From NCBI RefSeq assembly GCF_947486615.1, contig NZ_CANKUD010000002.1, forward strand, positions 310,001 to 374,000: a stretch of 64,000 bases of DNA, read 5' to 3'. Each line of letters opens with the position of its first letter. Within the stretch, counting starts at the first letter, position 1. Positions 1-64,000 of the stretch are shown piece by piece. This DNA comes from an uncultured Modestobacter sp. (GTDB lineage: Bacteria; Actinomycetota; Actinomycetes; Mycobacteriales; Geodermatophilaceae). Under the pieces are notes generated by a model, which worked only from the letters and a program-made list of their open reading frames with translations, had not been told where the DNA came from and ran no database searches. The position numbers and the translations under genes are program-made.

Positions 1-1074
1 CGGCGGGTCGTAGTGCAGCACCAGCGAGACGTCGTCGACGTGGATCCCGCGGGCGGCCACGTCGGTGGCCACCAGCACCGGGCTGCGGGCGTCGGTGAAC
101 GCCTCCAGCGCGCGGCGGCGGGCCGACTGCGGCAGCCCACCGTGGATCGCCTCGGCGGAGATGCCGACGTGCTGCAGGTTGTCGGCCAGCCGGTCGGCGC
201 CGTGCTGGGTGCGCACGAAGATGATGATCCGGCCCGGGCGGGCGGCCATCGCCTCGGTGACCTTCAGCTTGTCCGGGAAGGACACGCTGTAGGCCAGGTG
301 CTCGGCCTGCGGACCGGAGTCGGCGGCCTTGACCACCTCGTGCCGGGCCGGGTCCTTGAGGTAGCGCCGGACCAGGGTGTCGACCTCGCCGTCCAGGGTG
401 GCCGAGAACAGCAGCCGCTGGGCGTCGGGGCGGGTCTGGTCGAGCAGCTCCTTGACCACCGGCAGGAAGCCGAGGTCGGACATGAAGTCGGCCTCGTCGA
501 TGATCGAGACGACCACCTCCGACAGCGTCGTCTCGCCCTGGTTGATCAGGTCCTGCAGCCGCCCGGGGGTGGCGATGAGCACGTCGACGCCGCGACGCAG
601 CTGCTGGATCTGGCGGTACATCGAGGCACCGCCGTACACGGCGGCCAGCTGGACGCCGATGGACTGGCCGAGGGGGGCCAGGTTGTCGTGCACCTGCTGG
701 GCCAGCTCGCGGGTCGGCACCAGGATCAGGCCGCGCGGCGCGCGGCGACCCTGCTGCACGTCCGCGCCGATGCGGGCCAGCAGCGGCAGGCCGAAGGCCA
801 GGGTCTTGCCCGAGCCGGTGGCCGCCTTGCCGAGCACGTCGCGCCCGGCGAGGGCGTCCGGCAGCGCGGAGGTCTGGATGGCGAACGGGTGGCGGATGCC
901 CTTGCGCTCGAGCGCGGTGACCAGCGGCTGGGGCAGGCCCAGCTGGGCGAAGGTCGGGCCGGTCGGCTCGGGGGCGACCTCGGCCGCGGGGGCCTCGATC
1001 TCGACGACGGCCTCGGGGGCGGTCGGGTCGTTCTGGGGGGTGTGCTGGGTGTCGACAGAGTCGAACGAGGACAA
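1..1074 (-). CDS. DEAD-box ATP-dependent RNA helicase (partial, C-terminus outside window)
   Basis: Unwinds RNA duplexes using ATP; proteins of this type act in ribosome assembly and cold adaptation. Visible in order: a Q-motif region (about residues 42-67), Walker A ATGSGKT (about 85-91), PTREL (motif Ia, about 120), DEAD at 193-196, SAT (about 225), and ATDVAARGI of motif V near the window edge. About 358 codons are present and the rest of helicase domain 2 and any C-terminal tail are cut off. I chose the TTG start at 1074 because GGAG lies 8 nt upstream and the protein then opens with an acidic, Glu/Pro-rich 40-residue extension before the core. The frame stays open further upstream, so the start is moderately sure. 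A long structured leader precedes it. Function is certain at family level only. Confidence 0.9.
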   Translation of the reverse strand, partial: MSSFDSVDTQHTPQNDPTAPEAVVEIEAPAAEVAPEPTGPTFAQLGLPQPLVTALERKGIRHPFAIQTSALPDALAGRDVLGKAATGSGKTLAFGLPLLARIGADVQQGRRAPRGLILVPTRELAQQVHDNLAPLGQSIGVQLAAVYGGASMYRQIQQLRRGVDVLIATPGRLQDLINQGETTLSEVVVSIIDEADFMSDLGFLPVVKELLDQTRPDAQRLLFSATLDGEVDTLVRRYLKDPARHEVVKAADSGPQAEHLAYSVSFPDKLKVTEAMAARPGRIIIFVRTQHGADRLADNLQHVGISAEAIHGGLPQSARRRALEAFTDARSPVLVATDVAARGIHVDDVSLVLHYDPP

Positions 1075-1196
1075 GCGGGAACTCCGATACAGATCGGTGC
1101 GCGTCCCGTGGTGATGCTGATCGCCGGGGTGCCCGGCGTCCACACTGGTGATCGCGGCCGTCTTCTGTGACGCGTGATCTGCACGGATGCGCTGTG

Positions 1197-1250
1197 CCCG
1201 GACAGGACCGTCCGGGAGGATGACCGGCACGCGCCGGTCACGTCAGGTTA
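1197..1250 (-). promoter_or_regulatory. Helicase promoter -10 and two leader hairpins
   Basis: On the minus strand TAACCT (1250-1245) resembles an actinobacterial -10 box. The predicted transcript then carries two perfect hairpins, with 8-bp arms at 1221-1240 and 7-bp arms at 1197-1216, and about 120 nt more before the TTG start. A long structured 5' leader is common on cold-inducible helicase mRNAs. No clear -35 box is visible. Confidence 0.4.
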
Positions 1251-1316
1251 GCAGCGCAGCGCCCGGATTGATTCCCGTGTGATCAGGCTCCCTCGCCGGA
1301 GCCCGCCGCGAGTGGG

Positions 1317-1374
1317 AGGACCCCGTCCTCCTCACCCCTCGCGAGCTCGGGGCGAGCCTCTGGACGGGGCCGCG
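1317..1374 (+). repeat. Intergenic hairpin element, copy 1 (diverged)
   Basis: A copy of the recurring GGACCCC...GGGGCCG element lies 38 bp beyond the end of the adenosine deaminase gene. Outer stem arms are CCCCGTCC and GGACGGGG; the centre contains TCGCGAGCTCGG. This is the most diverged copy and the only one in the opposite orientation to its upstream gene. Likely a transcription terminator between add and the helicase. Confidence 0.55.
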
Positions 1375-1409
1375 GGCGAGGAGGTCCGTCGACGGCTCGC
1401 CCGGGGGCG

Positions 1410-2495
1410 TCAGCGGCCCGCGCGGAGGGCGTCGTAGGCCGGGCGGACGACGTCCGTGGCGATCCGGGCGCGCACCGCGTCGTCGGCGAACCCGGCCCGC
1501 AGCGCACGCTCGGTCACGGTCTGGACGTCGTCCCAGGTCCACCCGAAGGTGCGCGCCACGTCGGTGACCTCGCTGGTCACCGACACCCCGCTCATCAGCC
1601 GGTTGTCGGTGTTCAGCGTGACAGCGAAGCCGGCCCGGTGCAGCCGGTCGACCGGGTGGTCGGCGAGCGACGGGTACGCGCCGGTCTGCACGTTGGACGA
1701 CGGCGCGACCTCCAGCACCACCTGCTCGTCGCGCACCCGCTCGGCGAGCTCCCCCAGCGGCCCGTCGACCGGCACCTCGTCGGCGATCCGCACGCCGTGG
1801 CCCAGCCGCTCGGCCCCGGCGCCGTCCAGCGCCGCGCGGATCGAGGCGATGCCGGCGGCCTCACCGGCGTGGATCGTCCGGTGCGCCTCCGCGCGGTCGA
1901 GCAGCTCGATCGCCGCCGGGACGCGGTCCGGCGGGAAGCCGTCCTCCGGCCCGGCCAGGTCGAAGCCGACCACCCCGGCGTCCCGGTGGCGCACCACCTG
2001 CTCGGCCACCTCGACCCAGCGGTCGGCCTGGCGCATCGCGCACAGCAGCGTGCCGACGACGATCGGTTGCCCGGCGGCGGCCGCCTCCCGGGAGCCCTGC
2101 GCGTACCCGTCGAGCATCGCCTCGACCACCTCGTCCAGCGACATCCCACCGGCGGTGAGCAGCTCCGGCGCCATCCGCACCTCGGCGTAGACGACGCCGT
2201 CGGCGGCCAGGTCCAGCGCACACTCCCGGGCCACCCGCTGCACCGCCTCCGGCCGCTGCATCACCCCGACCGTGTGGGCGAACGTCTCCAGGTAGCGGAC
2301 GAGCGACCCGGAGTCGGCGGACTCCCGGAACCAGCGGCCCAGCGCCGCCGGCTCGTCGGCCGGCAGCTCGCGGTAGCCGGCCTCCTCGGCCAGCTCGAGG
2401 ACCGTCTCCGGCCGCAGCCCGCCGTCCAGGTGGTCGTGCAGCAGCACCTTCGGGGCGCGGGCGATCGAGTCTGCAGTCAGCGGTGCGGCGGGCAT
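1410..2495 (-). CDS. add: Adenosine deaminase
   Basis: Hydrolyses adenosine and deoxyadenosine to inosine and deoxyinosine in the cytoplasm (purine salvage). The 361-residue length is normal for the family. The zinc-binding HDHLDG motif is at about residues 20-25, HAGEA supplies the catalytic His/Glu, LGHG follows, and NTDN near residue 270 stands where the family has its catalytic Asp pair. It lies beyond the end of a nucleoside uptake and salvage operon, separated from it by an ABC exporter pair, which fits its role. Its ATG follows a TAGCGT -10 box by 6 nt with no ribosome binding site, so the mRNA is probably leaderless. Confidence 0.93.
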   Translation of the reverse strand: MPAAPLTADSIARAPKVLLHDHLDGGLRPETVLELAEEAGYRELPADEPAALGRWFRESADSGSLVRYLETFAHTVGVMQRPEAVQRVARECALDLAADGVVYAEVRMAPELLTAGGMSLDEVVEAMLDGYAQGSREAAAAGQPIVVGTLLCAMRQADRWVEVAEQVVRHRDAGVVGFDLAGPEDGFPPDRVPAAIELLDRAEAHRTIHAGEAAGIASIRAALDGAGAERLGHGVRIADEVPVDGPLGELAERVRDEQVVLEVAPSSNVQTGAYPSLADHPVDRLHRAGFAVTLNTDNRLMSGVSVTSEVTDVARTFGWTWDDVQTVTERALRAGFADDAVRARIATDVVRPAYDALRAGR

Positions 2496-2501
2496 CCCCG
2501 C

Positions 2502-2507
2502 ACGCTA
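2502..2507 (-). promoter_or_regulatory. -10 box of add (leaderless)
   Basis: TAGCGT on the minus strand ends 6 nt before the add ATG. This spacing puts the transcription start at or next to the start codon. Confidence 0.55.
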
Positions 2508-2530
2508 CCGGCGCGCTGCGCAGCGGCTGC

Positions 2531-3346
2531 TCAGCGGTCGACGCGGTCCTGCCAGCGGAAGGTGCGGACGCACAGCAGCAGGCCGATCACGCACCAGGCG
2601 GCCAGCACCAGCGCGACCCGGCCCAGCTCCCAGCTTCCCGCGGGCTCCTGGGCGGCCAGCGCGTCGGGCAGGAAGACCGAGCGCAGGCCCTGGGCCATCC
2701 ACTTCAGCGGGAAGACCGCGGCGACCGTCTGCAGCCAGGTCGGCACCTCGCTGAACTGGAAGAACACCCCGGAGATGAACTGCAGCACCAGCGCCACCGG
2801 GGTCACCGTCGCCGACGCCGACCGGCCGTTGCGGGCCAGGCTGGAGATGGCGATGCCCAGCAGCGTGCACGCCGCCGAGCCGAGTGCGGCGACCCAGGCG
2901 AAGGTCAGCCAGCCGGTGCCCGAGGGCAGGTCGATGTCGTAGAACACCGCGCCGATCGCCAGCAGGATGACCACGATCGCCACCGTGACGACGAAGACCT
3001 GCACCACCTTGCCGACGAAGTAGGCGCTCTTGGGCATGGGCGTGCCGGCCAGGCCCTTGAGGGTGCCGTCGCTGCGCTCGGTGGCGATGCCGATCGCCAT
3101 GTTCTGCAGGCTGGCGCCGAGGATGCCGGCCGCGATCACCCCGGCCATGAAGTACTGGGTGAAGCTGACCCCGCTGCCCAGGTCGTAGTCGAGCACGGCG
3201 CCGAAGACCAGGAGCAGGATCACCGGGAAGAACAGCGTGAAGACGACGGACTCGCGCTGGCGGAAGAACTCCCTCAGCTCCACCCCGGCCCGGGTCCGGC
3301 AGACCGCGGCCACCGAGGGCAGCGACCGCTCCGTGGTGGCGGTCAT
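2531..3346 (-). CDS. ABC-2 type transporter permease (DrrB-like)
   Basis: Membrane component of an export ABC transporter. The 271 residues contain about six hydrophobic helices in the ABC-2 pattern (residues 40-60, 70-90, 115-140, 150-175, 180-200, 235-255). The conserved ABC-2 region with PLKWMAQG lies near the C-terminus. Its ATG overlaps the stop of the ATPase gene by 4 nt (ATGA), so the two are translationally coupled and should form one transporter. The substrate is not evident; relatives export drugs, lipids or polyketides. Confidence 0.88.
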   Translation of the reverse strand: MTATTERSLPSVAAVCRTRAGVELREFFRQRESVVFTLFFPVILLLVFGAVLDYDLGSGVSFTQYFMAGVIAAGILGASLQNMAIGIATERSDGTLKGLAGTPMPKSAYFVGKVVQVFVVTVAIVVILLAIGAVFYDIDLPSGTGWLTFAWVAALGSAACTLLGIAISSLARNGRSASATVTPVALVLQFISGVFFQFSEVPTWLQTVAAVFPLKWMAQGLRSVFLPDALAAQEPAGSWELGRVALVLAAWCVIGLLLCVRTFRWQDRVDR

Positions 3347-4257
3347 ACGACGGGTTCTCCGATCATGCGCAGGTAGACGTCCTCCAGGGTGGGCCGGGCG
3401 ACCGCGAGGTCGGGCACCTCCCCGGGGAACCGGGCGGCGAGCTCGGCGACGAAGGCGGTCGGGGTGCCGGTCTCGGCGGTGCGCCGGACGCCGTCCTCGC
3501 TCCAGGAGACCACCGCGGGTGCCTGCCCGCGGCCACCCAGCGCGGACGGGACGGCGACCTCGACCAGCCGGCCGCGGGTGATGACCCCGACCCGGTCGGC
3601 CAGCTCCTCGGCCTCGTCCAGGTAGTGCGTGGTGAGCAGCATCGTGGTGCCCAGGTCGCGCAGCGAGCGGATCAGCGACCAGAACTGCCGGCGGGCCTCC
3701 GGGTCGAAGCCGGTGGTCGGCTCGTCGAGGAAGAGCAGCCGGGGGCGGCCGACGATGCCCAGGGCGACGTCCAGCCGGCGGCGCTGGCCACCGGAGAGGG
3801 TGCGACCCCGGGAACCGGCCTTCTCGGTGAGGCCGACCAGCTCCAGCACCTCGGCCGGGTCCCGCGGGTCGGGGTAGTAGGCGGCCTGGGCGCGCAGCAG
3901 CTCCAGGCAGGTCAGCTGACTGTCCCCGGCGCCGGACTGGAGCACGATGCCGAGCTCGGCCTTCCAGCTCCGTCCGCCGTCCGCCGGGTCGATGCCGAGC
4001 ACCCGCACCTCGCCGCCGTCCCGCTGCCGGTAGCCCTCCAGCACCTCGACGGTGGTGGTCTTGCCGGCGCCATTGGGGCCGAGCAGGGCGAAGATCTCCC
4101 CGCGCCGGATGTCGAGGTCCAGGCCGTCGACGGCGTTGCGGTCGCCGTAGCGCTTCACCAGCCCGCGGACGCTGATCGCGGCGTCGGGGTCGGGCGGGGT
4201 CTGCTCGGCCACCGCGGCGCGACCACCCGGAGACCGGAGGAGCGAGTCCTTCTGCAC
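3343..4257 (-). CDS. ABC transporter ATP-binding protein (DrrA-like)
   Basis: ATPase partner of the ABC-2 permease downstream. It has Walker A GPNGAGKTT at about residues 59-67, a Q-loop, signature LSGGQRRRLDV, Walker B LLFLDEPTTGFD and an H-loop TTHYLDEA, followed by the short C-terminal domain typical of DrrA-type exporters. The start is uncertain. GTG at 4257 has GGAGGA about 13 nt upstream; GTG at 4212 would remove a 15-residue lead that is not part of the family core. A strong terminator hairpin after deoA separates this pair from the salvage operon, so it is probably its own transcription unit. Confidence 0.9.
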   Translation of the reverse strand: MQKDSLLRSPGGRAAVAEQTPPDPDAAISVRGLVKRYGDRNAVDGLDLDIRRGEIFALLGPNGAGKTTTVEVLEGYRQRDGGEVRVLGIDPADGGRSWKAELGIVLQSGAGDSQLTCLELLRAQAAYYPDPRDPAEVLELVGLTEKAGSRGRTLSGGQRRRLDVALGIVGRPRLLFLDEPTTGFDPEARRQFWSLIRSLRDLGTTMLLTTHYLDEAEELADRVGVITRGRLVEVAVPSALGGRGQAPAVVSWSEDGVRRTAETGTPTAFVAELAARFPGEVPDLAVARPTLEDVYLRMIGEPVV

Positions 4258-4355
4258 GAGGCGTCAGTGTCCTCCTCCGACCTGTGCCGTCGGCGGCGAC
4301 CCTCCACCGGCGCCGTCGGGGCACACCCGGCCACCGGATGCGCGCCGGGCGCGAC

Positions 4356-4393
4356 CCTGCGGGCGCACCCGGCCGGCCGGGTGCGCCCGCAGG
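4356..4393 (-). terminator. Terminator hairpin after deoA
   Basis: A perfect inverted repeat with two 17-nt arms (4356-4372 and 4377-4393) begins 8 nt after the deoA stop codon. There is no U-tract. It marks the end of the nucleoside salvage operon. Confidence 0.75.
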
Positions 4394-4400
4394 TGTACCG

Positions 4401-5684
4401 CTAGGCCGTGATCCGGTCGATCAGCAGCGAGAGCGACCGGTCGTCGGTGTCCACGCCGACGGCGCCCTCCAGCGCCTCCAACGCGCGCGGGATGCGGGCG
4501 GCGTCGTCGGTCTGCAGCTCCAGCAGCGGCTGGCCGGCGGTCACCTGCTCCCCCACCCCGGCGGTCCAGACGATCCCCGCCGCGGCGGACACCGGGTCCT
4601 CCTTGCGGGCTCGGCCGGCACCCAGCCGCCAGGCGGCGACGCCGAGGGCGTAGGCGTCCAGCCGGGTCAGCGTGCCGGTGGCCGGGGCGGTCACCACGTG
4701 GCGCTCGGTGGGCTGCGGCAGCGGCGCGTCCGGGTTGCCGCCCTGGGCACTGATCATCCGCCGCCAGACGTCCATCGCGCGGCCGTCGGCGAGGGCGTCG
4801 GCGGGGTCGACGTCGTCCCGGCCCACGCCGGCCAGCATCTCCCGGGCCAGGGCGAGGGTCAGCTCCACGACGTCGGCCGGGCCACCGCCGGCCAGCACCT
4901 CGACCGACTCGGCCACCTCGACGGCGTTGCCGGCGCTGCGGCCCAGCGGGCGGTCCATCGCGGTCACCAGGGCCACGGTGCGCACCCCGGCCGCTTCCCC
5001 GAGCCCGACCATGGTGCGGGCCAGCGTGCGGGCGTCGTCCGGGTCGCGCATGAAGGCGCCGGAGCCGGTCTTGACGTCCAGCACCAGCGCGTCGGCGCCC
5101 TCGGCGATCTTCTTGCTCATGATCGAGCTGGCGATCAGCGGGATCGACTCGACCGTGCCGGTCACGTCGCGCAGCGCGTAGAGCACCTTGTCCGCCGGGG
5201 CCAGGTCGGCGCCGGCGGCGCAGATGACCGCGCCCACCTCGCGCAGCTGCTGGAGGTAGGCCTCCTCGTGCACGTCGGCGCGCCAGCCGGGCACCGACTC
5301 CAGCTTGTCCAGCGTGCCGCCGGTGTGCCCCAGCCCGCGGCCGGACAGCTGCGGCACCGCGACCCCGCACGCCGCCACGAGCGGGGCCAGCGGCAGGGTG
5401 ATCTTGTCGCCGACGCCGCCGGTGGAGTGCTTGTCCGCGGTCGGCCGGCCCAGCGAGGAGAGGTCCTTGCGGACCCCGGAGTCGATCATCGCCTGGGTCC
5501 AGACGGCGAGCTCGTCGCCGGACATGCCGCGGAAGAACACCGCCATGAGCAGCGCGCTCATCTGCTCGTCGGGCACCACCCGGTCGGTGTAGGCGCGGAT
5601 CACCCAGCGGATCTGGTCGGCGGTGAGCGTCCGGCCGTCGCGCTTGGCGCGGATGACGTCGATCGCGTCGAACGGCTGCGTCAT
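4401..5684 (-). CDS. deoA: Thymidine phosphorylase
   Basis: Phosphorolyses thymidine and deoxyuridine to base plus 2-deoxyribose-1-phosphate (pyrimidine salvage, cytoplasm). It is 427 residues, the usual length. The glycosyltransferase-family signature STGGVGDK, which binds phosphate, is at about residues 89-96. A C-terminal lipoyl-like PYNP domain contains GQPLLELQTDD. The ATG overlaps the cytidine deaminase stop (ATGA), and the gene is the last of the bmp-ABC-cdd-deoA operon. Catabolic use of imported nucleosides is the likely role. Confidence 0.95.
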   Translation of the reverse strand: MTQPFDAIDVIRAKRDGRTLTADQIRWVIRAYTDRVVPDEQMSALLMAVFFRGMSGDELAVWTQAMIDSGVRKDLSSLGRPTADKHSTGGVGDKITLPLAPLVAACGVAVPQLSGRGLGHTGGTLDKLESVPGWRADVHEEAYLQQLREVGAVICAAGADLAPADKVLYALRDVTGTVESIPLIASSIMSKKIAEGADALVLDVKTGSGAFMRDPDDARTLARTMVGLGEAAGVRTVALVTAMDRPLGRSAGNAVEVAESVEVLAGGGPADVVELTLALAREMLAGVGRDDVDPADALADGRAMDVWRRMISAQGGNPDAPLPQPTERHVVTAPATGTLTRLDAYALGVAAWRLGAGRARKEDPVSAAAGIVWTAGVGEQVTAGQPLLELQTDDAARIPRALEALEGAVGVDTDDRSLSLLIDRITA

Positions 5685-6097
5685 GCTCCCTGCCCCCGGT
5701 CCGCTGCAGCCACCAGGTCGTCAGGACCGAAGGCGTCGGGCAGCACCTCGCTCATCGGCACGATGCCCAGTGAGACGGTCTCGATGAGCATGTCGCGGCC
5801 GCCGTGCTCCCAGAGCAGCTGCCGGCAGCGGCCACAGGGCATCAGCGGCTGCCCGTCGCCGCCGACGCAGGCCACGGCGACCAGCCGGCCGCCCCCGGTG
5901 CGGGCCAGGTCGCTGACCATGCCGCACTCGGCGCACAGCCCCAGGCCGTAGGAGGCGTTCTCCACGTTGCAGCCGGTGACCACCCGGCCGTCGTCCACCA
6001 GCCCGGCCACCCCCACGGGGAACTGCGAGTACGGCGCGTAGGCGTGGGTCATGGCCTCGCGCGCGCGGGTGCGCAGCGCGTCCCAGTCGACGTCCAT
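5681..6097 (-). CDS. cdd: Cytidine deaminase
   Basis: Deaminates cytidine and deoxycytidine to uridine and deoxyuridine. The 138 residues carry the zinc site: NVEN, then CAEC with the catalytic Glu (about residues 57-60) and PCGRC (about 93-97), as in the homotetrameric CDA family. The ATG at 6097 has GGAGAG 6 nt upstream and touches the stop codon of the upstream permease (TGATG). The gene overlaps deoA by 4 nt. Product uridines can pass to thymidine phosphorylase or the uracil pathway. Confidence 0.95.
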   Translation of the reverse strand: MDVDWDALRTRAREAMTHAYAPYSQFPVGVAGLVDDGRVVTGCNVENASYGLGLCAECGMVSDLARTGGGRLVAVACVGGDGQPLMPCGRCRQLLWEHGGRDMLIETVSLGIVPMSEVLPDAFGPDDLVAAADRGQGA

Positions 6098-7371
6098 CAG
6101 TGCTCTCCTCGTCGGTAGACCAGGCCGTCGGCCTTGGGCATCCGCAGCCGTTGCGAGGCCAGCGAGAGCACCAGCAGCGTGGTCAGGTGCGGGGTGAAGG
6201 AGACGATGCCCTCGGGCAGCTCGTCGACGGTCAGGAAGGCGGCCAGCGCGGCGGCGGCGAACGCCGCGGCGATCACCGACTGCACATACCGGCGCCGGGT
6301 GGCCTGCCAGATCGCCACACCGGCCAGCAGCACGGCGATCAGCAGCAGCAGCGCGACGACGGCGGTGGGGCTGCGCAGCTGCAGGGCGTCGGAGAACCCG
6401 AACAGCCCCGCACCCGCGGCCAGCCCGCCGGGCCGCCAGTTGCCGAAGATCAGCGCGGCCAGGCCGATGAAGCCGCGGCCGCCGGTCTGGCCCTCGCGGT
6501 AGATGTTGGCGACGAACACCAGGAACACCCCACCGAGGCCGGCGAGCGCGCCGGAGATGATCACGGCGATGTACTTGAGCCGGTAGACCGGCACGCCGAG
6601 GGAGTCCGCGGCCGCCGGGTTCTCCCCGCAGGAGCGCAGCCGCAGCCCGAACGCCGTGCGCCACAGCAGCAGGTAGGTGGCGGGCACGAGCAGCACGGCG
6701 AGCACGGTGAGCACGCCGACGCCACTGGTGAACCCGCGCAGCATGCCGGCCACGTCGGAGACCAGGAACCAGTGCTGGTCCTCCAGGTCGCCCAGCAGGT
6801 CCGGCCCCGAGGAGAGCACCGGCAGCGAGAAGCTCGGCGGCCGGTTCGACAGCGCCGGCGACTGGGTCACCCCGCCACCGGCCGGGTTGTCGCTGTACAG
6901 CAGCTCGGAGAGGAACCGGACGACGCCGCCGGCCAGGATGTTGATCGCCACACCGGAGACCACGTGGTCGACCCCGAAGGTGACCGTGGCGATGGCGTGC
7001 AGCAGGCCGCCGACCGCGCCGAAGACCGCGCCACCGATCAGCGCGCCGGCCCAGCCCCACTGGTAGCCGGCCCAGCCGGCCCCCCAGGTGCCGAGGATCA
7101 TCATCCCCTCGAGGCCGATGTTGACCACGCCGGCCCGCTCGGAGAACAGCCCGCCCAGAGCGACCAGCCCCAGCGGGACGGCCAGCAGCAACGCGGCGGA
7201 GAACGTCGAGGACGACGTCAGCGCCTGCTCCCCGGAGATGACCCGGACCGCCGAGACGAGCACGAGCAGCCCGACCAGCAGCCAGGTGATCCGGCGCGCC
7301 CGGCCGCCGCCGAGGAGCAGCTCGGTGACCGGCCCCCGGCTCGGGGCAGAGGTCGTCGTCGCGGTGCTCAC
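6097..7371 (-). CDS. Nucleoside ABC transporter permease (NupQ/YufQ-like)
   Basis: Second permease of a BMP-dependent nucleoside importer. The 424 residues hold roughly ten hydrophobic helices of the BPD_transp_2 family, with the typical NIGLEGMMILG segment and a GENPAAADSLGV loop near the middle that contacts the ATPase. It follows the other permease with a 4-nt overlap and is followed directly by cdd, so uptake and first catabolic step share one mRNA. Nucleosides are the likely substrate from family and context; a sugar cannot be excluded from sequence alone. Confidence 0.9.
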   Translation of the reverse strand: MSTATTTSAPSRGPVTELLLGGGRARRITWLLVGLLVLVSAVRVISGEQALTSSSTFSAALLLAVPLGLVALGGLFSERAGVVNIGLEGMMILGTWGAGWAGYQWGWAGALIGGAVFGAVGGLLHAIATVTFGVDHVVSGVAINILAGGVVRFLSELLYSDNPAGGGVTQSPALSNRPPSFSLPVLSSGPDLLGDLEDQHWFLVSDVAGMLRGFTSGVGVLTVLAVLLVPATYLLLWRTAFGLRLRSCGENPAAADSLGVPVYRLKYIAVIISGALAGLGGVFLVFVANIYREGQTGGRGFIGLAALIFGNWRPGGLAAGAGLFGFSDALQLRSPTAVVALLLLIAVLLAGVAIWQATRRRYVQSVIAAAFAAAALAAFLTVDELPEGIVSFTPHLTTLLVLSLASQRLRMPKADGLVYRRGEH

Positions 7372-8609
7372 TGCTGGCCTCCTCGGGTGCCGTCGGCGGC
7401 GCCGCTGCGCACGCCGGGGCCGGTGCCGGTGCCGACTGCGGCGCCCGGGTCCGGCGGCGGGCCGCCGGAACCCTGTCCGCCGTCCGTGCTGCCGTCACCG
7501 GTGGTCGGTGAGGCCGGCTGGCTGCCGCCGCGCTCGGCCTGTCGCCGGGTGATCCGGCGGGCGATCTCGTTCGCGACGACGACGGCCAGCACGATGGTGC
7601 CCTGGATGATCGTGACGACCGAGGCGGGGATGCCCTCGAACTGCAGCGGGATGGCCGCGCGGTCCAGGAAGCCGAACAGCAGCGCCCCCAGCGCGATGCC
7701 GACGGGTGAGTTCCGCCCCAGCAGCGCCACCGCGATGCCAAGGAAGCCCAGCCCGGTGGTGAACTCGGTGCCGTAGTGGTGCGAGCTGCCCAGCAGGTCG
7801 GGCAGTCCGATCAGCCCGGCGACCGCGCCGGAGATCAGCATCGTCTTGATCACCATGCCGCGGGCGTCGACGCCGCTGGCCGTCGCAGCCGAGGGCGACA
7901 TGCCGGTGGCGCGCAGGTCGAAGCCGAAGCGGGTCCGCTTGACCAGCACCGCGATCACGATCCCGGCGACGGCCGCCACGAGCAGGAAGCCGTAGAGCTC
8001 CGAGCGCGGCTCGGCCAGACCCAGCGCACCGAAGACGCCGTTGAGCCCGGGGAACCAGCCGGACTCGGGGATGTCAGCGGTGGTGATGATCGACGCGCCG
8101 GGCTCGCTGCCCCGCAGCGGCCCGGTGAGCAGGAAGGACGCCAGCCCCAGCGCGATGAAGTTCAGCATGATCGAGCTGATCACCTCGCTGACGCCGCGGG
8201 TGACCTTCAGGACCGCCACGATCCCGGCCCAGAAGGCGCCGACCAGCATCGCGACCACGATGATCAGCAGCACGTGCAGCGGGGCCGGCAGGGCGACGGC
8301 GGCACCGGCCGCGGCCGACAGGATGGTGGCGAGCCGGTACTGGCCCTCCACGCCGATGTTGAACAGCCCCATCCGGAAGGCCACCGAGACGGCGAGCCCG
8401 GCCAGGAACAGCGGCACGGCGCGGTTGAGGATCACCACCATCGCCTGGGTCTGCTGCGACGGGCTGTCCCCGAAGTCCAGCATCACCTCGACGGCGCTGA
8501 GCGGGTTCTCCCCGATCAGCACGATGACCAGCGCGGAGATGGCCAGCGCGACGACGATGGCCAGCACCGGCGCCAGCAGCGCGGTGCCCAGGCGGCGCAG
8601 GGTGCTCAC
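7368..8609 (-). CDS. Nucleoside ABC transporter permease (NupP/YufP-like)
   Basis: First permease of the importer. The 413 residues have about eight to ten membrane helices, the NIGVEGQ motif and the cytoplasmic ATGMSPSAATASGVD loop. After residue 360 it carries a Gly/Ser/Pro-rich hydrophilic tail of about 50 residues that is not usual for the family. The GTG at 8609 overlaps the ATPase stop (GTGA), showing coupling; the longer open frame upstream is shadow coding across the ATPase gene. Confidence 0.9.
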   Translation of the reverse strand: MSTLRRLGTALLAPVLAIVVALAISALVIVLIGENPLSAVEVMLDFGDSPSQQTQAMVVILNRAVPLFLAGLAVSVAFRMGLFNIGVEGQYRLATILSAAAGAAVALPAPLHVLLIIVVAMLVGAFWAGIVAVLKVTRGVSEVISSIMLNFIALGLASFLLTGPLRGSEPGASIITTADIPESGWFPGLNGVFGALGLAEPRSELYGFLLVAAVAGIVIAVLVKRTRFGFDLRATGMSPSAATASGVDARGMVIKTMLISGAVAGLIGLPDLLGSSHHYGTEFTTGLGFLGIAVALLGRNSPVGIALGALLFGFLDRAAIPLQFEGIPASVVTIIQGTIVLAVVVANEIARRITRRQAERGGSQPASPTTGDGSTDGGQGSGGPPPDPGAAVGTGTGPGVRSGAADGTRGGQQ

Positions 8610-10141
8610 GCGGCACCTGCCGTGCTGGCGGCGCCGGTCATGTGGGTGCCCAGCTCCTCCGGTGTCAGCCTCGCCGGGTCGAGCGTGGCGACCAGCCGCC
8701 CGCGGAGCATGACGTGCAGCGTGTCCGACAGGCCGATCAGCTCGTCGAGGTCCGCCGAGACCAGCACGATCCCCATCCCCTCCGCGCGGGCGTCCTTGAG
8801 CAGTTCCCAGATGACCGACTGCGCGCCGACGTCGACGCCGCGGGTCGGGTGGGCGGCGATGAGCAGCCGCGGCCGCGCGCTCATCTCCCGTCCGACGATC
8901 AGCTTCTGCTGGTTGCCGCCGGACAGCGCCATGGCAGCGGTGTCCGGGCCCGGTGCCCGGACGTCGTACTCGCGCATGATCCGCTCGGTGTCGGCGCGCG
9001 CGCCCTTGCGGTCGATGAAGGCGCCCTTCACCGACGGCGGGCGGGTCTGGTGCCCCAGGATCCGGTTCTCCCAGAGCGGGGCCTCCAGCAGCATGCCCTG
9101 CCGGTGCCGGTCCTCGGGGATGAAGCCCAGGCCCTGCTCGCGGCGGTGCCGGGTCGACCAGGCGGTGATGTCGTCGGCGCCCAGCAGGACGACGCCTGAG
9201 CTGAGCGGCCGCAGCCCCATGATCGCGTCGACCAGCTCGGCCTGGCCGTTGCCCTCGACGCCGGCGATGCCCACGACCTCGCCCTCGCGGACGGTCAGCG
9301 AGACGTCGTCCACCGCGGGGCGGCCGCCGGGCGCGGCGACGCGCACCCCGCGCAGCTGCAGCACCGCGGTCTCCCGGACGGTGGAGTCGCGCTTCTGGGC
9401 GACGGGCAGCTCGGCGCCGACCATCAGCTCGGCCAGCTGCTTGGCGGTGGTGGTCCGCGGGTCGGCGGTGCCGACCGTGGTGCCGCGGCGGATGACGGTG
9501 ATCGAGTCGGCGACCTTGCGGACCTCGTCGAGCTTGTGCGAGATGAAGATGACGGTGAGGCCCTCGCGCTTGAGCTCGGCGAGGTTGCCGAACAGCTCGT
9601 CGACCTCCTGCGGCACGAGCACGGCGGTCGGCTCGTCCAGGATCAGCGTGCGGGCGCCGCGGTAGAGCACCTTGGCGATCTCCACGCGCTGCCGGTCGCC
9701 GACCCCGAGCTCCTCGACCAGGGTGTCGGGGTCCAGCCCCAGGGCGTAGGCGTCGGAGATCTCCCGGATCCGCCGCCGCGCCTCGGCGCGGTCCAGCCGG
9801 CCGCCCCTGGTGGGCTCGCTGCCCAGGACGACGTTCTCCAGCACGGTGAAGTTGTCGGCCAGCATGAAGTGCTGGTGGACCATGCCGATCCCGGCGTCGA
9901 TCGCGTCGGCCGGGCTGCGGAAGGTGACCGCGCGGCCGTCGACCAGGATCTCGCCCTCGTCGGGGCGGTGCATGCCGTAGAGGGTCTTCATCAGCGTGGA
10001 CTTGCCGGCGCCGTTCTCCCCCACGATCGCGTGCACCTCGCCGCGGCGGACGCGCAGCTGGATGTCGGAGTTGGCCACCACGCCGGGGAAGCGCTTGGTG
10101 ATGCCGCGGAGCTCGACCGCGAGCGGTGCCGACTCGGTCAA
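8606..10141 (-). CDS. Nucleoside ABC transporter ATP-binding protein (NupO/YufO-like)
   Basis: Energises nucleoside import. The 511 residues contain two ABC domains in tandem, as in RbsA, MglA and YufO. The first has GENGAGKST (about residues 40-48), a GVGDRQRVEI signature and ILDEPTAVL; the second has a degenerate P-loop region GVEGNGQ, SGGNQQKL and LLIAAHPTRGVD. The TTG start at 10141 has GAGGAG 6 nt upstream. It follows bmp after a 184-nt gap holding a terminator-like hairpin, so it is probably expressed less than the binding protein. Confidence 0.92.
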   Translation of the reverse strand: MTESAPLAVELRGITKRFPGVVANSDIQLRVRRGEVHAIVGENGAGKSTLMKTLYGMHRPDEGEILVDGRAVTFRSPADAIDAGIGMVHQHFMLADNFTVLENVVLGSEPTRGGRLDRAEARRRIREISDAYALGLDPDTLVEELGVGDRQRVEIAKVLYRGARTLILDEPTAVLVPQEVDELFGNLAELKREGLTVIFISHKLDEVRKVADSITVIRRGTTVGTADPRTTTAKQLAELMVGAELPVAQKRDSTVRETAVLQLRGVRVAAPGGRPAVDDVSLTVREGEVVGIAGVEGNGQAELVDAIMGLRPLSSGVVLLGADDITAWSTRHRREQGLGFIPEDRHRQGMLLEAPLWENRILGHQTRPPSVKGAFIDRKGARADTERIMREYDVRAPGPDTAAMALSGGNQQKLIVGREMSARPRLLIAAHPTRGVDVGAQSVIWELLKDARAEGMGIVLVSADLDELIGLSDTLHVMLRGRLVATLDPARLTPEELGTHMTGAASTAGAA

Positions 10142-10255
10142 CGGGAACTCCTCGGGGGACCGGCGTGGTGGCGCGGGACGGAACCCCGGCCGCAGGTCTT
10201 CCGGCCGGGAGGTGGATCAGGGCGTCGTCGTCCGACTCGCAGACGGTACACACGG

Positions 10256-10297
10256 AAAACGGCGGGCTCGGGGGCGTGTGCCGCCCCCGAGCCCGCC
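10256..10297 (-). terminator. Intrinsic terminator after the bmp gene
   Basis: A 15-bp perfect GC stem (10261-10275 with 10283-10297) ends in TTTT on the minus strand. It lies about 30 nt after the bmp stop and before the ATPase gene. It probably lets most transcripts stop after the abundant binding protein while some read into the transporter genes. Confidence 0.75.
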
Positions 10298-10325
10298 GCT
10301 GCCCGTGCTGCTCAGCTCAGGCGTG

Positions 10326-11396
10326 TCACGGAGTGGTGGGAACCGTGACCGAGCCGTCGACGATCTGCTGGCGGTAGTCCTCGATGACGTCGGCGATGTC
10401 GTCGATGTAGCCACCGGAGGTGGACAGGCCCACGCCGTCGGACTCCAGGTCGTAGACGACGTCCGTGCCGCCCTCGGCCTCGTCGTTGGCGACGGAGAGG
10501 ATGAACTCCATCACCGCGTTGTCGACGCGCTTGATCATGGAGGTCATGATCACGGCCTGCTGCTCCGGCGAGGCGGTCTGCCACTGGTCGGAGTCGACGC
10601 CGATGGCGCGCTTGTTGGCCTCGACGGCGGCCTGGAAGACGCCCTCACCGGACCCACCAGCGGCGTGGAAGACGATGTCCGCGCCGTTCTGGTAGAAGCC
10701 CTGGGCCACGCTGTAGCCGCGGTCCGGGGCGCCGAAGCCGCTGAAGTCACCGGCCGGCGAGAGGTACTGGCTCTGGATGGTGATGTCCGGGTTGACCGCG
10801 CGGGCCCCGGCCTCGAAGCCGGCCTGGAACTTCTCGATCAGCGGGCTCTGCACGCCGCCGACGAAGCCGATGTTGTCGGTCTCGGTCTTCGACGCCGCGG
10901 CCACGCCGGCCAGGAAGGAGCCCTGCTCCTCGGCGAACAGCAGCCCGGTGACGTTGTCGCCCTTGGCGCCGTCGGCGTTGGAGCCGTCGACCTGCGCGAA
11001 GGTGACCTCCGGGAAGTCCTGCGAGACGTCGGCGATGATCTCGTCGTAGTTGAAGCCGACCGCGATGACCGGGTCGTAGCCCTGCTCGGCCAGCTGGGTG
11101 AGCAGCTCACCGCGGTTGGAGGCGTCGTCGTTGGGCGACAGCGTCTGGACGTTGTCCTCCATCGACAGGCCGAGCTCCTCGACGGCGGCCTCGACGCCGG
11201 CGTAAGCGGAGTCGTTGAACGACTTGTCACCACGGCCGCCGGTGTCGAAGGCGAGGCCGATCATGAGCTCGTCGTTGCCGCCGCTGCCGCTGCCGCCGCC
11301 CGAGCCGCTGTCGCTCTCGTCGCTGGCGCAGGCCGCCAGGGCCATGCTGCCGGCCAGCAGCAGTGCTGCGGCCTTCATCCCACGCACTCGGCGCAA
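10326..11396 (-). CDS. BMP/PnrA-family nucleoside-binding lipoprotein
   Basis: Surface lipoprotein that captures nucleosides for the downstream ABC importer. The 356 residues start with a lipoprotein signal peptide ending in a lipobox LAAC near residue 27, then a Gly/Ser-rich linker, then the PnrA fold with DTGGRGDKSFNDSA, typical of purine nucleoside receptors. I prefer the TTG at 11396 because GAGAGGAG sits 6 nt upstream; GTG at 11387 and ATG at 11378 are in frame. A TAGCGT box at 11532-11527 would give a leader of about 120 nt. It is the first gene of the uptake operon. Confidence 0.92.
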   Translation of the reverse strand: MRRVRGMKAAALLLAGSMALAACASDESDSGSGGGSGSGGNDELMIGLAFDTGGRGDKSFNDSAYAGVEAAVEELGLSMEDNVQTLSPNDDASNRGELLTQLAEQGYDPVIAVGFNYDEIIADVSQDFPEVTFAQVDGSNADGAKGDNVTGLLFAEEQGSFLAGVAAASKTETDNIGFVGGVQSPLIEKFQAGFEAGARAVNPDITIQSQYLSPAGDFSGFGAPDRGYSVAQGFYQNGADIVFHAAGGSGEGVFQAAVEANKRAIGVDSDQWQTASPEQQAVIMTSMIKRVDNAVMEFILSVANDEAEGGTDVVYDLESDGVGLSTSGGYIDDIADVIEDYRQQIVDGSVTVPTTP

Positions 11397-11727
11397 GACG
11401 GTCTCCTCTCTCGGAGGACCCTCCCGACCCGTGGTCGGTGTGGGTCCCGGTGCGGTGTGTTGCAGGCTTCCCCCGCCGTCCGGCTGCCCCGCACGAGGCG
11501 GGACGCCAGGCGACGGCGACCCCGGCACGCTAACCGCGGGGCCGACGCGGGTGACCTGTCGCAGAACGGATAGAGACCCGATCGTTGCCAACGGGCGACG
11601 CCTGCCCCCTCCAGGCGCCTCCGGGTGAGACGGCGACCACATCCGCACCGGTGCCGGACGCCACTCGGGGGCAGGTCCGTCGGCCGGTCGGGGACGGGCG
11701 TTCCCGGAGCACCGCCGGCGGGCGGGT
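11397..11727. other. Divergent intergenic region, bmp / D-Ala-D-Ala carboxypeptidase
   Basis: About 330 bp without a gene. It holds a minus-strand TAGCGT (11532-11527) as a candidate bmp promoter. The predicted bmp leader shows no riboswitch pattern that I recognise. Confidence 0.4.
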
Positions 11728-11733
11728 TAGCGT
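11728..11733 (+). promoter_or_regulatory. -10 box of the carboxypeptidase gene (leaderless)
   Basis: TAGCGT lies 7 nt before the ATG at 11741, and no ribosome binding site precedes the ATG. Confidence 0.55.
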
Positions 11734-11740
11734 GCCCGTC

Positions 11741-13150
11741 ATGCGCCGACCCCCGCCGCTGCGCCGGCTGACCACCGCGCTGGCGACCAGCACGGTCACG
11801 GTGGTGCTCCTGCTGGCCGGCCCCGCGGCGGCCGAGGACGCGCGCCCCACCGTCGACCCGACGGCGCCGACGCCGTCGGTCCCCTACCCGGGCGGCCCGC
11901 CGCAGGGCAGCGCGCCCGACGGCAGCACCGTCGGTGGCGAGGGGCTGGACACCCGCGGCGTGGTCACCGCCCCGGGGGCGCCGGCGCTGCCCGAGGGCAT
12001 CGACGCGCACGGCTGGCTGGTCGCCGATGCCGGCACCGGCGAGGTGCTGGGCGCCCGCGACCCGCACGGCCGCTACTACCCGGCCAGCACGCTGAAGACG
12101 TTGACCCTGCTGACCCTCGCCCCGCTGCTGGACCCCGCCCAGCTGGTCGCCGGCACGGTCGAGGACGAGGCGATCGAGGGCAGCCGGGTGGGGCTGGTGC
12201 AGGGCGGGCAGTACCCGGTCGACCTGCTGTTCCGCGCACTCGTCATGCAGTCGGGCAACGACGTGGCCAACGCCCTCGCCCGGACCGCCGGCGGCGTCGA
12301 GGCGACGCTGGCGGCGATGAACGACACGGCCGCCCGGATCGGTGCGTACGACACGGTCGCCGGCACCCCCTCCGGACTGGACGTCGCCGGGCAGTCCTCC
12401 TCCCCCTACGACCTCGCGCTGGTGCTGCGCCAGCTGATCGCCGACCCCTACGCCCTGGACGTACTGCAGACCCGGACCGCGGACATCCCGGCGGTCGGGC
12501 CGTACGCCGGCTACCAGATCCAGAACCAGAACAACCTGCTCAGCAGCTATCCGGGCACGCTCGGCGGCAAGACCGGCTTCACCGACGCCGCCCGGCACAC
12601 CTTCGTGGTCGCCGCCGAGCGGGACGGCCGCCGGCTGCTGGTCAGCGTCATGCAGGCCGAACGGCGACCGGTGCACGAGCTGGAGCAGGCGCGGCGCCTG
12701 CTGGACTGGGGCTTCGCCACCCCGGCGGGAGCCGAGGGCGTCGGCCGGCTGGTCACCCCCGAGGAGGTGGCCGCCGACGCGGCCGAGGCCGCTGCCGAGG
12801 CCGCTGCCGAGGCCGCCGCGGCGACCGCCCCGACGCGCTCGCCGGCCGCCCGCCCCGACACCGGCTCCACCACCGCGGCCGCCGTCGGTCCCGCGGACGA
12901 TGCTGCCTCGCCCCTGCTGCCCGCCGGGCTGGCCGTCGGCGCGCTGGTCGTCGTGGCGGCCACCGTGTTCGGACGGCGCCGGGCGATGCGTCCCGGCACG
13001 CACCCCGGCCGGCCGGTCAGCGGCGCGGCGGCTCGTGGTCCGGCGGTCGGTGGCCCGACGACCGGGCACCCGGCGTCTGGGGGCCCGGCGTCTGGTGGCC
13101 CGGCGTCTGGTGGCCCGGCGACCGACCACGACCGGCCGCCACGCGCCTGA
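11741..13150 (+). CDS. D-alanyl-D-alanine carboxypeptidase (PBP5/DacA-like)
   Basis: Removes the terminal D-Ala of peptidoglycan stem peptides outside the membrane. A signal peptide spans about residues 1-32. The S11 active-site motifs are all present: STLK (near residue 117), SGN (near 171) and KTG (near 277). An Ala/Glu-rich linker (about 345-375), one C-terminal transmembrane helix and an Arg-rich cytoplasmic tail follow. The last 45 residues consist of a GPASG-type repeat and overlap the convergent brkB-like gene by 134 nt. Start chosen for the TAGCGT box 7 nt upstream; GTG at 11732 is possible. Confidence 0.9.
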   Translation: MRRPPPLRRLTTALATSTVTVVLLLAGPAAAEDARPTVDPTAPTPSVPYPGGPPQGSAPDGSTVGGEGLDTRGVVTAPGAPALPEGIDAHGWLVADAGTGEVLGARDPHGRYYPASTLKTLTLLTLAPLLDPAQLVAGTVEDEAIEGSRVGLVQGGQYPVDLLFRALVMQSGNDVANALARTAGGVEATLAAMNDTAARIGAYDTVAGTPSGLDVAGQSSSPYDLALVLRQLIADPYALDVLQTRTADIPAVGPYAGYQIQNQNNLLSSYPGTLGGKTGFTDAARHTFVVAAERDGRRLLVSVMQAERRPVHELEQARRLLDWGFATPAGAEGVGRLVTPEEVAADAAEAAAEAAAEAAAATAPTRSPAARPDTGSTTAAAVGPADDAASPLLPAGLAVGALVVVAATVFGRRRAMRPGTHPGRPVSGAAARGPAVGGPTTGHPASGGPASGGPASGGPATDHDRPPRA

Positions 13151-14210
13151 CCACCGACCGGGTGATCAGCCGGCCCCCGACCAGCCCGGCCAGCACGCCG
13201 GTGCCGAGCAGGCCCAGGGCCACCCGCGCCGGCGCGGGCCCCGCCGTCCGCTCGGCCACCAGGGCGATCTCCGGCAGCGGGGTGGGCCCGGCCGGGCCGT
13301 GCGGCACCCGGGTGTGCGCGTGCTCGATCGCCGGGACGGTCGCCGTCCAGCAAGCGGTGTAGAAGGCGAACCGGGCGACCACGTTGATCCAGACGATCAA
13401 CCCGACCAGGCCGCCGAACGTCGAGGCGGTGACGTTCCCGCTGATGATCGTCAGGTAGACCCCGCCGACCAGCTTGAGCACCTCGAAGCCGACGGCGCCG
13501 AAGACGGCGCCGGGCAGCAGCTGCCGGTAGCCGAACGGGTTGCCCGGCACGCCCTTGAGCAGCCAGAGGAACAGCAGCGTGTCCCCGGCCACGGCCAGCA
13601 CGATCGGCAGCGCCCTGGTGAGCAGGAAGAAGCCGGGCACGTCGTCGATCTCGGTCAGGCCGAGCAGCCGCCCCACCGCCGTGGTCGCCCCGGTGGTCAG
13701 CGCGATGCTCAGCACGCCGGCGACCCCGAACCCCAGCAGCGCGACCAGGTCCTTGCCCCGGTCGGCGAGGAAGTCCGGCTCGTCGGGGCGGCCGCGCCAG
13801 ACGATGTCCATCCCCACCCGCAGCTTGTCCATCGCGCCCAGACCGACGAACAGCACGCCGACCAGCCCGACCACCCCGAACGTGGTGGCGCTGTCGATGG
13901 CCGTGGTGACGTTGTCGGCCAGGCCCTCGCCCGTCTCCCCCGGGACGGCGTCCCGCAGTGCGGCCAGGAGCTGGTCCTGCAGCAGCGGGTTGCCCCGGAG
14001 CACCAGCCCGGCGACCGCGGCGAGCAGCAGGGTCACCGGCGCCAGGGCCAGGAACACGTAGTACGTGACGCCGGAGGCCATCAGGTCGGCCTGCACCCGG
14101 TTGTAACGCCCACCCGCCCGGGCCAGGTGGTCCAGCCACGGCCGGCGGGCACGCTGGCGGTGCAGCAGCTCCGTCGCCGCACCGGTCAGGCGGCCGACGG
14201 GGTTGGTCAC
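13017..14210 (-). CDS. YihY/virulence factor BrkB family membrane protein
   Basis: A 397-residue integral membrane protein with six helices. The BrkB family signature YYVFLALAP is near residue 50, and the GAVFGAVGFEVLK and FYTACWTA segments also match. Its exact function is not established; members were once called ribonuclease BN in error. The GTG at 14210 gives the full family start; a GAGACT sequence lies 7 nt upstream and may be a -10 box. The hydrophilic C-terminus (about 340-397) is rich in Arg, His and Thr-Pro-Gly-His-Gln repeats and overlaps the carboxypeptidase gene tail to tail. Confidence 0.85.
   Translation of the reverse strand: MTNPVGRLTGAATELLHRQRARRPWLDHLARAGGRYNRVQADLMASGVTYYVFLALAPVTLLLAAVAGLVLRGNPLLQDQLLAALRDAVPGETGEGLADNVTTAIDSATTFGVVGLVGVLFVGLGAMDKLRVGMDIVWRGRPDEPDFLADRGKDLVALLGFGVAGVLSIALTTGATTAVGRLLGLTEIDDVPGFFLLTRALPIVLAVAGDTLLFLWLLKGVPGNPFGYRQLLPGAVFGAVGFEVLKLVGGVYLTIISGNVTASTFGGLVGLIVWINVVARFAFYTACWTATVPAIEHAHTRVPHGPAGPTPLPEIALVAERTAGPAPARVALGLLGTGVLAGLVGGRLITRSVVRRVAAGRGRSPGHQTPGHQTPGPQTPGARSSGHRPPDHEPPRR
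13069..13119. repeat. 15-bp tandem repeat, three copies, coding on both strands
   Basis: Units at 13069-13083, 13084-13098 and 13099-13113 plus a partial unit share CCCGGCGTCTGG followed by TGG or GGG. They lie within the 134-bp overlap of two convergent genes. One strand reads GPASG-like repeats and the other TPGHQ/TPGPQ-like repeats. Confidence 0.85.
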
Positions 14211-14277
14211 CGGCGCCAGTCTCGTTGCTCACCACCGACCTCGCGCGGCGGACCGGACCGGCCCCCCGCGTCGTGGG

Positions 14278-15923
<1,646 letters not shown>

Positions 15924-17048
15924 TCAGGCTCCGGTCTGGTCCGCTGTCCCGCTGGTCAGGACGGCGTCCAGCGCGCCGAGGAAGACGTCGTCCTCCTCGG
16001 GCGTGCCCACGGTCACCCGCAGGCCCTCACCGGCGAACGGGCGGGTGATCACCGCCTGCGCCTCCAGGGCGGCGGCGACCGCGGCGGTGCGCTCGCCGAA
16101 CGGCAGCCAGACGAAGTTGGCCTGGCTGTCGGCCACCGGCAGGCCCCGGTCGCGCAGCGCGGCGGTGAGCCGCGCGCGCTCGGCGACGACCGCCGCGCAG
16201 CGCTCGCGCACCTCCGCCTCGCTGGCCAGCGCCGCGACCGCCGCGGCCTGGGCCAGGCTGGAGACGCTGAACGGCACGTGCGTCCGGCGGACGGCGTCGG
16301 CGACCGCCGGGTCCTCGGCCAGCAGGTAGCCCACCCGCAGGCCGGCCAGCCCCCAGGCCTTGGAGAAGGTGCGCAGCACGGCCACGTTGGGCCGCCCGCG
16401 CATCAGCTGCACCCCGTCCGGGACGTCGGGGTCGGTGACGAACTCGCGGTAGGCCTCGTCCAGCACGACCAGCGTGTGCGCCGGGACGGCATCCAGGAAG
16501 CGCTCGAGCTCAGCGCGGCGCACCGCCGTCCCGGTGGGGTTGTTCGGGTTGCAGACGAAGACCAGCCGGGTCGTCTCGTCGATCGCCGCGGCCAGGCCGG
16601 CCAGGTCGTGGGTGTCCCGGGTCCCGCCGGGCGTGCCGGGGACCAGCGGCACCTGCTGGACGTGCGCGCCGGCGACCTGGGCCAGCAGGGGGTACATCTC
16701 GAAGGAGCGCCAGGCGAAGGCGATGCTCGACCCGGGGTCGTTGAACGCCTGGGCCAGCTGCTGGCAGACGGTGACCGCACCGCAGCCGGCGGCCACCTGC
16801 GCGGGCTCGACGCCGTAGCGGTCGGCCAGCGCGCGGGTGAGGACGGCGGCCCCGTTGTCGGGGTAGCGGTTGGTCTCCCCCGCCGTCGCGCCGATCGCCT
16901 CCACCACGGCCGGCAGCGGCGGGAAGGCGACCTCGTTGCTGGCCAGCTTCACCGCCCGGGGGACGCCGATCTCGCGGGCCAGGTCGGCGGGGTTGCGGCC
17001 GGGGCGGTAGGCCGGCATCGCGGCGACGGCGGGGCGTGCGCTGACCAC
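15924..17048 (-). CDS. HisC-like / aromatic amino acid aminotransferase
   Basis: PLP-dependent class I/II aminotransferase of 374 residues. It has NPNNPTGT (about residue 163), DEAYREF (about 193) and the PLP lysine in TFSKAWGLAGLRVGY (about 227). Relatives annotated HisC, Pat or ArAT use histidinol phosphate or aromatic keto acids. No his genes surround it, so the phenylalanine/aromatic version (Pat) is as likely as HisC2. The GTG at 17048 follows GGAGGAG by 6 nt. Transcribed away from galE. Confidence 0.85.
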   Translation of the reverse strand: MVSARPAVAAMPAYRPGRNPADLAREIGVPRAVKLASNEVAFPPLPAVVEAIGATAGETNRYPDNGAAVLTRALADRYGVEPAQVAAGCGAVTVCQQLAQAFNDPGSSIAFAWRSFEMYPLLAQVAGAHVQQVPLVPGTPGGTRDTHDLAGLAAAIDETTRLVFVCNPNNPTGTAVRRAELERFLDAVPAHTLVVLDEAYREFVTDPDVPDGVQLMRGRPNVAVLRTFSKAWGLAGLRVGYLLAEDPAVADAVRRTHVPFSVSSLAQAAAVAALASEAEVRERCAAVVAERARLTAALRDRGLPVADSQANFVWLPFGERTAAVAAALEAQAVITRPFAGEGLRVTVGTPEEDDVFLGALDAVLTSGTADQTGA

Positions 17049-17097
17049 CTGGAGCTCCTCCTCCGCGCGGGCGGCCGGACCCCGGCGGGGTGCTGGC

Positions 17098-17103
17098 TAG
17101 GCT
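17098..17103 (+). promoter_or_regulatory. -10 box of galE (leaderless)
   Basis: TAGGCT lies 6 nt before the galE ATG, without a ribosome binding site. Confidence 0.55.
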
Positions 17104-17109
17104 CGCACC

Positions 17110-18060
<951 letters not shown>

Positions 18061-18227
18061 GGAGGTCGCGGCAACCACCCTGCGGGGTGGCCACGAGGGA
18101 GGGGCCGTCGGCGGGTCGTCGCGCGGGGCCTCCCGGCCGAACGGCTCAGCGGGCCCCCGCCCGCCGGCGTCCCGGCGCCGTGGGCCGGGGACCGGGCAGC
18201 GGCCGGGGTCGGCGCTCGGCCGACGAC
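18061..18227. other. Intergenic, convergent galE / CNNM gene
   Basis: 167 bp. A small inverted repeat with CCACCC and GGGGTGG arms lies just after galE and might terminate it weakly. Nothing else is evident. Confidence 0.3.
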
Positions 18228-19562
18228 CTAGCGGGCCTCGGCGTCGGCCGGGGTGTCGCTGCCGGTCTCCTCGGGCTGGGGCGCGGCGCTGACCGAGATC
18301 CGGGCGATCCGCCGTCCGTCGAGCTCGAGGACGGTCAGCGTCCGGCCCTCCACGGTGGCCGTGTCCCCCACCAGGGGCAGCCGGCCCAGGTCGGCCAGCA
18401 GGTAGCCGGCGACCGTCTCGTAGGGCCCCTCGGGCAGCTCGAGCCCGGTGGCCTCGGCGAAGTCGTCCAGGTTGAGCAGCCCGTCGACCTCGTGCGGGCC
18501 CTCGGCCGGCTCGTCGGACTCGGCGGTGACGTCCTCGTCGTACTCGTCGTAGATGTCACCGATGACCTCCTCGATGAGGTCCTCCAGGGTGACGATGCCG
18601 TCGGTGCCGCCGTACTCGTCGACGACCAGCGCGAAGTGCCGGTTCTCCTTGCGCATCTGGGACAGCGCGGTGAGCACCCCCGCGGTGCCGGGCAGCTGCT
18701 TGACCTCGCGGACGAGGTCGCCGACCGTGGCCGCCCGACCGGCGGGGTGACTGGGCAGGAAGAGGTCGCGGACGTGCACGAAGCCGACCACGTCGTCCTC
18801 GGTGCGACCGACGACCGGGTAGCGCGACCAGTTGGAGTCCGCGACCTGCTTGGCCGCGCGGCTGGCGGTCATGCTCGCCTCGAGGAAGTGCACCTCGGTG
18901 CGCGGGGTCATCACCTCGCGCACCTCGCGGTCACCGGCCCGGAAGACCTCATCGATCAGCCGGCGCTCGTCGCTGGACAGCGACTCGTGCGCCGCCACCA
19001 GGTCGCGCAGCTCCTCCTGGCTGATCGACTCGCCGCTGACCTTGGGGTCCCCACCGAGCACCCGCACCAGCAGGTCGGTGGAGCGGGACAGCAGCCAGAT
19101 GATCGGGCGGAACAGCTTGGCGATCGCGTTCAGCGGCGCGGCGACCACCAGCGCGAAGCCCTCGGCCCGCTGCAGCGCCAGCCGCTTGGGGGTCAGCTCA
19201 CCGACCACCAGCGACAGGTAGCTGATCGCGATGGTGACCGCGACGAACGACAGCGGGTCGGCCAGGTTGCGCGAGAGCCCCAGGCCGTCGACGCCCCAGT
19301 CGGCCAGCGGAGCGGAGAGCGTGCTCGCACCGAACGCCGCGGAGAAGAACCCGGCCAGGGTGACCCCGACCTGGACGGCGGCGAGGAACTGGTTGGGGTT
19401 GCTGACCAGCTTGCTGAGGGCCTGTCCTCGCCGGCCGGTCTCGGCGAGCGCCCGCACCTGGGACTCGCGGAGGGAGACCAGCGCGATCTCGGCGCCGGCG
19501 AACGCCCCGCCGACCAGCACGAAGCCGAAGACCATGACGATGTTGAGCCATACGTCGCTCAC
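18228..19562 (-). CDS. CNNM/HlyC-CorC family membrane protein with CBS domains
   Basis: A 444-residue protein of the family involved in divalent cation (Mg2+/Co2+) transport or resistance. An N-terminal DUF21/CNNM domain (three to four helices, residues 1-190, with GELTPKRLAL at about 120) is followed by paired CBS domains (about 205-325; VVDEYGGTDGIVTLEDLIEEVIG) and a C-terminal CorC_HlyC domain (about 345-430). The GTG start has GGAGGAG 10 nt upstream. 'Hemolysin' in older names is not supported. Confidence 0.9.
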   Translation of the reverse strand: MSDVWLNIVMVFGFVLVGGAFAGAEIALVSLRESQVRALAETGRRGQALSKLVSNPNQFLAAVQVGVTLAGFFSAAFGASTLSAPLADWGVDGLGLSRNLADPLSFVAVTIAISYLSLVVGELTPKRLALQRAEGFALVVAAPLNAIAKLFRPIIWLLSRSTDLLVRVLGGDPKVSGESISQEELRDLVAAHESLSSDERRLIDEVFRAGDREVREVMTPRTEVHFLEASMTASRAAKQVADSNWSRYPVVGRTEDDVVGFVHVRDLFLPSHPAGRAATVGDLVREVKQLPGTAGVLTALSQMRKENRHFALVVDEYGGTDGIVTLEDLIEEVIGDIYDEYDEDVTAESDEPAEGPHEVDGLLNLDDFAEATGLELPEGPYETVAGYLLADLGRLPLVGDTATVEGRTLTVLELDGRRIARISVSAAPQPEETGSDTPADAEAR

Positions 19563-19760
19563 GAGCGGCGTGCTCCTCCAGACGTGGTTCGCGACGGGGT
19601 GCCCCGTGACCCACCACGGTAGTGGCTGCGCCGATGCGCGGATCCCTGGTGCCGAACAGCGCCCCCCGGGCGGGTGTTCCCCGAGAAGGCCACCGCTGAC
19701 CCTCCGCACACGGCTACTCTCGCTCGGGTAACGACCCGTGACCTGCCTGAGGACGACGCC

Positions 19761-20600
19761 GTGCCGCACCGCCCGACCCCGCCGTCCGCCGCCCGGACCC
19801 GGCGCGACCGGCCGCTGTGGGCACCGCTGCTGCTCGCCGTCGTCGTCGCCGCGGTGGCCCTGACCGCCGCGCTCAGCGGCGGCACCCTGCCCGGGTTCGC
19901 CGACGCCGCGAGCAGCACCGAGCTCGACCCGCGCGCCGGTGCGACCCCGCCCGTCACCGGGTCCGCGGACCCCGGGACGCCGTCCGGTTCGGCACCGGCC
20001 GCGAGCAGTCCGGCCGCGGCGCCGGTGGAGACCACGACTGCCGCCCCCTCGCCGGTGAGCACGCCCGCCCCGCCCCCGGAGCCCGAGCCGGCCCCGGCCC
20101 CGGCTCCGGCCCCGCCGTCGGTGATCGCACCGGCGCCCCGCTCCCCCGCGCCGTCCGTCGCTCCCGCCCCGGCGCCGGCTCCGGTGCCCGCCCCGCCGCC
20201 CGCTGCGGCGGCCGCGCCCGCGGCGCCCGGACCCGAGGGCCAGGTGCTCGCGCTGGTCAACACCGAGCGGGCCGCCGCCGGCTGCGCACCGGTCAGCGCC
20301 GACGACGGGCTCGCCGCCGTGGCCCGGGCGCACAGCACGGACATGCGGGACCGCGACTTCTTCGCCCACGTCAACCCCGACGGCGTCGACCCGTTCGCCC
20401 GCGCCGAGGCAGCGGGGGTCGACTACGCGCGGGCGGAGAACATCGCCTCCGGCCAGCCGGACGCCGCCGCGGTGATGGCCGCCTGGATGGCCAGCACGGG
20501 TCACCGCGAGAACATCCTCAACTGCGACCTCCGCACGCTGGGCGTCGGCGTCGCCACCGGCTCCGGCGGCCCCTGGTGGACCCAGCTCTTCGGCAGCTGA
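19761..20600 (+). CDS. Secreted CAP/SCP-domain protein (YkwD-like)
   Basis: 279 residues: a cytoplasmic start, a hydrophobic signal/anchor at about 20-45, a long Pro/Ala/Ser-rich linker (about 50-155) that could cross the cell wall, then a CAP domain of about 120 residues. The CAP motif includes LVNTERAAAG, AVARAHSTDM, HVNPDG, ENIA and GHRENIL. Bacterial members are of unsettled function. The GTG at 19761 follows AGGACG; a TACTCT box about 50 nt upstream fits its promoter. Cys residues at about 172 and 260 may form the usual disulfide. Confidence 0.85.
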   Translation: MPHRPTPPSAARTRRDRPLWAPLLLAVVVAAVALTAALSGGTLPGFADAASSTELDPRAGATPPVTGSADPGTPSGSAPAASSPAAAPVETTTAAPSPVSTPAPPPEPEPAPAPAPAPPSVIAPAPRSPAPSVAPAPAPAPVPAPPPAAAAAPAAPGPEGQVLALVNTERAAAGCAPVSADDGLAAVARAHSTDMRDRDFFAHVNPDGVDPFARAEAAGVDYARAENIASGQPDAAAVMAAWMASTGHRENILNCDLRTLGVGVATGSGGPWWTQLFGS

Positions 20601-20641
20601 CGCCGCCGCCGGCGGAGCCCACCTCCGCGCACCGACCACCG

Positions 20642-20713
20642 ACGTTGATCACCTCGGTCACACCGGGGCCTCGACCGCCCTGACACCCCGGCAGAGCCGA
20701 GGTGATCAACGTT
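20642..20713. repeat. Palindrome flanking the DUF559 gene, 3' side
   Basis: Perfect 16-bp arms ACGTTGATCACCTCGG (20642-20657) and its complement (20697-20712) enclose a less perfect inner stem and the loop CCTCGACCG. It includes the stop codon of the DUF559 gene. It closely resembles the palindrome at 21637-21706. Confidence 0.85.
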
Positions 20714-21587
20714 CGAGGGCGGCCGCGACACCGGCCAGCACGATCTCAGGGCGGCGCATGTCCTCCCTGGTCACGAAGTGCACCCGCCACCCCGCTGCGG
20801 CCAGCCGGTTCAGGCGGCCCCGATCCCGGGCGAACTGCTGCGGGTCGCCGTGCCAGGCACCGTCGTACTCGACGGCCAATCGCCGCTCCGGCCAGGCGAA
20901 GTCGACCCTCGCGACGAACTGGCCACCGGCCCGGACCTCGAACTGGGCCACCGGCAACGGCAGCCCGGATCGGTGCAGCAGCAGTCGCAGCCGCGTCTCG
21001 GGCGGGGACTCGGCCAGGCCGTCGGCCAGACCAGCCGTGCGCCGGGCCGCCGCACTCCCCCGGCACCGCGGGAGCCCGGCGACCGCCGTCCGCACTTCGT
21101 CCAGCTGCACCACCCGGGCGGCGACCAACCGGTCCAGCAGCACCACCGACTCGTCGCCGTCGTCCCGTCTGACGAGGTCGACGGCCGTGCGCACCCGGTC
21201 GGTCCACCGCAGCCACGGCCCGTCACGGACGACGTCCCCGGTGAGCGGCGCGCTCCGCACCCGGACGCCCGGCCCCGGCGTCCAACGGGTGCCCGGAGCG
21301 ACGACGACCTCGACGGGGTCGGCCGGCGACGCCAGGTCGTCGAGCCCCCACAGGACCGCCGCCGTGCGACCACCCAGCGCCGCGGCGCCCGGCATCACCA
21401 GGCTCACCCCCCGTGCGATGAGACGGTGGTCCACCGGCAGCTCGGCATCCGCGTAGACGTCCCGGCGCAGCCGCCGCCACGCCTGGCTGCGCAGTTGGTC
21501 CTCGCTGAGCACTCCGGCGGCCATCGCCCAGGTGCCCCGGAAGACGCGGCCGCGCAGCTGCGGCGGGCGGCGCGGCGGCACGGGCAC
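20706..21587 (-). CDS. DUF559 (Vsr-like) protein with AbiEi-antitoxin-like N-terminus
   Basis: About 293 residues. The N-terminus has a winged-helix segment typical of AbiEi-type antitoxin domains (VFRGTWAMAAGVLSEDQLRS, about residues 12-31, then DVYAD). The C-terminal DUF559 domain belongs to the Vsr/PD-(D/E)XK nuclease-like fold: AVEYDGAWH (about 255) and later GWRVHFVTRED. Such genes occur in several copies in many actinobacteria without an assigned function; a nuclease or defence role is a guess. GTG at 21581 or 21587 are both possible starts. It stands alone, bracketed by two related palindromes, which suggests a small mobile or duplicated cassette. Confidence 0.75.
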   Translation of the reverse strand: MPVPPRRPPQLRGRVFRGTWAMAAGVLSEDQLRSQAWRRLRRDVYADAELPVDHRLIARGVSLVMPGAAALGGRTAAVLWGLDDLASPADPVEVVVAPGTRWTPGPGVRVRSAPLTGDVVRDGPWLRWTDRVRTAVDLVRRDDGDESVVLLDRLVAARVVQLDEVRTAVAGLPRCRGSAAARRTAGLADGLAESPPETRLRLLLHRSGLPLPVAQFEVRAGGQFVARVDFAWPERRLAVEYDGAWHGDPQQFARDRGRLNRLAAAGWRVHFVTREDMRRPEIVLAGVAAALER

Positions 21588-21636
21588 CGGCGCAGCCTGC
21601 CCGAGAGGCCCTCGCGGCCGCTGGCGTCGTCCACAG

Positions 21637-21706
21637 GCGTTGATCACCTCGGCCCCACCGGGGTCTCGACCGACTGGAGGCCCCGGTGGGGCCGAGATGA
21701 TCACCA
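21637..21706. repeat. Palindrome flanking the DUF559 gene, 5' side
   Basis: Arms of 23 bp with one mismatch, starting TGATCACCTCGGCCCCACC, enclose a loop with TCTCGACCG. Sequence and loop match the palindrome at the other end of the gene. Confidence 0.85.
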
Positions 21707-21717
21707 CGAGGACGCGA

Positions 21718-21751
21718 AACGGCCCCCTCGCCGTCGGGCGAGGGGGCCGTT
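21718..21751 (-). terminator. Intrinsic terminator of icd
   Basis: Perfect 15-bp stem AACGGCCCCCTCGCC (21718-21732) with 21737-21751, followed on the minus strand by TTT. It lies about 95 nt after the icd stop, beyond the tandem hairpin array, and resembles the outer stem of the larger intergenic element family. Confidence 0.7.
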
Positions 21752-21760
21752 CCTACGACA

Positions 21761-21855
21761 GCTGTCGTCAGGCCGTGCTCACGACTGCTGTCGTCAGGCC
21801 ATGCTCACGACTGCTGTCGTCAGGCCGTGCTCACGACTGCTGTCGTCAGGCCATG
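21761..21855 (-). repeat. 26-bp tandem repeat covering the icd stop codon
   Basis: Units at 21761-21786, 21787-21812, 21813-21838 and a partial one at 21839-21855. On the minus strand each carries ATGGCCTGA or CACGGCCTGA-like sequence, copying the last codons and stop of icd, followed by the hairpin ACGACAGCAGTCGT. Adjacent units alternate A/G at one position. Confidence 0.9.
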
Positions 21856-23060
21856 GCCTTCTGGAGGTTGCTGTCGATGGCGGCGAGGAAGTCCTGGGTG
21901 GTGAGCCAGGGGGCGTCCTTGCTGATCAGCAGCGCGAGGTCCTTGGTCATCTGACCGCCCTCGACGGTCTCGATGCAGACCCGCTCGAGGGTCTCGGCGA
22001 ACCGGGTGACCTCGGGGGTGCCGTCGAGCACGCCGCGGTGGGCCAGGCCCCGGGTCCAGGCGAAGATCGACGCGATGGGGTTGGTCGAGGTCTCCTTGCC
22101 CTGCTGGTGCTGGCGGTAGTGCCGGGTGACCGTGCCGTGCGCGGCCTCGGCCTCGACGGTCTTGCCGTCCGGGGTGGCCAGCACCGAGGTCATCAGGCCG
22201 AGCGAGCCGAAGCCCTGGGCCACGGTGTCGGACTGCACGTCACCGTCGTAGTTCTTGCAGGCCCAGACGTAGCCGCCCTCCCACTTGAGGGAGGCGGCGA
22301 CCATGTCGTCGATGAGCCGGTGCTCGTAGGTGATCCCGGCCTCGTCGAACTTGGCCTTGAACTCGGCCTGGAAGACCTCCTCGAAGATGTCCTTGAACCG
22401 GCCGTCGTATGCCTTGAGGATCGTGTTCTTCGTGGAGAGGTAGACCGGGTAGCCGCGGTTGAGCCCGTAGTTCAGCGAGGCGCGGGCGAAGTCCCGGATC
22501 GAGTCGTCCAGGTTGTACATCGACAGCGAGACGCCGGCGCCGGGGGCCTGGAAGACCTCGCGCTCGATCGGCTCGCCGCCGTCCTCGGGGGTGAAGACGA
22601 CCTTCAGAGTGCCGGCGGAGGGGAACGTGAAGTCGGTGGCGCGGTACTGGTCGCCGTAGGCGTGGCGGCCGATGATGATCGGCTTGGTCCAGCCCGGCAC
22701 CAGGCGCGGCACGTTCTGCATGATGATCGGCTCGCGGAAGATCACACCGCCGAGGATGTTGCGGATCGTCCCGTTCGGGGAGCGCCACATCTTCTTCAGG
22801 CCGAACTCCTCGACCCGTGCCTCGTCCGGGGTGATGGTGGCGCACTTGACGCCCACGCCGTGCTTCTTGATCGCGTTCGCCGCATCGACGGTGACCTGGT
22901 CGTCGGTGGCGTCGCGGTTCTCCATGCCCAGGTCGTAGTACTCGAGGTCGACGTCGAGGTACGGGAGGATCAGCTGGTCCTTGATGAACTGCCAGATGAT
23001 CCGGGTCATCTCGTCGCCGTCGAGCTCGACGACCTTGCCCTCGACCTTGATCTTGCTCAC
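21846..23060 (-). CDS. icd: NADP-dependent isocitrate dehydrogenase (dimeric type)
   Basis: Oxidises isocitrate to 2-oxoglutarate in the TCA cycle, making NADPH. At 404 residues it belongs to the eukaryote-like homodimeric class (as M. tuberculosis Icd1), with [27 protein letters not shown] and the substrate-binding segment around residues 75-100. The GTG at 23060 follows AGGAGA. It lies downstream of mdh on the same strand, separated by a terminator element, so the two TCA genes are neighbours but probably separate units. Its stop codon lies within a tandem repeat. Confidence 0.95.
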
Positions 23061-23082
23061 GTTGTTCTCCTTCTTGCAGTCA

Positions 23083-23143
23083 CGGCCCCGCTGCAGGGCC
23101 CCGCCACGAGCGTGCAAGCGGTGGGGGGCAGCGGGGTCCTTCT
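23083..23143 (-). terminator. Intergenic hairpin element, copy 2 (after mdh)
   Basis: Read along mdh, it starts directly after the TGA: AAGAAGGACCCCGCTGC, a central CCCCCCAC...GCTCG segment, then GCAGCGGGGCCG. The outer stem pairs GCTGC with GCAGC. Confidence 0.7.
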
Positions 23144-24097
23144 TCAGAGGTCGGCTACGTCGGCCTGCTTGGCGCGTACGGCCTCAGCCGCCTCGCGCAG
23201 GCCTGCCAGCTCACTGTCGGACAGGTCGCCCTCGACGACCGCCCGCACACCCTGTCGGCCGATCTCGGCCTCGACCCCCAGGTACACCCCGGAGATGCCG
23301 TACTCGCCGTCCACCCAGGCGCACACGGGCATGACGGCACCGCTGTCGGAGATGACCGCGCGGGCCATCCGGGCGGCAGCCGCGGACGGCGCGTAGTAGG
23401 CCGACCCGGTCTTCAGCAGCGCCACGACCTCGGCCCCGCCGTTGCGGGTTCGGTCGACGAGGTGGGCGATCCGGTCGGCGGGCAGCACGTCGGACAGCGG
23501 CTTGCCGTCGACGGTGCACCGGGAGGGCACGGGGACCATCGTGTCGCCGTGCGAGCCGAGGGTCAGCGTGCGCACCGAGGCGACCGGGACGCCGAGCTCC
23601 TCGGCGACGTTGTTCGTGAAGCGCGCGGTGTCCAGCATCCCGGCCTGGCCCATCACGCGGGCCTTCGGGAAGCCGGTGGCCAGCTGCGCCAGCGCGGTCA
23701 TCTCGTCCAGCGGGTTGGAGACGACGATGACCACGGCGTCCGGCGAGGTCTGCGCGACGTTCTCGGCGACCTGGCGGACGATGCCGGCGTTGGTCTCGAT
23801 CAGGTCCATCCGGCTCATGCCCGGCTTGCGGGGCAGGCCGGCGGTGATGACGACGACATCGGAGCCCTCGGTGCCCGCGTAGGAGCCACCGCCGACGCCG
23901 ACCACCCGGGTCTCGAAGCCCTCGATGGCCCGGGACTGGTTGATGTCCAGCGCCAGCCCCTCGGGCTTGCCTTCGACGATGTCGGTGAGCACGACCGTCT
24001 CGAACAGGTCGTACTCCGCCAGGCGCAACGCGGTGGTGGAGCCGTAGAAACCGGCACCGACCACGGTCACCTTGCCGTTCCGGGCCCGCTCTGCCAT
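23144..24097 (-). CDS. mdh: Malate dehydrogenase (LDH-like type)
   Basis: Oxidises malate to oxaloacetate with NAD. The 317 residues follow the LDH-like (Bacillus/Chlorobium) MDH fold: nucleotide-binding VVGAGFYG at about 12-19, an Asp after beta-2 that favours [13 protein letters not shown] in the mobile loop with malate-type Arg residues, and GSHGDTM with the catalytic His (about 180). ATG 24097 was chosen because a TAGGTT -10 box lies 7 nt upstream; the open frame beyond it is fortuitous. Lactate dehydrogenase activity is less likely given the RKPGMSR loop. Confidence 0.9.
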
Positions 24098-24104
24098 GCC
24101 CGCC

Positions 24105-24110
24105 AACCTA
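24105..24110 (-). promoter_or_regulatory. -10 box of mdh (leaderless)
   Basis: TAGGTT lies 7 nt before the mdh ATG on the minus strand. Confidence 0.55.
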
Positions 24111-24179
24111 GCCCCGGGCGGCCCCGGACGGCCATGCGGGGCCGCCGCCTCCTCCGATGAGGGCAGCGTCCGGCGCCGA

Positions 24180-24506
24180 TCAGGTGGGGGGTGTGGCCAG
24201 CGCGATGGCGACGACAGCCAGCCCCACCGCACCGGTGAGGGTGACGTCGACCGCCCGACTGCGCACCGCGAGGAAGCCGATCCGGCGGACCGGGAGCAGC
24301 AGCCGCAGCAGCGCCGCCAGCAGCACCGCGAGCCCCATCACCACCAGCCCGGTGCGCCACTGCGCCGCGGCCACGAGGAGCAGCCCGGCGCCGACGACGA
24401 CGATGACCAGGAACAGCGGCCACTGCCGGAGGAACCCGGCCAGCAGCGGTCGGCGCAGGTAGAGCGGCGGGCGCCCCGGCGCCGGACCGCCAGCGGGCCG
24501 GCTCAC
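24180..24506 (-). CDS. DUF3017 family membrane protein
   Basis: 108 residues with three hydrophobic helices (about 30-48, 52-70, 85-104) and the VRSRAVDV segment typical of DUF3017. The family is found next to folD in many actinobacteria and has no known function. The GTG overlaps the folD stop by 4 nt (GTGA), so it is the second gene of a folD operon. Confidence 0.8.
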
Positions 24507-25372
24507 GCGGTGAGCACCTCGGCGCCGACCGCCTGCTCCGCGGCGAGCACGACGTTGGCCAGCAGCATGGCCCGGGTCATCGGCCCGACGCCGCCGGGGT
24601 TGGGGGCGACGAAGCCGGCGACCTCCCGGACGTCGGCGGCCACGTCACCGGCGATCTTCCCGTCGACCCGGCTGACGCCCACGTCCAGCACCGCCGCGCC
24701 GGGCTTGACCATGTCGGCGGTGATCAGGTCGGGGACCCCGGCCGCGGCGACCACGATGTCGGCGTCGCGGGTGTGCGCGGCCAGGTCGCGGGTGCCGGTG
24801 TGGCACAGCGTCACGGTGGCGTTCTCGGTGCGGCGGGTGAGCAGCAGGCCGAGCGGGCGGCCCACGGTCACCCCGCGGCCGACGACCACGACCTCCGCGC
24901 CGGCCAGCGGGACGTCGAAGCGGCGCAGCAGCTCGACGATGCCCACCGGCGTGCAGGGCAGTGCGCCGGGGACACCGAGCACCAGCCGGCCGAGGTTGAC
25001 CGGGTGCAGCCCGTCGGCGTCCTTGGCCGGGTCGATCCGCTCGAGCACCGCGCTCTCGTCGATGCCGCGCGGCAGCGGCAGCTGGACGATGTAGCCGGTG
25101 CACTCCGGGTCGGCGTTGAGCTCGTCGACGACGGCGATGACGTCGGCCAACCCGGCGTCGGCGGGCAGCTCGCGCTCGATGCTGGCGATCCCCACCTCGG
25201 CGCAGTCCTTGTGCTTGGCCGACACGTACCAGCGGCTGCCCGGGTCGTTCCCGACCAGCAGGGTGCCCAGGCCCGGGCGCCGTCCGGCCGCGGCCAGCGC
25301 GGCCACCCGTTCGGTGAGCTCGGCCCGGATCGCCGCCGCCGTCGCCTTGCCGTCCAGAGTCGTCGCCGTCAC
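24503..25372 (-). CDS. folD: Bifunctional methylenetetrahydrofolate dehydrogenase / methenyl-THF cyclohydrolase
   Basis: Makes 10-formyl-THF from 5,10-methylene-THF for purine synthesis; it lies near purH and purN, which use 10-formyl-THF. 289 residues. The YVSAKHKDC segment has the catalytic Tyr and Lys (about residues 50-57), GYIVQLPLP follows at about 96, and the Rossmann motif [14 protein letters not shown] is near 160. GTG 25372 is preceded by CAGACT at 7 nt, so it is probably leaderless. Confidence 0.95.
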
Positions 25373-25379
25373 GTGCTGC

Positions 25380-25385
25380 AGTCTG
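25380..25385 (-). promoter_or_regulatory. -10-like box of folD (leaderless)
   Basis: CAGACT lies 7 nt before the folD GTG. The same hexamer and spacing precede the leader peptide of the chorismate mutase gene. Confidence 0.45.
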
Positions 25386-25466
25386 CCCGACGCCGGGGCC
25401 GCCCCTAGGCTCGGCGGCACGGACAGCGGCGCGGTGTCAGGCACCCGCGCAGGGAGGGAGCCCCCG

Positions 25467-26204
25467 ATGAGCCAGCCCGAGGACAGGTCCGCGACGAACC
25501 CCGGGATCGCGCCGCACGGCAGCACCGCGGCCACCGGCCGGCCGCTGGCCGACCAGCCGACCGAGGTGGTGCACCGGCCGGAACCGGGGACCGACTGGCA
25601 GTCCCGGCAGGAGACCGTGGTCGTCGGCCCGCCGGTCGGCGCCGGCCCGGCGCCCGCGGGGCCGGCTCCCTGGCTGCTGGACGACGACCCGGCCGACGGA
25701 CGGCACGCCGACGCGGACGACGACCGTTCCGCCACCGCCCCGGAGTACCACGACGCCCCGGTGCGGGTGCGCTGCGCAGACAACCTGGCCGGGCTGCTGC
25801 TCCTGCTGGCCGGCATCGCCGCCGGGGTGAGCCTGCTGCTGGTGTGGGTCAACGGCGGCGCCACCGGGCTGGACATGGTCCGCGACGGCTTCGACGACCT
25901 GGCCGACGACCCGCAGGGGCTCCTCGACCGGGACACCTGGCAGCCGCTGGCGGTCCTGTTCGGCGGCGCCGCGCTGCTCGTGCTCGGCCTGCTGGCGTTC
26001 GTGCCGGCGAAGACCCACCGGTTCCTCGGCGCCGTGGCCCTGCTGGTCAGCCTGGTGGTCGCCGCCGCGGTGCTGGTGCCGCTGGCCGACGCGGACTGGG
26101 ACCTGGAACGGTGGGCGGTCGGCGCCTGGTTCACCGCCGCGGTCGCCGTCCTGGGCTTCCTGGGCGCGCTCAAGGCGCTGATGACCGGCCCCCGCCACCG
26201 CTGA
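25467..26204 (+). CDS. Membrane protein of unknown function (four helices)
   Basis: 245 residues. The first 100 are hydrophilic, acidic and Pro-rich, presumably cytoplasmic. Then come four hydrophobic helices (about 107-128, 155-175, 180-200, 215-235), with an acidic loop between the first two. I do not recognise a named family; the layout recalls the two DUF5336-like proteins 4 kb away. AGGGAGGGAG lies before the ATG and a TAGGCT box is at 25406-25411. It converges on purH. Confidence 0.75.
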
Positions 26205-26220
26205 CCCCCCACCGCCCCCG

Positions 26221-26256
26221 GCCCCCCTCGCAGGGGCGGGGGGCGAGGGGGTCTTT
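26221..26256 (-). terminator. Intergenic hairpin element, copy 3 (after purH, shortened)
   Basis: Directly after the purH TGA: AAAAGACCCCCTCGC, CCCCCCGCCCCT, then GCGAGGGGGGC. The centre is missing about 20 bp relative to full copies, and the outer stem pairs CTCGC with GCGAG. It also ends the convergent membrane-protein gene. Confidence 0.7.
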
Positions 26257-27807
26257 TCAGTGCGCGAAGTGCCGGGTGCCGGTCAGGTAGAGGGTGACCC
26301 CGGCGGCCTCGGCGGCGGCCACGACCTCGGCGTCGCGCACCGAGCCACCCGGCTGGACGACGGCGCGCACCCCGGCGTCCAGCAGGACCTGCAGTCCGTC
26401 GGCGAACGGGAAGAACGCGTCGGAGGCGGCCACCGCCCCGGTCGCCCGCTCCCCCGCCCGGGCCACCGCCAGCCGGGCGGAGTCGACCCGGTTGACCTGG
26501 CCCATGCCGACGCCGACGGTGGCCTTGTCGCTGGCCAGCAGGATCGCGTTGCTCTTCACCGCACGCACCGCACGCCAGGCGAACACCAGGTCGTCCAGCC
26601 CGGCGGCGTCCAGCGGCGCGCCGGTGGCGAGGGTCCAGCTCGTCGGGTCGTCGCCGGGGGCGTCGATCCGGTCGGCGGTCTGCAGCAGCAGGCCGCCGCT
26701 GATCGCCCGCAGCTCCACCGACAGCCGCGGCGCCTCCGGCATGCGCAGCAGCCGGATGTTCTTCTTCGCGGTCAGCACGCCGAGCGCGTCCTCGGTGAAC
26801 GAGGGCGCGACGACGACCTCGGTGAACACCTCGGAGATCTGCTCGGCCAGCGTCAGGTCGACCTCACGGTTGGCCGCGATCACCCCACCGAAGGCGGAGA
26901 CCGGGTCGCACGCGTGCGCCTTGCGGTGGGCGGCGGCGATGTCGGCGCCCACCGCGATCCCGCACGGGTTGGCGTGCTTGATGATCGCCACGCACGGGTC
27001 GCTGTGGTCGGCTGCTGCCCGCCAGGCGGCGTCGGTGTCGACGTAGTTGTTGTAGGACATCTGCTTGCCGTGCAGCTGCTCGGCGTCGGCCAGCCCGGAC
27101 TGCCCGCTGCGGTACAGCGCGGCGCCCTGGTGCGGGTTCTCGCCGTAGCGCAGGACGTCGGTGCGCTCCCAGCTGCCGCCGACCCACTCGGGGAAGCCGC
27201 TCTCGTCGTCCGGGGAGAGCACGTTGCCCATCCAGGAGGCGACGGCGACGTCGTAGGCCGCGGTGTGCCGGAACGCCTCGGCGGCCAGCTGCTGGCGCTG
27301 GGCGAGGGTGAAGCCGCCGGCGGTGACCGCCTCGACGACCTCCGCGTAGCGGCCCGGGTCGACGACCACGGCGACCGAGGGGTGGTTCTTCGCCGCGGCG
27401 CGGACCATGGCCGGGCCGCCGATGTCGATCTGCTCGATGCACTCGTCGGGCGAGGCGCCCGAGGCGACCGTGTCGCTGAACGGGTAGAGGTTGACCACGA
27501 CCAGGTCGAAGGCGGCGATGCCGAGCTCGTCCAGCTGGGCCACGTGCTCGGGCTTGCGGCGGTCGGCGAGGATGCCGGCGTGCACCGCGGGGTGCAGCGT
27601 CTTGACCCGGCCGTCCAGGCACTCGGGGAAGCCGGTGACCTCCTCGACCGGCGTCACCGGCACCCCGGCGGCGGCGATCCGGGCGGCGGTGGCACCGGTG
27701 CTGACCAGCTCCACCCCGGCTGCGGCCAGCCCGCGGGCCAGCTCCTCGACGCCGTTCTTGTCGTAGACCCCGAGCAGGGCGCGGCGGACGGGGGTGCGGT
27801 CGCTCAT
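26257..27807 (-). CDS. purH: Bifunctional AICAR transformylase / IMP cyclohydrolase
   Basis: Catalyses the last two steps of de novo IMP synthesis. The 516 residues comprise an N-terminal MGS-like IMP cyclohydrolase domain (about 1-200; [24 protein letters not shown]) and a C-terminal AICARFT domain (about 205-516) with IKHANPCG holding the catalytic Lys-His (about 270) and the usual [10 protein letters not shown] near the end. The ATG overlaps the purN stop (ATGA), so purN-purH is an operon. Confidence 0.96.
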
Positions 27808-28460
27808 CGGGAGGTCTCCTCGGTTCGTCCGACGGTCGTCGGCTCGGTGGGGGCCCGGGACACCAGGCCGGTCAGGGTCTGCAGCAGGAGCTCGCGCTCC
27901 ACGGTCTTGATCCGCTCGTGCAGGCGGGTCTCGTCGTCCCCGGGCAGCACCGGCACCTCGCGCTGGGCCAGCACCGGCCCGGTGTCGAGGCCGGCGTCCA
28001 CCAGGTGCACGGTCGCGCCCGTCGTCGTCACCCCGGCGGCGAGGGCGTCGCGGACGGCGTGCGCGCCGGGGAAGGCCGGCAGCAGCGCGGGGTGGGTGTT
28101 GACCACCCGGTCGGGGAACGCGCCGAGCACCGCTGGGCCGAGCAGCTTCATGAACCCGGCGCAGACCACCCAGTCGGGCCGGCGGGCGGTGAGCTCCGCG
28201 GCCAGCGCCCGGTCCCAGGCGGCGCGGTCGGGGTGGTCGGCCAGCGCGGTGACGAAGGTGGGCACACCGTGCTCGCGGGCGGAGGCCAGCCCGGCGGCGC
28301 CGGGCCGGTCGGACCCGACGGCGACGACCCGGAACGGGGCCTTCCCGCCGGCCGCGGCGGCCAGCAGAGCCGCACAGAGACTGCCCGCACCGGACAGCAG
28401 GACGACGACCCGGGACGGCACGGGACCGGACCGCGGGACGGCGGGTGCGTCGGCGGACAC
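27804..28460 (-). CDS. purN: Phosphoribosylglycinamide formyltransferase
   Basis: Transfers formyl from 10-formyl-THF to GAR in purine synthesis. 218 residues; [10 protein letters not shown] near the start, the catalytic Asn/His in [14 protein letters not shown] (about residues 120-133) and Asp in [11 protein letters not shown] (about 157-167). GTG 28460 lies 7 nt after a TAGGGT box, without a ribosome binding site. It follows perM in the order perM-purN-purH also known from mycobacteria. Confidence 0.95.
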
Positions 28461-28467
28461 GGGTAGG

Positions 28468-28473
28468 ACCCTA
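28468..28473 (-). promoter_or_regulatory. -10 box of purN (leaderless)
   Basis: TAGGGT lies 7 nt before the purN GTG on the minus strand. Confidence 0.55.
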
Positions 28474-28610
28474 GTCGGGCGGGCCGGATGGGCCCCGGCC
28501 ACCTCTCGGGCCCCTGGCCGACGGAGCACGCGGAGAGCGGGCTGGACGGGCTCCCTGCACCGCTCGGATCGCCGGCCGACGGGGGCTCGCGGAGAGCGGC
28601 CCCGGGCGGC

Positions 28611-29804
28611 TCAGCCCCGCGAGCGCCAGCGACTGACCGCGGCCGACAGCGCCGCGGCGATGCCCGCCTGGGCGGCGATCGCCAGGCCGGTGGCCAGCGC
28701 GGGTGCGCCCACCTCGGCGAGTGCGCCGTCCCCCAGCCGGCCGGCGGCGACCAGCACCCACAGTCCCGACGACACCCCGACCCCGACGCCGGCCACCACG
28801 CCCCACAGCGCGGCGGTGACCGTGCCGCCGTCCGCGTCGCCCAGCCGGCGGCCGAGGACCGCCCCGGTCACCAGTCCGGCCAGCGCCGGCAGCGCCTGGG
28901 AGACGAACGCCAGGAGCGGGACGGCCTGGGTGTCCGGGAGCGCCGCCATCAGCGGGAGGGCCGGCACGCTGCCCAGGGTCACCCCGCCGACCGAGACCAG
29001 TGTGCCCGCGCCGACCAGGAAGCCGGGCCCGGCGGCCAGCCCCATCACCGCGGCGGTCGCGTTGGGCAGCAGCAGCAGGCTCAGGCCCACCTGACCCGCC
29101 GCGCCGGCGCTGGCGCCCCCGAGCCCGGTGATCAGCCGGCTGACCCCGGCCACGTCGTCGACCAGGGCGACGGCGATCACCGCGGTGCAGCAGGCGGCGA
29201 GGGTCAGCGTCCCGGCGATCACGGCCTGGGCGAGGGCGGTGCCGGGCCCGGGGAACCGGTCGGCCACCGCGGCGCTGAGCCCGGAGTCGCGGAGCACCCC
29301 CCAGCCGGCGGCGACGAGCGCCAGCACCAGCGCGGAGAGGACGGTGCGCGGCAGGCCGACGCCGGCGCCGGGGGTGTCCACCAGCAGCGCCAGGGCCAGC
29401 GTGGCGGCGACGTGGGTGCCGACGACGACGGCGAGCACCGGCGCGACGTCCGCCGGGGTGCGCAGCTCGCGCAGGCCCACCACCGAGCCCGCGGCGCGGC
29501 TGAGCCCCCAGGCCACGAGCAGGGTCAGCAGCAGCGGCGCCAGACGCAACGGCCCGGAGGCCAGCTGCAGCTCCGCGCCCTGGGCGAGCAGCCAGAGCTG
29601 ACCGGCCAGCCGCGCGGAGGAGCCGATCGGCAGGCCGCCGTCGGGATCGAGGGTCTGGACGACGACCAGCGCGAGGCCCAGGCCGAGCAGCCCCAGCACG
29701 GTGACGGCCAGGGCGGCCCCGCCGGCCAGCCAGCCGACCGGACGACGCCGCGCACTCCCCCCGGAGCCCCCGAGCGAGGGCAGACGGGTCAGCAGGGAGG
29801 TCAC
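28611..29804 (-). CDS. PerM-like cell-division membrane protein (DUF6350)
   Basis: 397 residues with about ten hydrophobic helices and little else. Position between a DUF5336 gene and purN-purH matches perM (Rv0955) of M. tuberculosis, a membrane protein needed for persistence and division; the family name rests on this order plus length and topology. Start GTG 29804 is chosen because upstream codons are Arg/Pro-rich noise; GGGAG directly abuts it, so a leaderless or weak start is possible. Confidence 0.75.
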   Translation of the reverse strand: MTSLLTRLPSLGGSGGSARRRPVGWLAGGAALAVTVLGLLGLGLALVVVQTLDPDGGLPIGSSARLAGQLWLLAQGAELQLASGPLRLAPLLLTLLVAWGLSRAAGSVVGLRELRTPADVAPVLAVVVGTHVAATLALALLVDTPGAGVGLPRTVLSALVLALVAAGWGVLRDSGLSAAVADRFPGPGTALAQAVIAGTLTLAACCTAVIAVALVDDVAGVSRLITGLGGASAGAAGQVGLSLLLLPNATAAVMGLAAGPGFLVGAGTLVSVGGVTLGSVPALPLMAALPDTQAVPLLAFVSQALPALAGLVTGAVLGRRLGDADGGTVTAALWGVVAGVGVGVSSGLWVLVAAGRLGDGALAEVGAPALATGLAIAAQAGIAAALSAAVSRWRSRG

Positions 29805-29865
29805 CTCCCCACTCTCGCAAGCCCGGCGACCGGGCGTGCGGTGCACGCGCCGACGTGGTGCCGGG

Positions 29866-30519
29866 TCACTCCCGCGCCTCGACGGCCCACGGCCGGCCGA
29901 GCCCCGGGCCGGCGGGGACCGGCCGCTCCGGCTGCGGTCGCTCGACTGCCGCGGCGTCACCGTCGGGTACCGGGTCCTCCCCCGTCACGGGCGCTTCGGC
30001 GACAGCCGTCCGCCGGGGCGCCGGCCAGGCGCGCACGGCGACCACCGCGGCAGTCAGCCCGGCCGCCGCCGCGGTCAGGGCGCTCAGCAGGGTCAGCGAC
30101 CCCGCGGCGGTGAACCCCCGGTCGACTGTGGTGAGCCACTCCGGGACGGTCAGCAGCAGGCACACGACCGCCAACCCGGCCGGGACCAGCGGGGCGGGGA
30201 AGGGCAGCCGCGGGACGGCGCGCGCGGGCAGCAGGGTCCAGCCCGCTGCCAGCACCAGCACGACGGCCGCGGCGACGAGCATCCCGGCGTCGAAGCCGTT
30301 GACCGTGACGGTGCCGCCCTCGGGGGCCGGCGCGCGGAACCACGGCAGGCTCATGCCGAGCAGGTACAGCGCCGCCGTGGCCGGCAGCACCAGGCGAACC
30401 CGGGACAGCGCCCGCCGGGCGACCCGGCGCAGCCGCGCCGTCCGCCCCACCGGCCGAGGCGCCTCCCAGGCCGGCTCCGCGGGCGCCGAGCGCGGCCGGC
30501 CGGGCTCAGCCCCGGTCAT
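29866..30519 (-). CDS. DUF5336-like membrane protein (paralogue of next gene)
   Basis: 217 residues: a basic N-terminus, four hydrophobic helices (about 43-62, 78-98, 112-130, 142-165) and a Pro/Glu-rich tail. The segment VNGFDAG...[10 protein letters not shown] matches YNGFDVS...[10 protein letters not shown] of the upstream neighbour, and a Leu-Pro-Trp precedes it in both. The two are probably diverged tandem copies. ATG 30519 overlaps the neighbour's end by 14 nt. Function unknown. Confidence 0.75.
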
Positions 30520-31681
30520 GCGGCCCGGGGCGGCCGGCAGCCCCGCCGTCCTGGCCCGGCGGTTGCCAGGCGGTCGCCCCACCCGGAGGCGGCGGGGATG
30601 CGCCGGGGGCGCCCGGCCGGCCGGCGTGCCAGCCCTGCGGCGCGGGCGGCGCCCAGGACGACTTCTGCGGTGGCTGCCAGCCACCGGGCTGCGGCGGGAC
30701 GGCGGCTCCGGTGGACATCGGCCCCGGCCGGCTGGCCCACGCGGCGGCCTGGCCCAGCTGACCGGTCGGCGCCGGTCGGTCGCGCAGCTCGGGCAGCAGG
30801 CCGAGCACGGCGAAGGTCGCGGCCGTGCTCACGGCGAACAGGGTCAGCAGCGCCGGCACGCTGAAGCCGTCGGCGAAGGTGCGCAGCCAGGCGATCAGCG
30901 TCATCAGCAGGGCCAGTCCGGTCAGGCTGACGGTGACCACGCCCCGCGGGACCTGTGGCCGGAGGTCGGCCCCGACGGCGACGACCGTCCAACCGGTGGC
31001 CAGCACCAGGAGCAGGAACCCGAAGGTCATCGGGGAGACGTCGAAACCGTTGTAGGCGTTGAAGAACCCGCCGCTGTACCAGTTCGGGAGCATGAAGATC
31101 AGCGTCAGCAGGGTGGCTGCCGCGACGGCCTGGTCGGCGATCCGGAGCCGCCGGACGTCGAAGCCCGGCACCGGGCGGGCCGGCCGGCCCGGCCCGTGCC
31201 CCGGGCCGGGCGCGTAGGTGGACGGCGGACCGTACGGCTGGTGCCCGGACGGCTGCCCGTAGGACTGCTGGCCGTACGGCGGCTGCCCGTACGGCTGCTG
31301 TCCGTAGGACTGCTGGTCGTACGGCTGCTGTCCGTAGGACTGCTGCCCGTACGGCGACTGCCCGTACTGCTGCTGGCCGTACGGTGCCCAGCCGGACGAC
31401 GCCGGGCTGTGAGGCTGCTGCCCTGGGGGCGGTGGCCCCCACGACGGCTGACCGGGAGACGGCTGACCGGCAGGGGGCTGCCCGTACGGCGGCTGCCAGG
31501 CACCGGCGTCACCGGACCCGGCCGGCTGACCGGGAGACGGCTGCCCGGACGGCGGCCGCGCGGGCGGCCAGGGCTGGGCGCCGCCCGGCCCCGGAGGCGG
31601 CCACGCCTCGGGCGCCGGCTGCCCGTCGGCCCGCGGGTCCTGCTCGGGGTGTCCCGACTGCTCCGGACCACTCGCCGTCAT
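30506..31681 (-). CDS. DUF5336 membrane protein with Tyr/Gln/Pro-rich N-terminus (Rv0954-like)
   Basis: 391 residues. Residues 1-180 are low-complexity: Pro/Gly-rich, then about ten [10 protein letters not shown]-type repeats. Four membrane helices follow (about 195-330), then another Pro/Gly/Trp-rich tail. The layout and position after sucCD match the '34 kDa antigen' family (Rv0954), which associates with cell-division components in mycobacteria. Prion-like YGQ repeats suggest a flexible cytoplasmic scaffold; that is inference. AGGAGGAGG lies 8 nt before the ATG. Confidence 0.8.
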
Positions 31682-31781
31682 CGCGTCGCCCTCCTCCTGC
31701 TCGATCCGCTCGCCGCACCGCCGCCGGACCTGTGCGGGCCCACCGGACGGCTCGGCGCGTCCCCTCCAGCATGCCTGCCAG

Positions 31782-31824
31782 ACACCGCTGCCCGGCACCT
31801 GGACAGGTACCGGGCAGCGGTGTC
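31782..31824 (-). terminator. Terminator hairpin after sucD
   Basis: Arms of about 20 nt with one mismatch, GACACCGCTGCCCGG and complement, enclose a short loop 35 nt beyond the sucD stop. No U-tract. Confidence 0.65.
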
Positions 31825-31858
31825 GGTGCGCGCCGCGGCGAGGCCGCGGGGAGGGGCG

Positions 31859-32737
31859 TCAGCCGCCGACGATCTCCCGCATGAGGCGGGCGGCCTCCGA
31901 CGGGGTCTTGCCGACCCGGACGCCGGCGGCCTCGAGGGCCTCCTGCTTGGCGGCGGCGGTGCCGGCCGAGCCGGAGACGATGGCGCCGGCGTGGCCCATC
32001 GTCTTGCCCTCGGGGGCGGTGAAGCCGGCGACGTAGCCGACGACCGGCTTGGTCACGTTGGCCTTGATGAAGTCCGCGGCCCGCTCCTCGGCGTCGCCAC
32101 CGATCTCACCGATCATCACGATCGCCTCGGTCTCCGGGTCGTCCTGGAACGCCTGGAGGCAGTCGATGTGCGTGGTGCCGATGACCGGGTCGCCGCCGAT
32201 GCCCACGGCGGTGGAGAAGCCGATGTCCCGGAGCTCGTACATCATCTGGTAGGTCAGCGTGCCCGACTTGCTGACCAGGCCGATCTTGCCGGCCTGGGTG
32301 ATGTTGGCCGGGATGATGCCGGCGTTGGAGCGCCCGGGGCTGATCAGGCCGGGGCAGTTCGGGCCGATGATCCGGGTGGAGCCGCCCTGGGCGTGGGCCC
32401 AGAAGTAGGTCGAGTCGTGCACCGGGATGCCCTCGGTGATGACCACGGCCATCCCGATCTGGGCGTCCACGGCCTCCAGGACGGCGCCCTTGGCGGCCTT
32501 CGGCGGCACGAAGACGACGGTGACGTCGGCCCCGGTCTCCTTCATGGCGTCGGCGACGGAGCCGAAGACGGGCACGGAGGCGCCGTCGAAGTCCACGCTC
32601 TGGCCGGCCTTGCTGGGGTTGACGCCACCGACGACGGCGGTGCCGGAGGCGAGCATCCGCTGCGTGTGCTTGCGGCCCTCGGAGCCGGTCATGCCCTGGA
32701 CGATGACCTTGCTGTTCTCGGTGAGGAAGATCGACAT
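31859..32737 (-). CDS. sucD: Succinyl-CoA synthetase alpha subunit
   Basis: TCA-cycle enzyme subunit that binds CoA and carries the phosphohistidine. 292 residues; [16 protein letters not shown] near the N-terminus binds CoA, and GHAGAIVSG (about residues 243-251) holds the active-site His. It follows sucC after 80 nt that contain a hairpin element, so some transcription may stop between the two subunit genes even though both are needed equally. Confidence 0.96.
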
Positions 32738-32756
32738 CTCAATTGTCCTGTTCTGG

Positions 32757-32817
32757 AACGGCCCCCTTCAGGGGCCCGCGCCGAGCCTGCGAGGTGTGGG
32801 GGGAAGGGGGCCGTTCG
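32757..32817 (-). terminator. Intergenic hairpin element, copy 4 (between sucC and sucD)
   Basis: Directly after the sucC TAA: ACGAACGGCCCCCTTC, CCCCCCACACCTCGC, GCTCGGCGCGGG, then GAAGGGGGCCGTT. The outer stem pairs CTTC with GAAG. Here it sits inside an operon, so it may attenuate rather than end transcription. Confidence 0.65.
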
Positions 32818-32818
32818 T

Positions 32819-33979
32819 TTAGGCGGCGAGCTCGGCGGCGCGGCGGGCGGCGCCGTCCATGGTGTCGACCACGGTCACCAGCGGGTGGGCGGCCTCGGCG
32901 AGGATCCGCCGGCCCTCCTCCACGTTGTTGCCGTCGAGCCGGACCACCAGCGGCTTGCTGGCCTCGTCGCCGAGCTGGCCCAGCGCCGCGACGATGCCGT
33001 TGGCGACGGCGTCGCAGGCGGTGATCCCGCCGAAGACGTTGACGAAGACGCTCTTCACGTCGGGGTCGGACAGGATGATGCCCAGCCCGTTGGCCATGAC
33101 CTCGGCCGAGGCGCCGCCACCGATGTCGAGGAAGTTGGCCGGGCGGACGCCGCCGAACTCCTCACCGGCGTAGGCGACGACGTCCAGGGTGCTCATGACC
33201 AGGCCGGCGCCGTTGCCGATGATGCCGACCTCGCCCTGCAGCTTGACGTAGTTGAGGTCCTTCTCCTTGGCCGCGGCCTCGAGCGGGTCGGCGGCGGCGA
33301 CGTCCTCGAGGGCGTCGTGCTCGGCGTGCCGGAAGCCGGCGTTCTCGTCCAGGGTCACCTTGGCGTCCAGGGCGAGCACGGTGCCGTCGGGGGCCTTGGC
33401 CAGCGGGTTGATCTCGACCAGGGTGGCGTCCTCCTTGCTGAAGACGTCCCACAGCTGGACGGCGATGGCGATCACCTGGTCGCGCACCTCGGCCGGGAAG
33501 CCGGCGGCGTCCACGATCTCGGCGGCCTTCTGGGCGTCGACGCCGACCGAGGCGTCGACGGGGATGCGGGCCAGCGCCTCCGGGCGCTCGACGGCGAGCT
33601 GCTCGATCTCCATGCCGCCCTCCTTCGAGGCCATGGCCAGGAAGGTGCGGTTGGAGCGGTCCAGCAGGTAGGAGAAGTAGTACTCCTCGGCGATGTCGCT
33701 GGCCTGGGCCACCATCACCTTGCGGGTGACGTGGCCCTTGATGTCCAGGCCGAGGATGTCCTGGGCGCGCGCCTTGGCGCTCTCGGGGTCGTCGGCGAGC
33801 TTGACGCCGCCGGCCTTGCCGCGACCGCCCACCTTGACCTGGGCCTTGACGACGACGGGCGCAGCGATCTCGCGCGCGATCGCCTCGGCCTGCTCGGGTG
33901 TCTCGGCGACGCCGCCGGGGAGCACGGGAACGCCGTGCGCGGCCAACAGGTCACGGGCCTGGTACTCGAAGAGATCCAC
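32819..33979 (-). CDS. sucC: Succinyl-CoA synthetase beta subunit
   Basis: Nucleotide-binding subunit of succinyl-CoA synthetase. 386 residues with the ATP-grasp fold; [12 protein letters not shown] starts the family consensus, and [10 protein letters not shown] (about residues 45-54) binds nucleotide. I prefer GTG 33979 over TTG 33985, because TACGGT lies 8 nt upstream of the GTG and the family normally starts just there. First gene of sucCD. Confidence 0.95.
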
Positions 33980-33987
33980 GAGCAAGG

Positions 33988-33993
33988 ACCGTA
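33988..33993 (-). promoter_or_regulatory. -10 box of sucC (leaderless)
   Basis: TACGGT lies 8 nt before the sucC GTG and decides the start codon. Confidence 0.55.
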
Positions 33994-34085
33994 GCCCGCC
34001 CCCGGTCGGCGCGCGTCAGGTGCCCTCCGTGCGAGGGGGACGTCTCACCCGTCTCTTCCACTGGACGGCACCGGGACGGGCGCGC

Positions 34086-34496
34086 TCAGGCCTCCGCGAC
34101 GGCGCCGACGTGGTCGCGCACCCAGCCGACGATCTCCTCGGTGGTCGCCCCCGGGGTGAACACGCGTTCGACGCCCAGCCGGGCCAGTTCGGGCAGGTCG
34201 GCGTCGGGGATGATCCCGCCGCCGAACACCACGACGTCGTCCACCCCGCGCTCGCGCAGCAGCTCGGCGAGCCGGGCGAACAGGGTCATGTGCGCCCCGG
34301 ACAGGACCGAGAGGCCGACCGCGTCGGCGTCCTCCTGCACCACCGTCTCCACGATCTGCTCGGGCGTCTGGTGGAGCCCGGTGTAGACGACCTCCATGCC
34401 GGCGTCGCGGAGCGCGCGGGCGACGACCTTGGCCCCGCGGTCGTGGCCGTCCAGCCCGGGCTTGGCGATCACCACACGGATGCGTTCGGTTGCCAC
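34086..34496 (-). CDS. Cobalamin-binding domain protein (methylmalonyl-CoA mutase small-subunit type)
   Basis: 136 residues forming only the B12-binding domain: [12 protein letters not shown] (about residues 12-23) with the DxHxxG base-off His ligand, then GLSVLSGAH and the GGG loop GGGIIPDAD. Free-standing domains of this kind pair with separate mutase large subunits (methylmalonyl- or 2-hydroxyisobutyryl-CoA mutase). No large subunit lies in the window. The neighbouring sucCD genes fit succinyl/methylmalonyl-CoA metabolism. The GTG start is probably leaderless. Confidence 0.85.
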
Positions 34497-34503
34497 ACCG
34501 GGG

Positions 34504-34509
34504 ACTCTA
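34504..34509 (-). promoter_or_regulatory. -10 box of the B12-binding protein gene (leaderless)
   Basis: TAGAGT lies 7 nt before the GTG at 34496 on the minus strand. Confidence 0.55.
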
Positions 34510-34530
34510 GGGGTGCCGACGTGGTCTACG

Positions 34531-35571
34531 TCACCCCTGCGTCGGGGGCGTCCCGGCGCGCCACCGCCAGGCCAGCAGGGTCAGCCCGGCCATGCCGACC
34601 CCGAGCACCAGCAGCCCGGCACCGGGGACGGTCCACTCCAGGGCCTCGCCGTGCAGGGCGTCCCGGAGCCCGGCCAGCCCGGCGGCCAGCAGGAACACCG
34701 CGAGGGCGAGGAGGCCGCCGACCGCGCCCAGGCGGGGCCGTAGCGAGGGGGCGATGACGGCGCACAACACCAGGGCGCCGGCCAGCAGCAGGCCACCGAG
34801 CAAGGCCAGCCCCGGTCGCTCCAGCAGCGCCTGCGGCCCCTCGGTGGCCACCACCGTCTCCAGGCCGGTGGCCGGGTCGACCACCACCCGGTCCGGGACG
34901 TCGGCCGCCGGCAGGGCCAGGCAGAGCACCGCGGCCACCGACAGCAGCACGGCCGCACCGGCCAGCGCAGGCCGGAAGGGGTCCAGCGAGCCGGCGTCGT
35001 CCATGACCGTGCGTCCCCACGCGGCGATCGCGACCAGGCCGGCGAGCACGGTGAGCGCCAGGGCGACCACCCCCAGCACCCAGCCGGCACCGGTCTCCAC
35101 GGAGCTGGTGAGCACCCGCTCGCCGGCGAGCACCTCGATCGCCGGCCGGGTCGTGGACCCGTTGCCGCGGTACAGCTCGATCAGCAGCCGGCCGACCGCG
35201 AGGACGGCACCGATCGCGGCGAAGGCCAGCCCCAGGCGCGGGACCCGGCCCAGCAGCAGCCCGGCCCCGACCACGAGCGTGGCTCCCGGTCCGACCAGCG
35301 CGACCAGGGCGTCCAGCGGCCCGGTGGCGAACCGGAGCGCCTGGCCACCGACCACCAGGTAGGTCGGGAAGACGGCCACGGCGCCTACGAGGCCGGCCAG
35401 CACGAGCAGCAGCCCCGCGAGGCGGGCCAGCACCGGGACGGCGCCGACCACCAGCTGGGCGGTGGCCGGGGCGGGGGTCACCGCGCGGGCACGCCCGGCA
35501 CCACCCCGGCGCGCGGACGTCGCGCCGCCGCCCTCGGCGGGAGTGGCGGGAACACGGTCACGGGCGGGCAC
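34531..35571 (-). CDS. Polytopic membrane protein of unknown function
   Basis: 346 residues with about eight hydrophobic helices after a 35-residue basic, Ala/Arg-rich N-terminus. A periplasmic-type loop around residues 235-260 ([17 protein letters not shown]) separates two halves. I do not recognise a family. GTG 35571 has GAGGAG 6 nt upstream. It is divergent from the lipase gene, sharing a 155-bp promoter region. Confidence 0.7.
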
Positions 35572-35726
35572 GGTCGTCTCCTCGGGGGTCGTCTGGTCGC
35601 GGGGGCGTGTCGTGTGTCCGGTGTGTGACGTCCAGCACAACGGGGCATTACCGTCGGCGAGAGCGAGCACACCAGGTGCACGGCGCACCGCCCAGCGCGG
35701 TGCCGAGGCGGAACGGGGAGGACGGC

Positions 35727-36641
35727 GTGCACGGAACCGTTCTGTCCTCCGCACCAGCGTGGCACGCGCCGACCGCTCCGGCAGGGAGCGACGTCCCGGC
35801 GGCCTCGCTCACCGCCGTCGGTAAGGGCCTGCGCTCCCTGGTCTCGCCCGCCGCGCTCGCCGGCAGCCTGACCGAGCTGGCCTGGGTCGGTGCCCATGCC
35901 CTGCTGTACCCGCTGGGCACGCGCACCGAGCAGCTGCGACCGGACGGCCGCTTCCGTCCCGGCACCCAGCCACCGGCGGCCCGGGCGCTGTTCGCCGACG
36001 ACCCGCTGGCCGCCCGGATCCCGGTCGTGCTCGTGCACGGCCTGGTCGACAACCGGTCGGTCTTCGCGGTGATGCGCCGCAGCCTGCGCCGCCGGGGCTT
36101 CGCCCAGGTGTGCTCGTGGAACTACAGCCCGCTGCTGCGCGACGTCGAGAGCGCCGCCGAGGCGCTGGGCCGGCACGTCGAGCGGGTCTGCCGGGAGACC
36201 GGTCACGACCGGGTGCACGTCGTCGGCCACAGCTTGGGCGGCCTGGTCGCCCGCTACCTGGTGCAGCGACTGGGCGGCGACCAGCGGATCGAGTCCCTGG
36301 TGACCCTGGGGACGCCGCACGGCGGCAGCTGGTGGGCGCACGCCCTGCCGACCCGGCTGGTGCGCCAGCTGCGTCCCGGCTCGGCTCTGTTCCAGGAGCT
36401 GGCCGCGCCGGCGCCGGACTGCCGGACCCGGGTCACGGCCGTCTACAGCGACCTCGACCAGATGGTCGTGCCGTCGGCGGCCGGTCGCTGCGACCACCCC
36501 GACCTGCAGGCCCGGAACGTCCTGGTCCGTGGGGTCGGGCACATGTCCCTGCCGATCCACCGCGGTGTGGTCGACGAGGTGGCCGCCACCCTGGCGGGGC
36601 TGCGCACCGACGGGGACGAGCCCCTGCCCGTCGCCGCCTGA
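35727..36641 (+). CDS. Alpha/beta-hydrolase, lipase/esterase (GPI-deacylase PGAP1-like fold)
   Basis: 304 residues. VVLVHGLVDN (oxyanion region, about 96-105) and the nucleophile elbow GHSLGG with Ser169; an Asp in SDLDQMV (about 235) and a His in GVGHMSLP (about 270) complete a plausible triad. Relatives are triacylglycerol lipases and esterases acting on lipids. No clear signal peptide, although residues 35-60 are mildly hydrophobic. GTG 35727 is preceded by GGGGAGG at 5 nt. TACCGT near 35652-35657 may be its -10 box. Confidence 0.85.
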   Translation: MHGTVLSSAPAWHAPTAPAGSDVPAASLTAVGKGLRSLVSPAALAGSLTELAWVGAHALLYPLGTRTEQLRPDGRFRPGTQPPAARALFADDPLAARIPVVLVHGLVDNRSVFAVMRRSLRRRGFAQVCSWNYSPLLRDVESAAEALGRHVERVCRETGHDRVHVVGHSLGGLVARYLVQRLGGDQRIESLVTLGTPHGGSWWAHALPTRLVRQLRPGSALFQELAAPAPDCRTRVTAVYSDLDQMVVPSAAGRCDHPDLQARNVLVRGVGHMSLPIHRGVVDEVAATLAGLRTDGDEPLPVAA

Positions 36642-36818
36642 CCCGGCACTGCCGGGCCGGTCGACGACCGAGCCGTGGCCGCTCGTCCGTCGCGCTCGAT
36701 GGGCCGCATCGCGGCGCCGCACGCGACGCCTGTGACGGGTGTCGTCACTCAGAGGCGACATGGCGACACGTGCTGTCAGGTGATTGAACCCCGCACCGAC
36801 CGTCCGTAGCGTCCGCGA
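36642..36818 (+). promoter_or_regulatory. Intergenic region with near-consensus promoter for the M23 peptidase unit
   Basis: After a small hairpin that could end the lipase gene (36643-36657) come an inverted repeat GTGAC-N7-GTCAC (36732-36748), a direct repeat of GGCGACA, and then TTGAAC (36784-36789), a 17-bp spacer and TAGCGT (36807-36812). This is the best -35/-10 pair in the window. The predicted start lies at or beside an ATG at 36819. Confidence 0.6.
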
Positions 36819-36947
36819 ATGACACCGATGGGATTCCTCCCGCCGGGGTCACCGAACCACTGCGCCAACACCCACCGCTCCCCCGGCGGGTGCACGACAG
36901 ACCCGCGACCGGCGTCGCGGCGTCGCCGCCGGAAGGTGTCCCGTTGA
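36819..36947 (+). CDS. Candidate leaderless upstream ORF, 42 codons
   Basis: ATG 6 nt after TAGCGT opens a 42-residue frame that ends in TGA overlapping the TTG start of the M23 peptidase (TTGA). The predicted peptide starts MTPMGFLPPG and ends in an Arg-rich SRRRRRKVSR. Third-position GC looks lower than in neighbouring genes, so it may serve as a translated leader rather than a functional protein. Translational coupling is the simplest role. Confidence 0.4.
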   Translation: MTPMGFLPPGSPNHCANTHRSPGGCTTDPRPASRRRRRKVSR

Positions 36948-37909
36948 CCAGTCTCCGTGAGCCCGTGGGCCGCACCCGGTCCGCGGACGACGTCGTCCGC
37001 GACGCCGCGCCCGCGACCGGCGACTGGGCCGGCGACCTCGACGGCGACTGGGACTGGGACGACGCCTGGGCCGCGACCCAGGCCGGGGACGACGCCGACC
37101 CGGACCGGACCGGGGACGAGCCCCGCCGCGCCCGGCGCGTGCTGCTCACCCGCCGCCCGCGCACCACCGCCGACACCACCGCCGACACCACGGACGACCC
37201 TGCCGGCACCGACCGCACCGTCGACGCGCCCGCCACCGCCGCCCGCCGGCCCCGACGCTCCGTGCCCCGCCCACCCGGCCGCCGCGCACCACTGCTGCTC
37301 GCCGTCGCCGTGGCCGGCGCGCTGGCTGCGTCGCTGCTGGGCACCGGCGCCTCCGACGTCGCCCCGGTCGCCTCCGGACAGGACTACGGCCTGGGCATGG
37401 CCGACGCCAGCTTCTCCGGCGGCGTGGACGTCGCCGGTGCCCGCGGCGAGATCAGCCAGGCCGAGGCCCAGGCCCGGCTCAACGAGATCGCCGCCTCCCG
37501 CGCCGCCCGCGAGCCCGACTTCGTGGTGCCCACCGACGGCCGGCTGACCACCTGCTTCTGCCAGCGCTGGGGCACCATGCACTGGGGCCTGGACCTGGCT
37601 GCCCCGCTGGGCACCCCGATCCTCGCCGCGGCCGACGGGGTCGTGCTCCGCGCCGGCCCGGCCTCGGGCTACGGCAACGCGGTCTACATCCAGGACGCCG
37701 ACGGCAACGTGCAGATCTACGGGCACATGAAGTACTACAGCGTGTCGGCCGGCGACGTGGTGTCCGCCGGCGAGCAGATCGCCAAGGTCGGCAACCAGGG
37801 CCAGTCGACCGGGCCGCACCTGCACTTCGAGATCCACAGCGGCGGGATGAACGGCAAGCCGATCGACCCCGAGGCCTGGCTCAACGACCGGGGCCTCACC
37901 GCCGGCTGA
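36944..37909 (+). CDS. M23 family metallopeptidase (LytM domain), membrane-anchored
   Basis: Cell-wall endopeptidase-like protein. 321 residues: a long acidic, Thr-rich cytoplasmic part (1-105), one transmembrane helix (about 112-130), a linker, then the LytM domain (about 195-310) with HWGLDLAAP (HxxxD zinc ligands), YGNAVYIQ, YGHMK and the catalytic HLHFEI. It starts TTG with GGAAGG 5 nt upstream. Position near pcrA and sucCD matches Rv0950c. It is reached through a short overlapping ORF. Confidence 0.85.
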   Translation: MTSLREPVGRTRSADDVVRDAAPATGDWAGDLDGDWDWDDAWAATQAGDDADPDRTGDEPRRARRVLLTRRPRTTADTTADTTDDPAGTDRTVDAPATAARRPRRSVPRPPGRRAPLLLAVAVAGALAASLLGTGASDVAPVASGQDYGLGMADASFSGGVDVAGARGEISQAEAQARLNEIAASRAAREPDFVVPTDGRLTTCFCQRWGTMHWGLDLAAPLGTPILAAADGVVLRAGPASGYGNAVYIQDADGNVQIYGHMKYYSVSAGDVVSAGEQIAKVGNQGQSTGPHLHFEIHSGGMNGKPIDPEAWLNDRGLTAG

Positions 37910-37926
37910 GCGGCCGCCGGACCACC

Positions 37927-37932
37927 TACGCT
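37927..37932 (+). promoter_or_regulatory. -10 box of the VOC gene (leaderless)
   Basis: TACGCT lies 8 nt before the ATG at 37941. Confidence 0.5.
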
Positions 37933-37940
37933 CCGGCCGC

Positions 37941-38336
37941 ATGAGCGCTCCGACGCCGTACCTGCACCTGCCCGGCACCGCACGCGAGGCGCTGGCGTTC
38001 TACGCGGAGGTCTTCGGCGGCGGGGTCGCGGCGCACTCGTTCGCCGACTTCGGCCGCACGGACGGTCCACCCGACGCCGTCGCCCACGGGTACCTCGTCG
38101 ACGGGCCGGTCGCCCTGTTCGCCGCCGACGTGGCCGGGGACGACCCGGCGCACCGGTCGGTCGGCCTGATGTGGTCGCTGCTGGGCACCGCCGCCCCGGC
38201 GACCCTGCGCTCCTGGTTCACCGGCCTCGCGGCCGGCGGCCGGGTCGTGGACGACCTGCAGCGTCGCCCCTGGGGCGCCTCCGACGGCCAGGTCATCGAC
38301 CGCTTCGGCGTCCACTGGCTCATCGGCTTCGAGTGA
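37941..38336 (+). CDS. VOC/glyoxalase superfamily protein (PhnB-like)
   Basis: 131 residues of the vicinal-oxygen-chelate fold: YLHLPGTAREALAFYAEVFGG at the N-terminus, an internal paired beta-alpha module, and DRFGVHWLIGFE at the end, as in PhnB/YdcJ-like proteins. The catalytic function is unknown in this subfamily. Its TGA runs directly into a hairpin element shared with the convergent pcrA gene. Confidence 0.85.
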   Translation: MSAPTPYLHLPGTAREALAFYAEVFGGGVAAHSFADFGRTDGPPDAVAHGYLVDGPVALFAADVAGDDPAHRSVGLMWSLLGTAAPATLRSWFTGLAAGGRVVDDLQRRPWGASDGQVIDRFGVHWLIGFE

Positions 38337-38394
38337 AAGGACCCCGCTGCCCCCCACGCCACGCTCTGCGCGGCGCGCGGCCCTGCAGCGGGGC
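38337..38394 (+). terminator. Intergenic hairpin element, copy 5 (VOC gene / pcrA)
   Basis: Directly after the TGA of the VOC gene: AAGGACCCCGCTGCCCCCCA, then a centre ending GCGCGG, then CCCTGCAGCGGGGC. The outer stem pairs GCTGC with GCAGC. It separates two convergent genes. Confidence 0.7.
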
Positions 38395-38397
38395 TGA

Positions 38398-40689
38398 TCA
38401 GAGCTTGACGAGCGGGGCGTACCGGAGCACGAGCCGCTTGGTGCCCCCGGACCCGAAGTCGACGGTCGCCTGGGCCTTGTCGCCGGCGCCGTTGATCTCC
38501 ACCACGGTGCCCAGCCCGAACGCATCGTGGCTGACCCGGTCGCCGATCTCGACGTTGATCACCGGGCGGTTGCCGGCGCCACCGCGGAGCCCACCGGTGG
38601 AGAGCCCGGTGGCGGCGACCCGCGACTGCGCCGAGCCCATCGCCTTGGTCGGCGCCGGCTCCAGCCGCTCCCAGTGGACGGCGTCGGTGGGCAGCTCGTC
38701 GAGGAACCGGGACGGCGGGTTGTAGGCCGGCTGCCCCCAGCTGGTGCGCACCGTCGCCCGCGAGAGGAACAGCCGCTGCCGGGCCCGGGTGATGCCCACG
38801 TAGGCCAGCCGGCGTTCCTCCTCCAGCTCCCGCGGGTCGCCCAGGGCGCGCATGTGCGGGAAGACGCCGTCCTCCAGGCCGGTGAGGAAGACGACCGGGA
38901 ACTCCAGCCCCTTGGCGGTGTGCAGGGTCATCAGCGTCACCACCCCGGCCTCGTCGCCGGTGACCGGGATCTGGTCGGCGTCGGCGACCAGCGACACCTG
39001 CTCCAGGAAGTCGGTGACCGTGCCGTCGGGGGTGGCGGCCTCGAACTCCGCGGCCACCGAGATGAGCTCGTTGAGGTTGTCGACCCGGCCCTCGTCCTGC
39101 GGATCGGTGCTCGCCTCGAGCTCGGCGAGGTAACCGGTGCGGTCGAGGATGCTCTCCAGCAGCGCGGCCGGGCCGGAGCCGGTCTCGACCAGCTGCTCGA
39201 ACTCCTCCAGCAGCGCCACGAACTCTTGGATCGCCTTGAGCGACCGGGTCGCGAGCTCACCGACCTCGGCGGCGCGGCGCAGCGCGCTGGCGAACGGGAT
39301 GCGCTCCCGGTCGGCGAACCGCTCGACCGCCGACTCGGCGCGCTCACCGATGCCGCGCTTGGGGGTGTTCAGCACCCGGCGCAGGCTGACCACGTCGGCC
39401 GGGTTGGCGACGACCTTGAGGTAGGCGACGGCGTCCCGGACCTCGCGGCGCTCGTAGAAGCGCACCCCACCGACGACCTTGTAGGGCATGCCGACCCGGA
39501 TGAACACCTCCTCGAAGACGCGGGAGGCGTTGTTGGTGCGGTAGAAGACCGCGATGTCCTTGGGTTGCGCGGTGCCCTCGTCGGTGAGCGCGTCGATCTG
39601 CTCGGCCACCCAGGCGGCCTCGTCGTGCTCGTTGTCGGCGACGTAGCCCTCGATCAGCTCGCCGTCGCCGGCGTCGGACCACAGGTTCTTCGGCCGGCGC
39701 GCGGTGTTGCGGGCGATGACTTGGTTGGCCGCCTTGAGGATGCGCTGGGTGGAGCGGTAGTTCTGCTCCAGGACGATCGTCCTGGCCTCGGGGTAGTCGC
39801 GTTCGAACTCGTCGATGTTGCGGATCGTCGCGCCGCGGAAGGCGTAGATCGACTGGTCGGCGTCGCCGACCACGCACAGCTCCGCCGGCGGCACCGGGCC
39901 GCCGTGGGTGCCCACCAGCTCGCGGACCAGCACGTACTGGGCGTGGTTGGTGTCCTGGTACTCGTCGACCAGCACGTGCCGGAAGCGGCGGCGGTAGTGC
40001 TCGGCCACGTCGGGGAAGGCCTGCAGCAGGTGGACCGTGGTCATGATCAGGTCGTCGAAGTCCATCGCGTGCGCCTCGCGCAGCCGCCGCTGGTACAGCG
40101 CGTACGCCTCGGCCAGCACCTTCTCCGGCGCGGTCTGCGGGGCGTAGGACTCCTCGTCGATCAGCTCGTTCTTCAGGTTCGAGACCTGGTTGGCGAGGCT
40201 GCGCCCGGGATACCGCTTGGCGTCCAGGTCGAGATCGCGGGCGACCATCGTCATCAGCCGGACCGAGTCGCCCTGGTCGTAGATGGTGAACGAGCTCTTC
40301 ATGCCGAGCTTCGCGGCCTCGGCGCGCAGGATGCGCACGCACATCGAGTGGAACGTCGACACCCACATCGCCCGGGCGCGCGGGCCGACCAGGGCCGCGA
40401 CGCGCTCCTTCATCTCACCGGCGGCCTTGTTCGTGAAGGTGATCGCCATGATCGCGCCCGGCTGCACGCCGCGGGCGCCGAGCAGGTAGGCGATGCGGTG
40501 GGTGAGCACCCGCGTCTTGCCGGAGCCCGCGCCCGCGACGATGAGCAGCGGGCTGCCCTCGTGCACCGTGGCCTCGCGCTGCGGGCCGTTGAGGCCGGCG
40601 AGCATCCGGTCGAGCTCGCGACCGACCTGGCCGGGGGCCTGCCGGGCGAGCGCGGCGGTGCCGGGGAGGGTGTGCTGGGGGCTGCTCAC
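38398..40689 (-). CDS. pcrA: ATP-dependent DNA helicase PcrA/UvrD (UvrD1)
   Basis: Superfamily 1A 3'-5' helicase for nucleotide-excision repair and replication-fork clearance. 763 residues. Q-motif LNGPQREA, Walker A GAGSGKT (about residues 47-53), DEYQDTN (about 245), VGDADQSIYAFRGA, QNYRST, TLHTAKGLEF and VGITRAR follow in order, and the C-terminal Tudor-like segment VSHDAFGLGTV ends the protein. GTG 40689 overlaps the stop of a 20-codon ORF (GTGA), and the family start MSSPQHT-like agrees. The 66-codon extension upstream in the same frame is Arg/His/Pro-rich and not family-like. Confidence 0.93.
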   Translation of the reverse strand: MSSPQHTLPGTAALARQAPGQVGRELDRMLAGLNGPQREATVHEGSPLLIVAGAGSGKTRVLTHRIAYLLGARGVQPGAIMAITFTNKAAGEMKERVAALVGPRARAMWVSTFHSMCVRILRAEAAKLGMKSSFTIYDQGDSVRLMTMVARDLDLDAKRYPGRSLANQVSNLKNELIDEESYAPQTAPEKVLAEAYALYQRRLREAHAMDFDDLIMTTVHLLQAFPDVAEHYRRRFRHVLVDEYQDTNHAQYVLVRELVGTHGGPVPPAELCVVGDADQSIYAFRGATIRNIDEFERDYPEARTIVLEQNYRSTQRILKAANQVIARNTARRPKNLWSDAGDGELIEGYVADNEHDEAAWVAEQIDALTDEGTAQPKDIAVFYRTNNASRVFEEVFIRVGMPYKVVGGVRFYERREVRDAVAYLKVVANPADVVSLRRVLNTPKRGIGERAESAVERFADRERIPFASALRRAAEVGELATRSLKAIQEFVALLEEFEQLVETGSGPAALLESILDRTGYLAELEASTDPQDEGRVDNLNELISVAAEFEAATPDGTVTDFLEQVSLVADADQIPVTGDEAGVVTLMTLHTAKGLEFPVVFLTGLEDGVFPHMRALGDPRELEEERRLAYVGITRARQRLFLSRATVRTSWGQPAYNPPSRFLDELPTDAVHWERLEPAPTKAMGSAQSRVAATGLSTGGLRGGAGNRPVINVEIGDRVSHDAFGLGTVVEINGAGDKAQATVDFGSGGTKRLVLRYAPLVKL

Positions 40690-40748
40690 TCCGGGGCCAC
40701 CGCGGAAGCGTGGCGCGCCGGCGGAGCGGTGTGCTGGGGTGAGTTCAT
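40686..40748 (-). CDS. Candidate leaderless upstream ORF of pcrA, 20 codons
   Basis: ATG 40748, 9 nt after TAGAGT, opens MNSPQHTAPPARHASAVAPE and stops in TGA overlapping the pcrA GTG. Its start resembles the pcrA start SSPQHTLPGTAALA, as if the pcrA N-terminus were duplicated in a shifted frame. It could couple translation into pcrA. Confidence 0.4.
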   Translation of the reverse strand: MNSPQHTAPPARHASAVAPE

Positions 40749-40757
40749 GGCCCCGCC

Positions 40758-40763
40758 ACTCTA
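40758..40763 (-). promoter_or_regulatory. -10 box upstream of pcrA
   Basis: TAGAGT lies 9 nt before the ATG of the 20-codon ORF that overlaps pcrA. Confidence 0.45.
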
Positions 40764-40854
40764 AGCCGGGACACCGACACCGCCGGGGGCCCGCGTGTCG
40801 CCTGGGGACGGCGTGACCTGGCCGCGCGGTCCGGGGTGTGGCAGACTCCCCGGC

Positions 40855-40917
40855 GTGCTGATGCATCGCGAGTTTTACTACGGCCACCGGGTTCCGGTGT
40901 CCGTACTCGCTGGCTGA
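40855..40917 (+). CDS. Aromatic amino acid leader peptide of the chorismate mutase gene
   Basis: A short ORF, GTG at 40855 or ATG at 40861, encodes MHREFYYGHRVPVSVLAG and stops at 40915-40917. Phe-Tyr-Tyr in the first third of an 18-20-residue peptide ahead of an aromatic-pathway gene is the hallmark of ribosome-mediated attenuation. CAGACT lies 7 nt before the GTG, the same arrangement as folD, so translation may begin at the 5' end of the mRNA. Immediately after the Tyr codons the RNA can fold as CACCGG-GTT-CCGGTG, the position of a pause hairpin. The stop codon lies within the 14-nt palindrome TGGCTGATCAGCCA. Confidence 0.7.
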   Translation: MLMHREFYYGHRVPVSVLAG

Positions 40918-40933
40918 TCAGCCACCGCACACG

Positions 40934-40964
40934 ACGCCCCGGGCCCAAGGCCCCGGGGCGTTTT
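40934..40964 (+). terminator. Attenuator terminator before chorismate mutase
   Basis: Intrinsic terminator: a 12-bp stem (5' arm 40934-40945 ACGCCCCGGGCC, 3' arm 40949-40961 with one bulged C), loop CAA, then TTTT. It sits 16 nt after the leader peptide stop and 47 nt before the chorismate mutase ATG, where no upstream gene on this strand needs ending. Confidence 0.75.
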
Positions 40965-41010
40965 CTGTCTCTCCGGGTCCGACGGCCTCCCGCCCGCCCC
41001 GGAGGAACCG

Positions 41011-41301
41011 ATGAGCAGCACCCTCTCCCCCAGCGTCCCCACCGACAGCCCTGCCGAGCCGGCCGAGCGCATCGACGCGCTGCGCGCCGAGATCGACGCC
41101 TGCGACGCCCAGATCATCGAGCTGGTCCAGCGCCGGCTGGCCGTCTCCCGGGAGATCGGTGAGCTGCGCACCGCCTCGGGCGGCATGCGGCTGTCGCTGT
41201 CCCGCGAGCAGCGGGTGCTCGCCCGCTTCCGCACCGCGCTCGGCCCGGACGGCGCCGCGCTCGGGATGATGCTGCTGCGCCAGGGCCGCGGCCGCCTCTG
41301 A
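41011..41301 (+). CDS. Chorismate mutase (AroQ-delta, Rv0948c-like)
   Basis: Converts chorismate to prephenate, the branch point to Phe and Tyr. 96 residues; RIDALRAEIDACDAQIIELVQ starts the AroQ helix H1, with RRLAVSREIG and SGGMRLSLSREQRV giving the Arg and Glu active-site residues, and LLRQGRGRL at the end as in M. tuberculosis Rv0948c. That subclass is weakly active alone and is activated by DAHP synthase through its C-terminus (family knowledge). GGAGGA precedes the ATG. Synteny with pcrA agrees. Expression is probably governed by the leader peptide/terminator upstream. Confidence 0.92.
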   Translation: MSSTLSPSVPTDSPAEPAERIDALRAEIDACDAQIIELVQRRLAVSREIGELRTASGGMRLSLSREQRVLARFRTALGPDGAALGMMLLRQGRGRL

Positions 41302-41374
41302 GCCGCTCCACCCGTCCGGGGGACGACGCCGGGTCGTGCGTCAAGCCCGGCGCAGAGCGGTCGATGTCCTCATC

Positions 41375-42463
41375 GTGACCGCACGCTCCGGCCCCACCGA
41401 GGGAGCCCTCTCCCGGTGGTTGCGCGGCGACCTGGCCGACCGGGCCCGCTACGCGGACATGCACACGCGCTTCCGCAACGCCCAGCCCATCGGCGCCCTG
41501 GTCGGTGGGACGACGCTGCTGGTCTCCTGGTGGCACGGCCCGGAGCTGGTGGGGCTCGTCGTCCTCGGTGGGCTGACCATGATCGGCGGCGTCCGGCTGC
41601 ACTCGCGGCTGCCGCACGCCGAGGCCATCGGCGCCGTCGCCTTCCTGCTCCTGGAGCTCAACGCCGCTGCGGCGGTGCTGCTCAGCGGTGGTGCGACCAG
41701 TCCGCTGCTGCCCCTGATGGCCGTTCCCGTCTTCAGCCAGGCCGTGGCCTTCCGGCTGCCCCTGTTCGTGACCGGCATGCTGACCTCGATGGTGCTGGCC
41801 GTCCTGGCCGTGGTCCTCGCGCCGCCGGCCGTGCCGGCGCCGGACTGGCTGCACGTGGTGGCGTACCTGGCGCTGCTGGGTTGCCTCGCCCTGGCGGGTC
41901 ACTGGTTGCTCAGCGCCGACCTGCACTCCCGTGACGAGGCGGTCGTCGACCCGATGACCGGGCTCTACAACAGGGTCACGCTCAACGCTCGGTTCGACGA
42001 CCTGCAGCGCCGGGCCGCCGACGCGGGAACCTGCGTCGGGCTGGTCATGCTCGACGTCGACCACTTCAAGCAGATCAACGACGAACACGGGCACGACCGT
42101 GGCGACCTCGTCCTCCAGGAGCTGGCCGACCGGCTGCGCCGGGAGCTGCGCGTCTCCGACATCGCCTACCGGATCGGTGGCGAGGAGTTCGTCGTCCTCC
42201 TCCCGGGCCGGGATGCCTCGGGCACCCTGCAGGTGGCCGAGCGGCTCCGCCGGGCGGTGCAGGGCGAGCCGCTGTCGGACCTGCCGGTGACCCTGTCGGC
42301 CGGCGTGGTCAGCGGCGTCGGTGGCATCGACAGCCTGGCCGACCTGCTCCGCGCCGCCGACGGCGCGCTCTACCGGGCGAAACGCGGCGGACGCAACCAG
42401 GTCGTCGCGGCCGAGCCGGTCCCCGGATCCCCCCGGCAGCCCGTCCCCGGAGCGCACACCTAG
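41375..42463 (+). CDS. Diguanylate cyclase (membrane GGDEF protein)
   Basis: Makes c-di-GMP from GTP. 362 residues: a short cytoplasmic lead, five or six transmembrane helices (about residues 35-185) acting as an unknown sensor, then a GGDEF domain (about 195-345). DPMTGLYNR, LDVDHFKQINDEHGH and the active site GGEEF are intact, and an RxxD inhibitory site (RVSD) lies five residues before GGEEF, so product inhibition is expected. Start uncertain: GTG 41375 or GTG 41336. The stop codon TAG is part of the next gene's -10 box. Confidence 0.88.
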   Translation: MTARSGPTEGALSRWLRGDLADRARYADMHTRFRNAQPIGALVGGTTLLVSWWHGPELVGLVVLGGLTMIGGVRLHSRLPHAEAIGAVAFLLLELNAAAAVLLSGGATSPLLPLMAVPVFSQAVAFRLPLFVTGMLTSMVLAVLAVVLAPPAVPAPDWLHVVAYLALLGCLALAGHWLLSADLHSRDEAVVDPMTGLYNRVTLNARFDDLQRRAADAGTCVGLVMLDVDHFKQINDEHGHDRGDLVLQELADRLRRELRVSDIAYRIGGEEFVVLLPGRDASGTLQVAERLRRAVQGEPLSDLPVTLSAGVVSGVGGIDSLADLLRAADGALYRAKRGGRNQVVAAEPVPGSPRQPVPGAHT

Positions 42464-42466
42464 GCT
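42461..42466 (+). promoter_or_regulatory. -10 box of the PIG-L gene overlapping the preceding stop codon
   Basis: TAGGCT begins with the TAG stop of the diguanylate cyclase gene and lies 7 nt before GTG 42474. Confidence 0.55.
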
Positions 42467-42473
42467 CCGGCGC

Positions 42474-43211
42474 GTGATGCCGCTGCCCACCGCCCCTGCC
42501 GAGCACGTCGAGCGCGCCCTCTGCGTGCTCGCCCACCCCGACGACGTCGACTTCGGCAGCGCCGGCACGGTGGCCACCTGGACGGCGGCGGGCACCGAGG
42601 TCACCTACTGCATGGTGACCGACGGGGACGCCGGCGGCTTCGACGAGACGCCGCGCGACGAGATGGGGCCGTTGCGCCGGGACGAGCAGCGGGCCGCGGC
42701 CGCGGCGGTCGGCGTGACCGACGTCCGGTTCCTCGGGTACCCCGACGGCCGGCTGGAGCTGAGCCTGGACCTGCGCCGGGACATCAGCCGGGTCATCCGC
42801 CAGGTGCGCCCGCAGCGGGTGCTGACCAGCTCCCCCGAGCGCTTCTACGAGCGGATCGGCGCCAGCCACCCCGACCACATGACCGTCGGCGAGTCGACCC
42901 TGCGCGCCGTCTACCCCGACGCCCGCAACCCCTTCGCCTTCCCCGAGCTGCTGGCCGACGAGGGCCTGCAGGAGTGGACGGTGTCCGAGGTCTGGCTGGG
43001 CGGGGGCCCGCACTCCGACCACGCCGTCGACGTGACCGACGTCCTGGACCGCAAGCTCGCGGCGCTGGGCTCGCACGCCAGCCAGGTCTCCCACCTGCCC
43101 GAGGGGCAGCTGGAGGAGTTCCTGACCGGCTGGATGCGGCAGAACGCCCGCTCCCACGGGTTGCCCGAGGGCCGGCTGGCCGAGGCGTTCCAGGTCGTCC
43201 ACACGGCCTGA
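42474..43211 (+). CDS. PIG-L family N-acetylglucosaminyl deacetylase-like protein
   Basis: 245 residues of the zinc-dependent LmbE/PIG-L family, which includes MshB and Mca of mycothiol metabolism and antibiotic-processing deacetylases. VLAHPDDVDFGSAG holds the AHPDD zinc motif (about residues 17-30), and HPDHMTVG holds the third ligand (about 125). The length is below MshB/Mca (about 290), so the substrate is open. GTG 42474 or ATG 42477 are both possible; the former suits a leaderless mRNA. Confidence 0.88.
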   Translation: MMPLPTAPAEHVERALCVLAHPDDVDFGSAGTVATWTAAGTEVTYCMVTDGDAGGFDETPRDEMGPLRRDEQRAAAAAVGVTDVRFLGYPDGRLELSLDLRRDISRVIRQVRPQRVLTSSPERFYERIGASHPDHMTVGESTLRAVYPDARNPFAFPELLADEGLQEWTVSEVWLGGGPHSDHAVDVTDVLDRKLAALGSHASQVSHLPEGQLEEFLTGWMRQNARSHGLPEGRLAEAFQVVHTA

Positions 43212-43236
43212 GCTGGGGCCCGGCGCGATCGGCGGG

Positions 43237-43902
43237 CTACAGCAACCGGTTGGTGGCCGCCCAGCGGGTGAGCTCGTTGCGGTTGGACAGCTGGAGCTTG
43301 CGCAGCACGTTGCTGGCGTGGGACTCCACGGTCTTGACCGAGATGAACAGCCGCTGGCCGATCTCCCGGTAGGTGTAGCCGCGGGCCAGCAGCTGCATCA
43401 CCTCCCGTTCCCGGGCCGAGAGCAGGTCCAGCCCCGGGTCGGTCGCCGGGTCCTCCGCCGCGGGGACGGGCGCGGCCGGCCCGGCGGCGGCGAAGGCGTC
43501 CAGCACGAACCCGGCCAGCCGCGGGCTGAAGACGACGTCGTCCTCGGCGACCCGGCGGACGGCGTTCCGCAGCTCGGCGCCGGAGATGGTCTTGGTGACG
43601 TAGCCGCGGGCGCCGGCCCGGATGACGGCAATGACGTCCTCGGCGGCGTCGGAGACCGACAGCGCCAGCCACCGGGTCGCCGGCAGCTCGGCGCGCAGCG
43701 TCTCCAGGACGGCGTGCCCTCCGCCGCCGGGCAGGTGGACGTCCAGCAGCACCACGTCAGGAGTGCTCGCCCGGATGCCGGCGACCGCGCTGGCGACGTC
43801 GGCGGCCTCCCCGACGACCTCGACCTCGGCCCCGAGCTCGGCGCGCACGCCGGCGCGCACCATCGCGTGGTCGTCGACGAGGAAGACCCGGGTGCCGCTC
43901 AC
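43237..43902 (-). CDS. NarL/LuxR-family response regulator (LiaR-like)
   Basis: 221 residues. The receiver domain has the acidic pair in FLVDDH, phospho-Asp in VVLLDVHLPG (about residue 54) and Lys in GYVTKTIS; the C-terminal LuxR helix-turn-helix (about 155-215) has LSAREREVMQLLARGYTYREIG and SVKTVESHASNVLRKL. Its GTG overlaps the kinase stop (GTGA). With the PspC kinase and the divergent PspC/LiaF-like gene it forms a LiaFSR-like envelope-stress module. Confidence 0.93.
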   Translation of the reverse strand: MSGTRVFLVDDHAMVRAGVRAELGAEVEVVGEAADVASAVAGIRASTPDVVLLDVHLPGGGGHAVLETLRAELPATRWLALSVSDAAEDVIAVIRAGARGYVTKTISGAELRNAVRRVAEDDVVFSPRLAGFVLDAFAAAGPAAPVPAAEDPATDPGLDLLSAREREVMQLLARGYTYREIGQRLFISVKTVESHASNVLRKLQLSNRNELTRWAATNRLL

Positions 43903-45113
43903 GCCGTGGCCTCCATCTGCTCGCGCGGGAGGCACAGCTCCACCTCGGTCCCCTCTCCTGGTGCCGAACGCACCGTCGCCGTGCCCTGCAGCCGGGTGAG
44001 CCGGCCGACCACCGAGTCCCGCAGCCCGCGCCGGTCCCCCGGCACGGTCGCCGGGTCGAACCCGGTGCCGCGGTCGCGCACGAACACCGTCACCGACGTC
44101 GGGGTGACCTCGCTGTACAGCGAGACGTTCGCCGCGCCGGAGTGCTTCGCGGCGTTGACCACCGCCTCCTTGGTCGCCTGGCCCAGGGTCGCCACCGCAT
44201 CGTCCACCGGCACGTCGCCGACGACGACGGGGTCGACGGTCACGGCGTGGTCGGCCTCGACCTCGGCGACCAGGCGGGCGACCAGCCCGGCCCAGGTGCC
44301 GCCGGTGGCCACCGTCGGCTCGTAGAGCCAGGCCCGTAGCTCGCGCTCCTGGCTGCGCGCCAGCCGGCCGACCACGGTGGGGTCCTCGGCGTGCCGCTGG
44401 ATGAGCGCGAGGGTCTGCAGCACCGAGTCGTGCAGGTGCGCGGCCACCGCGGCCCGCTCCTCCGACCGGATGCGGGCCGCCCGCTCCGCCGCACGCTGGT
44501 CGAGCAGCCGGCGCCACAGCGGTGCGGTCGCCAGCACGAGGCCGACGAGGATGACGACGGTGGCGGTGAACCCGTTGCGCGCGTTGGCCAGCTGCCCGGT
44601 GGTGGCCAGCAGCAGCACCACCCCGAGCACGCCGACCACGACCCCGGCGGCCAGCCCCCATCGACCGGTGCGGCGGGACAGCGCGGCGTCGGTCTCGGTC
44701 TGCCGCCAGATCAGCGCCAGCCCGATGCCGGCCAGCACCAGGGGCAGGACGACGTCGTAGCCACCGAAGGTGAGCAGCTGGGAGACCAGCCCGAACACGG
44801 CGAAGGACAGCAGCGACAGCAGGATCAGCTGGCGGCGGCTGGGGCGCTCCCCGATGACGGCGGTGGAGGTCCGGTCGCCGTCCGGGTCGGCGACCGGCAT
44901 GGTCAGCCACAGCAGCGCGTAGGCGACGACGCCCACCCCGGTGAAGGCGAGGCCGATCACCACGACCCGGACCACGAGCGGGTCCAGGCGCAGGTGCGCG
45001 GCCGTCCCGGCGGCGACCCCGGCCAGCAACCGGTCGTCGGCCGGCCGCGCCAGCGGAGGCCGCGCGCTCCTGCCGGTGGCGGGCCCGGCGGCCCGCGCGG
45101 TGCTGGTGGTCAC
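43899..45113 (-). CDS. Sensor histidine kinase with N-terminal PspC domain (LiaS-like)
   Basis: 404 residues: a PspC domain (about 22-75), further membrane helices to about residue 190, then a HisKA_3/HATPase region. HLHDSVLQTLALIQ holds the phosphorylated His (about 226); EAVVNAAKHSG and DRGTGFDP form the ATPase site. PspC at the N-terminus suggests sensing of membrane stress. It is coupled to the LuxR regulator and divergent from a second PspC gene. Confidence 0.92.
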   Translation of the reverse strand: MTTSTARAAGPATGRSARPPLARPADDRLLAGVAAGTAAHLRLDPLVVRVVVIGLAFTGVGVVAYALLWLTMPVADPDGDRTSTAVIGERPSRRQLILLSLLSFAVFGLVSQLLTFGGYDVVLPLVLAGIGLALIWRQTETDAALSRRTGRWGLAAGVVVGVLGVVLLLATTGQLANARNGFTATVVILVGLVLATAPLWRRLLDQRAAERAARIRSEERAAVAAHLHDSVLQTLALIQRHAEDPTVVGRLARSQERELRAWLYEPTVATGGTWAGLVARLVAEVEADHAVTVDPVVVGDVPVDDAVATLGQATKEAVVNAAKHSGAANVSLYSEVTPTSVTVFVRDRGTGFDPATVPGDRRGLRDSVVGRLTRLQGTATVRSAPGEGTEVELCLPREQMEATA

Positions 45114-45233
45114 GGATCGATCGTGTCACCGTCCGGCGCGCAGGCACACCGGTGATCACCCGGGACAGGGAGGACGGTGGAGATCAGGGTCGGGCCAGGG
45201 GGTTCCCTGATACCGCCGGCGCCGCCGGGTCGG

Positions 45234-45239
45234 CAGGCT
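45234..45239 (+). promoter_or_regulatory. -10-like box of the PspC/LiaF-like gene
   Basis: CAGGCT lies 6 nt before the ATG at 45246. The 132-bp region also carries the divergent kinase promoter, where CACGAT lies 6 nt before the kinase GTG. Confidence 0.45.
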
Positions 45240-45245
45240 CGTGGC

Positions 45246-46178
45246 ATGACCTCAGCACTGCCTCCGTCGGCCCCACCGACCACGGCCGAGCAGCCCCCGG
45301 GCTCCTGGCCGCCACCGCCGCCCACCCCGGGGCCGGCATCCCGCCCACAGCTGCGGCGCAGCCGATCCGACAAGGTGATCGGCGGCGTGGCCGGCGGCCT
45401 CGCCGAGTACACCGGCATCGACGCCCTGCTCTGGCGGGTCGGGGCGATCGCCCTCACCCTCGCCGGCGGCAGCGGCATCATCATCTACCTGCTGCTGTGG
45501 CTGCTCATGCCGTCCGCCCCCGCCGCGCAGCCGGGAAACCCAGCCACCCGGAGGCCGTCCGGCCCGCGGTCGCCGGTGCCCGGGATCACGGTCGCCGCCC
45601 TGCTGATCGTGCTCGGGCTCGGCGTCCTGGTCACCCAGTTCACCGACCTGGACCTGGGCCCCCGCGGTTTCCTGGGCAGCGCGCTGCTGGTCGTCGGCGT
45701 CGGGCTGGTGGTCGGTGCGCTCACCGGTGTCGGCCGCGGCGCCAAGGGCGGGCTGATCACCCTCGGCCTGCTGCTGTCCGCGGCGCTGCTGATGGTCTCC
45801 ACGGTGCAGCTGCCCAACGGGGAGGTGGGCGACCGGACGTACCGGCCGACCACGGCCGCCGGCGTGCAGTCGGTCTACGAGCACGGTGCCGGTGACTTCA
45901 CCCTCGACCTCACCGGAGTGGACCTGGCCGACTCCACCCGGACGATCACCACCGAGATCGACGCGGGCCTGGGCGACATCGACGTGCTGGTGCCCTACGC
46001 CGCCGACGTCCGGGTGAGCGTGGACAACGGCATCGGGGAGGTCCGGCTGTTCGGCGACGTCGTCGCCGAGGGCTTCTTCCCCGGCAGCGGCTCCGCCGCC
46101 TGGAGCGGCGACGACGACCCGGAGATCGTGCTCACGATCTCCTCCGGACTGGGCGACGTGGAGGTGTCCCGTGGCTGA
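45246..46178 (+). CDS. PspC domain protein with LiaF-like C-terminus
   Basis: 310 residues. A Pro-rich start, a PspC domain (about 40-95; KVIGGVAGGLAEYTGID), three more helices (about 118-205), and an extracytoplasmic beta-rich C-terminus (about 235-310) with repeating G-[IL]-G-[DE]-[IV] turns (AGLGDIDVLVPY, NGIGEVRLFG, SGLGDVEVSRG), as in the LiaF/YvqF toast-rack domain. LiaF proteins restrain their kinase until envelope damage, which fits the divergent PspC kinase gene. Confidence 0.85.
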   Translation: MTSALPPSAPPTTAEQPPGSWPPPPPTPGPASRPQLRRSRSDKVIGGVAGGLAEYTGIDALLWRVGAIALTLAGGSGIIIYLLLWLLMPSAPAAQPGNPATRRPSGPRSPVPGITVAALLIVLGLGVLVTQFTDLDLGPRGFLGSALLVVGVGLVVGALTGVGRGAKGGLITLGLLLSAALLMVSTVQLPNGEVGDRTYRPTTAAGVQSVYEHGAGDFTLDLTGVDLADSTRTITTEIDAGLGDIDVLVPYAADVRVSVDNGIGEVRLFGDVVAEGFFPGSGSAAWSGDDDPEIVLTISSGLGDVEVSRG

Positions 46179-46437
46179 GCACGATCCCTACGGCCGGCAG
46201 CAGACCGAGGTGTTCCCCGACGGGCTGCCCGCCGGTGACGACCCGGCGGCGCGCCGCGACGTCGACTCGCTGTCACTCGTCGCCGGCATCCTGTTCATCG
46301 GGCTGGCCGTCCTGCTGATGACCGGGGTGACCCTGCCGCTGGACTGGTTCAGCCACGGGTTCTCGTGGGTTCTGCTGATCGGTGCCGGTCTGGCGCTGCT
46401 GGTCAACGAGCTCCGCAAGGCCCGCCGCCGGCACTGA
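46171..46437 (+). CDS. Small two-helix membrane protein
   Basis: 88 residues with a hydrophilic start and two hydrophobic helices (about 33-50 and 58-78), ending in KARRRH. Its GTG lies within the last codons of the PspC gene (8-nt overlap), so it is co-translated with it. It resembles small PspC-associated proteins but I cannot name a family. Confidence 0.75.
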   Translation: MAEHDPYGRQQTEVFPDGLPAGDDPAARRDVDSLSLVAGILFIGLAVLLMTGVTLPLDWFSHGFSWVLLIGAGLALLVNELRKARRRH

Positions 46438-46492
46438 GCCACCGCCGAGGACCGGTGGCGGGCGGGGTCACCCGGCACCGAGCCGAGGCACT

Positions 46493-46532
46493 GACGAGGG
46501 CCCGGGGAGCGACCGCTCCCCGGGCCCTCGTC
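46493..46532. terminator. Bidirectional terminator hairpin
   Basis: Perfect 17-bp stem GACGAGGGCCCGGGGAG with loop CGACCG between convergent genes. The 3' arm includes the stop codon of the CaCA gene. Confidence 0.75.
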
Positions 46533-47556
46533 ATCGGCTGATCACCGCCAGGCCGACGGTCGCGGCGTAGATGACCGGGATGAGCAGCCCCTCGAAGCCG
46601 ATCCCCTTGCGGTCGCGCATCACCAGCCCGGCGGTGAGCACCGCGATCAGCAGCATGGTGCCGCCGAGCAGCACGAGGCTGGTCGAGCCGGCGGCCCGGT
46701 ACAGGGAGCCGTCCAGGTAGCCCAGGTCGGCGACGGCGATCATCAGCATGTCGAAGACGTTGCCCCCGACGATGTTGCCGACCCCGAGGGTGAGCTGCCC
46801 CATCCGCACCGCGGTGACCAGCACGACCAGCTCGGGCAGCGAGCTCACCGCCGTGGTGAGCGTGAACCCGATGACGCCGCCCTCCATGCCGGTGCCGGCG
46901 GCGACACCGAGACCGGCCTGCCCCACGACCCAGCCGGCGACCCCGACGACCAGTCCCAGCACCGCCAGGGTGGCCCACAGCCGGCGGGTGGACCGGTCGG
47001 AGCCGTTCTCCTCGTCCGGGTGGTCGCCCTCCGTCGCCGAGGTGTGGGTGGGCACCCACATCGGGTGGTCGTGCATCCGGCGCAGCAACCGCAGACCGTA
47101 GGCGTAGAGCAGCGGGATGAGCAGGGTGACCGGGTGGATCCAGCCCAGCGTCAGCTGCGGCGTCGCGTAGGCGATCACCGGCAGCGACAGCATGGCCATG
47201 AGGATCACCGACTGCATGACGTTCTCCAGCGACGCCGCCGCGTGCTCGAGGTTGGCCCGGCGGTACACCAGGTCGGCGACGGCCAGCCAGACCGTCTGCA
47301 GCGCGATGCCCCCGACCGGGTTCGCCAGCGCGAAGCCGGCGTCGCCCTCGAGGGCGCCGGTGAGGACGGTGACGTTGCCGGGCAGCGAGGTGACTGCACC
47401 CAGCAGCAGTGCGCCGCCGATGGCGTCACCGAGCCCGGTCCGGTCGGCGAGCTCGTCGGCCGCCCTGGTCAGCCGGATGCCGACGAACACGATGACCACG
47501 GCCATCGCGACCAGGGCGATCGCGCTCGGGACGAGTGGCCACGTTCCGCTGGTCAC
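46531..47556 (-). CDS. CaCA family sodium/calcium (cation/proton) exchanger
   Basis: 341 residues with two homologous halves of about five helices. The alpha repeats carry GAVTSLPGN (about 55-63) and AVSSLPELVV with GNIVGGNVFDML (about 225-250). A hydrophilic acidic loop (about 170-190) joins the halves. Ion specificity cannot be read from sequence. The GTG start has GGAGG 7 nt upstream. Confidence 0.88.
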   Translation of the reverse strand: MTSGTWPLVPSAIALVAMAVVIVFVGIRLTRAADELADRTGLGDAIGGALLLGAVTSLPGNVTVLTGALEGDAGFALANPVGGIALQTVWLAVADLVYRRANLEHAAASLENVMQSVILMAMLSLPVIAYATPQLTLGWIHPVTLLIPLLYAYGLRLLRRMHDHPMWVPTHTSATEGDHPDEENGSDRSTRRLWATLAVLGLVVGVAGWVVGQAGLGVAAGTGMEGGVIGFTLTTAVSSLPELVVLVTAVRMGQLTLGVGNIVGGNVFDMLMIAVADLGYLDGSLYRAAGSTSLVLLGGTMLLIAVLTAGLVMRDRKGIGFEGLLIPVIYAATVGLAVISR

Positions 47557-47634
47557 TCGCGGACCTCCTGGGGACGACGGTCAGGACCGCCGACCAACCA
47601 ACCACAGCCGGCGGTCACCCGCCCGTCGTGCTGG

Positions 47635-47695
47635 AACGGCCCCGTCGCAGGGGCCCGCGCCGAGCGTGCGAGGTGCGGGGGGCGATGGGGTCCTT
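47635..47695 (-). terminator. Intergenic hairpin element, copy 6 (after guaA)
   Basis: After the guaA TGA: GTTGAAGGACCCCATCGC, a centre with GCACCTCGCACGCTCGGCGC, then GGGCCCCTGCGACGGGGCCG. The outer stem pairs CATCGC with GCGACG, allowing one G-U type pair. Confidence 0.7.
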
Positions 47696-47698
47696 CAA

Positions 47699-49283
<1,585 letters not shown>

Positions 49284-49291
49284 CGAGGTGC

Positions 49292-50464
49292 TCAGCCCAC
49301 CAGGTGGCCGGGGCCGGCCGTGCTCGCGCCGCCGCCACCGCCGAGGACCAGGTCGACCCGCTGGAACTCCTTGAGGTCCCGGTAGCCGGTCTTGGCCATC
49401 GTGCGGCGCAGCGCACCGAAGAGGTTGGTCCGACCGTCCGAGGCCTCGGCCGGGCCGAACAGCACCTGGTCCAGCGTGCCGCGGGGGGCGGCCGGGGCCG
49501 ACGTCCCACCGCGGGGCAGCCGCGGGTGCGCGGCCACGGAGTCCCACCAGACACCGCCGCCCGGGGCCTCCTCGGCCACCCGCAGCGGCTCACCCAGCTG
49601 GACGGCGTCCGCGCCGCAGGCCAGGGCCCGGGCGATGGCGCCGCTGGTCTCGATCCGGCCGTTGGCGATGACGTGCACGTAGCGACCACCGGTCTCGTCC
49701 AGGTAGTCACGGCGGGCCGCGGCGGCGTCGGCGATGGCGCTGGCCAGCGGCACCCGGATGCCCATCACGGCGTCCGCGGTCGACCAGCTGTCGGCACCGA
49801 CGCCGACGATGACGCCGGCCGCGCCGGTGCGCATCAGGTGCAGCGCGGTCTGGTAGTCCGCCGCCCCACCGACGATCACCGGGACGTCGAGGTCGGCGAT
49901 GAACTCCTTGAGGTTCAGCGCCTCCCCGGCGGTGGTGACGTGCTCGGCGGAGACGATCGTCCCCTGGATGACCAGCAGGTCCGCACCCGCCGACAGCACC
50001 GTGGGGGCGAGCCCGACGGTGTGCTGCGGGGAGACCCGGACCGCCGAGGTGACCCCGGCGTCGCGCATCTCCTTGACCCGGGCGCTGATCAGGTCGGGCT
50101 TCACCGGCTCGGCGTAGACCTCCTGCAGCAGCGCGGTCGGCGGCCCGGCGTCGGGGCCGGCGGCCTCACGCAGCCGGCGCAGCACGTCGGTCGGGTCGTC
50201 GTACCGGGTCCACAGGCCCTCGGCGTTCAGCACGCCCAGGCCGCCGGCCTGGCCGACCGCGACCGCGGTGGCCGGGCTGACCACCGCGTCGCTGGGGCTG
50301 GTCACCAGCGGGATGTCGAACCGGAAGGCGTCGATCTGCCAGGCGGTGGAGACGTCGTCGTGGTCGCGGGTGCGCCGCGAGGGGACGATCGACACCTCGT
50401 CCAGGTCGTAGCCCCGGCGGGCGAAGCGGTTCAGGCCGATCTCGACGTTGTCGCGTACGGGCAT
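49292..50464 (-). CDS. guaB3: GuaB3 family IMP dehydrogenase-related protein
   Basis: 390 residues of the IMPDH barrel without CBS domains, the actinobacterial GuaB3 type that always follows guaB. It shows [29 protein letters not shown] start residues (the first 12 conserved), a barrel with [20 protein letters not shown] and a flap region. Activity in actinobacteria is unproven; cyanobacterial GuaB3 was reported as GMP reductase. It starts 3 nt after guaB ends. Confidence 0.9.
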
Positions 50465-50467
50465 GGG

Positions 50468-52048
<1,581 letters not shown>

Positions 52049-52050
52049 TC

Positions 52051-52092
52051 ATGTTAGGCGGCCCCCATGCGGGCCCTCCGCCCCGTTACGGT
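52051..52092. promoter_or_regulatory. Divergent promoters of guaB and DUF5319 gene
   Basis: TAACAT on the minus strand (52056-52051) gives a guaB leader of about 55 nt. TACGGT on the plus strand (52087-52092) faces the DUF5319 gene with a leader of about 90 nt containing small hairpins but no motif that I can name. Confidence 0.4.
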
Positions 52093-52190
52093 TGTCCGGC
52101 GGCCGGGGCAGCCCGGCCACCTGCTGGCTGACCAGCAACGCCACAGCCAGCACGCCGCAGCAGGCCGGTGCACACCGGCGAGGAGGACAC

Positions 52191-52619
52191 GTGGACGCGT
52201 GGGACGAGTTCGGCGCGCAGCCGGACCGCGACCCGGACTTCGGGGGCGATCTCGGCTCGGGCGACCACTCCGGACAGCCGCCGCTGACCATGGAGGAACG
52301 GGCCGGGGTGCTCGACGACCTGGCCGAGCTGGAGGTGTTCCGCACCCTGCTGGAGCCCACCGGCGTCAAGGGCATCGTCGTGGACTGCCCGGACTGCCAG
52401 GAGGAGCACCACGTCGACTGGGCGCTGATGCAGGCCAACCTGCGCCAGCTGCTCGACGAGGGGCAGACCGGCCGGCACGAGCCGCCGTTCGACCCCGACC
52501 CCGACGACTACGTCAGCTGGGACTACGCCAGCGGCTACGCCGACGGGGTGGCCGCGCTGGCCGAGCGCGAGGAGCCCACCGGCCGCCACGGCGCCGGCCG
52601 GCACGCCCGCGAGGAGTAG
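52191..52619 (+). CDS. DUF5319 family protein
   Basis: 142 residues, acidic, soluble, with VDCPDCQEEHHVDWALMQ in the middle (a CxxC followed by HH) and YVSWDYASGYADG near the end, as in the actinobacterial DUF5319 family next to guaB (Rv3412). Function unknown; the paired Cys/His could bind zinc. GTG 52191 has GAGGAGG 4 nt upstream. Confidence 0.85.
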   Translation: MDAWDEFGAQPDRDPDFGGDLGSGDHSGQPPLTMEERAGVLDDLAELEVFRTLLEPTGVKGIVVDCPDCQEEHHVDWALMQANLRQLLDEGQTGRHEPPFDPDPDDYVSWDYASGYADGVAALAEREEPTGRHGAGRHAREE

Positions 52620-52725
52620 GGACGCCTCGCCCCCGCACCTCGCAGGCTCAGCCCGGGTCCTGTGAGGGGCCGGGACGACGGCAGCGCGGCGACCGGTTGC
52701 GGTCACCGCGCTGCTGGTCGCTCTG

Positions 52726-52785
52726 CGGCCCCGTCGCAGGGGCCCGCCCCGAGCTCGCGAAGGGTGGGGGGCGACGGGGTCCTTT
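52726..52785 (-). terminator. Intergenic hairpin element, copy 7 (after bldM-like gene)
   Basis: After the TGA of the regulator gene: GAAAGGACCCCGTCGCCC, a centre CACCCTTCGCGAGCTCGGGG, then GGGCCCCTGCGACGGGGCCG. This is the most regular copy; GTCGC pairs with GCGAC. It also ends the convergent DUF5319 gene. Confidence 0.7.
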
Positions 52786-52786
52786 C

Positions 52787-53545
52787 TCAGTGCATCATGC
52801 CGCGGCGGAAGCCGGTGGCGACCGCCTCGGCGCGGTCCTTGGCGCCGAGCTTGCGGAACAGCCGCCGGGCGTGGGTCTTGATGGTGTCCTCGGACAGGTA
52901 GAGCTCGCGGCCGATCTGGGCGTTGCTCTTGCCCTGGCTCATCCCGGTGAGCACCTGCATCTCCCGCGCGGACAGCGCGACGTGCGGCGTCTCGGGCACC
53001 GTCGAGCGGACCGTGGTGGGGGCCAGCCCGGCGAGCGGGCTGGCGCCGCCCCACGGCGAGCCCGCGGGGGCACCGGCGAGGGCGACGGCGTGCTGCGGAC
53101 TGCGCGGCGCGGGGGCCAGCTGCGGCGCCGGGCGGCTCCCGTCCGGGCGCATCCCGGTGCGGGAGAGCCCCAGGCCGAGCTCGATCGGGCTGGCGTCCCA
53201 GCGCAGGTAACCGCGGGCGCCGAAGGCCACCGCGGCCCGGACCGTCTCGGCGTCGTCCGGGGCACCGAGCATCAGCACCGGGAGCGAGGGGTGCGACCGG
53301 AGGACCTGGGTGGCCACCGACAGCCCGCTGTCGGTGGCCCGCTGGGTGCCCACGAGCAGGACGTCGGGGAGCCGGTTCTCCAGCCGGGCCATCAGCGACG
53401 CGGGGTCCCCGACCGCCTCGACCCGACCGACGAAGGGCAGGGCGAGCAGTCGCCCGGCGACGTCGTCGCGGACCCGGCGCCGCTCGTCGAACACCCAGAC
53501 CACGGCCCCACTGGTGCCGTTGCCGCGCATCCTGTCCTCGATCAC
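52787..53545 (-). CDS. BldM-like orphan regulator with degenerate receiver domain
   Basis: 252 residues. The C-terminal LuxR DNA-binding domain (LSAREMQVLTGMSQGKSNAQIG, SEDTIKTHARRLFRKLGAKDRAEAVATGF; parts of each shown) is that of BldM, a developmental regulator in Streptomyces, and the whiB neighbour matches bldM-whiD there. The receiver has lost its key residues: PDVLLVGT has Gly where phospho-Asp is expected, and GYLRWDAS has Trp for the Lys. It should work without phosphorylation. A Pro/Ala-rich linker (about 135-180) separates the domains. GTG 53545 has GGGAG close upstream. Confidence 0.85.
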   Translation of the reverse strand: MIEDRMRGNGTSGAVVWVFDERRRVRDDVAGRLLALPFVGRVEAVGDPASLMARLENRLPDVLLVGTQRATDSGLSVATQVLRSHPSLPVLMLGAPDDAETVRAAVAFGARGYLRWDASPIELGLGLSRTGMRPDGSRPAPQLAPAPRSPQHAVALAGAPAGSPWGGASPLAGLAPTTVRSTVPETPHVALSAREMQVLTGMSQGKSNAQIGRELYLSEDTIKTHARRLFRKLGAKDRAEAVATGFRRGMMH

Positions 53546-53933
53546 CGCTGCTCCCGTCTGCGCCGGCGGGGCCGGCGACCTGCCGCCCGGGCACGGCCCG
53601 GGCGGGTGCCGGAGCGAGGTGAGCCCCCGCTCCTGGGGTGCCGCACCCCCGGTGTCCCCGGATGGGTGGCGGGTGTCCCCCACCCCGGTGGTCGGCACTC
53701 CCTGTCACCACCTTGATCCGCACGGTGGTGCGGCGACAGGCACCGTCACTCCCGCGGGTGAGTGACGCAGGACGCCCGCTGTGCCGCGTCGGCGGGCCAG
53801 GACCCGGCGAAGCACACCTCGGCCGATCTCGCAGAACGAGCGCGAGCGCGAGTGTTTGCGGCTGCTCGGCAGCGGGCATCGGCCCGGAAGTGACCGGGCA
53901 GACCCCCCGGTGCACCCGAGCCGAGGAGGTCCA
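53546..53933. promoter_or_regulatory. Divergent regulatory region bldM-like / whiB
   Basis: About 390 bp. It holds an inverted repeat GTCACTC-N8-GAGTGAC (53745-53766) and, just before it, a larger imperfect inverted repeat with CCTGTC and GACAGG ends (about 53701-53740). Such TCAC/GTGA palindromes are typical operator shapes for LuxR-type and BldM-type regulators. No clear -10 box close to either gene could be assigned. Confidence 0.4.
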
Positions 53934-54233
53934 ATGGCTGACATCCGCCGACTGCCCACCCCTGTCGCCGAGGTCTGGGACTGGCAGTTGCACGGTTCCT
54001 GCCGGGGCGAGAGCACGTCGCTCTTCTTCCACCCTGACGGCGAGCGCGGCCCGGCCCGGGCGCGGCGCCAGGCCGCCGCCAAGGCCGTCTGCGGCACCTG
54101 CCCGGTCGTCCAGTCCTGCCTGGAGCACGCACTGTCGGTGCGTGAGCCCTACGGGGTCTGGGGCGGCATGAGCGAGGAGGAGCGGGCACGGCTCATCGCC
54201 GCCGAGCCCGCGGCCATCGCAGCCGGGGTCTGA
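53934..54233 (+). CDS. WhiB-family iron-sulfur transcription regulator (WhiD/WhiB3-like)
   Basis: 99 residues with the four Cys ligands of the [4Fe-4S] cluster at 23, 53, 56 and 62 (HGSC, AVCGTCPVVQSC), the GVWGGMSEEER turn (about 77-87) and a basic/Ala-rich end. Wbl proteins bind the sigma factor SigA and sense NO or redox state. Neighbours bldM-like and groEL match WhiB3/WhiD loci. GAGGAGG lies 4 nt before the ATG. Confidence 0.95.
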   Translation: MADIRRLPTPVAEVWDWQLHGSCRGESTSLFFHPDGERGPARARRQAAAKAVCGTCPVVQSCLEHALSVREPYGVWGGMSEEERARLIAAEPAAIAAGV

Positions 54234-54267
54234 TCGTCCGGCCGGGAGGACCTCACCCGCCGACCAG

Positions 54268-54318
54268 CACGTGCGAGAGGGCCGGCCCGACGTCGTCGGG
54301 CCGGCCCTCTCGCACGTG
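54268..54318. terminator. Bidirectional terminator, perfect 25-bp palindrome
   Basis: Arms 54268-54292 and 54294-54318, starting CACGTGCGAGAGGGCCGG, are perfectly complementary. It lies between the convergent whiB and GGDEF genes. Confidence 0.8.
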
Positions 54319-54319
54319 T

Positions 54320-55930
54320 TCACCCCAGGTCGCTGACCACCCGGTCCCGGCCGCGGGTCTTCGCGCCGTACAGGTGCTCGTCGGCCCGGCCGAGCAGCGC
54401 CGCCGGCGTCGACGGCCCCAGCGTGCCGGCCACCCCGATGCTGGTCGTCACCTCCAGGCCGTCGGCCAGCTCCGTCCACGGGTGGCCCGACACTGCCCGG
54501 CGCAGGTCCTCCAGCCGCCGGACGGCGGCGGCCAGGTCCCCGCCGACGAGGACCAGCAGGAACTCCTCCCCGCCCATCCGAGCGGCGAACGTGCCCGGGT
54601 GGGCGACCCCGGCGGCCGACGCCGTCGCCTCCAGCAGCGCCGCGACCGCACGCAGCACCTGGTCGCCCACGTCGTGGGACCAGCGGTCGTTGACCTGCTT
54701 GAAGTGGTCCAGGTCCAGCAGGGCCACCGCGACGCCGACTCCCTCCGCGGCCGCACGGTCCAGCAGCCGGGGGAACTCGTCGTCCACGTGGCGCCGGTTG
54801 TAGAGGCCGGTGAGCGGGTCCCGCAGCGAGAGCTCCCGGTACCGCCGGCTCTGCCGTCGCGCCTCCGTCGTCTCGTGCATCGCCTGCAGGGCCCGCGCCC
54901 GGGCGTCCCGCTGGGCCGACTGCAGGTCCAGGGCCTCCTGGCAGTACGTCTTGTGCTCGGCGAAGGCCGCCCGGTAGTCCCCCGCAGCGGCATGCAGCTC
55001 GGCCTGCTCCCGCCGGGCGCGCACCCGGATCGAGGTCAGCCCGTGCCGGTCGCACCGCCGCACGCACTCGTCGAGGGTCTGCTGGGCCGCCGCCACGCTG
55101 CCGCGCCGGCGCTGGACCTCGGCCAGTGTGAGCAGGAAGTCGGCACCGGCGTCGCCGTCCGGCGAGGCGTCCAGCGCCTCCCGGGCCGTCCCCGGTGCCA
55201 GCGCGGCCTCTGCCTCGGCCAGCCGGCCCAGCCCGATGAGGGCGCGGGCGATGGTGTCCAGCCGGCCGACGTGCAGCGGGACCGCGTGGGCTGCGGCGAG
55301 GGTCTGCAGGCGGGTGCTGAGCTCCAACGCGGCGTCGTACCGGCCGGTGACCGTCTCGACGTAGGCGTGGTTGTTCAGCACCAGCAGCTGGCGGTCGACG
55401 TCGCCCAGCTCCTGGGCCAGCAGCAGCACCTCGGTGTACCGCTCCCGCGCCCCCTGGTCACCCTGCAGGCCGAGGCAGTCGGCCAGCCGGGCCAGGTGGT
55501 CGATGCGCTGCGCCGGGGGCCCGTCGGCGTCCAGCAGGTCGACGGCCAGGACCGCGTGCTCCAGCGCGAGCGACAGGTCGCCGAGCTCCTGCAGGACGGC
55601 GGCCAGCAGGAAGTGGCTGCGGGACAGCAGGTGGCGGGCACCGTGCTCGGTGGCCCAGCGCTGCACCTCCTGGGCGGTCCGGCCGGCGCCGGCGACATCG
55701 CCACGACGGCGCGCCAGGTCGGCCTGGACCAGCCGGGCGCGCAGCTCCAGCGTCGCGTCGCCGAGCCCACGGGCGGCCTCGGCCGCCTGCTCGGCCTGCG
55801 TGGCGGTGTCCGGGCGGTCGAACCGGGACAGCGTCTCGAGCTGGTCGAGCACGGCGGCGAGCTCCGCGCGGCCGCCCGGCTCCGGAGACACCTCCGGCCG
55901 GGCAGCTCTCTCCACCTCCACGTCGCGCAC
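54320..55930 (-). CDS. Soluble diguanylate cyclase with TPR-like N-terminus
   Basis: 536 residues. Residues about 20-340 are helical repeats of TPR type (alternating Ala/Leu-rich helices, e.g. LGDLSLALEHAVLAVDLLD), with no membrane helix. The GGDEF domain (about 370-530) has RDPLTGLYNRR, LLDLDHFKQVND and active-site GGEEF; an RxxD inhibitory site is not present at the usual place. Likely makes c-di-GMP in response to a protein or peptide bound by the TPRs. GTG 55930 or 55921 may be the start. It lies next to whiB and bldM-like genes, which are c-di-GMP/BldD targets in Streptomyces. Confidence 0.87.
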   Translation of the reverse strand: MRDVEVERAARPEVSPEPGGRAELAAVLDQLETLSRFDRPDTATQAEQAAEAARGLGDATLELRARLVQADLARRRGDVAGAGRTAQEVQRWATEHGARHLLSRSHFLLAAVLQELGDLSLALEHAVLAVDLLDADGPPAQRIDHLARLADCLGLQGDQGARERYTEVLLLAQELGDVDRQLLVLNNHAYVETVTGRYDAALELSTRLQTLAAAHAVPLHVGRLDTIARALIGLGRLAEAEAALAPGTAREALDASPDGDAGADFLLTLAEVQRRRGSVAAAQQTLDECVRRCDRHGLTSIRVRARREQAELHAAAGDYRAAFAEHKTYCQEALDLQSAQRDARARALQAMHETTEARRQSRRYRELSLRDPLTGLYNRRHVDDEFPRLLDRAAAEGVGVAVALLDLDHFKQVNDRWSHDVGDQVLRAVAALLEATASAAGVAHPGTFAARMGGEEFLLVLVGGDLAAAVRRLEDLRRAVSGHPWTELADGLEVTTSIGVAGTLGPSTPAALLGRADEHLYGAKTRGRDRVVSDLG

Positions 55931-56005
55931 ACCCCCGCATCGACAACGCGCAGATGATCTTGAGCCGGCGCCGAGCGACCTGCCCCGTACGGGTGGCCCC
56001 ACGAA

Positions 56006-56047
56006 CGGGTCCGCCCCCGTCACCGGGAGGTGACGGGGGCGGACCCG
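56006..56047 (-). terminator. Terminator hairpin after groEL
   Basis: Perfect 19-bp stem CGGGTCCGCCCCCGTCACC (56006-56024) with 56029-56047, starting 45 nt after the groEL stop. Confidence 0.75.
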
Positions 56048-56091
56048 CGACTGCTCAGCGCCTCGCTGCCCGAGGGCGGCGAGGCCCTCCG

Positions 56092-57744
<1,653 letters not shown>

Positions 57745-57779
57745 TCAGGTGGTGCGGAGGAAGAACGGGGGCAGACGAC

Positions 57780-57822
57780 GACCGCCCCGGGACCCGGTGG
57801 TTCGGGTCGCCGGGGCGGTGTC
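57780..57822 (-). terminator. Hairpin between groES and groEL
   Basis: Inverted repeat with ACCGCCCCGG and complement plus an inner ACCCG/CGGGT stem. It may partly stop or process the transcript so that groES and groEL levels differ. Confidence 0.55.
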
Positions 57823-57847
57823 GTGCTGGTCTAGCGGAGAGCTGAGG

Positions 57848-58156
57848 TCACTTCTCCACGACGGCGAGCAGGTCGCGCGCGGAGAGGACGAGGTAGTCCT
57901 CGCCGCCGTAGCGCACCTCGGTGCCGCCGTACTTCGAGTAGATGACCACGTCGCCGACGTTCACGTCGAGCGGGACCCGGTTGCCGTTGTCGTCGACGCG
58001 GCCGGGGCCGACAGCGATGACGGTGCCCTCCTGGGGCTTCTCCTTGGCGGTGTCCGGGATGACCAGACCGGAGGCCGTGGTGGTCTCGGCCTCGTTGGCC
58101 TGGACCACGACACGGTCCTCGAGCGGCTTGATGTTGACCTTGGTAGCGGTCGTCAC
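57848..58156 (-). CDS. groES: Co-chaperonin GroES
   Basis: 102-residue lid of the GroEL chamber. KPLEDRVVV (about residues 10-18), the mobile loop [12 protein letters not shown] and the roof and core strands to [15 protein letters not shown] are complete. GTG 58156 is the family start. It is first in the groES-groEL operon, preceded by a CIRCE operator, so it should be heat-induced through HrcA. Confidence 0.96.
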
Positions 58157-58262
58157 GTCGTGACGCCCCCTTCGGTGTCGGACGGGTGTTCGGAGGTGGT
58201 GCAGATGCTGTGGCACGGGGGCTGTACCTGCCGTCGCGGGGGTCAGGCCCAGCCCGTGTCGA

Positions 58263-58297
58263 TTGGCACTCTACCCATGTGAGTGCCAGCCGCTCAA
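58263..58297 (-). promoter_or_regulatory. CIRCE operator overlapping the groES promoter
   Basis: TTGGCACTC-N9-GAGTGCCAG (58263-58289) matches CIRCE, the HrcA site. On the minus strand TTGAGC (58297-58292), an 18-bp spacer and TAGAGT (58273-58268) make a promoter whose -10 lies inside the operator arm, explaining repression. The leader to groES is about 105 nt. Confidence 0.85.
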
Positions 58298-58343
58298 CCG
58301 GGTCGCCTGCCCGGGTGACGGGCCGATGGGCGAGGCTGTCGCG

Positions 58344-59582
58344 GTGTCCACCACCGACCCCTCGGACCAGGCCGCCGAGACGGTCGCGCAGCTCCGGGAC
58401 ATGGCGACCCCCGCCGGTGCGGACGCACTGGACCGTGCCGGCGCCCTGCTGGCCGGGCGCACCGACGCGGTCACCGCGCTGTCCCGACTCCGCGCCGAGG
58501 TGGGCGTGCAACTGGCCGGCCCGGCCTGGGGCTTCGCCCGCCAGCGGGACCGGGCGCGGGCGGTCTTCGGGGCCGACGCCGACCGGCTGCTGTTCACCGC
58601 CGACGCCCTGGAGCAGGCCGGCCGGCCGCGCCTGGCCGACCGCCGGGCCGCCCGGCTGCTGGCCGCCGGTACCGACTCGGTCGTCGACCTGGGGTGCGCC
58701 GCCGGCACCGACACCATCGCGCTGGCCCGCGCCGGGGCCCGGGTGGTCGCGGTCGACCTCGACCCGGTGGCCCGCGAGCTGACCGCGCTCAACACCGCGG
58801 CACTCGGGCTGGCCGACCGGGTGGAGGTCGTGCCCGGGGACGCCGTCCAGCTGGTGGCCGCGGCCGCCGACGGCCGGGTGGCCGGGTGCGCCGCCGCCGT
58901 CCTGGACCCGGCGCGGCGGGCCGGCGGACGACGGCAGCTGGACCCCGACCGGTGGTCCCCGCCCTGGTCGACGGTGCAGGCACTGCTGGACGCCGTCCCG
59001 ACCTGCGCGGTGAAGGTCGCCCCCGGGCTGGACCACGACCGGGTGCCCGCCGGGGTCGAGGCGGAGTGGGTGTCGGTCGGCGGCTCGATCGTCGAGGCGC
59101 TGCTGTGGGGCCGCGGGCCGTCCCGCACGTGGCGCCGGGCGACCGTGGTCGACCGGGCCGGCGCGCTGCACGAGCTCACCGCCGACACCGACCCCGGCAC
59201 CGCCGACGCCGGCCCGGTGCGCGGCTGGCTGCACGAGCCCGACCCGGCGGTCATCCGCTCCGGCCTGGTCGCCCTGGCCGCCGACGAGCTCGACGCGACC
59301 CTGGTCGACCCGACGATCGCCTACCTGACCTCCGATGCCGCCGCCGACTCCCCCTGGGTCTCCTCCTACCGGGTCGCCGAGGTGCTGCCGTTCAACCTCA
59401 AGAAGCTGAAGGCGCTGCTGCGCGCCCGCGGGGTGGGCCGGGTGACGGTGAAGAAGCGCGGGTCGGCGATCGAGCCCGAGACGCTGGTCCGCCAGCTGCG
59501 CGGCCCGGGCGGGGGCAGCGCGGTCGTCGTCGTCACCCGCGTCGCCGGCGCCCCCACCGCGATCGTCTGCGACCACCCCTGA
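58344..59582 (+). CDS. THUMP-like class I SAM-dependent methyltransferase
   Basis: 412 residues. The N-terminal helical part has GPAWGFARQRDRAR; the Rossmann methyltransferase has VVDLGCAAGTDT (motif I, about residue 115) and VVAVDLDPVA; the C-terminal THUMP-like domain has EVLPFNLKKLKALLRARG and VKKRGSAIEP. RNA modification is likely but the target is unknown. Starts ATG 58326 or GTG 58344. It is divergent from groES, and the CIRCE box lies just 37-55 bp before its start. Confidence 0.82.
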   Translation: MSTTDPSDQAAETVAQLRDMATPAGADALDRAGALLAGRTDAVTALSRLRAEVGVQLAGPAWGFARQRDRARAVFGADADRLLFTADALEQAGRPRLADRRAARLLAAGTDSVVDLGCAAGTDTIALARAGARVVAVDLDPVARELTALNTAALGLADRVEVVPGDAVQLVAAAADGRVAGCAAAVLDPARRAGGRRQLDPDRWSPPWSTVQALLDAVPTCAVKVAPGLDHDRVPAGVEAEWVSVGGSIVEALLWGRGPSRTWRRATVVDRAGALHELTADTDPGTADAGPVRGWLHEPDPAVIRSGLVALAADELDATLVDPTIAYLTSDAAADSPWVSSYRVAEVLPFNLKKLKALLRARGVGRVTVKKRGSAIEPETLVRQLRGPGGGSAVVVVTRVAGAPTAIVCDHP

Positions 59583-59584
59583 GC

Positions 59585-59640
59585 GGCCATGTTCGCCAAC
59601 ATGGCCGGAGGACCTCCCGGCCATGTTCGCCGACATGGCC
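59585..59640. repeat. Two tandem 22-bp palindromes between convergent genes
   Basis: GGCCATGTTCGCCAACATGG plus CC (59585-59606) and a near-copy (59619-59640) are joined by GGAGGACCTCCC, itself palindromic. Probably a bidirectional terminator or a REP-type element. Confidence 0.75.
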
Positions 59641-59651
59641 GGGAAGGGGCC

Positions 59652-60686
59652 TCAGCGGCTGACGACCTCGATGGGGAGTGAGCTGTCGGCGCCGAGGTCG
59701 ATCCGGGAGGCGGGAACGCCGGCCTCGACGAGGCGGGAGCCGAGCGCGGCGACCATCGCGCCGTTGTCGGTGCACAGCCGGCGGCTGGGCACCCGGAGCA
59801 CGGTGCCGGCGGCGTCGCAGCGCTCCTGGGCCAGCGCCCGCAGCCGGGAGTTGGCTGCGACCCCGCCGCCGATCACCAGGTGGTCGACCCCGTGGTCGCG
59901 GCAGGCGCGCACCGCCTTGGCGGTGAGCACGTCGACCACCGCCTCCTGGAACGAGGCCGAGACGTCGGCCACCGGCACCGGTTCGCCGGCGCGCTCCCGG
60001 GCCTCCACCCAGCGGGCGACCGCGGTCTTCAGGCCGGAGAAGGAGAAGTCGTAGGGCGCGTCCCGCTGCCCGGTGAGCCCGCGCGGGAAGGCGATCGCCC
60101 GCGGGTCGCCCTCGGCGGCGGCCCGGTCGATCGGCGGGCCGCCGGGGAAGGGCAGGCCGAGCACCCGGGCGACCTTGTCGAAGGCCTCCCCCGCGGCGTC
60201 GTCGATGGTGCGGCCCAGCTCCTGCACGTCCTGGGCGAGGTCGGGCACCAGCAGCAGCGAGCTGTGCCCACCGGAGACCAGCATCGCGATCGAGGGCTCG
60301 GCCAGCCGGCCGTGTTCCAGCTCGTCGACGGCCACGTGCGCCGCCAGGTGGTTCACCCCGTAGAGCGGGACGTCGAGGGCGAGCGCGTAGGCCTTGGCCG
60401 CGGCCACCCCGACCAGCAGTGCGCCGGTGAGGCCCGGGCCGGCGGTCACCGCGACCGCGTCGACGTCGTCGATGGACACCCCGGCGTCGGCCAGCGCCCG
60501 GTGCACGGTGGGCACCATCGCCTCCAGGTGCGCCCGGCTGGCGATCTCGGGCACCACGCCGCCGAACCGCTCGTGCTCGGCCATGGACGTGGCCAGCGCG
60601 TCGGACAGCAGCGTCTGCCCGCGCACCAGCCCGATGCCCGTCTCGTCGCACGAGGTCTCGAACCCCAGCACCAGCGGCTGGCTCAT
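59652..60686 (-). CDS. tsaD: tRNA N6-adenosine threonylcarbamoyltransferase
   Basis: Transfers threonylcarbamoyl to A37 of ANN-decoding tRNAs with TsaB and TsaE. 344 residues of the ASKHA fold; [11 protein letters not shown] at the start, the metal ligands in [13 protein letters not shown] (about residues 50-62) and [10 protein letters not shown]. The ATG overlaps the rimI stop (ATGA). Last gene of tsaB-rimI-tsaD. Confidence 0.95.
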
Positions 60687-61135
60687 GACCGCACCTCCCG
60701 TTGCATGACGACCGCGTCGGCCCCGCTCAGCGGGTAGTAGTGCGGCCGGCGGCCGATCTCGGCGAAACCGCGACGCCGGTAGAAGGCCTGGGTGGCCGCG
60801 TCATCGGCCCGCACCTCCAGCAGCACCGGCGTCGGCCGCCGGTCGGCCTCGGCCAGCAGGGTGTCCAGCAGCAGGGCGCCGATCCCCTCGTGCTGGTGGG
60901 CGCCGGTGACGCCGATGGTCGCGATGTGCGCCTCGTCGGCGTAGGAGATCAGCCCGGCGTACCCGACGACCGCCTCGTCGTCGGCCACCGCGACCAGGTA
61001 GTGCCGGGTGTCGGGGCGGGCGAGCTCGTCGCGGTACATCCACTCGGTCCAGGTGTCCGGGGCGAAGAGCTCCTCCTCCAGCTCCATCACCCGGGGCAGG
61101 TCGGCGACGGTCATGTCCCGGAGCCGCACGCTCAC
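60683..61135 (-). CDS. rimI: Ribosomal protein S18-alanine N-acetyltransferase
   Basis: GNAT acetyltransferase of 150 residues. The acetyl-CoA loop reads [15 protein letters not shown] where the family has Q/RxxGxG/A, and [25 protein letters not shown] contains the RimI hallmarks, parts of which are shown. The GTG overlaps the tsaB stop (GTGA). The protein target in this organism is not established. Confidence 0.92.
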
Positions 61136-61761
61136 TGGGACACCGTCTTGCGGGTCACCGAGGGGACGGCGTCCGGGCGGCGGAGGTACAGCGGCTCCAG
61201 CGGTGCCGGCGGGCGCCCGAACGAGGGCGCGGCGGCGCGCACCAGCCCCGCCGTGGTCACCTCCGCCTCACCGACCGCACGGCCCAGCCGCTCGGCGAAC
61301 CGGACGTCCCCGACGACCGGGTCGGTGACCGGGGCATCCTCCGGTCGGTCCACACCGGGGCCGGACAGCCGCGTCCCGGCCGCGTCGTAGGTGGCCCAGT
61401 GGACCTCCTTGCGCCGGGCGTCGGTCACCACCGAGCGGGCACCGTCACCGACCGCGTCCAGCGAGCACACCCCGTGCACCGGCAGCCCCCGCGCGTCACC
61501 CAGCGCCGCCGCGGTGACCACCCCGACGCGCAGGCCGGTGAACGGTCCGGGCCCCAGGCCCACGACGAGGGCGTCCAGCTCGCGCAGCGCCAGCCCGCTC
61601 TCGGCGAGCACCTCGCGCACCGCGGGGGTCAGCAGCTCGGCGTGCCGGTTGCCCGAGGCGACGGCCCGCTCGGCGAGCAGCTCGGCGCCGCCGTCGGCCG
61701 ACCAGCGTGCGAGACCCACGACGAGGGTCGGGGTGGCGGTGTCGAGCGCGAGGACGAGCAC
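61132..61761 (-). CDS. tsaB: tRNA threonylcarbamoyladenosine biosynthesis protein TsaB
   Basis: Non-catalytic ASKHA partner of TsaD. 209 residues; ALDTATPT at the start and GLGPGPFTGLRVG (about residues 70-82), typical of TsaB/YeaZ. GTG 61761 follows TACCCT by 8 nt, so it begins its own leaderless unit, which agrees with the glycosidase gene now standing between it and tsaE. Confidence 0.95.
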   Translation of the reverse strand: MLVLALDTATPTLVVGLARWSADGGAELLAERAVASGNRHAELLTPAVREVLAESGLALRELDALVVGLGPGPFTGLRVGVVTAAALGDARGLPVHGVCSLDAVGDGARSVVTDARRKEVHWATYDAAGTRLSGPGVDRPEDAPVTDPVVGDVRFAERLGRAVGEAEVTTAGLVRAAAPSFGRPPAPLEPLYLRRPDAVPSVTRKTVSQ

Positions 61762-61769
61762 GGGAGCCC

Positions 61770-61775
61770 AGGGTA
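61770..61775 (-). promoter_or_regulatory. -10 box of tsaB (leaderless)
   Basis: TACCCT lies 8 nt before the tsaB GTG on the minus strand. Confidence 0.5.
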
Positions 61776-61811
61776 GTTGCCCGGGGCAGGCGGCCTCCGC
61801 GGCAGCCGACC

Positions 61812-63656
61812 TCAGGAGACGTCGACCGCGTCCACCTCGGCGAAGAACGTCGCCCGGGTCAGCGTGACGGTGTTCCAGCCCCGGGACAGCCGCACCTCGT
61901 GCTCCACCGTCGTCCAGTTGCCCCAGGTGGTGTGGGCGTAGGTGACCACCCCGGCGTCCCGGCCGTTCACGGTGACCGTGTGGGTCGCCTCGACCGGCCA
62001 GCCACCGCGCTCGGACCCGTTGGCGAACCGGATGCCCAGCGTGGCCCGGCCGGCCCGCTCGGCGTGCACCTGCACGGTCACCGAGCTGTCGGCGAAGTCG
62101 AGCCCGCCCACCGCGGCCCCGCCGGACGCGGCCGGGTCGGCCCGGACGGCCGCGTTGGTGACGACGCCGGCCTCCGCCTCGTACCGGGTCGCGTCCGCGG
62201 GGTCCGTGACCGGGGCGACCGGCGGCGTCGTCGGCCGGCCGGGGTGGACGTCGACCGCGTCGAGCTCGGCGAAGGCGGTGTCACGGGTCAGCGTCACCGT
62301 GTTCACGCCCCGGGACAGCCGCACCTCGTGCTCGACCAGCTGCCAGTTGCCCCAGGTGGTGTGGGCGAAGGTGACCACCCCGGCGTCCCGGCCGTTCACG
62401 GTCACCCGGTCGGTGGCGAGCACCGGCCCCGTCGCGTCGGTGCTGCCGTTGGCGTACCGGATCGCCAGGGTCGCCCGACCCGGCCGGTCCGCGGTCACCT
62501 GCAGCGTCACCGAGCTGTCCGGGAAGTCCATCCCACCGACCTTCGCCCCGCCCGAGGCCGTCGGGTCGGGTACGACGCTGGCGTTCGTGGCCACGCCGTC
62601 CTCGGCCTGGTACCGGTCGCCGGCGGCCGCCACCGACGGGACACCGTCGGGCGACCACTCCAGCTCGCTGAGGTACACCGCGCGGTAGCTGTAGGTCGGG
62701 TCCCAGCCGTGGAAGAGGATCGCCGTCCGGCCCCGACGGTCGGTGACGACGTCCTGCCCGCCGGGGCCGCGCACGTCGCCGCGGAACCGGTCGGTGGTCA
62801 TCAGCTCGGTGGTCGCCTTGGTGTACGGGCCGGTCAGGCTGGGCGAGGTCGCGTAGGCGGTGCGGTAGCCCCCGCCGCCGAAGTCGTTGGCCGAGTAGAA
62901 GAGCGTGTAGGTGTCGCCCCGCTTGACCAGGGTCGGGGCCTCGACGACGTTGCCCTCGAACGGCCGGTCCCGGCGGATCAGCTCCTGCGGCGGCCCGGTG
63001 AGCGTGGTGCCGTCGGCCGACAGCGGCTGCAGGTAGATGATCGCCGTGAGCCCCGGGCAGCAGTTGCCGTCGGCCTTCCACAGCAGGTACAGCCGGCCGC
63101 CATCGGTGTACGTCGCGGCGTCGATGGCGCCGCCGAGGTCGGTGGTGCCGCGTGCGCCGTCCGGGCAGACCAGCGGCTGGTCGCCGACCGGGGTGAACGG
63201 CCCGTCCGGCGAGGCCGCGACGGCGACCCCGATGCACTGGCGCGGGGCCAGCTCGTCACGGGCGGTGTAGTACAGCGCGTAGCCACCCCCGGGGACCGCG
63301 GCGACCTCGGGCGCCCAGATGCACCGGTCGGTGGCCCCGCCGGGGGCGAAGCTGCACTCCCCGACCCAGTCGCCGAGCACGGGCAGCACGTCGGCCTGCG
63401 CACGCCAGTGCACCAGGTCCCGCGACGTCCGGTGCTGCACGTTCTGACCGTCGGAGTTGGTCGCGTAGGCGTGGTACACTCCGTCGACCAGCAGGACGTC
63501 GGGGTCGGGGAAGTTGGCGTCGATGACCGGCTCGATGGTCGGCGCCCCGGGCCGGGCGTGCGGCGCCGCCTGGGCGTTGGCGGCCGGCACGAGCAGCCCG
63601 AGCGCGAGCAGCAGCCCGCCGAGCCAGGCGGTGGTCCGCGTCCTCGTCGATGCCAC
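61812..63656 (-). CDS. Secreted GH43-family glycoside hydrolase with two tandem CBM6/35-like modules
   Basis: 614 residues. A signal peptide (1-30, cleavage near AQAAP) is followed by a five-bladed propeller (about 38-335): Asp in DANFPDPDV, Asp in GGAIDAATY and Glu in GNVVEAPTL are the three catalytic acids of GH43. Two carbohydrate-binding modules of about 125 residues (345-475 and 485-614) repeat YEAE.., GGLDFADSSVTVQV and TVNGRDAGVV. Substrate is probably arabinan or xylan side chains; not determinable here. GAGGAGGAG precedes the GTG. It interrupts the usual tsaE-tsaB order. Confidence 0.85.
   Translation of the reverse strand: MASTRTRTTAWLGGLLLALGLLVPAANAQAAPHARPGAPTIEPVIDANFPDPDVLLVDGVYHAYATNSDGQNVQHRTSRDLVHWRAQADVLPVLGDWVGECSFAPGGATDRCIWAPEVAAVPGGGYALYYTARDELAPRQCIGVAVAASPDGPFTPVGDQPLVCPDGARGTTDLGGAIDAATYTDGGRLYLLWKADGNCCPGLTAIIYLQPLSADGTTLTGPPQELIRRDRPFEGNVVEAPTLVKRGDTYTLFYSANDFGGGGYRTAYATSPSLTGPYTKATTELMTTDRFRGDVRGPGGQDVVTDRRGRTAILFHGWDPTYSYRAVYLSELEWSPDGVPSVAAAGDRYQAEDGVATNASVVPDPTASGGAKVGGMDFPDSSVTLQVTADRPGRATLAIRYANGSTDATGPVLATDRVTVNGRDAGVVTFAHTTWGNWQLVEHEVRLSRGVNTVTLTRDTAFAELDAVDVHPGRPTTPPVAPVTDPADATRYEAEAGVVTNAAVRADPAASGGAAVGGLDFADSSVTVQVHAERAGRATLGIRFANGSERGGWPVEATHTVTVNGRDAGVVTYAHTTWGNWTTVEHEVRLSRGWNTVTLTRATFFAEVDAVDVS
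61855..62408 (-). repeat. Recent duplication of the carbohydrate-binding module
   Basis: The stretch at about 61860-61985 is nearly identical in DNA to about 62286-62410, including GCCCCGGGACAGCCGCACCT and GTTGCCCCAGGTGGTGTGGG in both. The two modules also match over most of their remaining length. Confidence 0.85.
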
Positions 63657-63745
63657 GGTCTCCTCCTCGGGCCGGACCGGGTGACCCCAGGAGCGTGACC
63701 CCGGTCACTCTCGACGTCAACCCGCGCTGGTCGCCGCGGGCCGGC

Positions 63746-64000
63746 TCAGCTCGCGGCGAGCCGCTGCTCCCAGCCCGGGCCGTGCGGCACCAGCCGGGCG
63801 GTGCGGACGTCGTCGTCCCGGCGGTCGAGCTCGACCACGAGGTGCTCGTCGGCCAGCTGCTCGACCAGACCGTGCCCCCACTCGACGACGGTGACCGCCT
63901 CGTCCGCCGTGGCGTCCAGGTCGAGGTCGTCGACGTCGGCCATGCTGCCCAGCCGGTAGGCGTCGACGTGCACCAGCGGCAGCCGCCCGCCGCGGTGCAC
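63746..64000 (-). CDS. tsaE: tRNA threonylcarbamoyladenosine biosynthesis ATPase TsaE (partial, N-terminus outside window)
   Basis: The C-terminal 84 residues or so of TsaE. LVHVDAYRLG (about 10-19 of the visible part) is the family's conserved motif after the P-loop, and EAVTVVEWGHG follows with its Trp/Gly. The P-loop half and true start lie beyond the window edge; the GTG at 64000 is not the start. With tsaB and tsaD it completes the t6A set. Confidence 0.9.
   Translation of the reverse strand: MHRGGRLPLVHVDAYRLGSMADVDDLDLDATADEAVTVVEWGHGLVEQLADEHLVVELDRRDDDVRTARLVPHGPGWEQRLAAS

Follow-up and report, generated by a model that had tools for sequence, protein, structure and literature searches.

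A predicted leaderless Phe/Tyr attenuator upstream of the chorismate mutase gene aroQ in Actinomycetes

Our analysis suggests that the chorismate mutase gene aroQ of an uncultured Modestobacter sp. is very probably controlled by a leaderless, ribosome-mediated transcription attenuator of the trp/phe type that would sense charged tRNA-Phe and tRNA-Tyr. The window, i.e. the whole 64,000-nucleotide stretch of DNA analysed, had been described in an initial annotation as carrying an apparent Phe/Tyr attenuator on aroQ, and the conserved leader ORF, its aromatic codons and the covarying hairpin (H1) and terminator speak in favour of this reading (Table 1). The ORF, the codons, H1, the terminator and the leaderless spacing are supported by sequence comparison across relatives. 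Their conservation across several actinobacterial families suggests an old switch that would sense Phe and Tyr.

Table 1. Coordinates of the features at the aroQ locus, numbered from the first letter of the window
Feature	Positions	Strand	Remarks
-10-like hexamer CAGACT	40842..40847	+	7 nt upstream of the GTG; a leaderless transcript is predicted from it
Leader ORF	40855..40917	+	GTG start; peptide VLMHREFYYGHRVPVSVLAG; stop TGA 40915-40917
Proposed sensor codons TTT TAC TAC (Phe-Tyr-Tyr)	40873..40881	+	outer Phe and last Tyr conserved
Hairpin H1 (regions 1 and 2)	40880..40904	+	ACGG/CCGU around a CACCGG/CCGGUG core
Candidate antiterminator	40896..40938	+	GGUGUC(C)GU 40896-40904 with ACGACGCC 40931-40938, the terminator foot
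Palindrome TGGCTGATCAGCCA	40911..40924	+	spans the stop codon; in the window its stem forms the inner hairpin of the fold proposed for the antiterminator
Intrinsic terminator, GC stem and TTTT	40933..40965	+	stem about 40933-40962; from terminator scan and covariation
aroQ Shine-Dalgarno-like GGAGGA	41001..41006	+	read from sequence
aroQ	41011..41301	+	chorismate mutase of 96 aa, a relative of Rv0948c (intracellular chorismate mutase); ATG start 41011

The leader and its conservation in Geodermatophilaceae

The aroQ product scores 44.3 bits against Pfam CM_2 and 101.9 bits against the NCBIfam chorismate mutase NF005894, and its closest solved structure is 2qbv (Rv0948c, E 1.5e-20). A long ORF on the opposite strand, which we take to resemble a UvrD/PcrA helicase, diverges from aroQ; it is listed at 38398-40887 and its true start is probably lower. 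The leader and the terminator sit between this helicase-like ORF and aroQ. ARAGORN also called a tRNA-Arg (gcg) at 42115-42209, inside a long ORF (41336-42463) resembling a GGDEF protein, and this call is probably a false positive.

The leader ORF is kept upstream of aroQ at all 105 Geodermatophilaceae loci examined (species repeated), so the lack of a conserved ORF and aromatic codons in relatives, which had been named at the outset as refuting, was not found. AroQ is present in 109 of the 112 family genomes searched. The 105 loci come from 50 of these 109 genomes (30 + 20), 54 of the 57 relative records and L001, in overlapping sets; L001 and L002 are both the window locus, and the distant AroQ matches L085-L087 were left out of the count. 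One set of 85 loci has the leader at all 85. Over all 105, a stricter script detected 102 of the leaders and three (L089-L091) were recognized by eye, the -10 rule having missed their CATACT. This gives 76 distinct family leaders by script, or 79 with these three.

A short ORF ending at 40917, with a start at either 40855 or 40861, had been claimed and is indeed present. The upstream GTG is the better of the two starts, since every listed family leader peptide begins at GTG; the ATG at 40861 does not hold up as the start, and among the listed family leaders only the window has a Met at the third peptide position. The family leaders share F-[YSFPAL]-Y-G-[HYRL]-R, in which the outer Phe and the last Tyr are constant and the middle residue varies (Y/S/F/P/A/L), the middle aromatic codon often being lost. 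Codons of this kind are what a trp/phe-type attenuator uses as its sensor, with Phe/Tyr ahead of aroQ and Phe/Trp/Tyr where the related leaders precede DAHP synthase. Of the 76 distinct leaders, 71 have TTT as their first Phe codon; in 40 reference ORFs of the window Phe is encoded by TTC 365 times and by TTT 0 times, these ORFs (at least 150 aa) having been picked by codon-position GC (high GC3), which itself favours TTC. The Tyr codon in the 76 leaders is always the common TAC, not a rare one. The last Tyr of the motif is preceded by 8, 9 or 13 codons in these leaders, which indicates that the insertions preserve the reading frame.

The start of the leader ORF lies at promoter distance. We found a [TC]ANNNT hexamer separated from the leader start by 6-7 nt in 76/76 family leaders, in 59/78 leaders of the wider class Actinomycetes (for some of the 19 misses, e.g. 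L110 and L116, the script apparently took a later start) and in 13/15 leaders before DAHP synthase, against a background of 547 among 19699 ATG/GTG codons of the same loci. A sigma-70 scan, whose rule also requires a -35 hexamer, returned no site at the locus. A short leader ORF upstream of the gene, as in trp/phe-type attenuators, is thus represented by a conserved in-frame ORF with a promoter-spaced start, and this ORF is predicted to be translated.

Paired structures in the leader and the proposed switch

H1 and the terminator are conserved as paired structures. We selected 47 of the 79 distinct family leaders for diversity (alignment A2), and 97.2% of the 936 cells of H1 and the terminator form standard pairs, compared with 30-52% for slid versions of the pairing. 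Two-sided changes occur in 21 cells against a shuffled mean of 3.6, and 0/500 shuffles are as high; the number of pair types is less telling, as it was equalled in 48/500 shuffles.

The hairpin CACCGG 40885-40890 / CCGGTG 40894-40899 named in the initial annotation exists but is longer than claimed, as ACGG 40880-40883 can pair with CCGU 40901-40904. Over the 47 leaders 96.6% of the H1 cells are paired, the C-G pair adjoining the core being broken in 10 of them. Its two-sided changes are C-G to U-A in five leaders and A-U to G-C in one (L003), where the peptide changes from H to R and from V to A while the H1 pairing stays. These two-sided changes, with two amino-acid changes in L003, indicate that the pairing and not the peptide is preserved there. 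When H1 arms were swapped among 17 groups, cognate pairing was preferred (p 0.0000 with 10000 permutations; 0/5000 in an earlier run). The test used 168 leaders, with the groups set by peptide type and three groups consisting of one locus each, and it is mildly circular because most class leaders, though not the family leaders, were selected by a stem-after-Tyr rule.

These data bear on the alternative of nascent-peptide arrest, in which, as in TnaC, the leader peptide, perhaps together with free Phe or Tyr, would stall the ribosome. The F-x-Y-G core is recurrent in most class leaders, as such a model would like. However, conserved nascent-chain residues upstream of the stall are the mark of an arrest peptide, and here the residues ahead of the core differ in sequence and in number, with 8 to 24 codons preceding the Tyr codon, those after the core lie in H1 and change while the pairing persists, and the aromatic set differs by gene. 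We give this alternative a small chance compared with tRNA-sensing attenuation.

The GC-stem terminator with TTTT that had been noted before the chorismate mutase gene is also real by our measures. It is the one terminator-like site in 40600-41300, where shuffled sequences have 0.1 on average, and 97.9% of its cells are paired over the 47 leaders, with three pairs changed on both sides. An arm-swap test of the terminator is circular, since the arms were themselves chosen by folding. A terminator stands between the leader and the gene in the window and the family, and this arrangement is less clear in some other groups; the Mycobacterium-like and f18 groups have short, weak U tracts. The 14-nt palindrome that had been reported across the stop codon is present too, and some leaders, e.g. 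those of Blastococcus type, have not conserved it. An Rfam scan of 40400-41400 for T-box and other families gave six weak matches only, all below half their gathering scores. Behind the terminator we observed the stretch GGGTCCGACGGCC (40975-40990 region), whose strict form occurs in 16 of the 76 family leaders, some of them trimmed by the script.

An alternative hypothesis could be translational attenuation or coupling, with translation of the leader governing access to the aroQ ribosome-binding site and not termination. A pairing of CCTCC 40986-40990 with GGAGG 41001-41005 of the Shine-Dalgarno sequence is possible in the window, and mycobacterial cysteine genes are said to be under translation attenuation in the excerpted text of PMC13236596. 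Against this reading, a strong covarying intrinsic terminator lies between the leader and aroQ, and the CCTCC partner is absent in many of the family members shown; we regard it as improbable, and transcription attenuation remains our preferred explanation.

It had been claimed that no convincing antiterminator pairing could be found. One can in fact be proposed from the fold: for the window leader with the 5' arm of H1 removed, to mimic a ribosome stalled on the Tyr codons, and with half of the terminator transcribed, the minimum-energy structure contains the antiterminator at -19.7 kcal/mol. The part of the claim that stands is the doubt, as a swap test of this pairing was marginal. It gave p 0.083 in a run where the terminator finder failed for L111, then p 0.0499 with re-detected terminators, where the finder settled on different hairpins for several groups (e.g. 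Klenkia, MAG_g7g8, L128, f16 and DAHPS_A); the value for a control pairing was 0.015. A complete terminator is the most stable fold, at -36.0 kcal/mol, also when the 5' arm of H1 is taken away, and the consensus agrees. Because the finished terminator is more stable, antitermination would have to be kinetic.

The comparative data on this pairing point in both directions. In A2 the antiterminator helix is paired in 91.4% of 278 cells, and two measures of its covariation were reached by 82 and 45 of 500 shuffles. At least 3 of the 6 antiterminator pairs were predicted for 39/47 leaders when stalled versus 12/47 without a ribosome, the count tolerating a partner slip of up to three columns. For the stalled segment, RNAalifold gave a consensus that lacks the proposed antiterminator and prefers a CCGG:CCGG register. 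When region 2 was shuffled, the number of expected antiterminator pairs fell from 4.42 to 3.49 for the family, from 9.32 to 7.00 for the class and from 10.46 to 6.96 for the leaders before DAHP synthase, in a calculation where some terminators were misplaced; the last of these show strong pairing (6.77) also when no ribosome is stalled. From these models, it is plausible that the pairing of 40896-40904 with 40931-40938 works as the switch.

We infer leader translation, ribosome stalling, the antiterminator and the direction of the response, and the mechanism could work as follows. Transcription would start at or beside the leader GTG, as the -10 spacing predicts, and a ribosome would begin leaderless translation there. 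With charged Phe- and Tyr-tRNA available, the ribosome would clear the Phe-Tyr codons and reach the stop codon, where H1 or the ribosome itself would block the pairing of region 2; the terminator would then form and transcription would end before aroQ. A shortage of charged tRNA-Phe or tRNA-Tyr would stall the ribosome on TTT TAC TAC, where it would cover the 5' arm of H1. This would leave the 3' arm free to pair with the emerging terminator foot, and transcription would continue into aroQ.

Related leaders across Actinomycetes and before DAHP synthase

The leader extends well beyond Geodermatophilaceae, and conservation of the ORF, aromatic codons, hairpin and terminator before aroQ holds there as had been predicted. 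AroQ is present in 145 of 296 class genomes. We took 98 upstream stretches, mostly of the better AroQ matches, and used 95 after dropping L146-L148 (weak AroQ matches). A rule that required F..Y within an ORF of 9-40 codons and, behind it, a stem of 6 bp or more with one mismatch allowed found a leader in 74/95 aroQ upstream regions compared with 16/950 dinucleotide-shuffled ones. Eight more leaders were added by eye and lie outside the shuffle control, four failing the rule on distance or stem (L126, L131, L133 and L138) and four having longer ORFs (L186, L188, L195 and L202), so that an F..Y leader ORF occurs at 82/95 loci in total.

Nine families carry the leader before aroQ, Geodermatophilaceae included (f1, f2, f3, f4, f14, f16, f18, f19 and f33 by our handles). 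Typical peptides are VLSKQRFFYGYRSAVPVV in f2/g13, which we guess to be Mycobacterium-like, MLTHPTFLFTYGNRPTGCHGRAA in f19 (Streptomyces-like, also a guess), VFDQRFFYYGTGSPAAVGRA in f3 and ..FYGGRARSPLCR in f18.

No leader was found at the other 13 of the 95 class aroQ loci. Nine of them belong to f2 (eight of genera g14, g16, g17 and g19, and one of g13), one is L139, whose contig ends close to aroQ, and three are the second aroQ copies L179, L183 and L206. The last three are from Streptomyces-like genomes, as if the leader were a trait of the main copy only. The leader-less loci L113 and L119 (g14) share another similar stretch before aroQ, GGTCTGTTTCACGGTGAA.., which is possibly a different control element. 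At L117, L121 and L123 (g17), also leader-less, the aroQ start itself seems leaderless, right behind a -10-like box.

A covariance model built from the family leaders alone (R1) gave full-length matches on the aroQ strand, with E up to 1e-3, at 53/95 class loci. Among the leader-less loci, L139 on its cut contig gave a partial match (E 0.09), and the remaining 12 had no match at E up to 1. At E up to 0.1 there are R1 matches in 190/296 class genomes, many of them weak. Strong matches away from aroQ occur in f17, a family that we guess to be Micromonosporaceae-like.

We examined 20 non-aroQ places matched by R1, picked mainly for score and for f17, and 15 of them, all in f17, precede DAHP synthase. 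There, leader peptides such as MQRNFWRFYGYRPDTPVACRALR or MRTAFWFWYGDGPESVRHLTLR are followed by a terminator and then by a 343-352 aa protein starting with MVIVM; a scan of 5 of the 15 downstream proteins identified each of the five as a DAHP synthase. The other five places (L220, L221, L222, L223 and L225) have no comparable leader and resemble plain terminators. They could be taken, together with the ease with which GC-rich DNA gives hairpins and ORFs, to favour a constitutive terminator next to a chance small ORF, with no amino-acid control at all. The conservation of frame, aromatic codons, promoter spacing and paired bases across families argues against chance, and we find this explanation very hard to credit beside an amino-acid-sensing attenuator.

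The sensor codons differ between the two genes. Trp occurs in 15/15 leaders before DAHP synthase versus 0/76 family and 9/78 class aroQ leaders. DAHP synthase feeds all three aromatic amino acids and chorismate mutase only Phe and Tyr. The Trp codons fit amino-acid sensing, and their presence before DAHP synthase, with Phe/Tyr before aroQ, indicates that the sensor codons follow the controlled gene. In the genome of the window itself we found no F/Y leader before the loci of the class II DAHP synthase, the DAHP_synth_1 match and prephenate dehydratase, searching roughly the 1.7 kb that make up the upstream end of every locus for ORFs of 8-40 codons with at least three aromatic residues; only two such ORFs turned up, about 1 kb upstream in L227, and they are unlike the leader.

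We consider it likely that an old leaderless attenuator family guards the aromatic pathway in Actinomycetes, before aroQ in nine sampled families (Phe/Tyr) and before DAHP synthase in a tenth (Trp added). The RNA design would have moved between genes, with the sensor codons rewritten for the new end products.

Known attenuators and biological meaning

The pheA gene of E. coli encodes a bifunctional chorismate mutase-prephenate dehydratase, and the E. coli pheA, pheST and trp attenuators are not known to be leaderless. With their end-product codons (in pheL for pheA), hairpins and a terminator before the gene, they are otherwise like the aroQ leader, going by excerpts of PMC11802643. A leaderless start had been called unusual for attenuation, a view that does not agree with Streptomyces lividans, where most of eight leader peptides are called leaderless in the excerpted PMC8079986. 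These leaders (trpL, leuL, ilvL and others) likewise stand before amino-acid genes; they differ in that the eight peptides concern Leu, Trp, Ala, Ile, Met and Thr, and none Phe or Tyr, within that excerpt.

A similar system by description is AroR, which precedes the aroF (DAHP synthase) operon of Corynebacterium glutamicum (PMC4046766, PMC11802643, citing Neshat 2014; both in excerpt). It too is a leader peptide of an actinobacterium, has Phe and Tyr codons side by side and attenuates an aromatic-pathway gene. AroR differs in its codons (Phe-Tyr-Phe) and in standing before DAHP synthase and not chorismate mutase; the window leader precedes aroQ, and the related element of f17 does precede DAHP synthase. 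According to the same excerpts AroR responds to Phe limitation, and Tyr supply is reported to be without effect (PMC11802643, PMC4046766). In Acholeplasma, uORFC-13-1 before aroF is similar in being a proposed Phe uORF with a terminator before DAHP synthase, and differs in belonging to another phylum and having a ribosome-binding site, again compared by description (PMC8632094, in excerpt).

In the literature searched we found no description of a Phe/Tyr attenuator before aroQ, which supplementary tables may carry, and six leader motifs used as a text query returned no paper. In the excerpted part of PMC1262725, a survey from 2005, no conserved RNA structures are reported ahead of Phe and Tyr operons in Actinobacteria. 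The word chorismate has 0 occurrences in the main text of that paper and of those on the S. lividans leaders (PMC8079986), mycobacterial cysteine uORFs (PMC4633059), the M. tuberculosis ilvB1 attenuator (PMC13236596), M. tuberculosis small ORFs (PMC11133741) and Acholeplasma (PMC8632094), the topics being given here from excerpts; the main text of PMC4046766 never uses the term chorismate mutase. The excerpts of PMC11802643 name no leader for chorismate mutase, and in them Phe, and the complex formed with DAHP synthase, control the C. glutamicum chorismate mutase of the same kind.

A leader common to several families would bring gene-expression control to this branch point as well, and the element would extend to Streptomyces-like and Mycobacterium-like groups. 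What stands out in an aroQ attenuator is its breadth, its leaderless start and sensor codons that change with the controlled gene. The leader would offer a ready sensor for amino-acid engineering, and the Phe/Tyr and Phe/Trp/Tyr leaders on one scaffold would provide a natural test of how leader codons evolve with the gene that they control.
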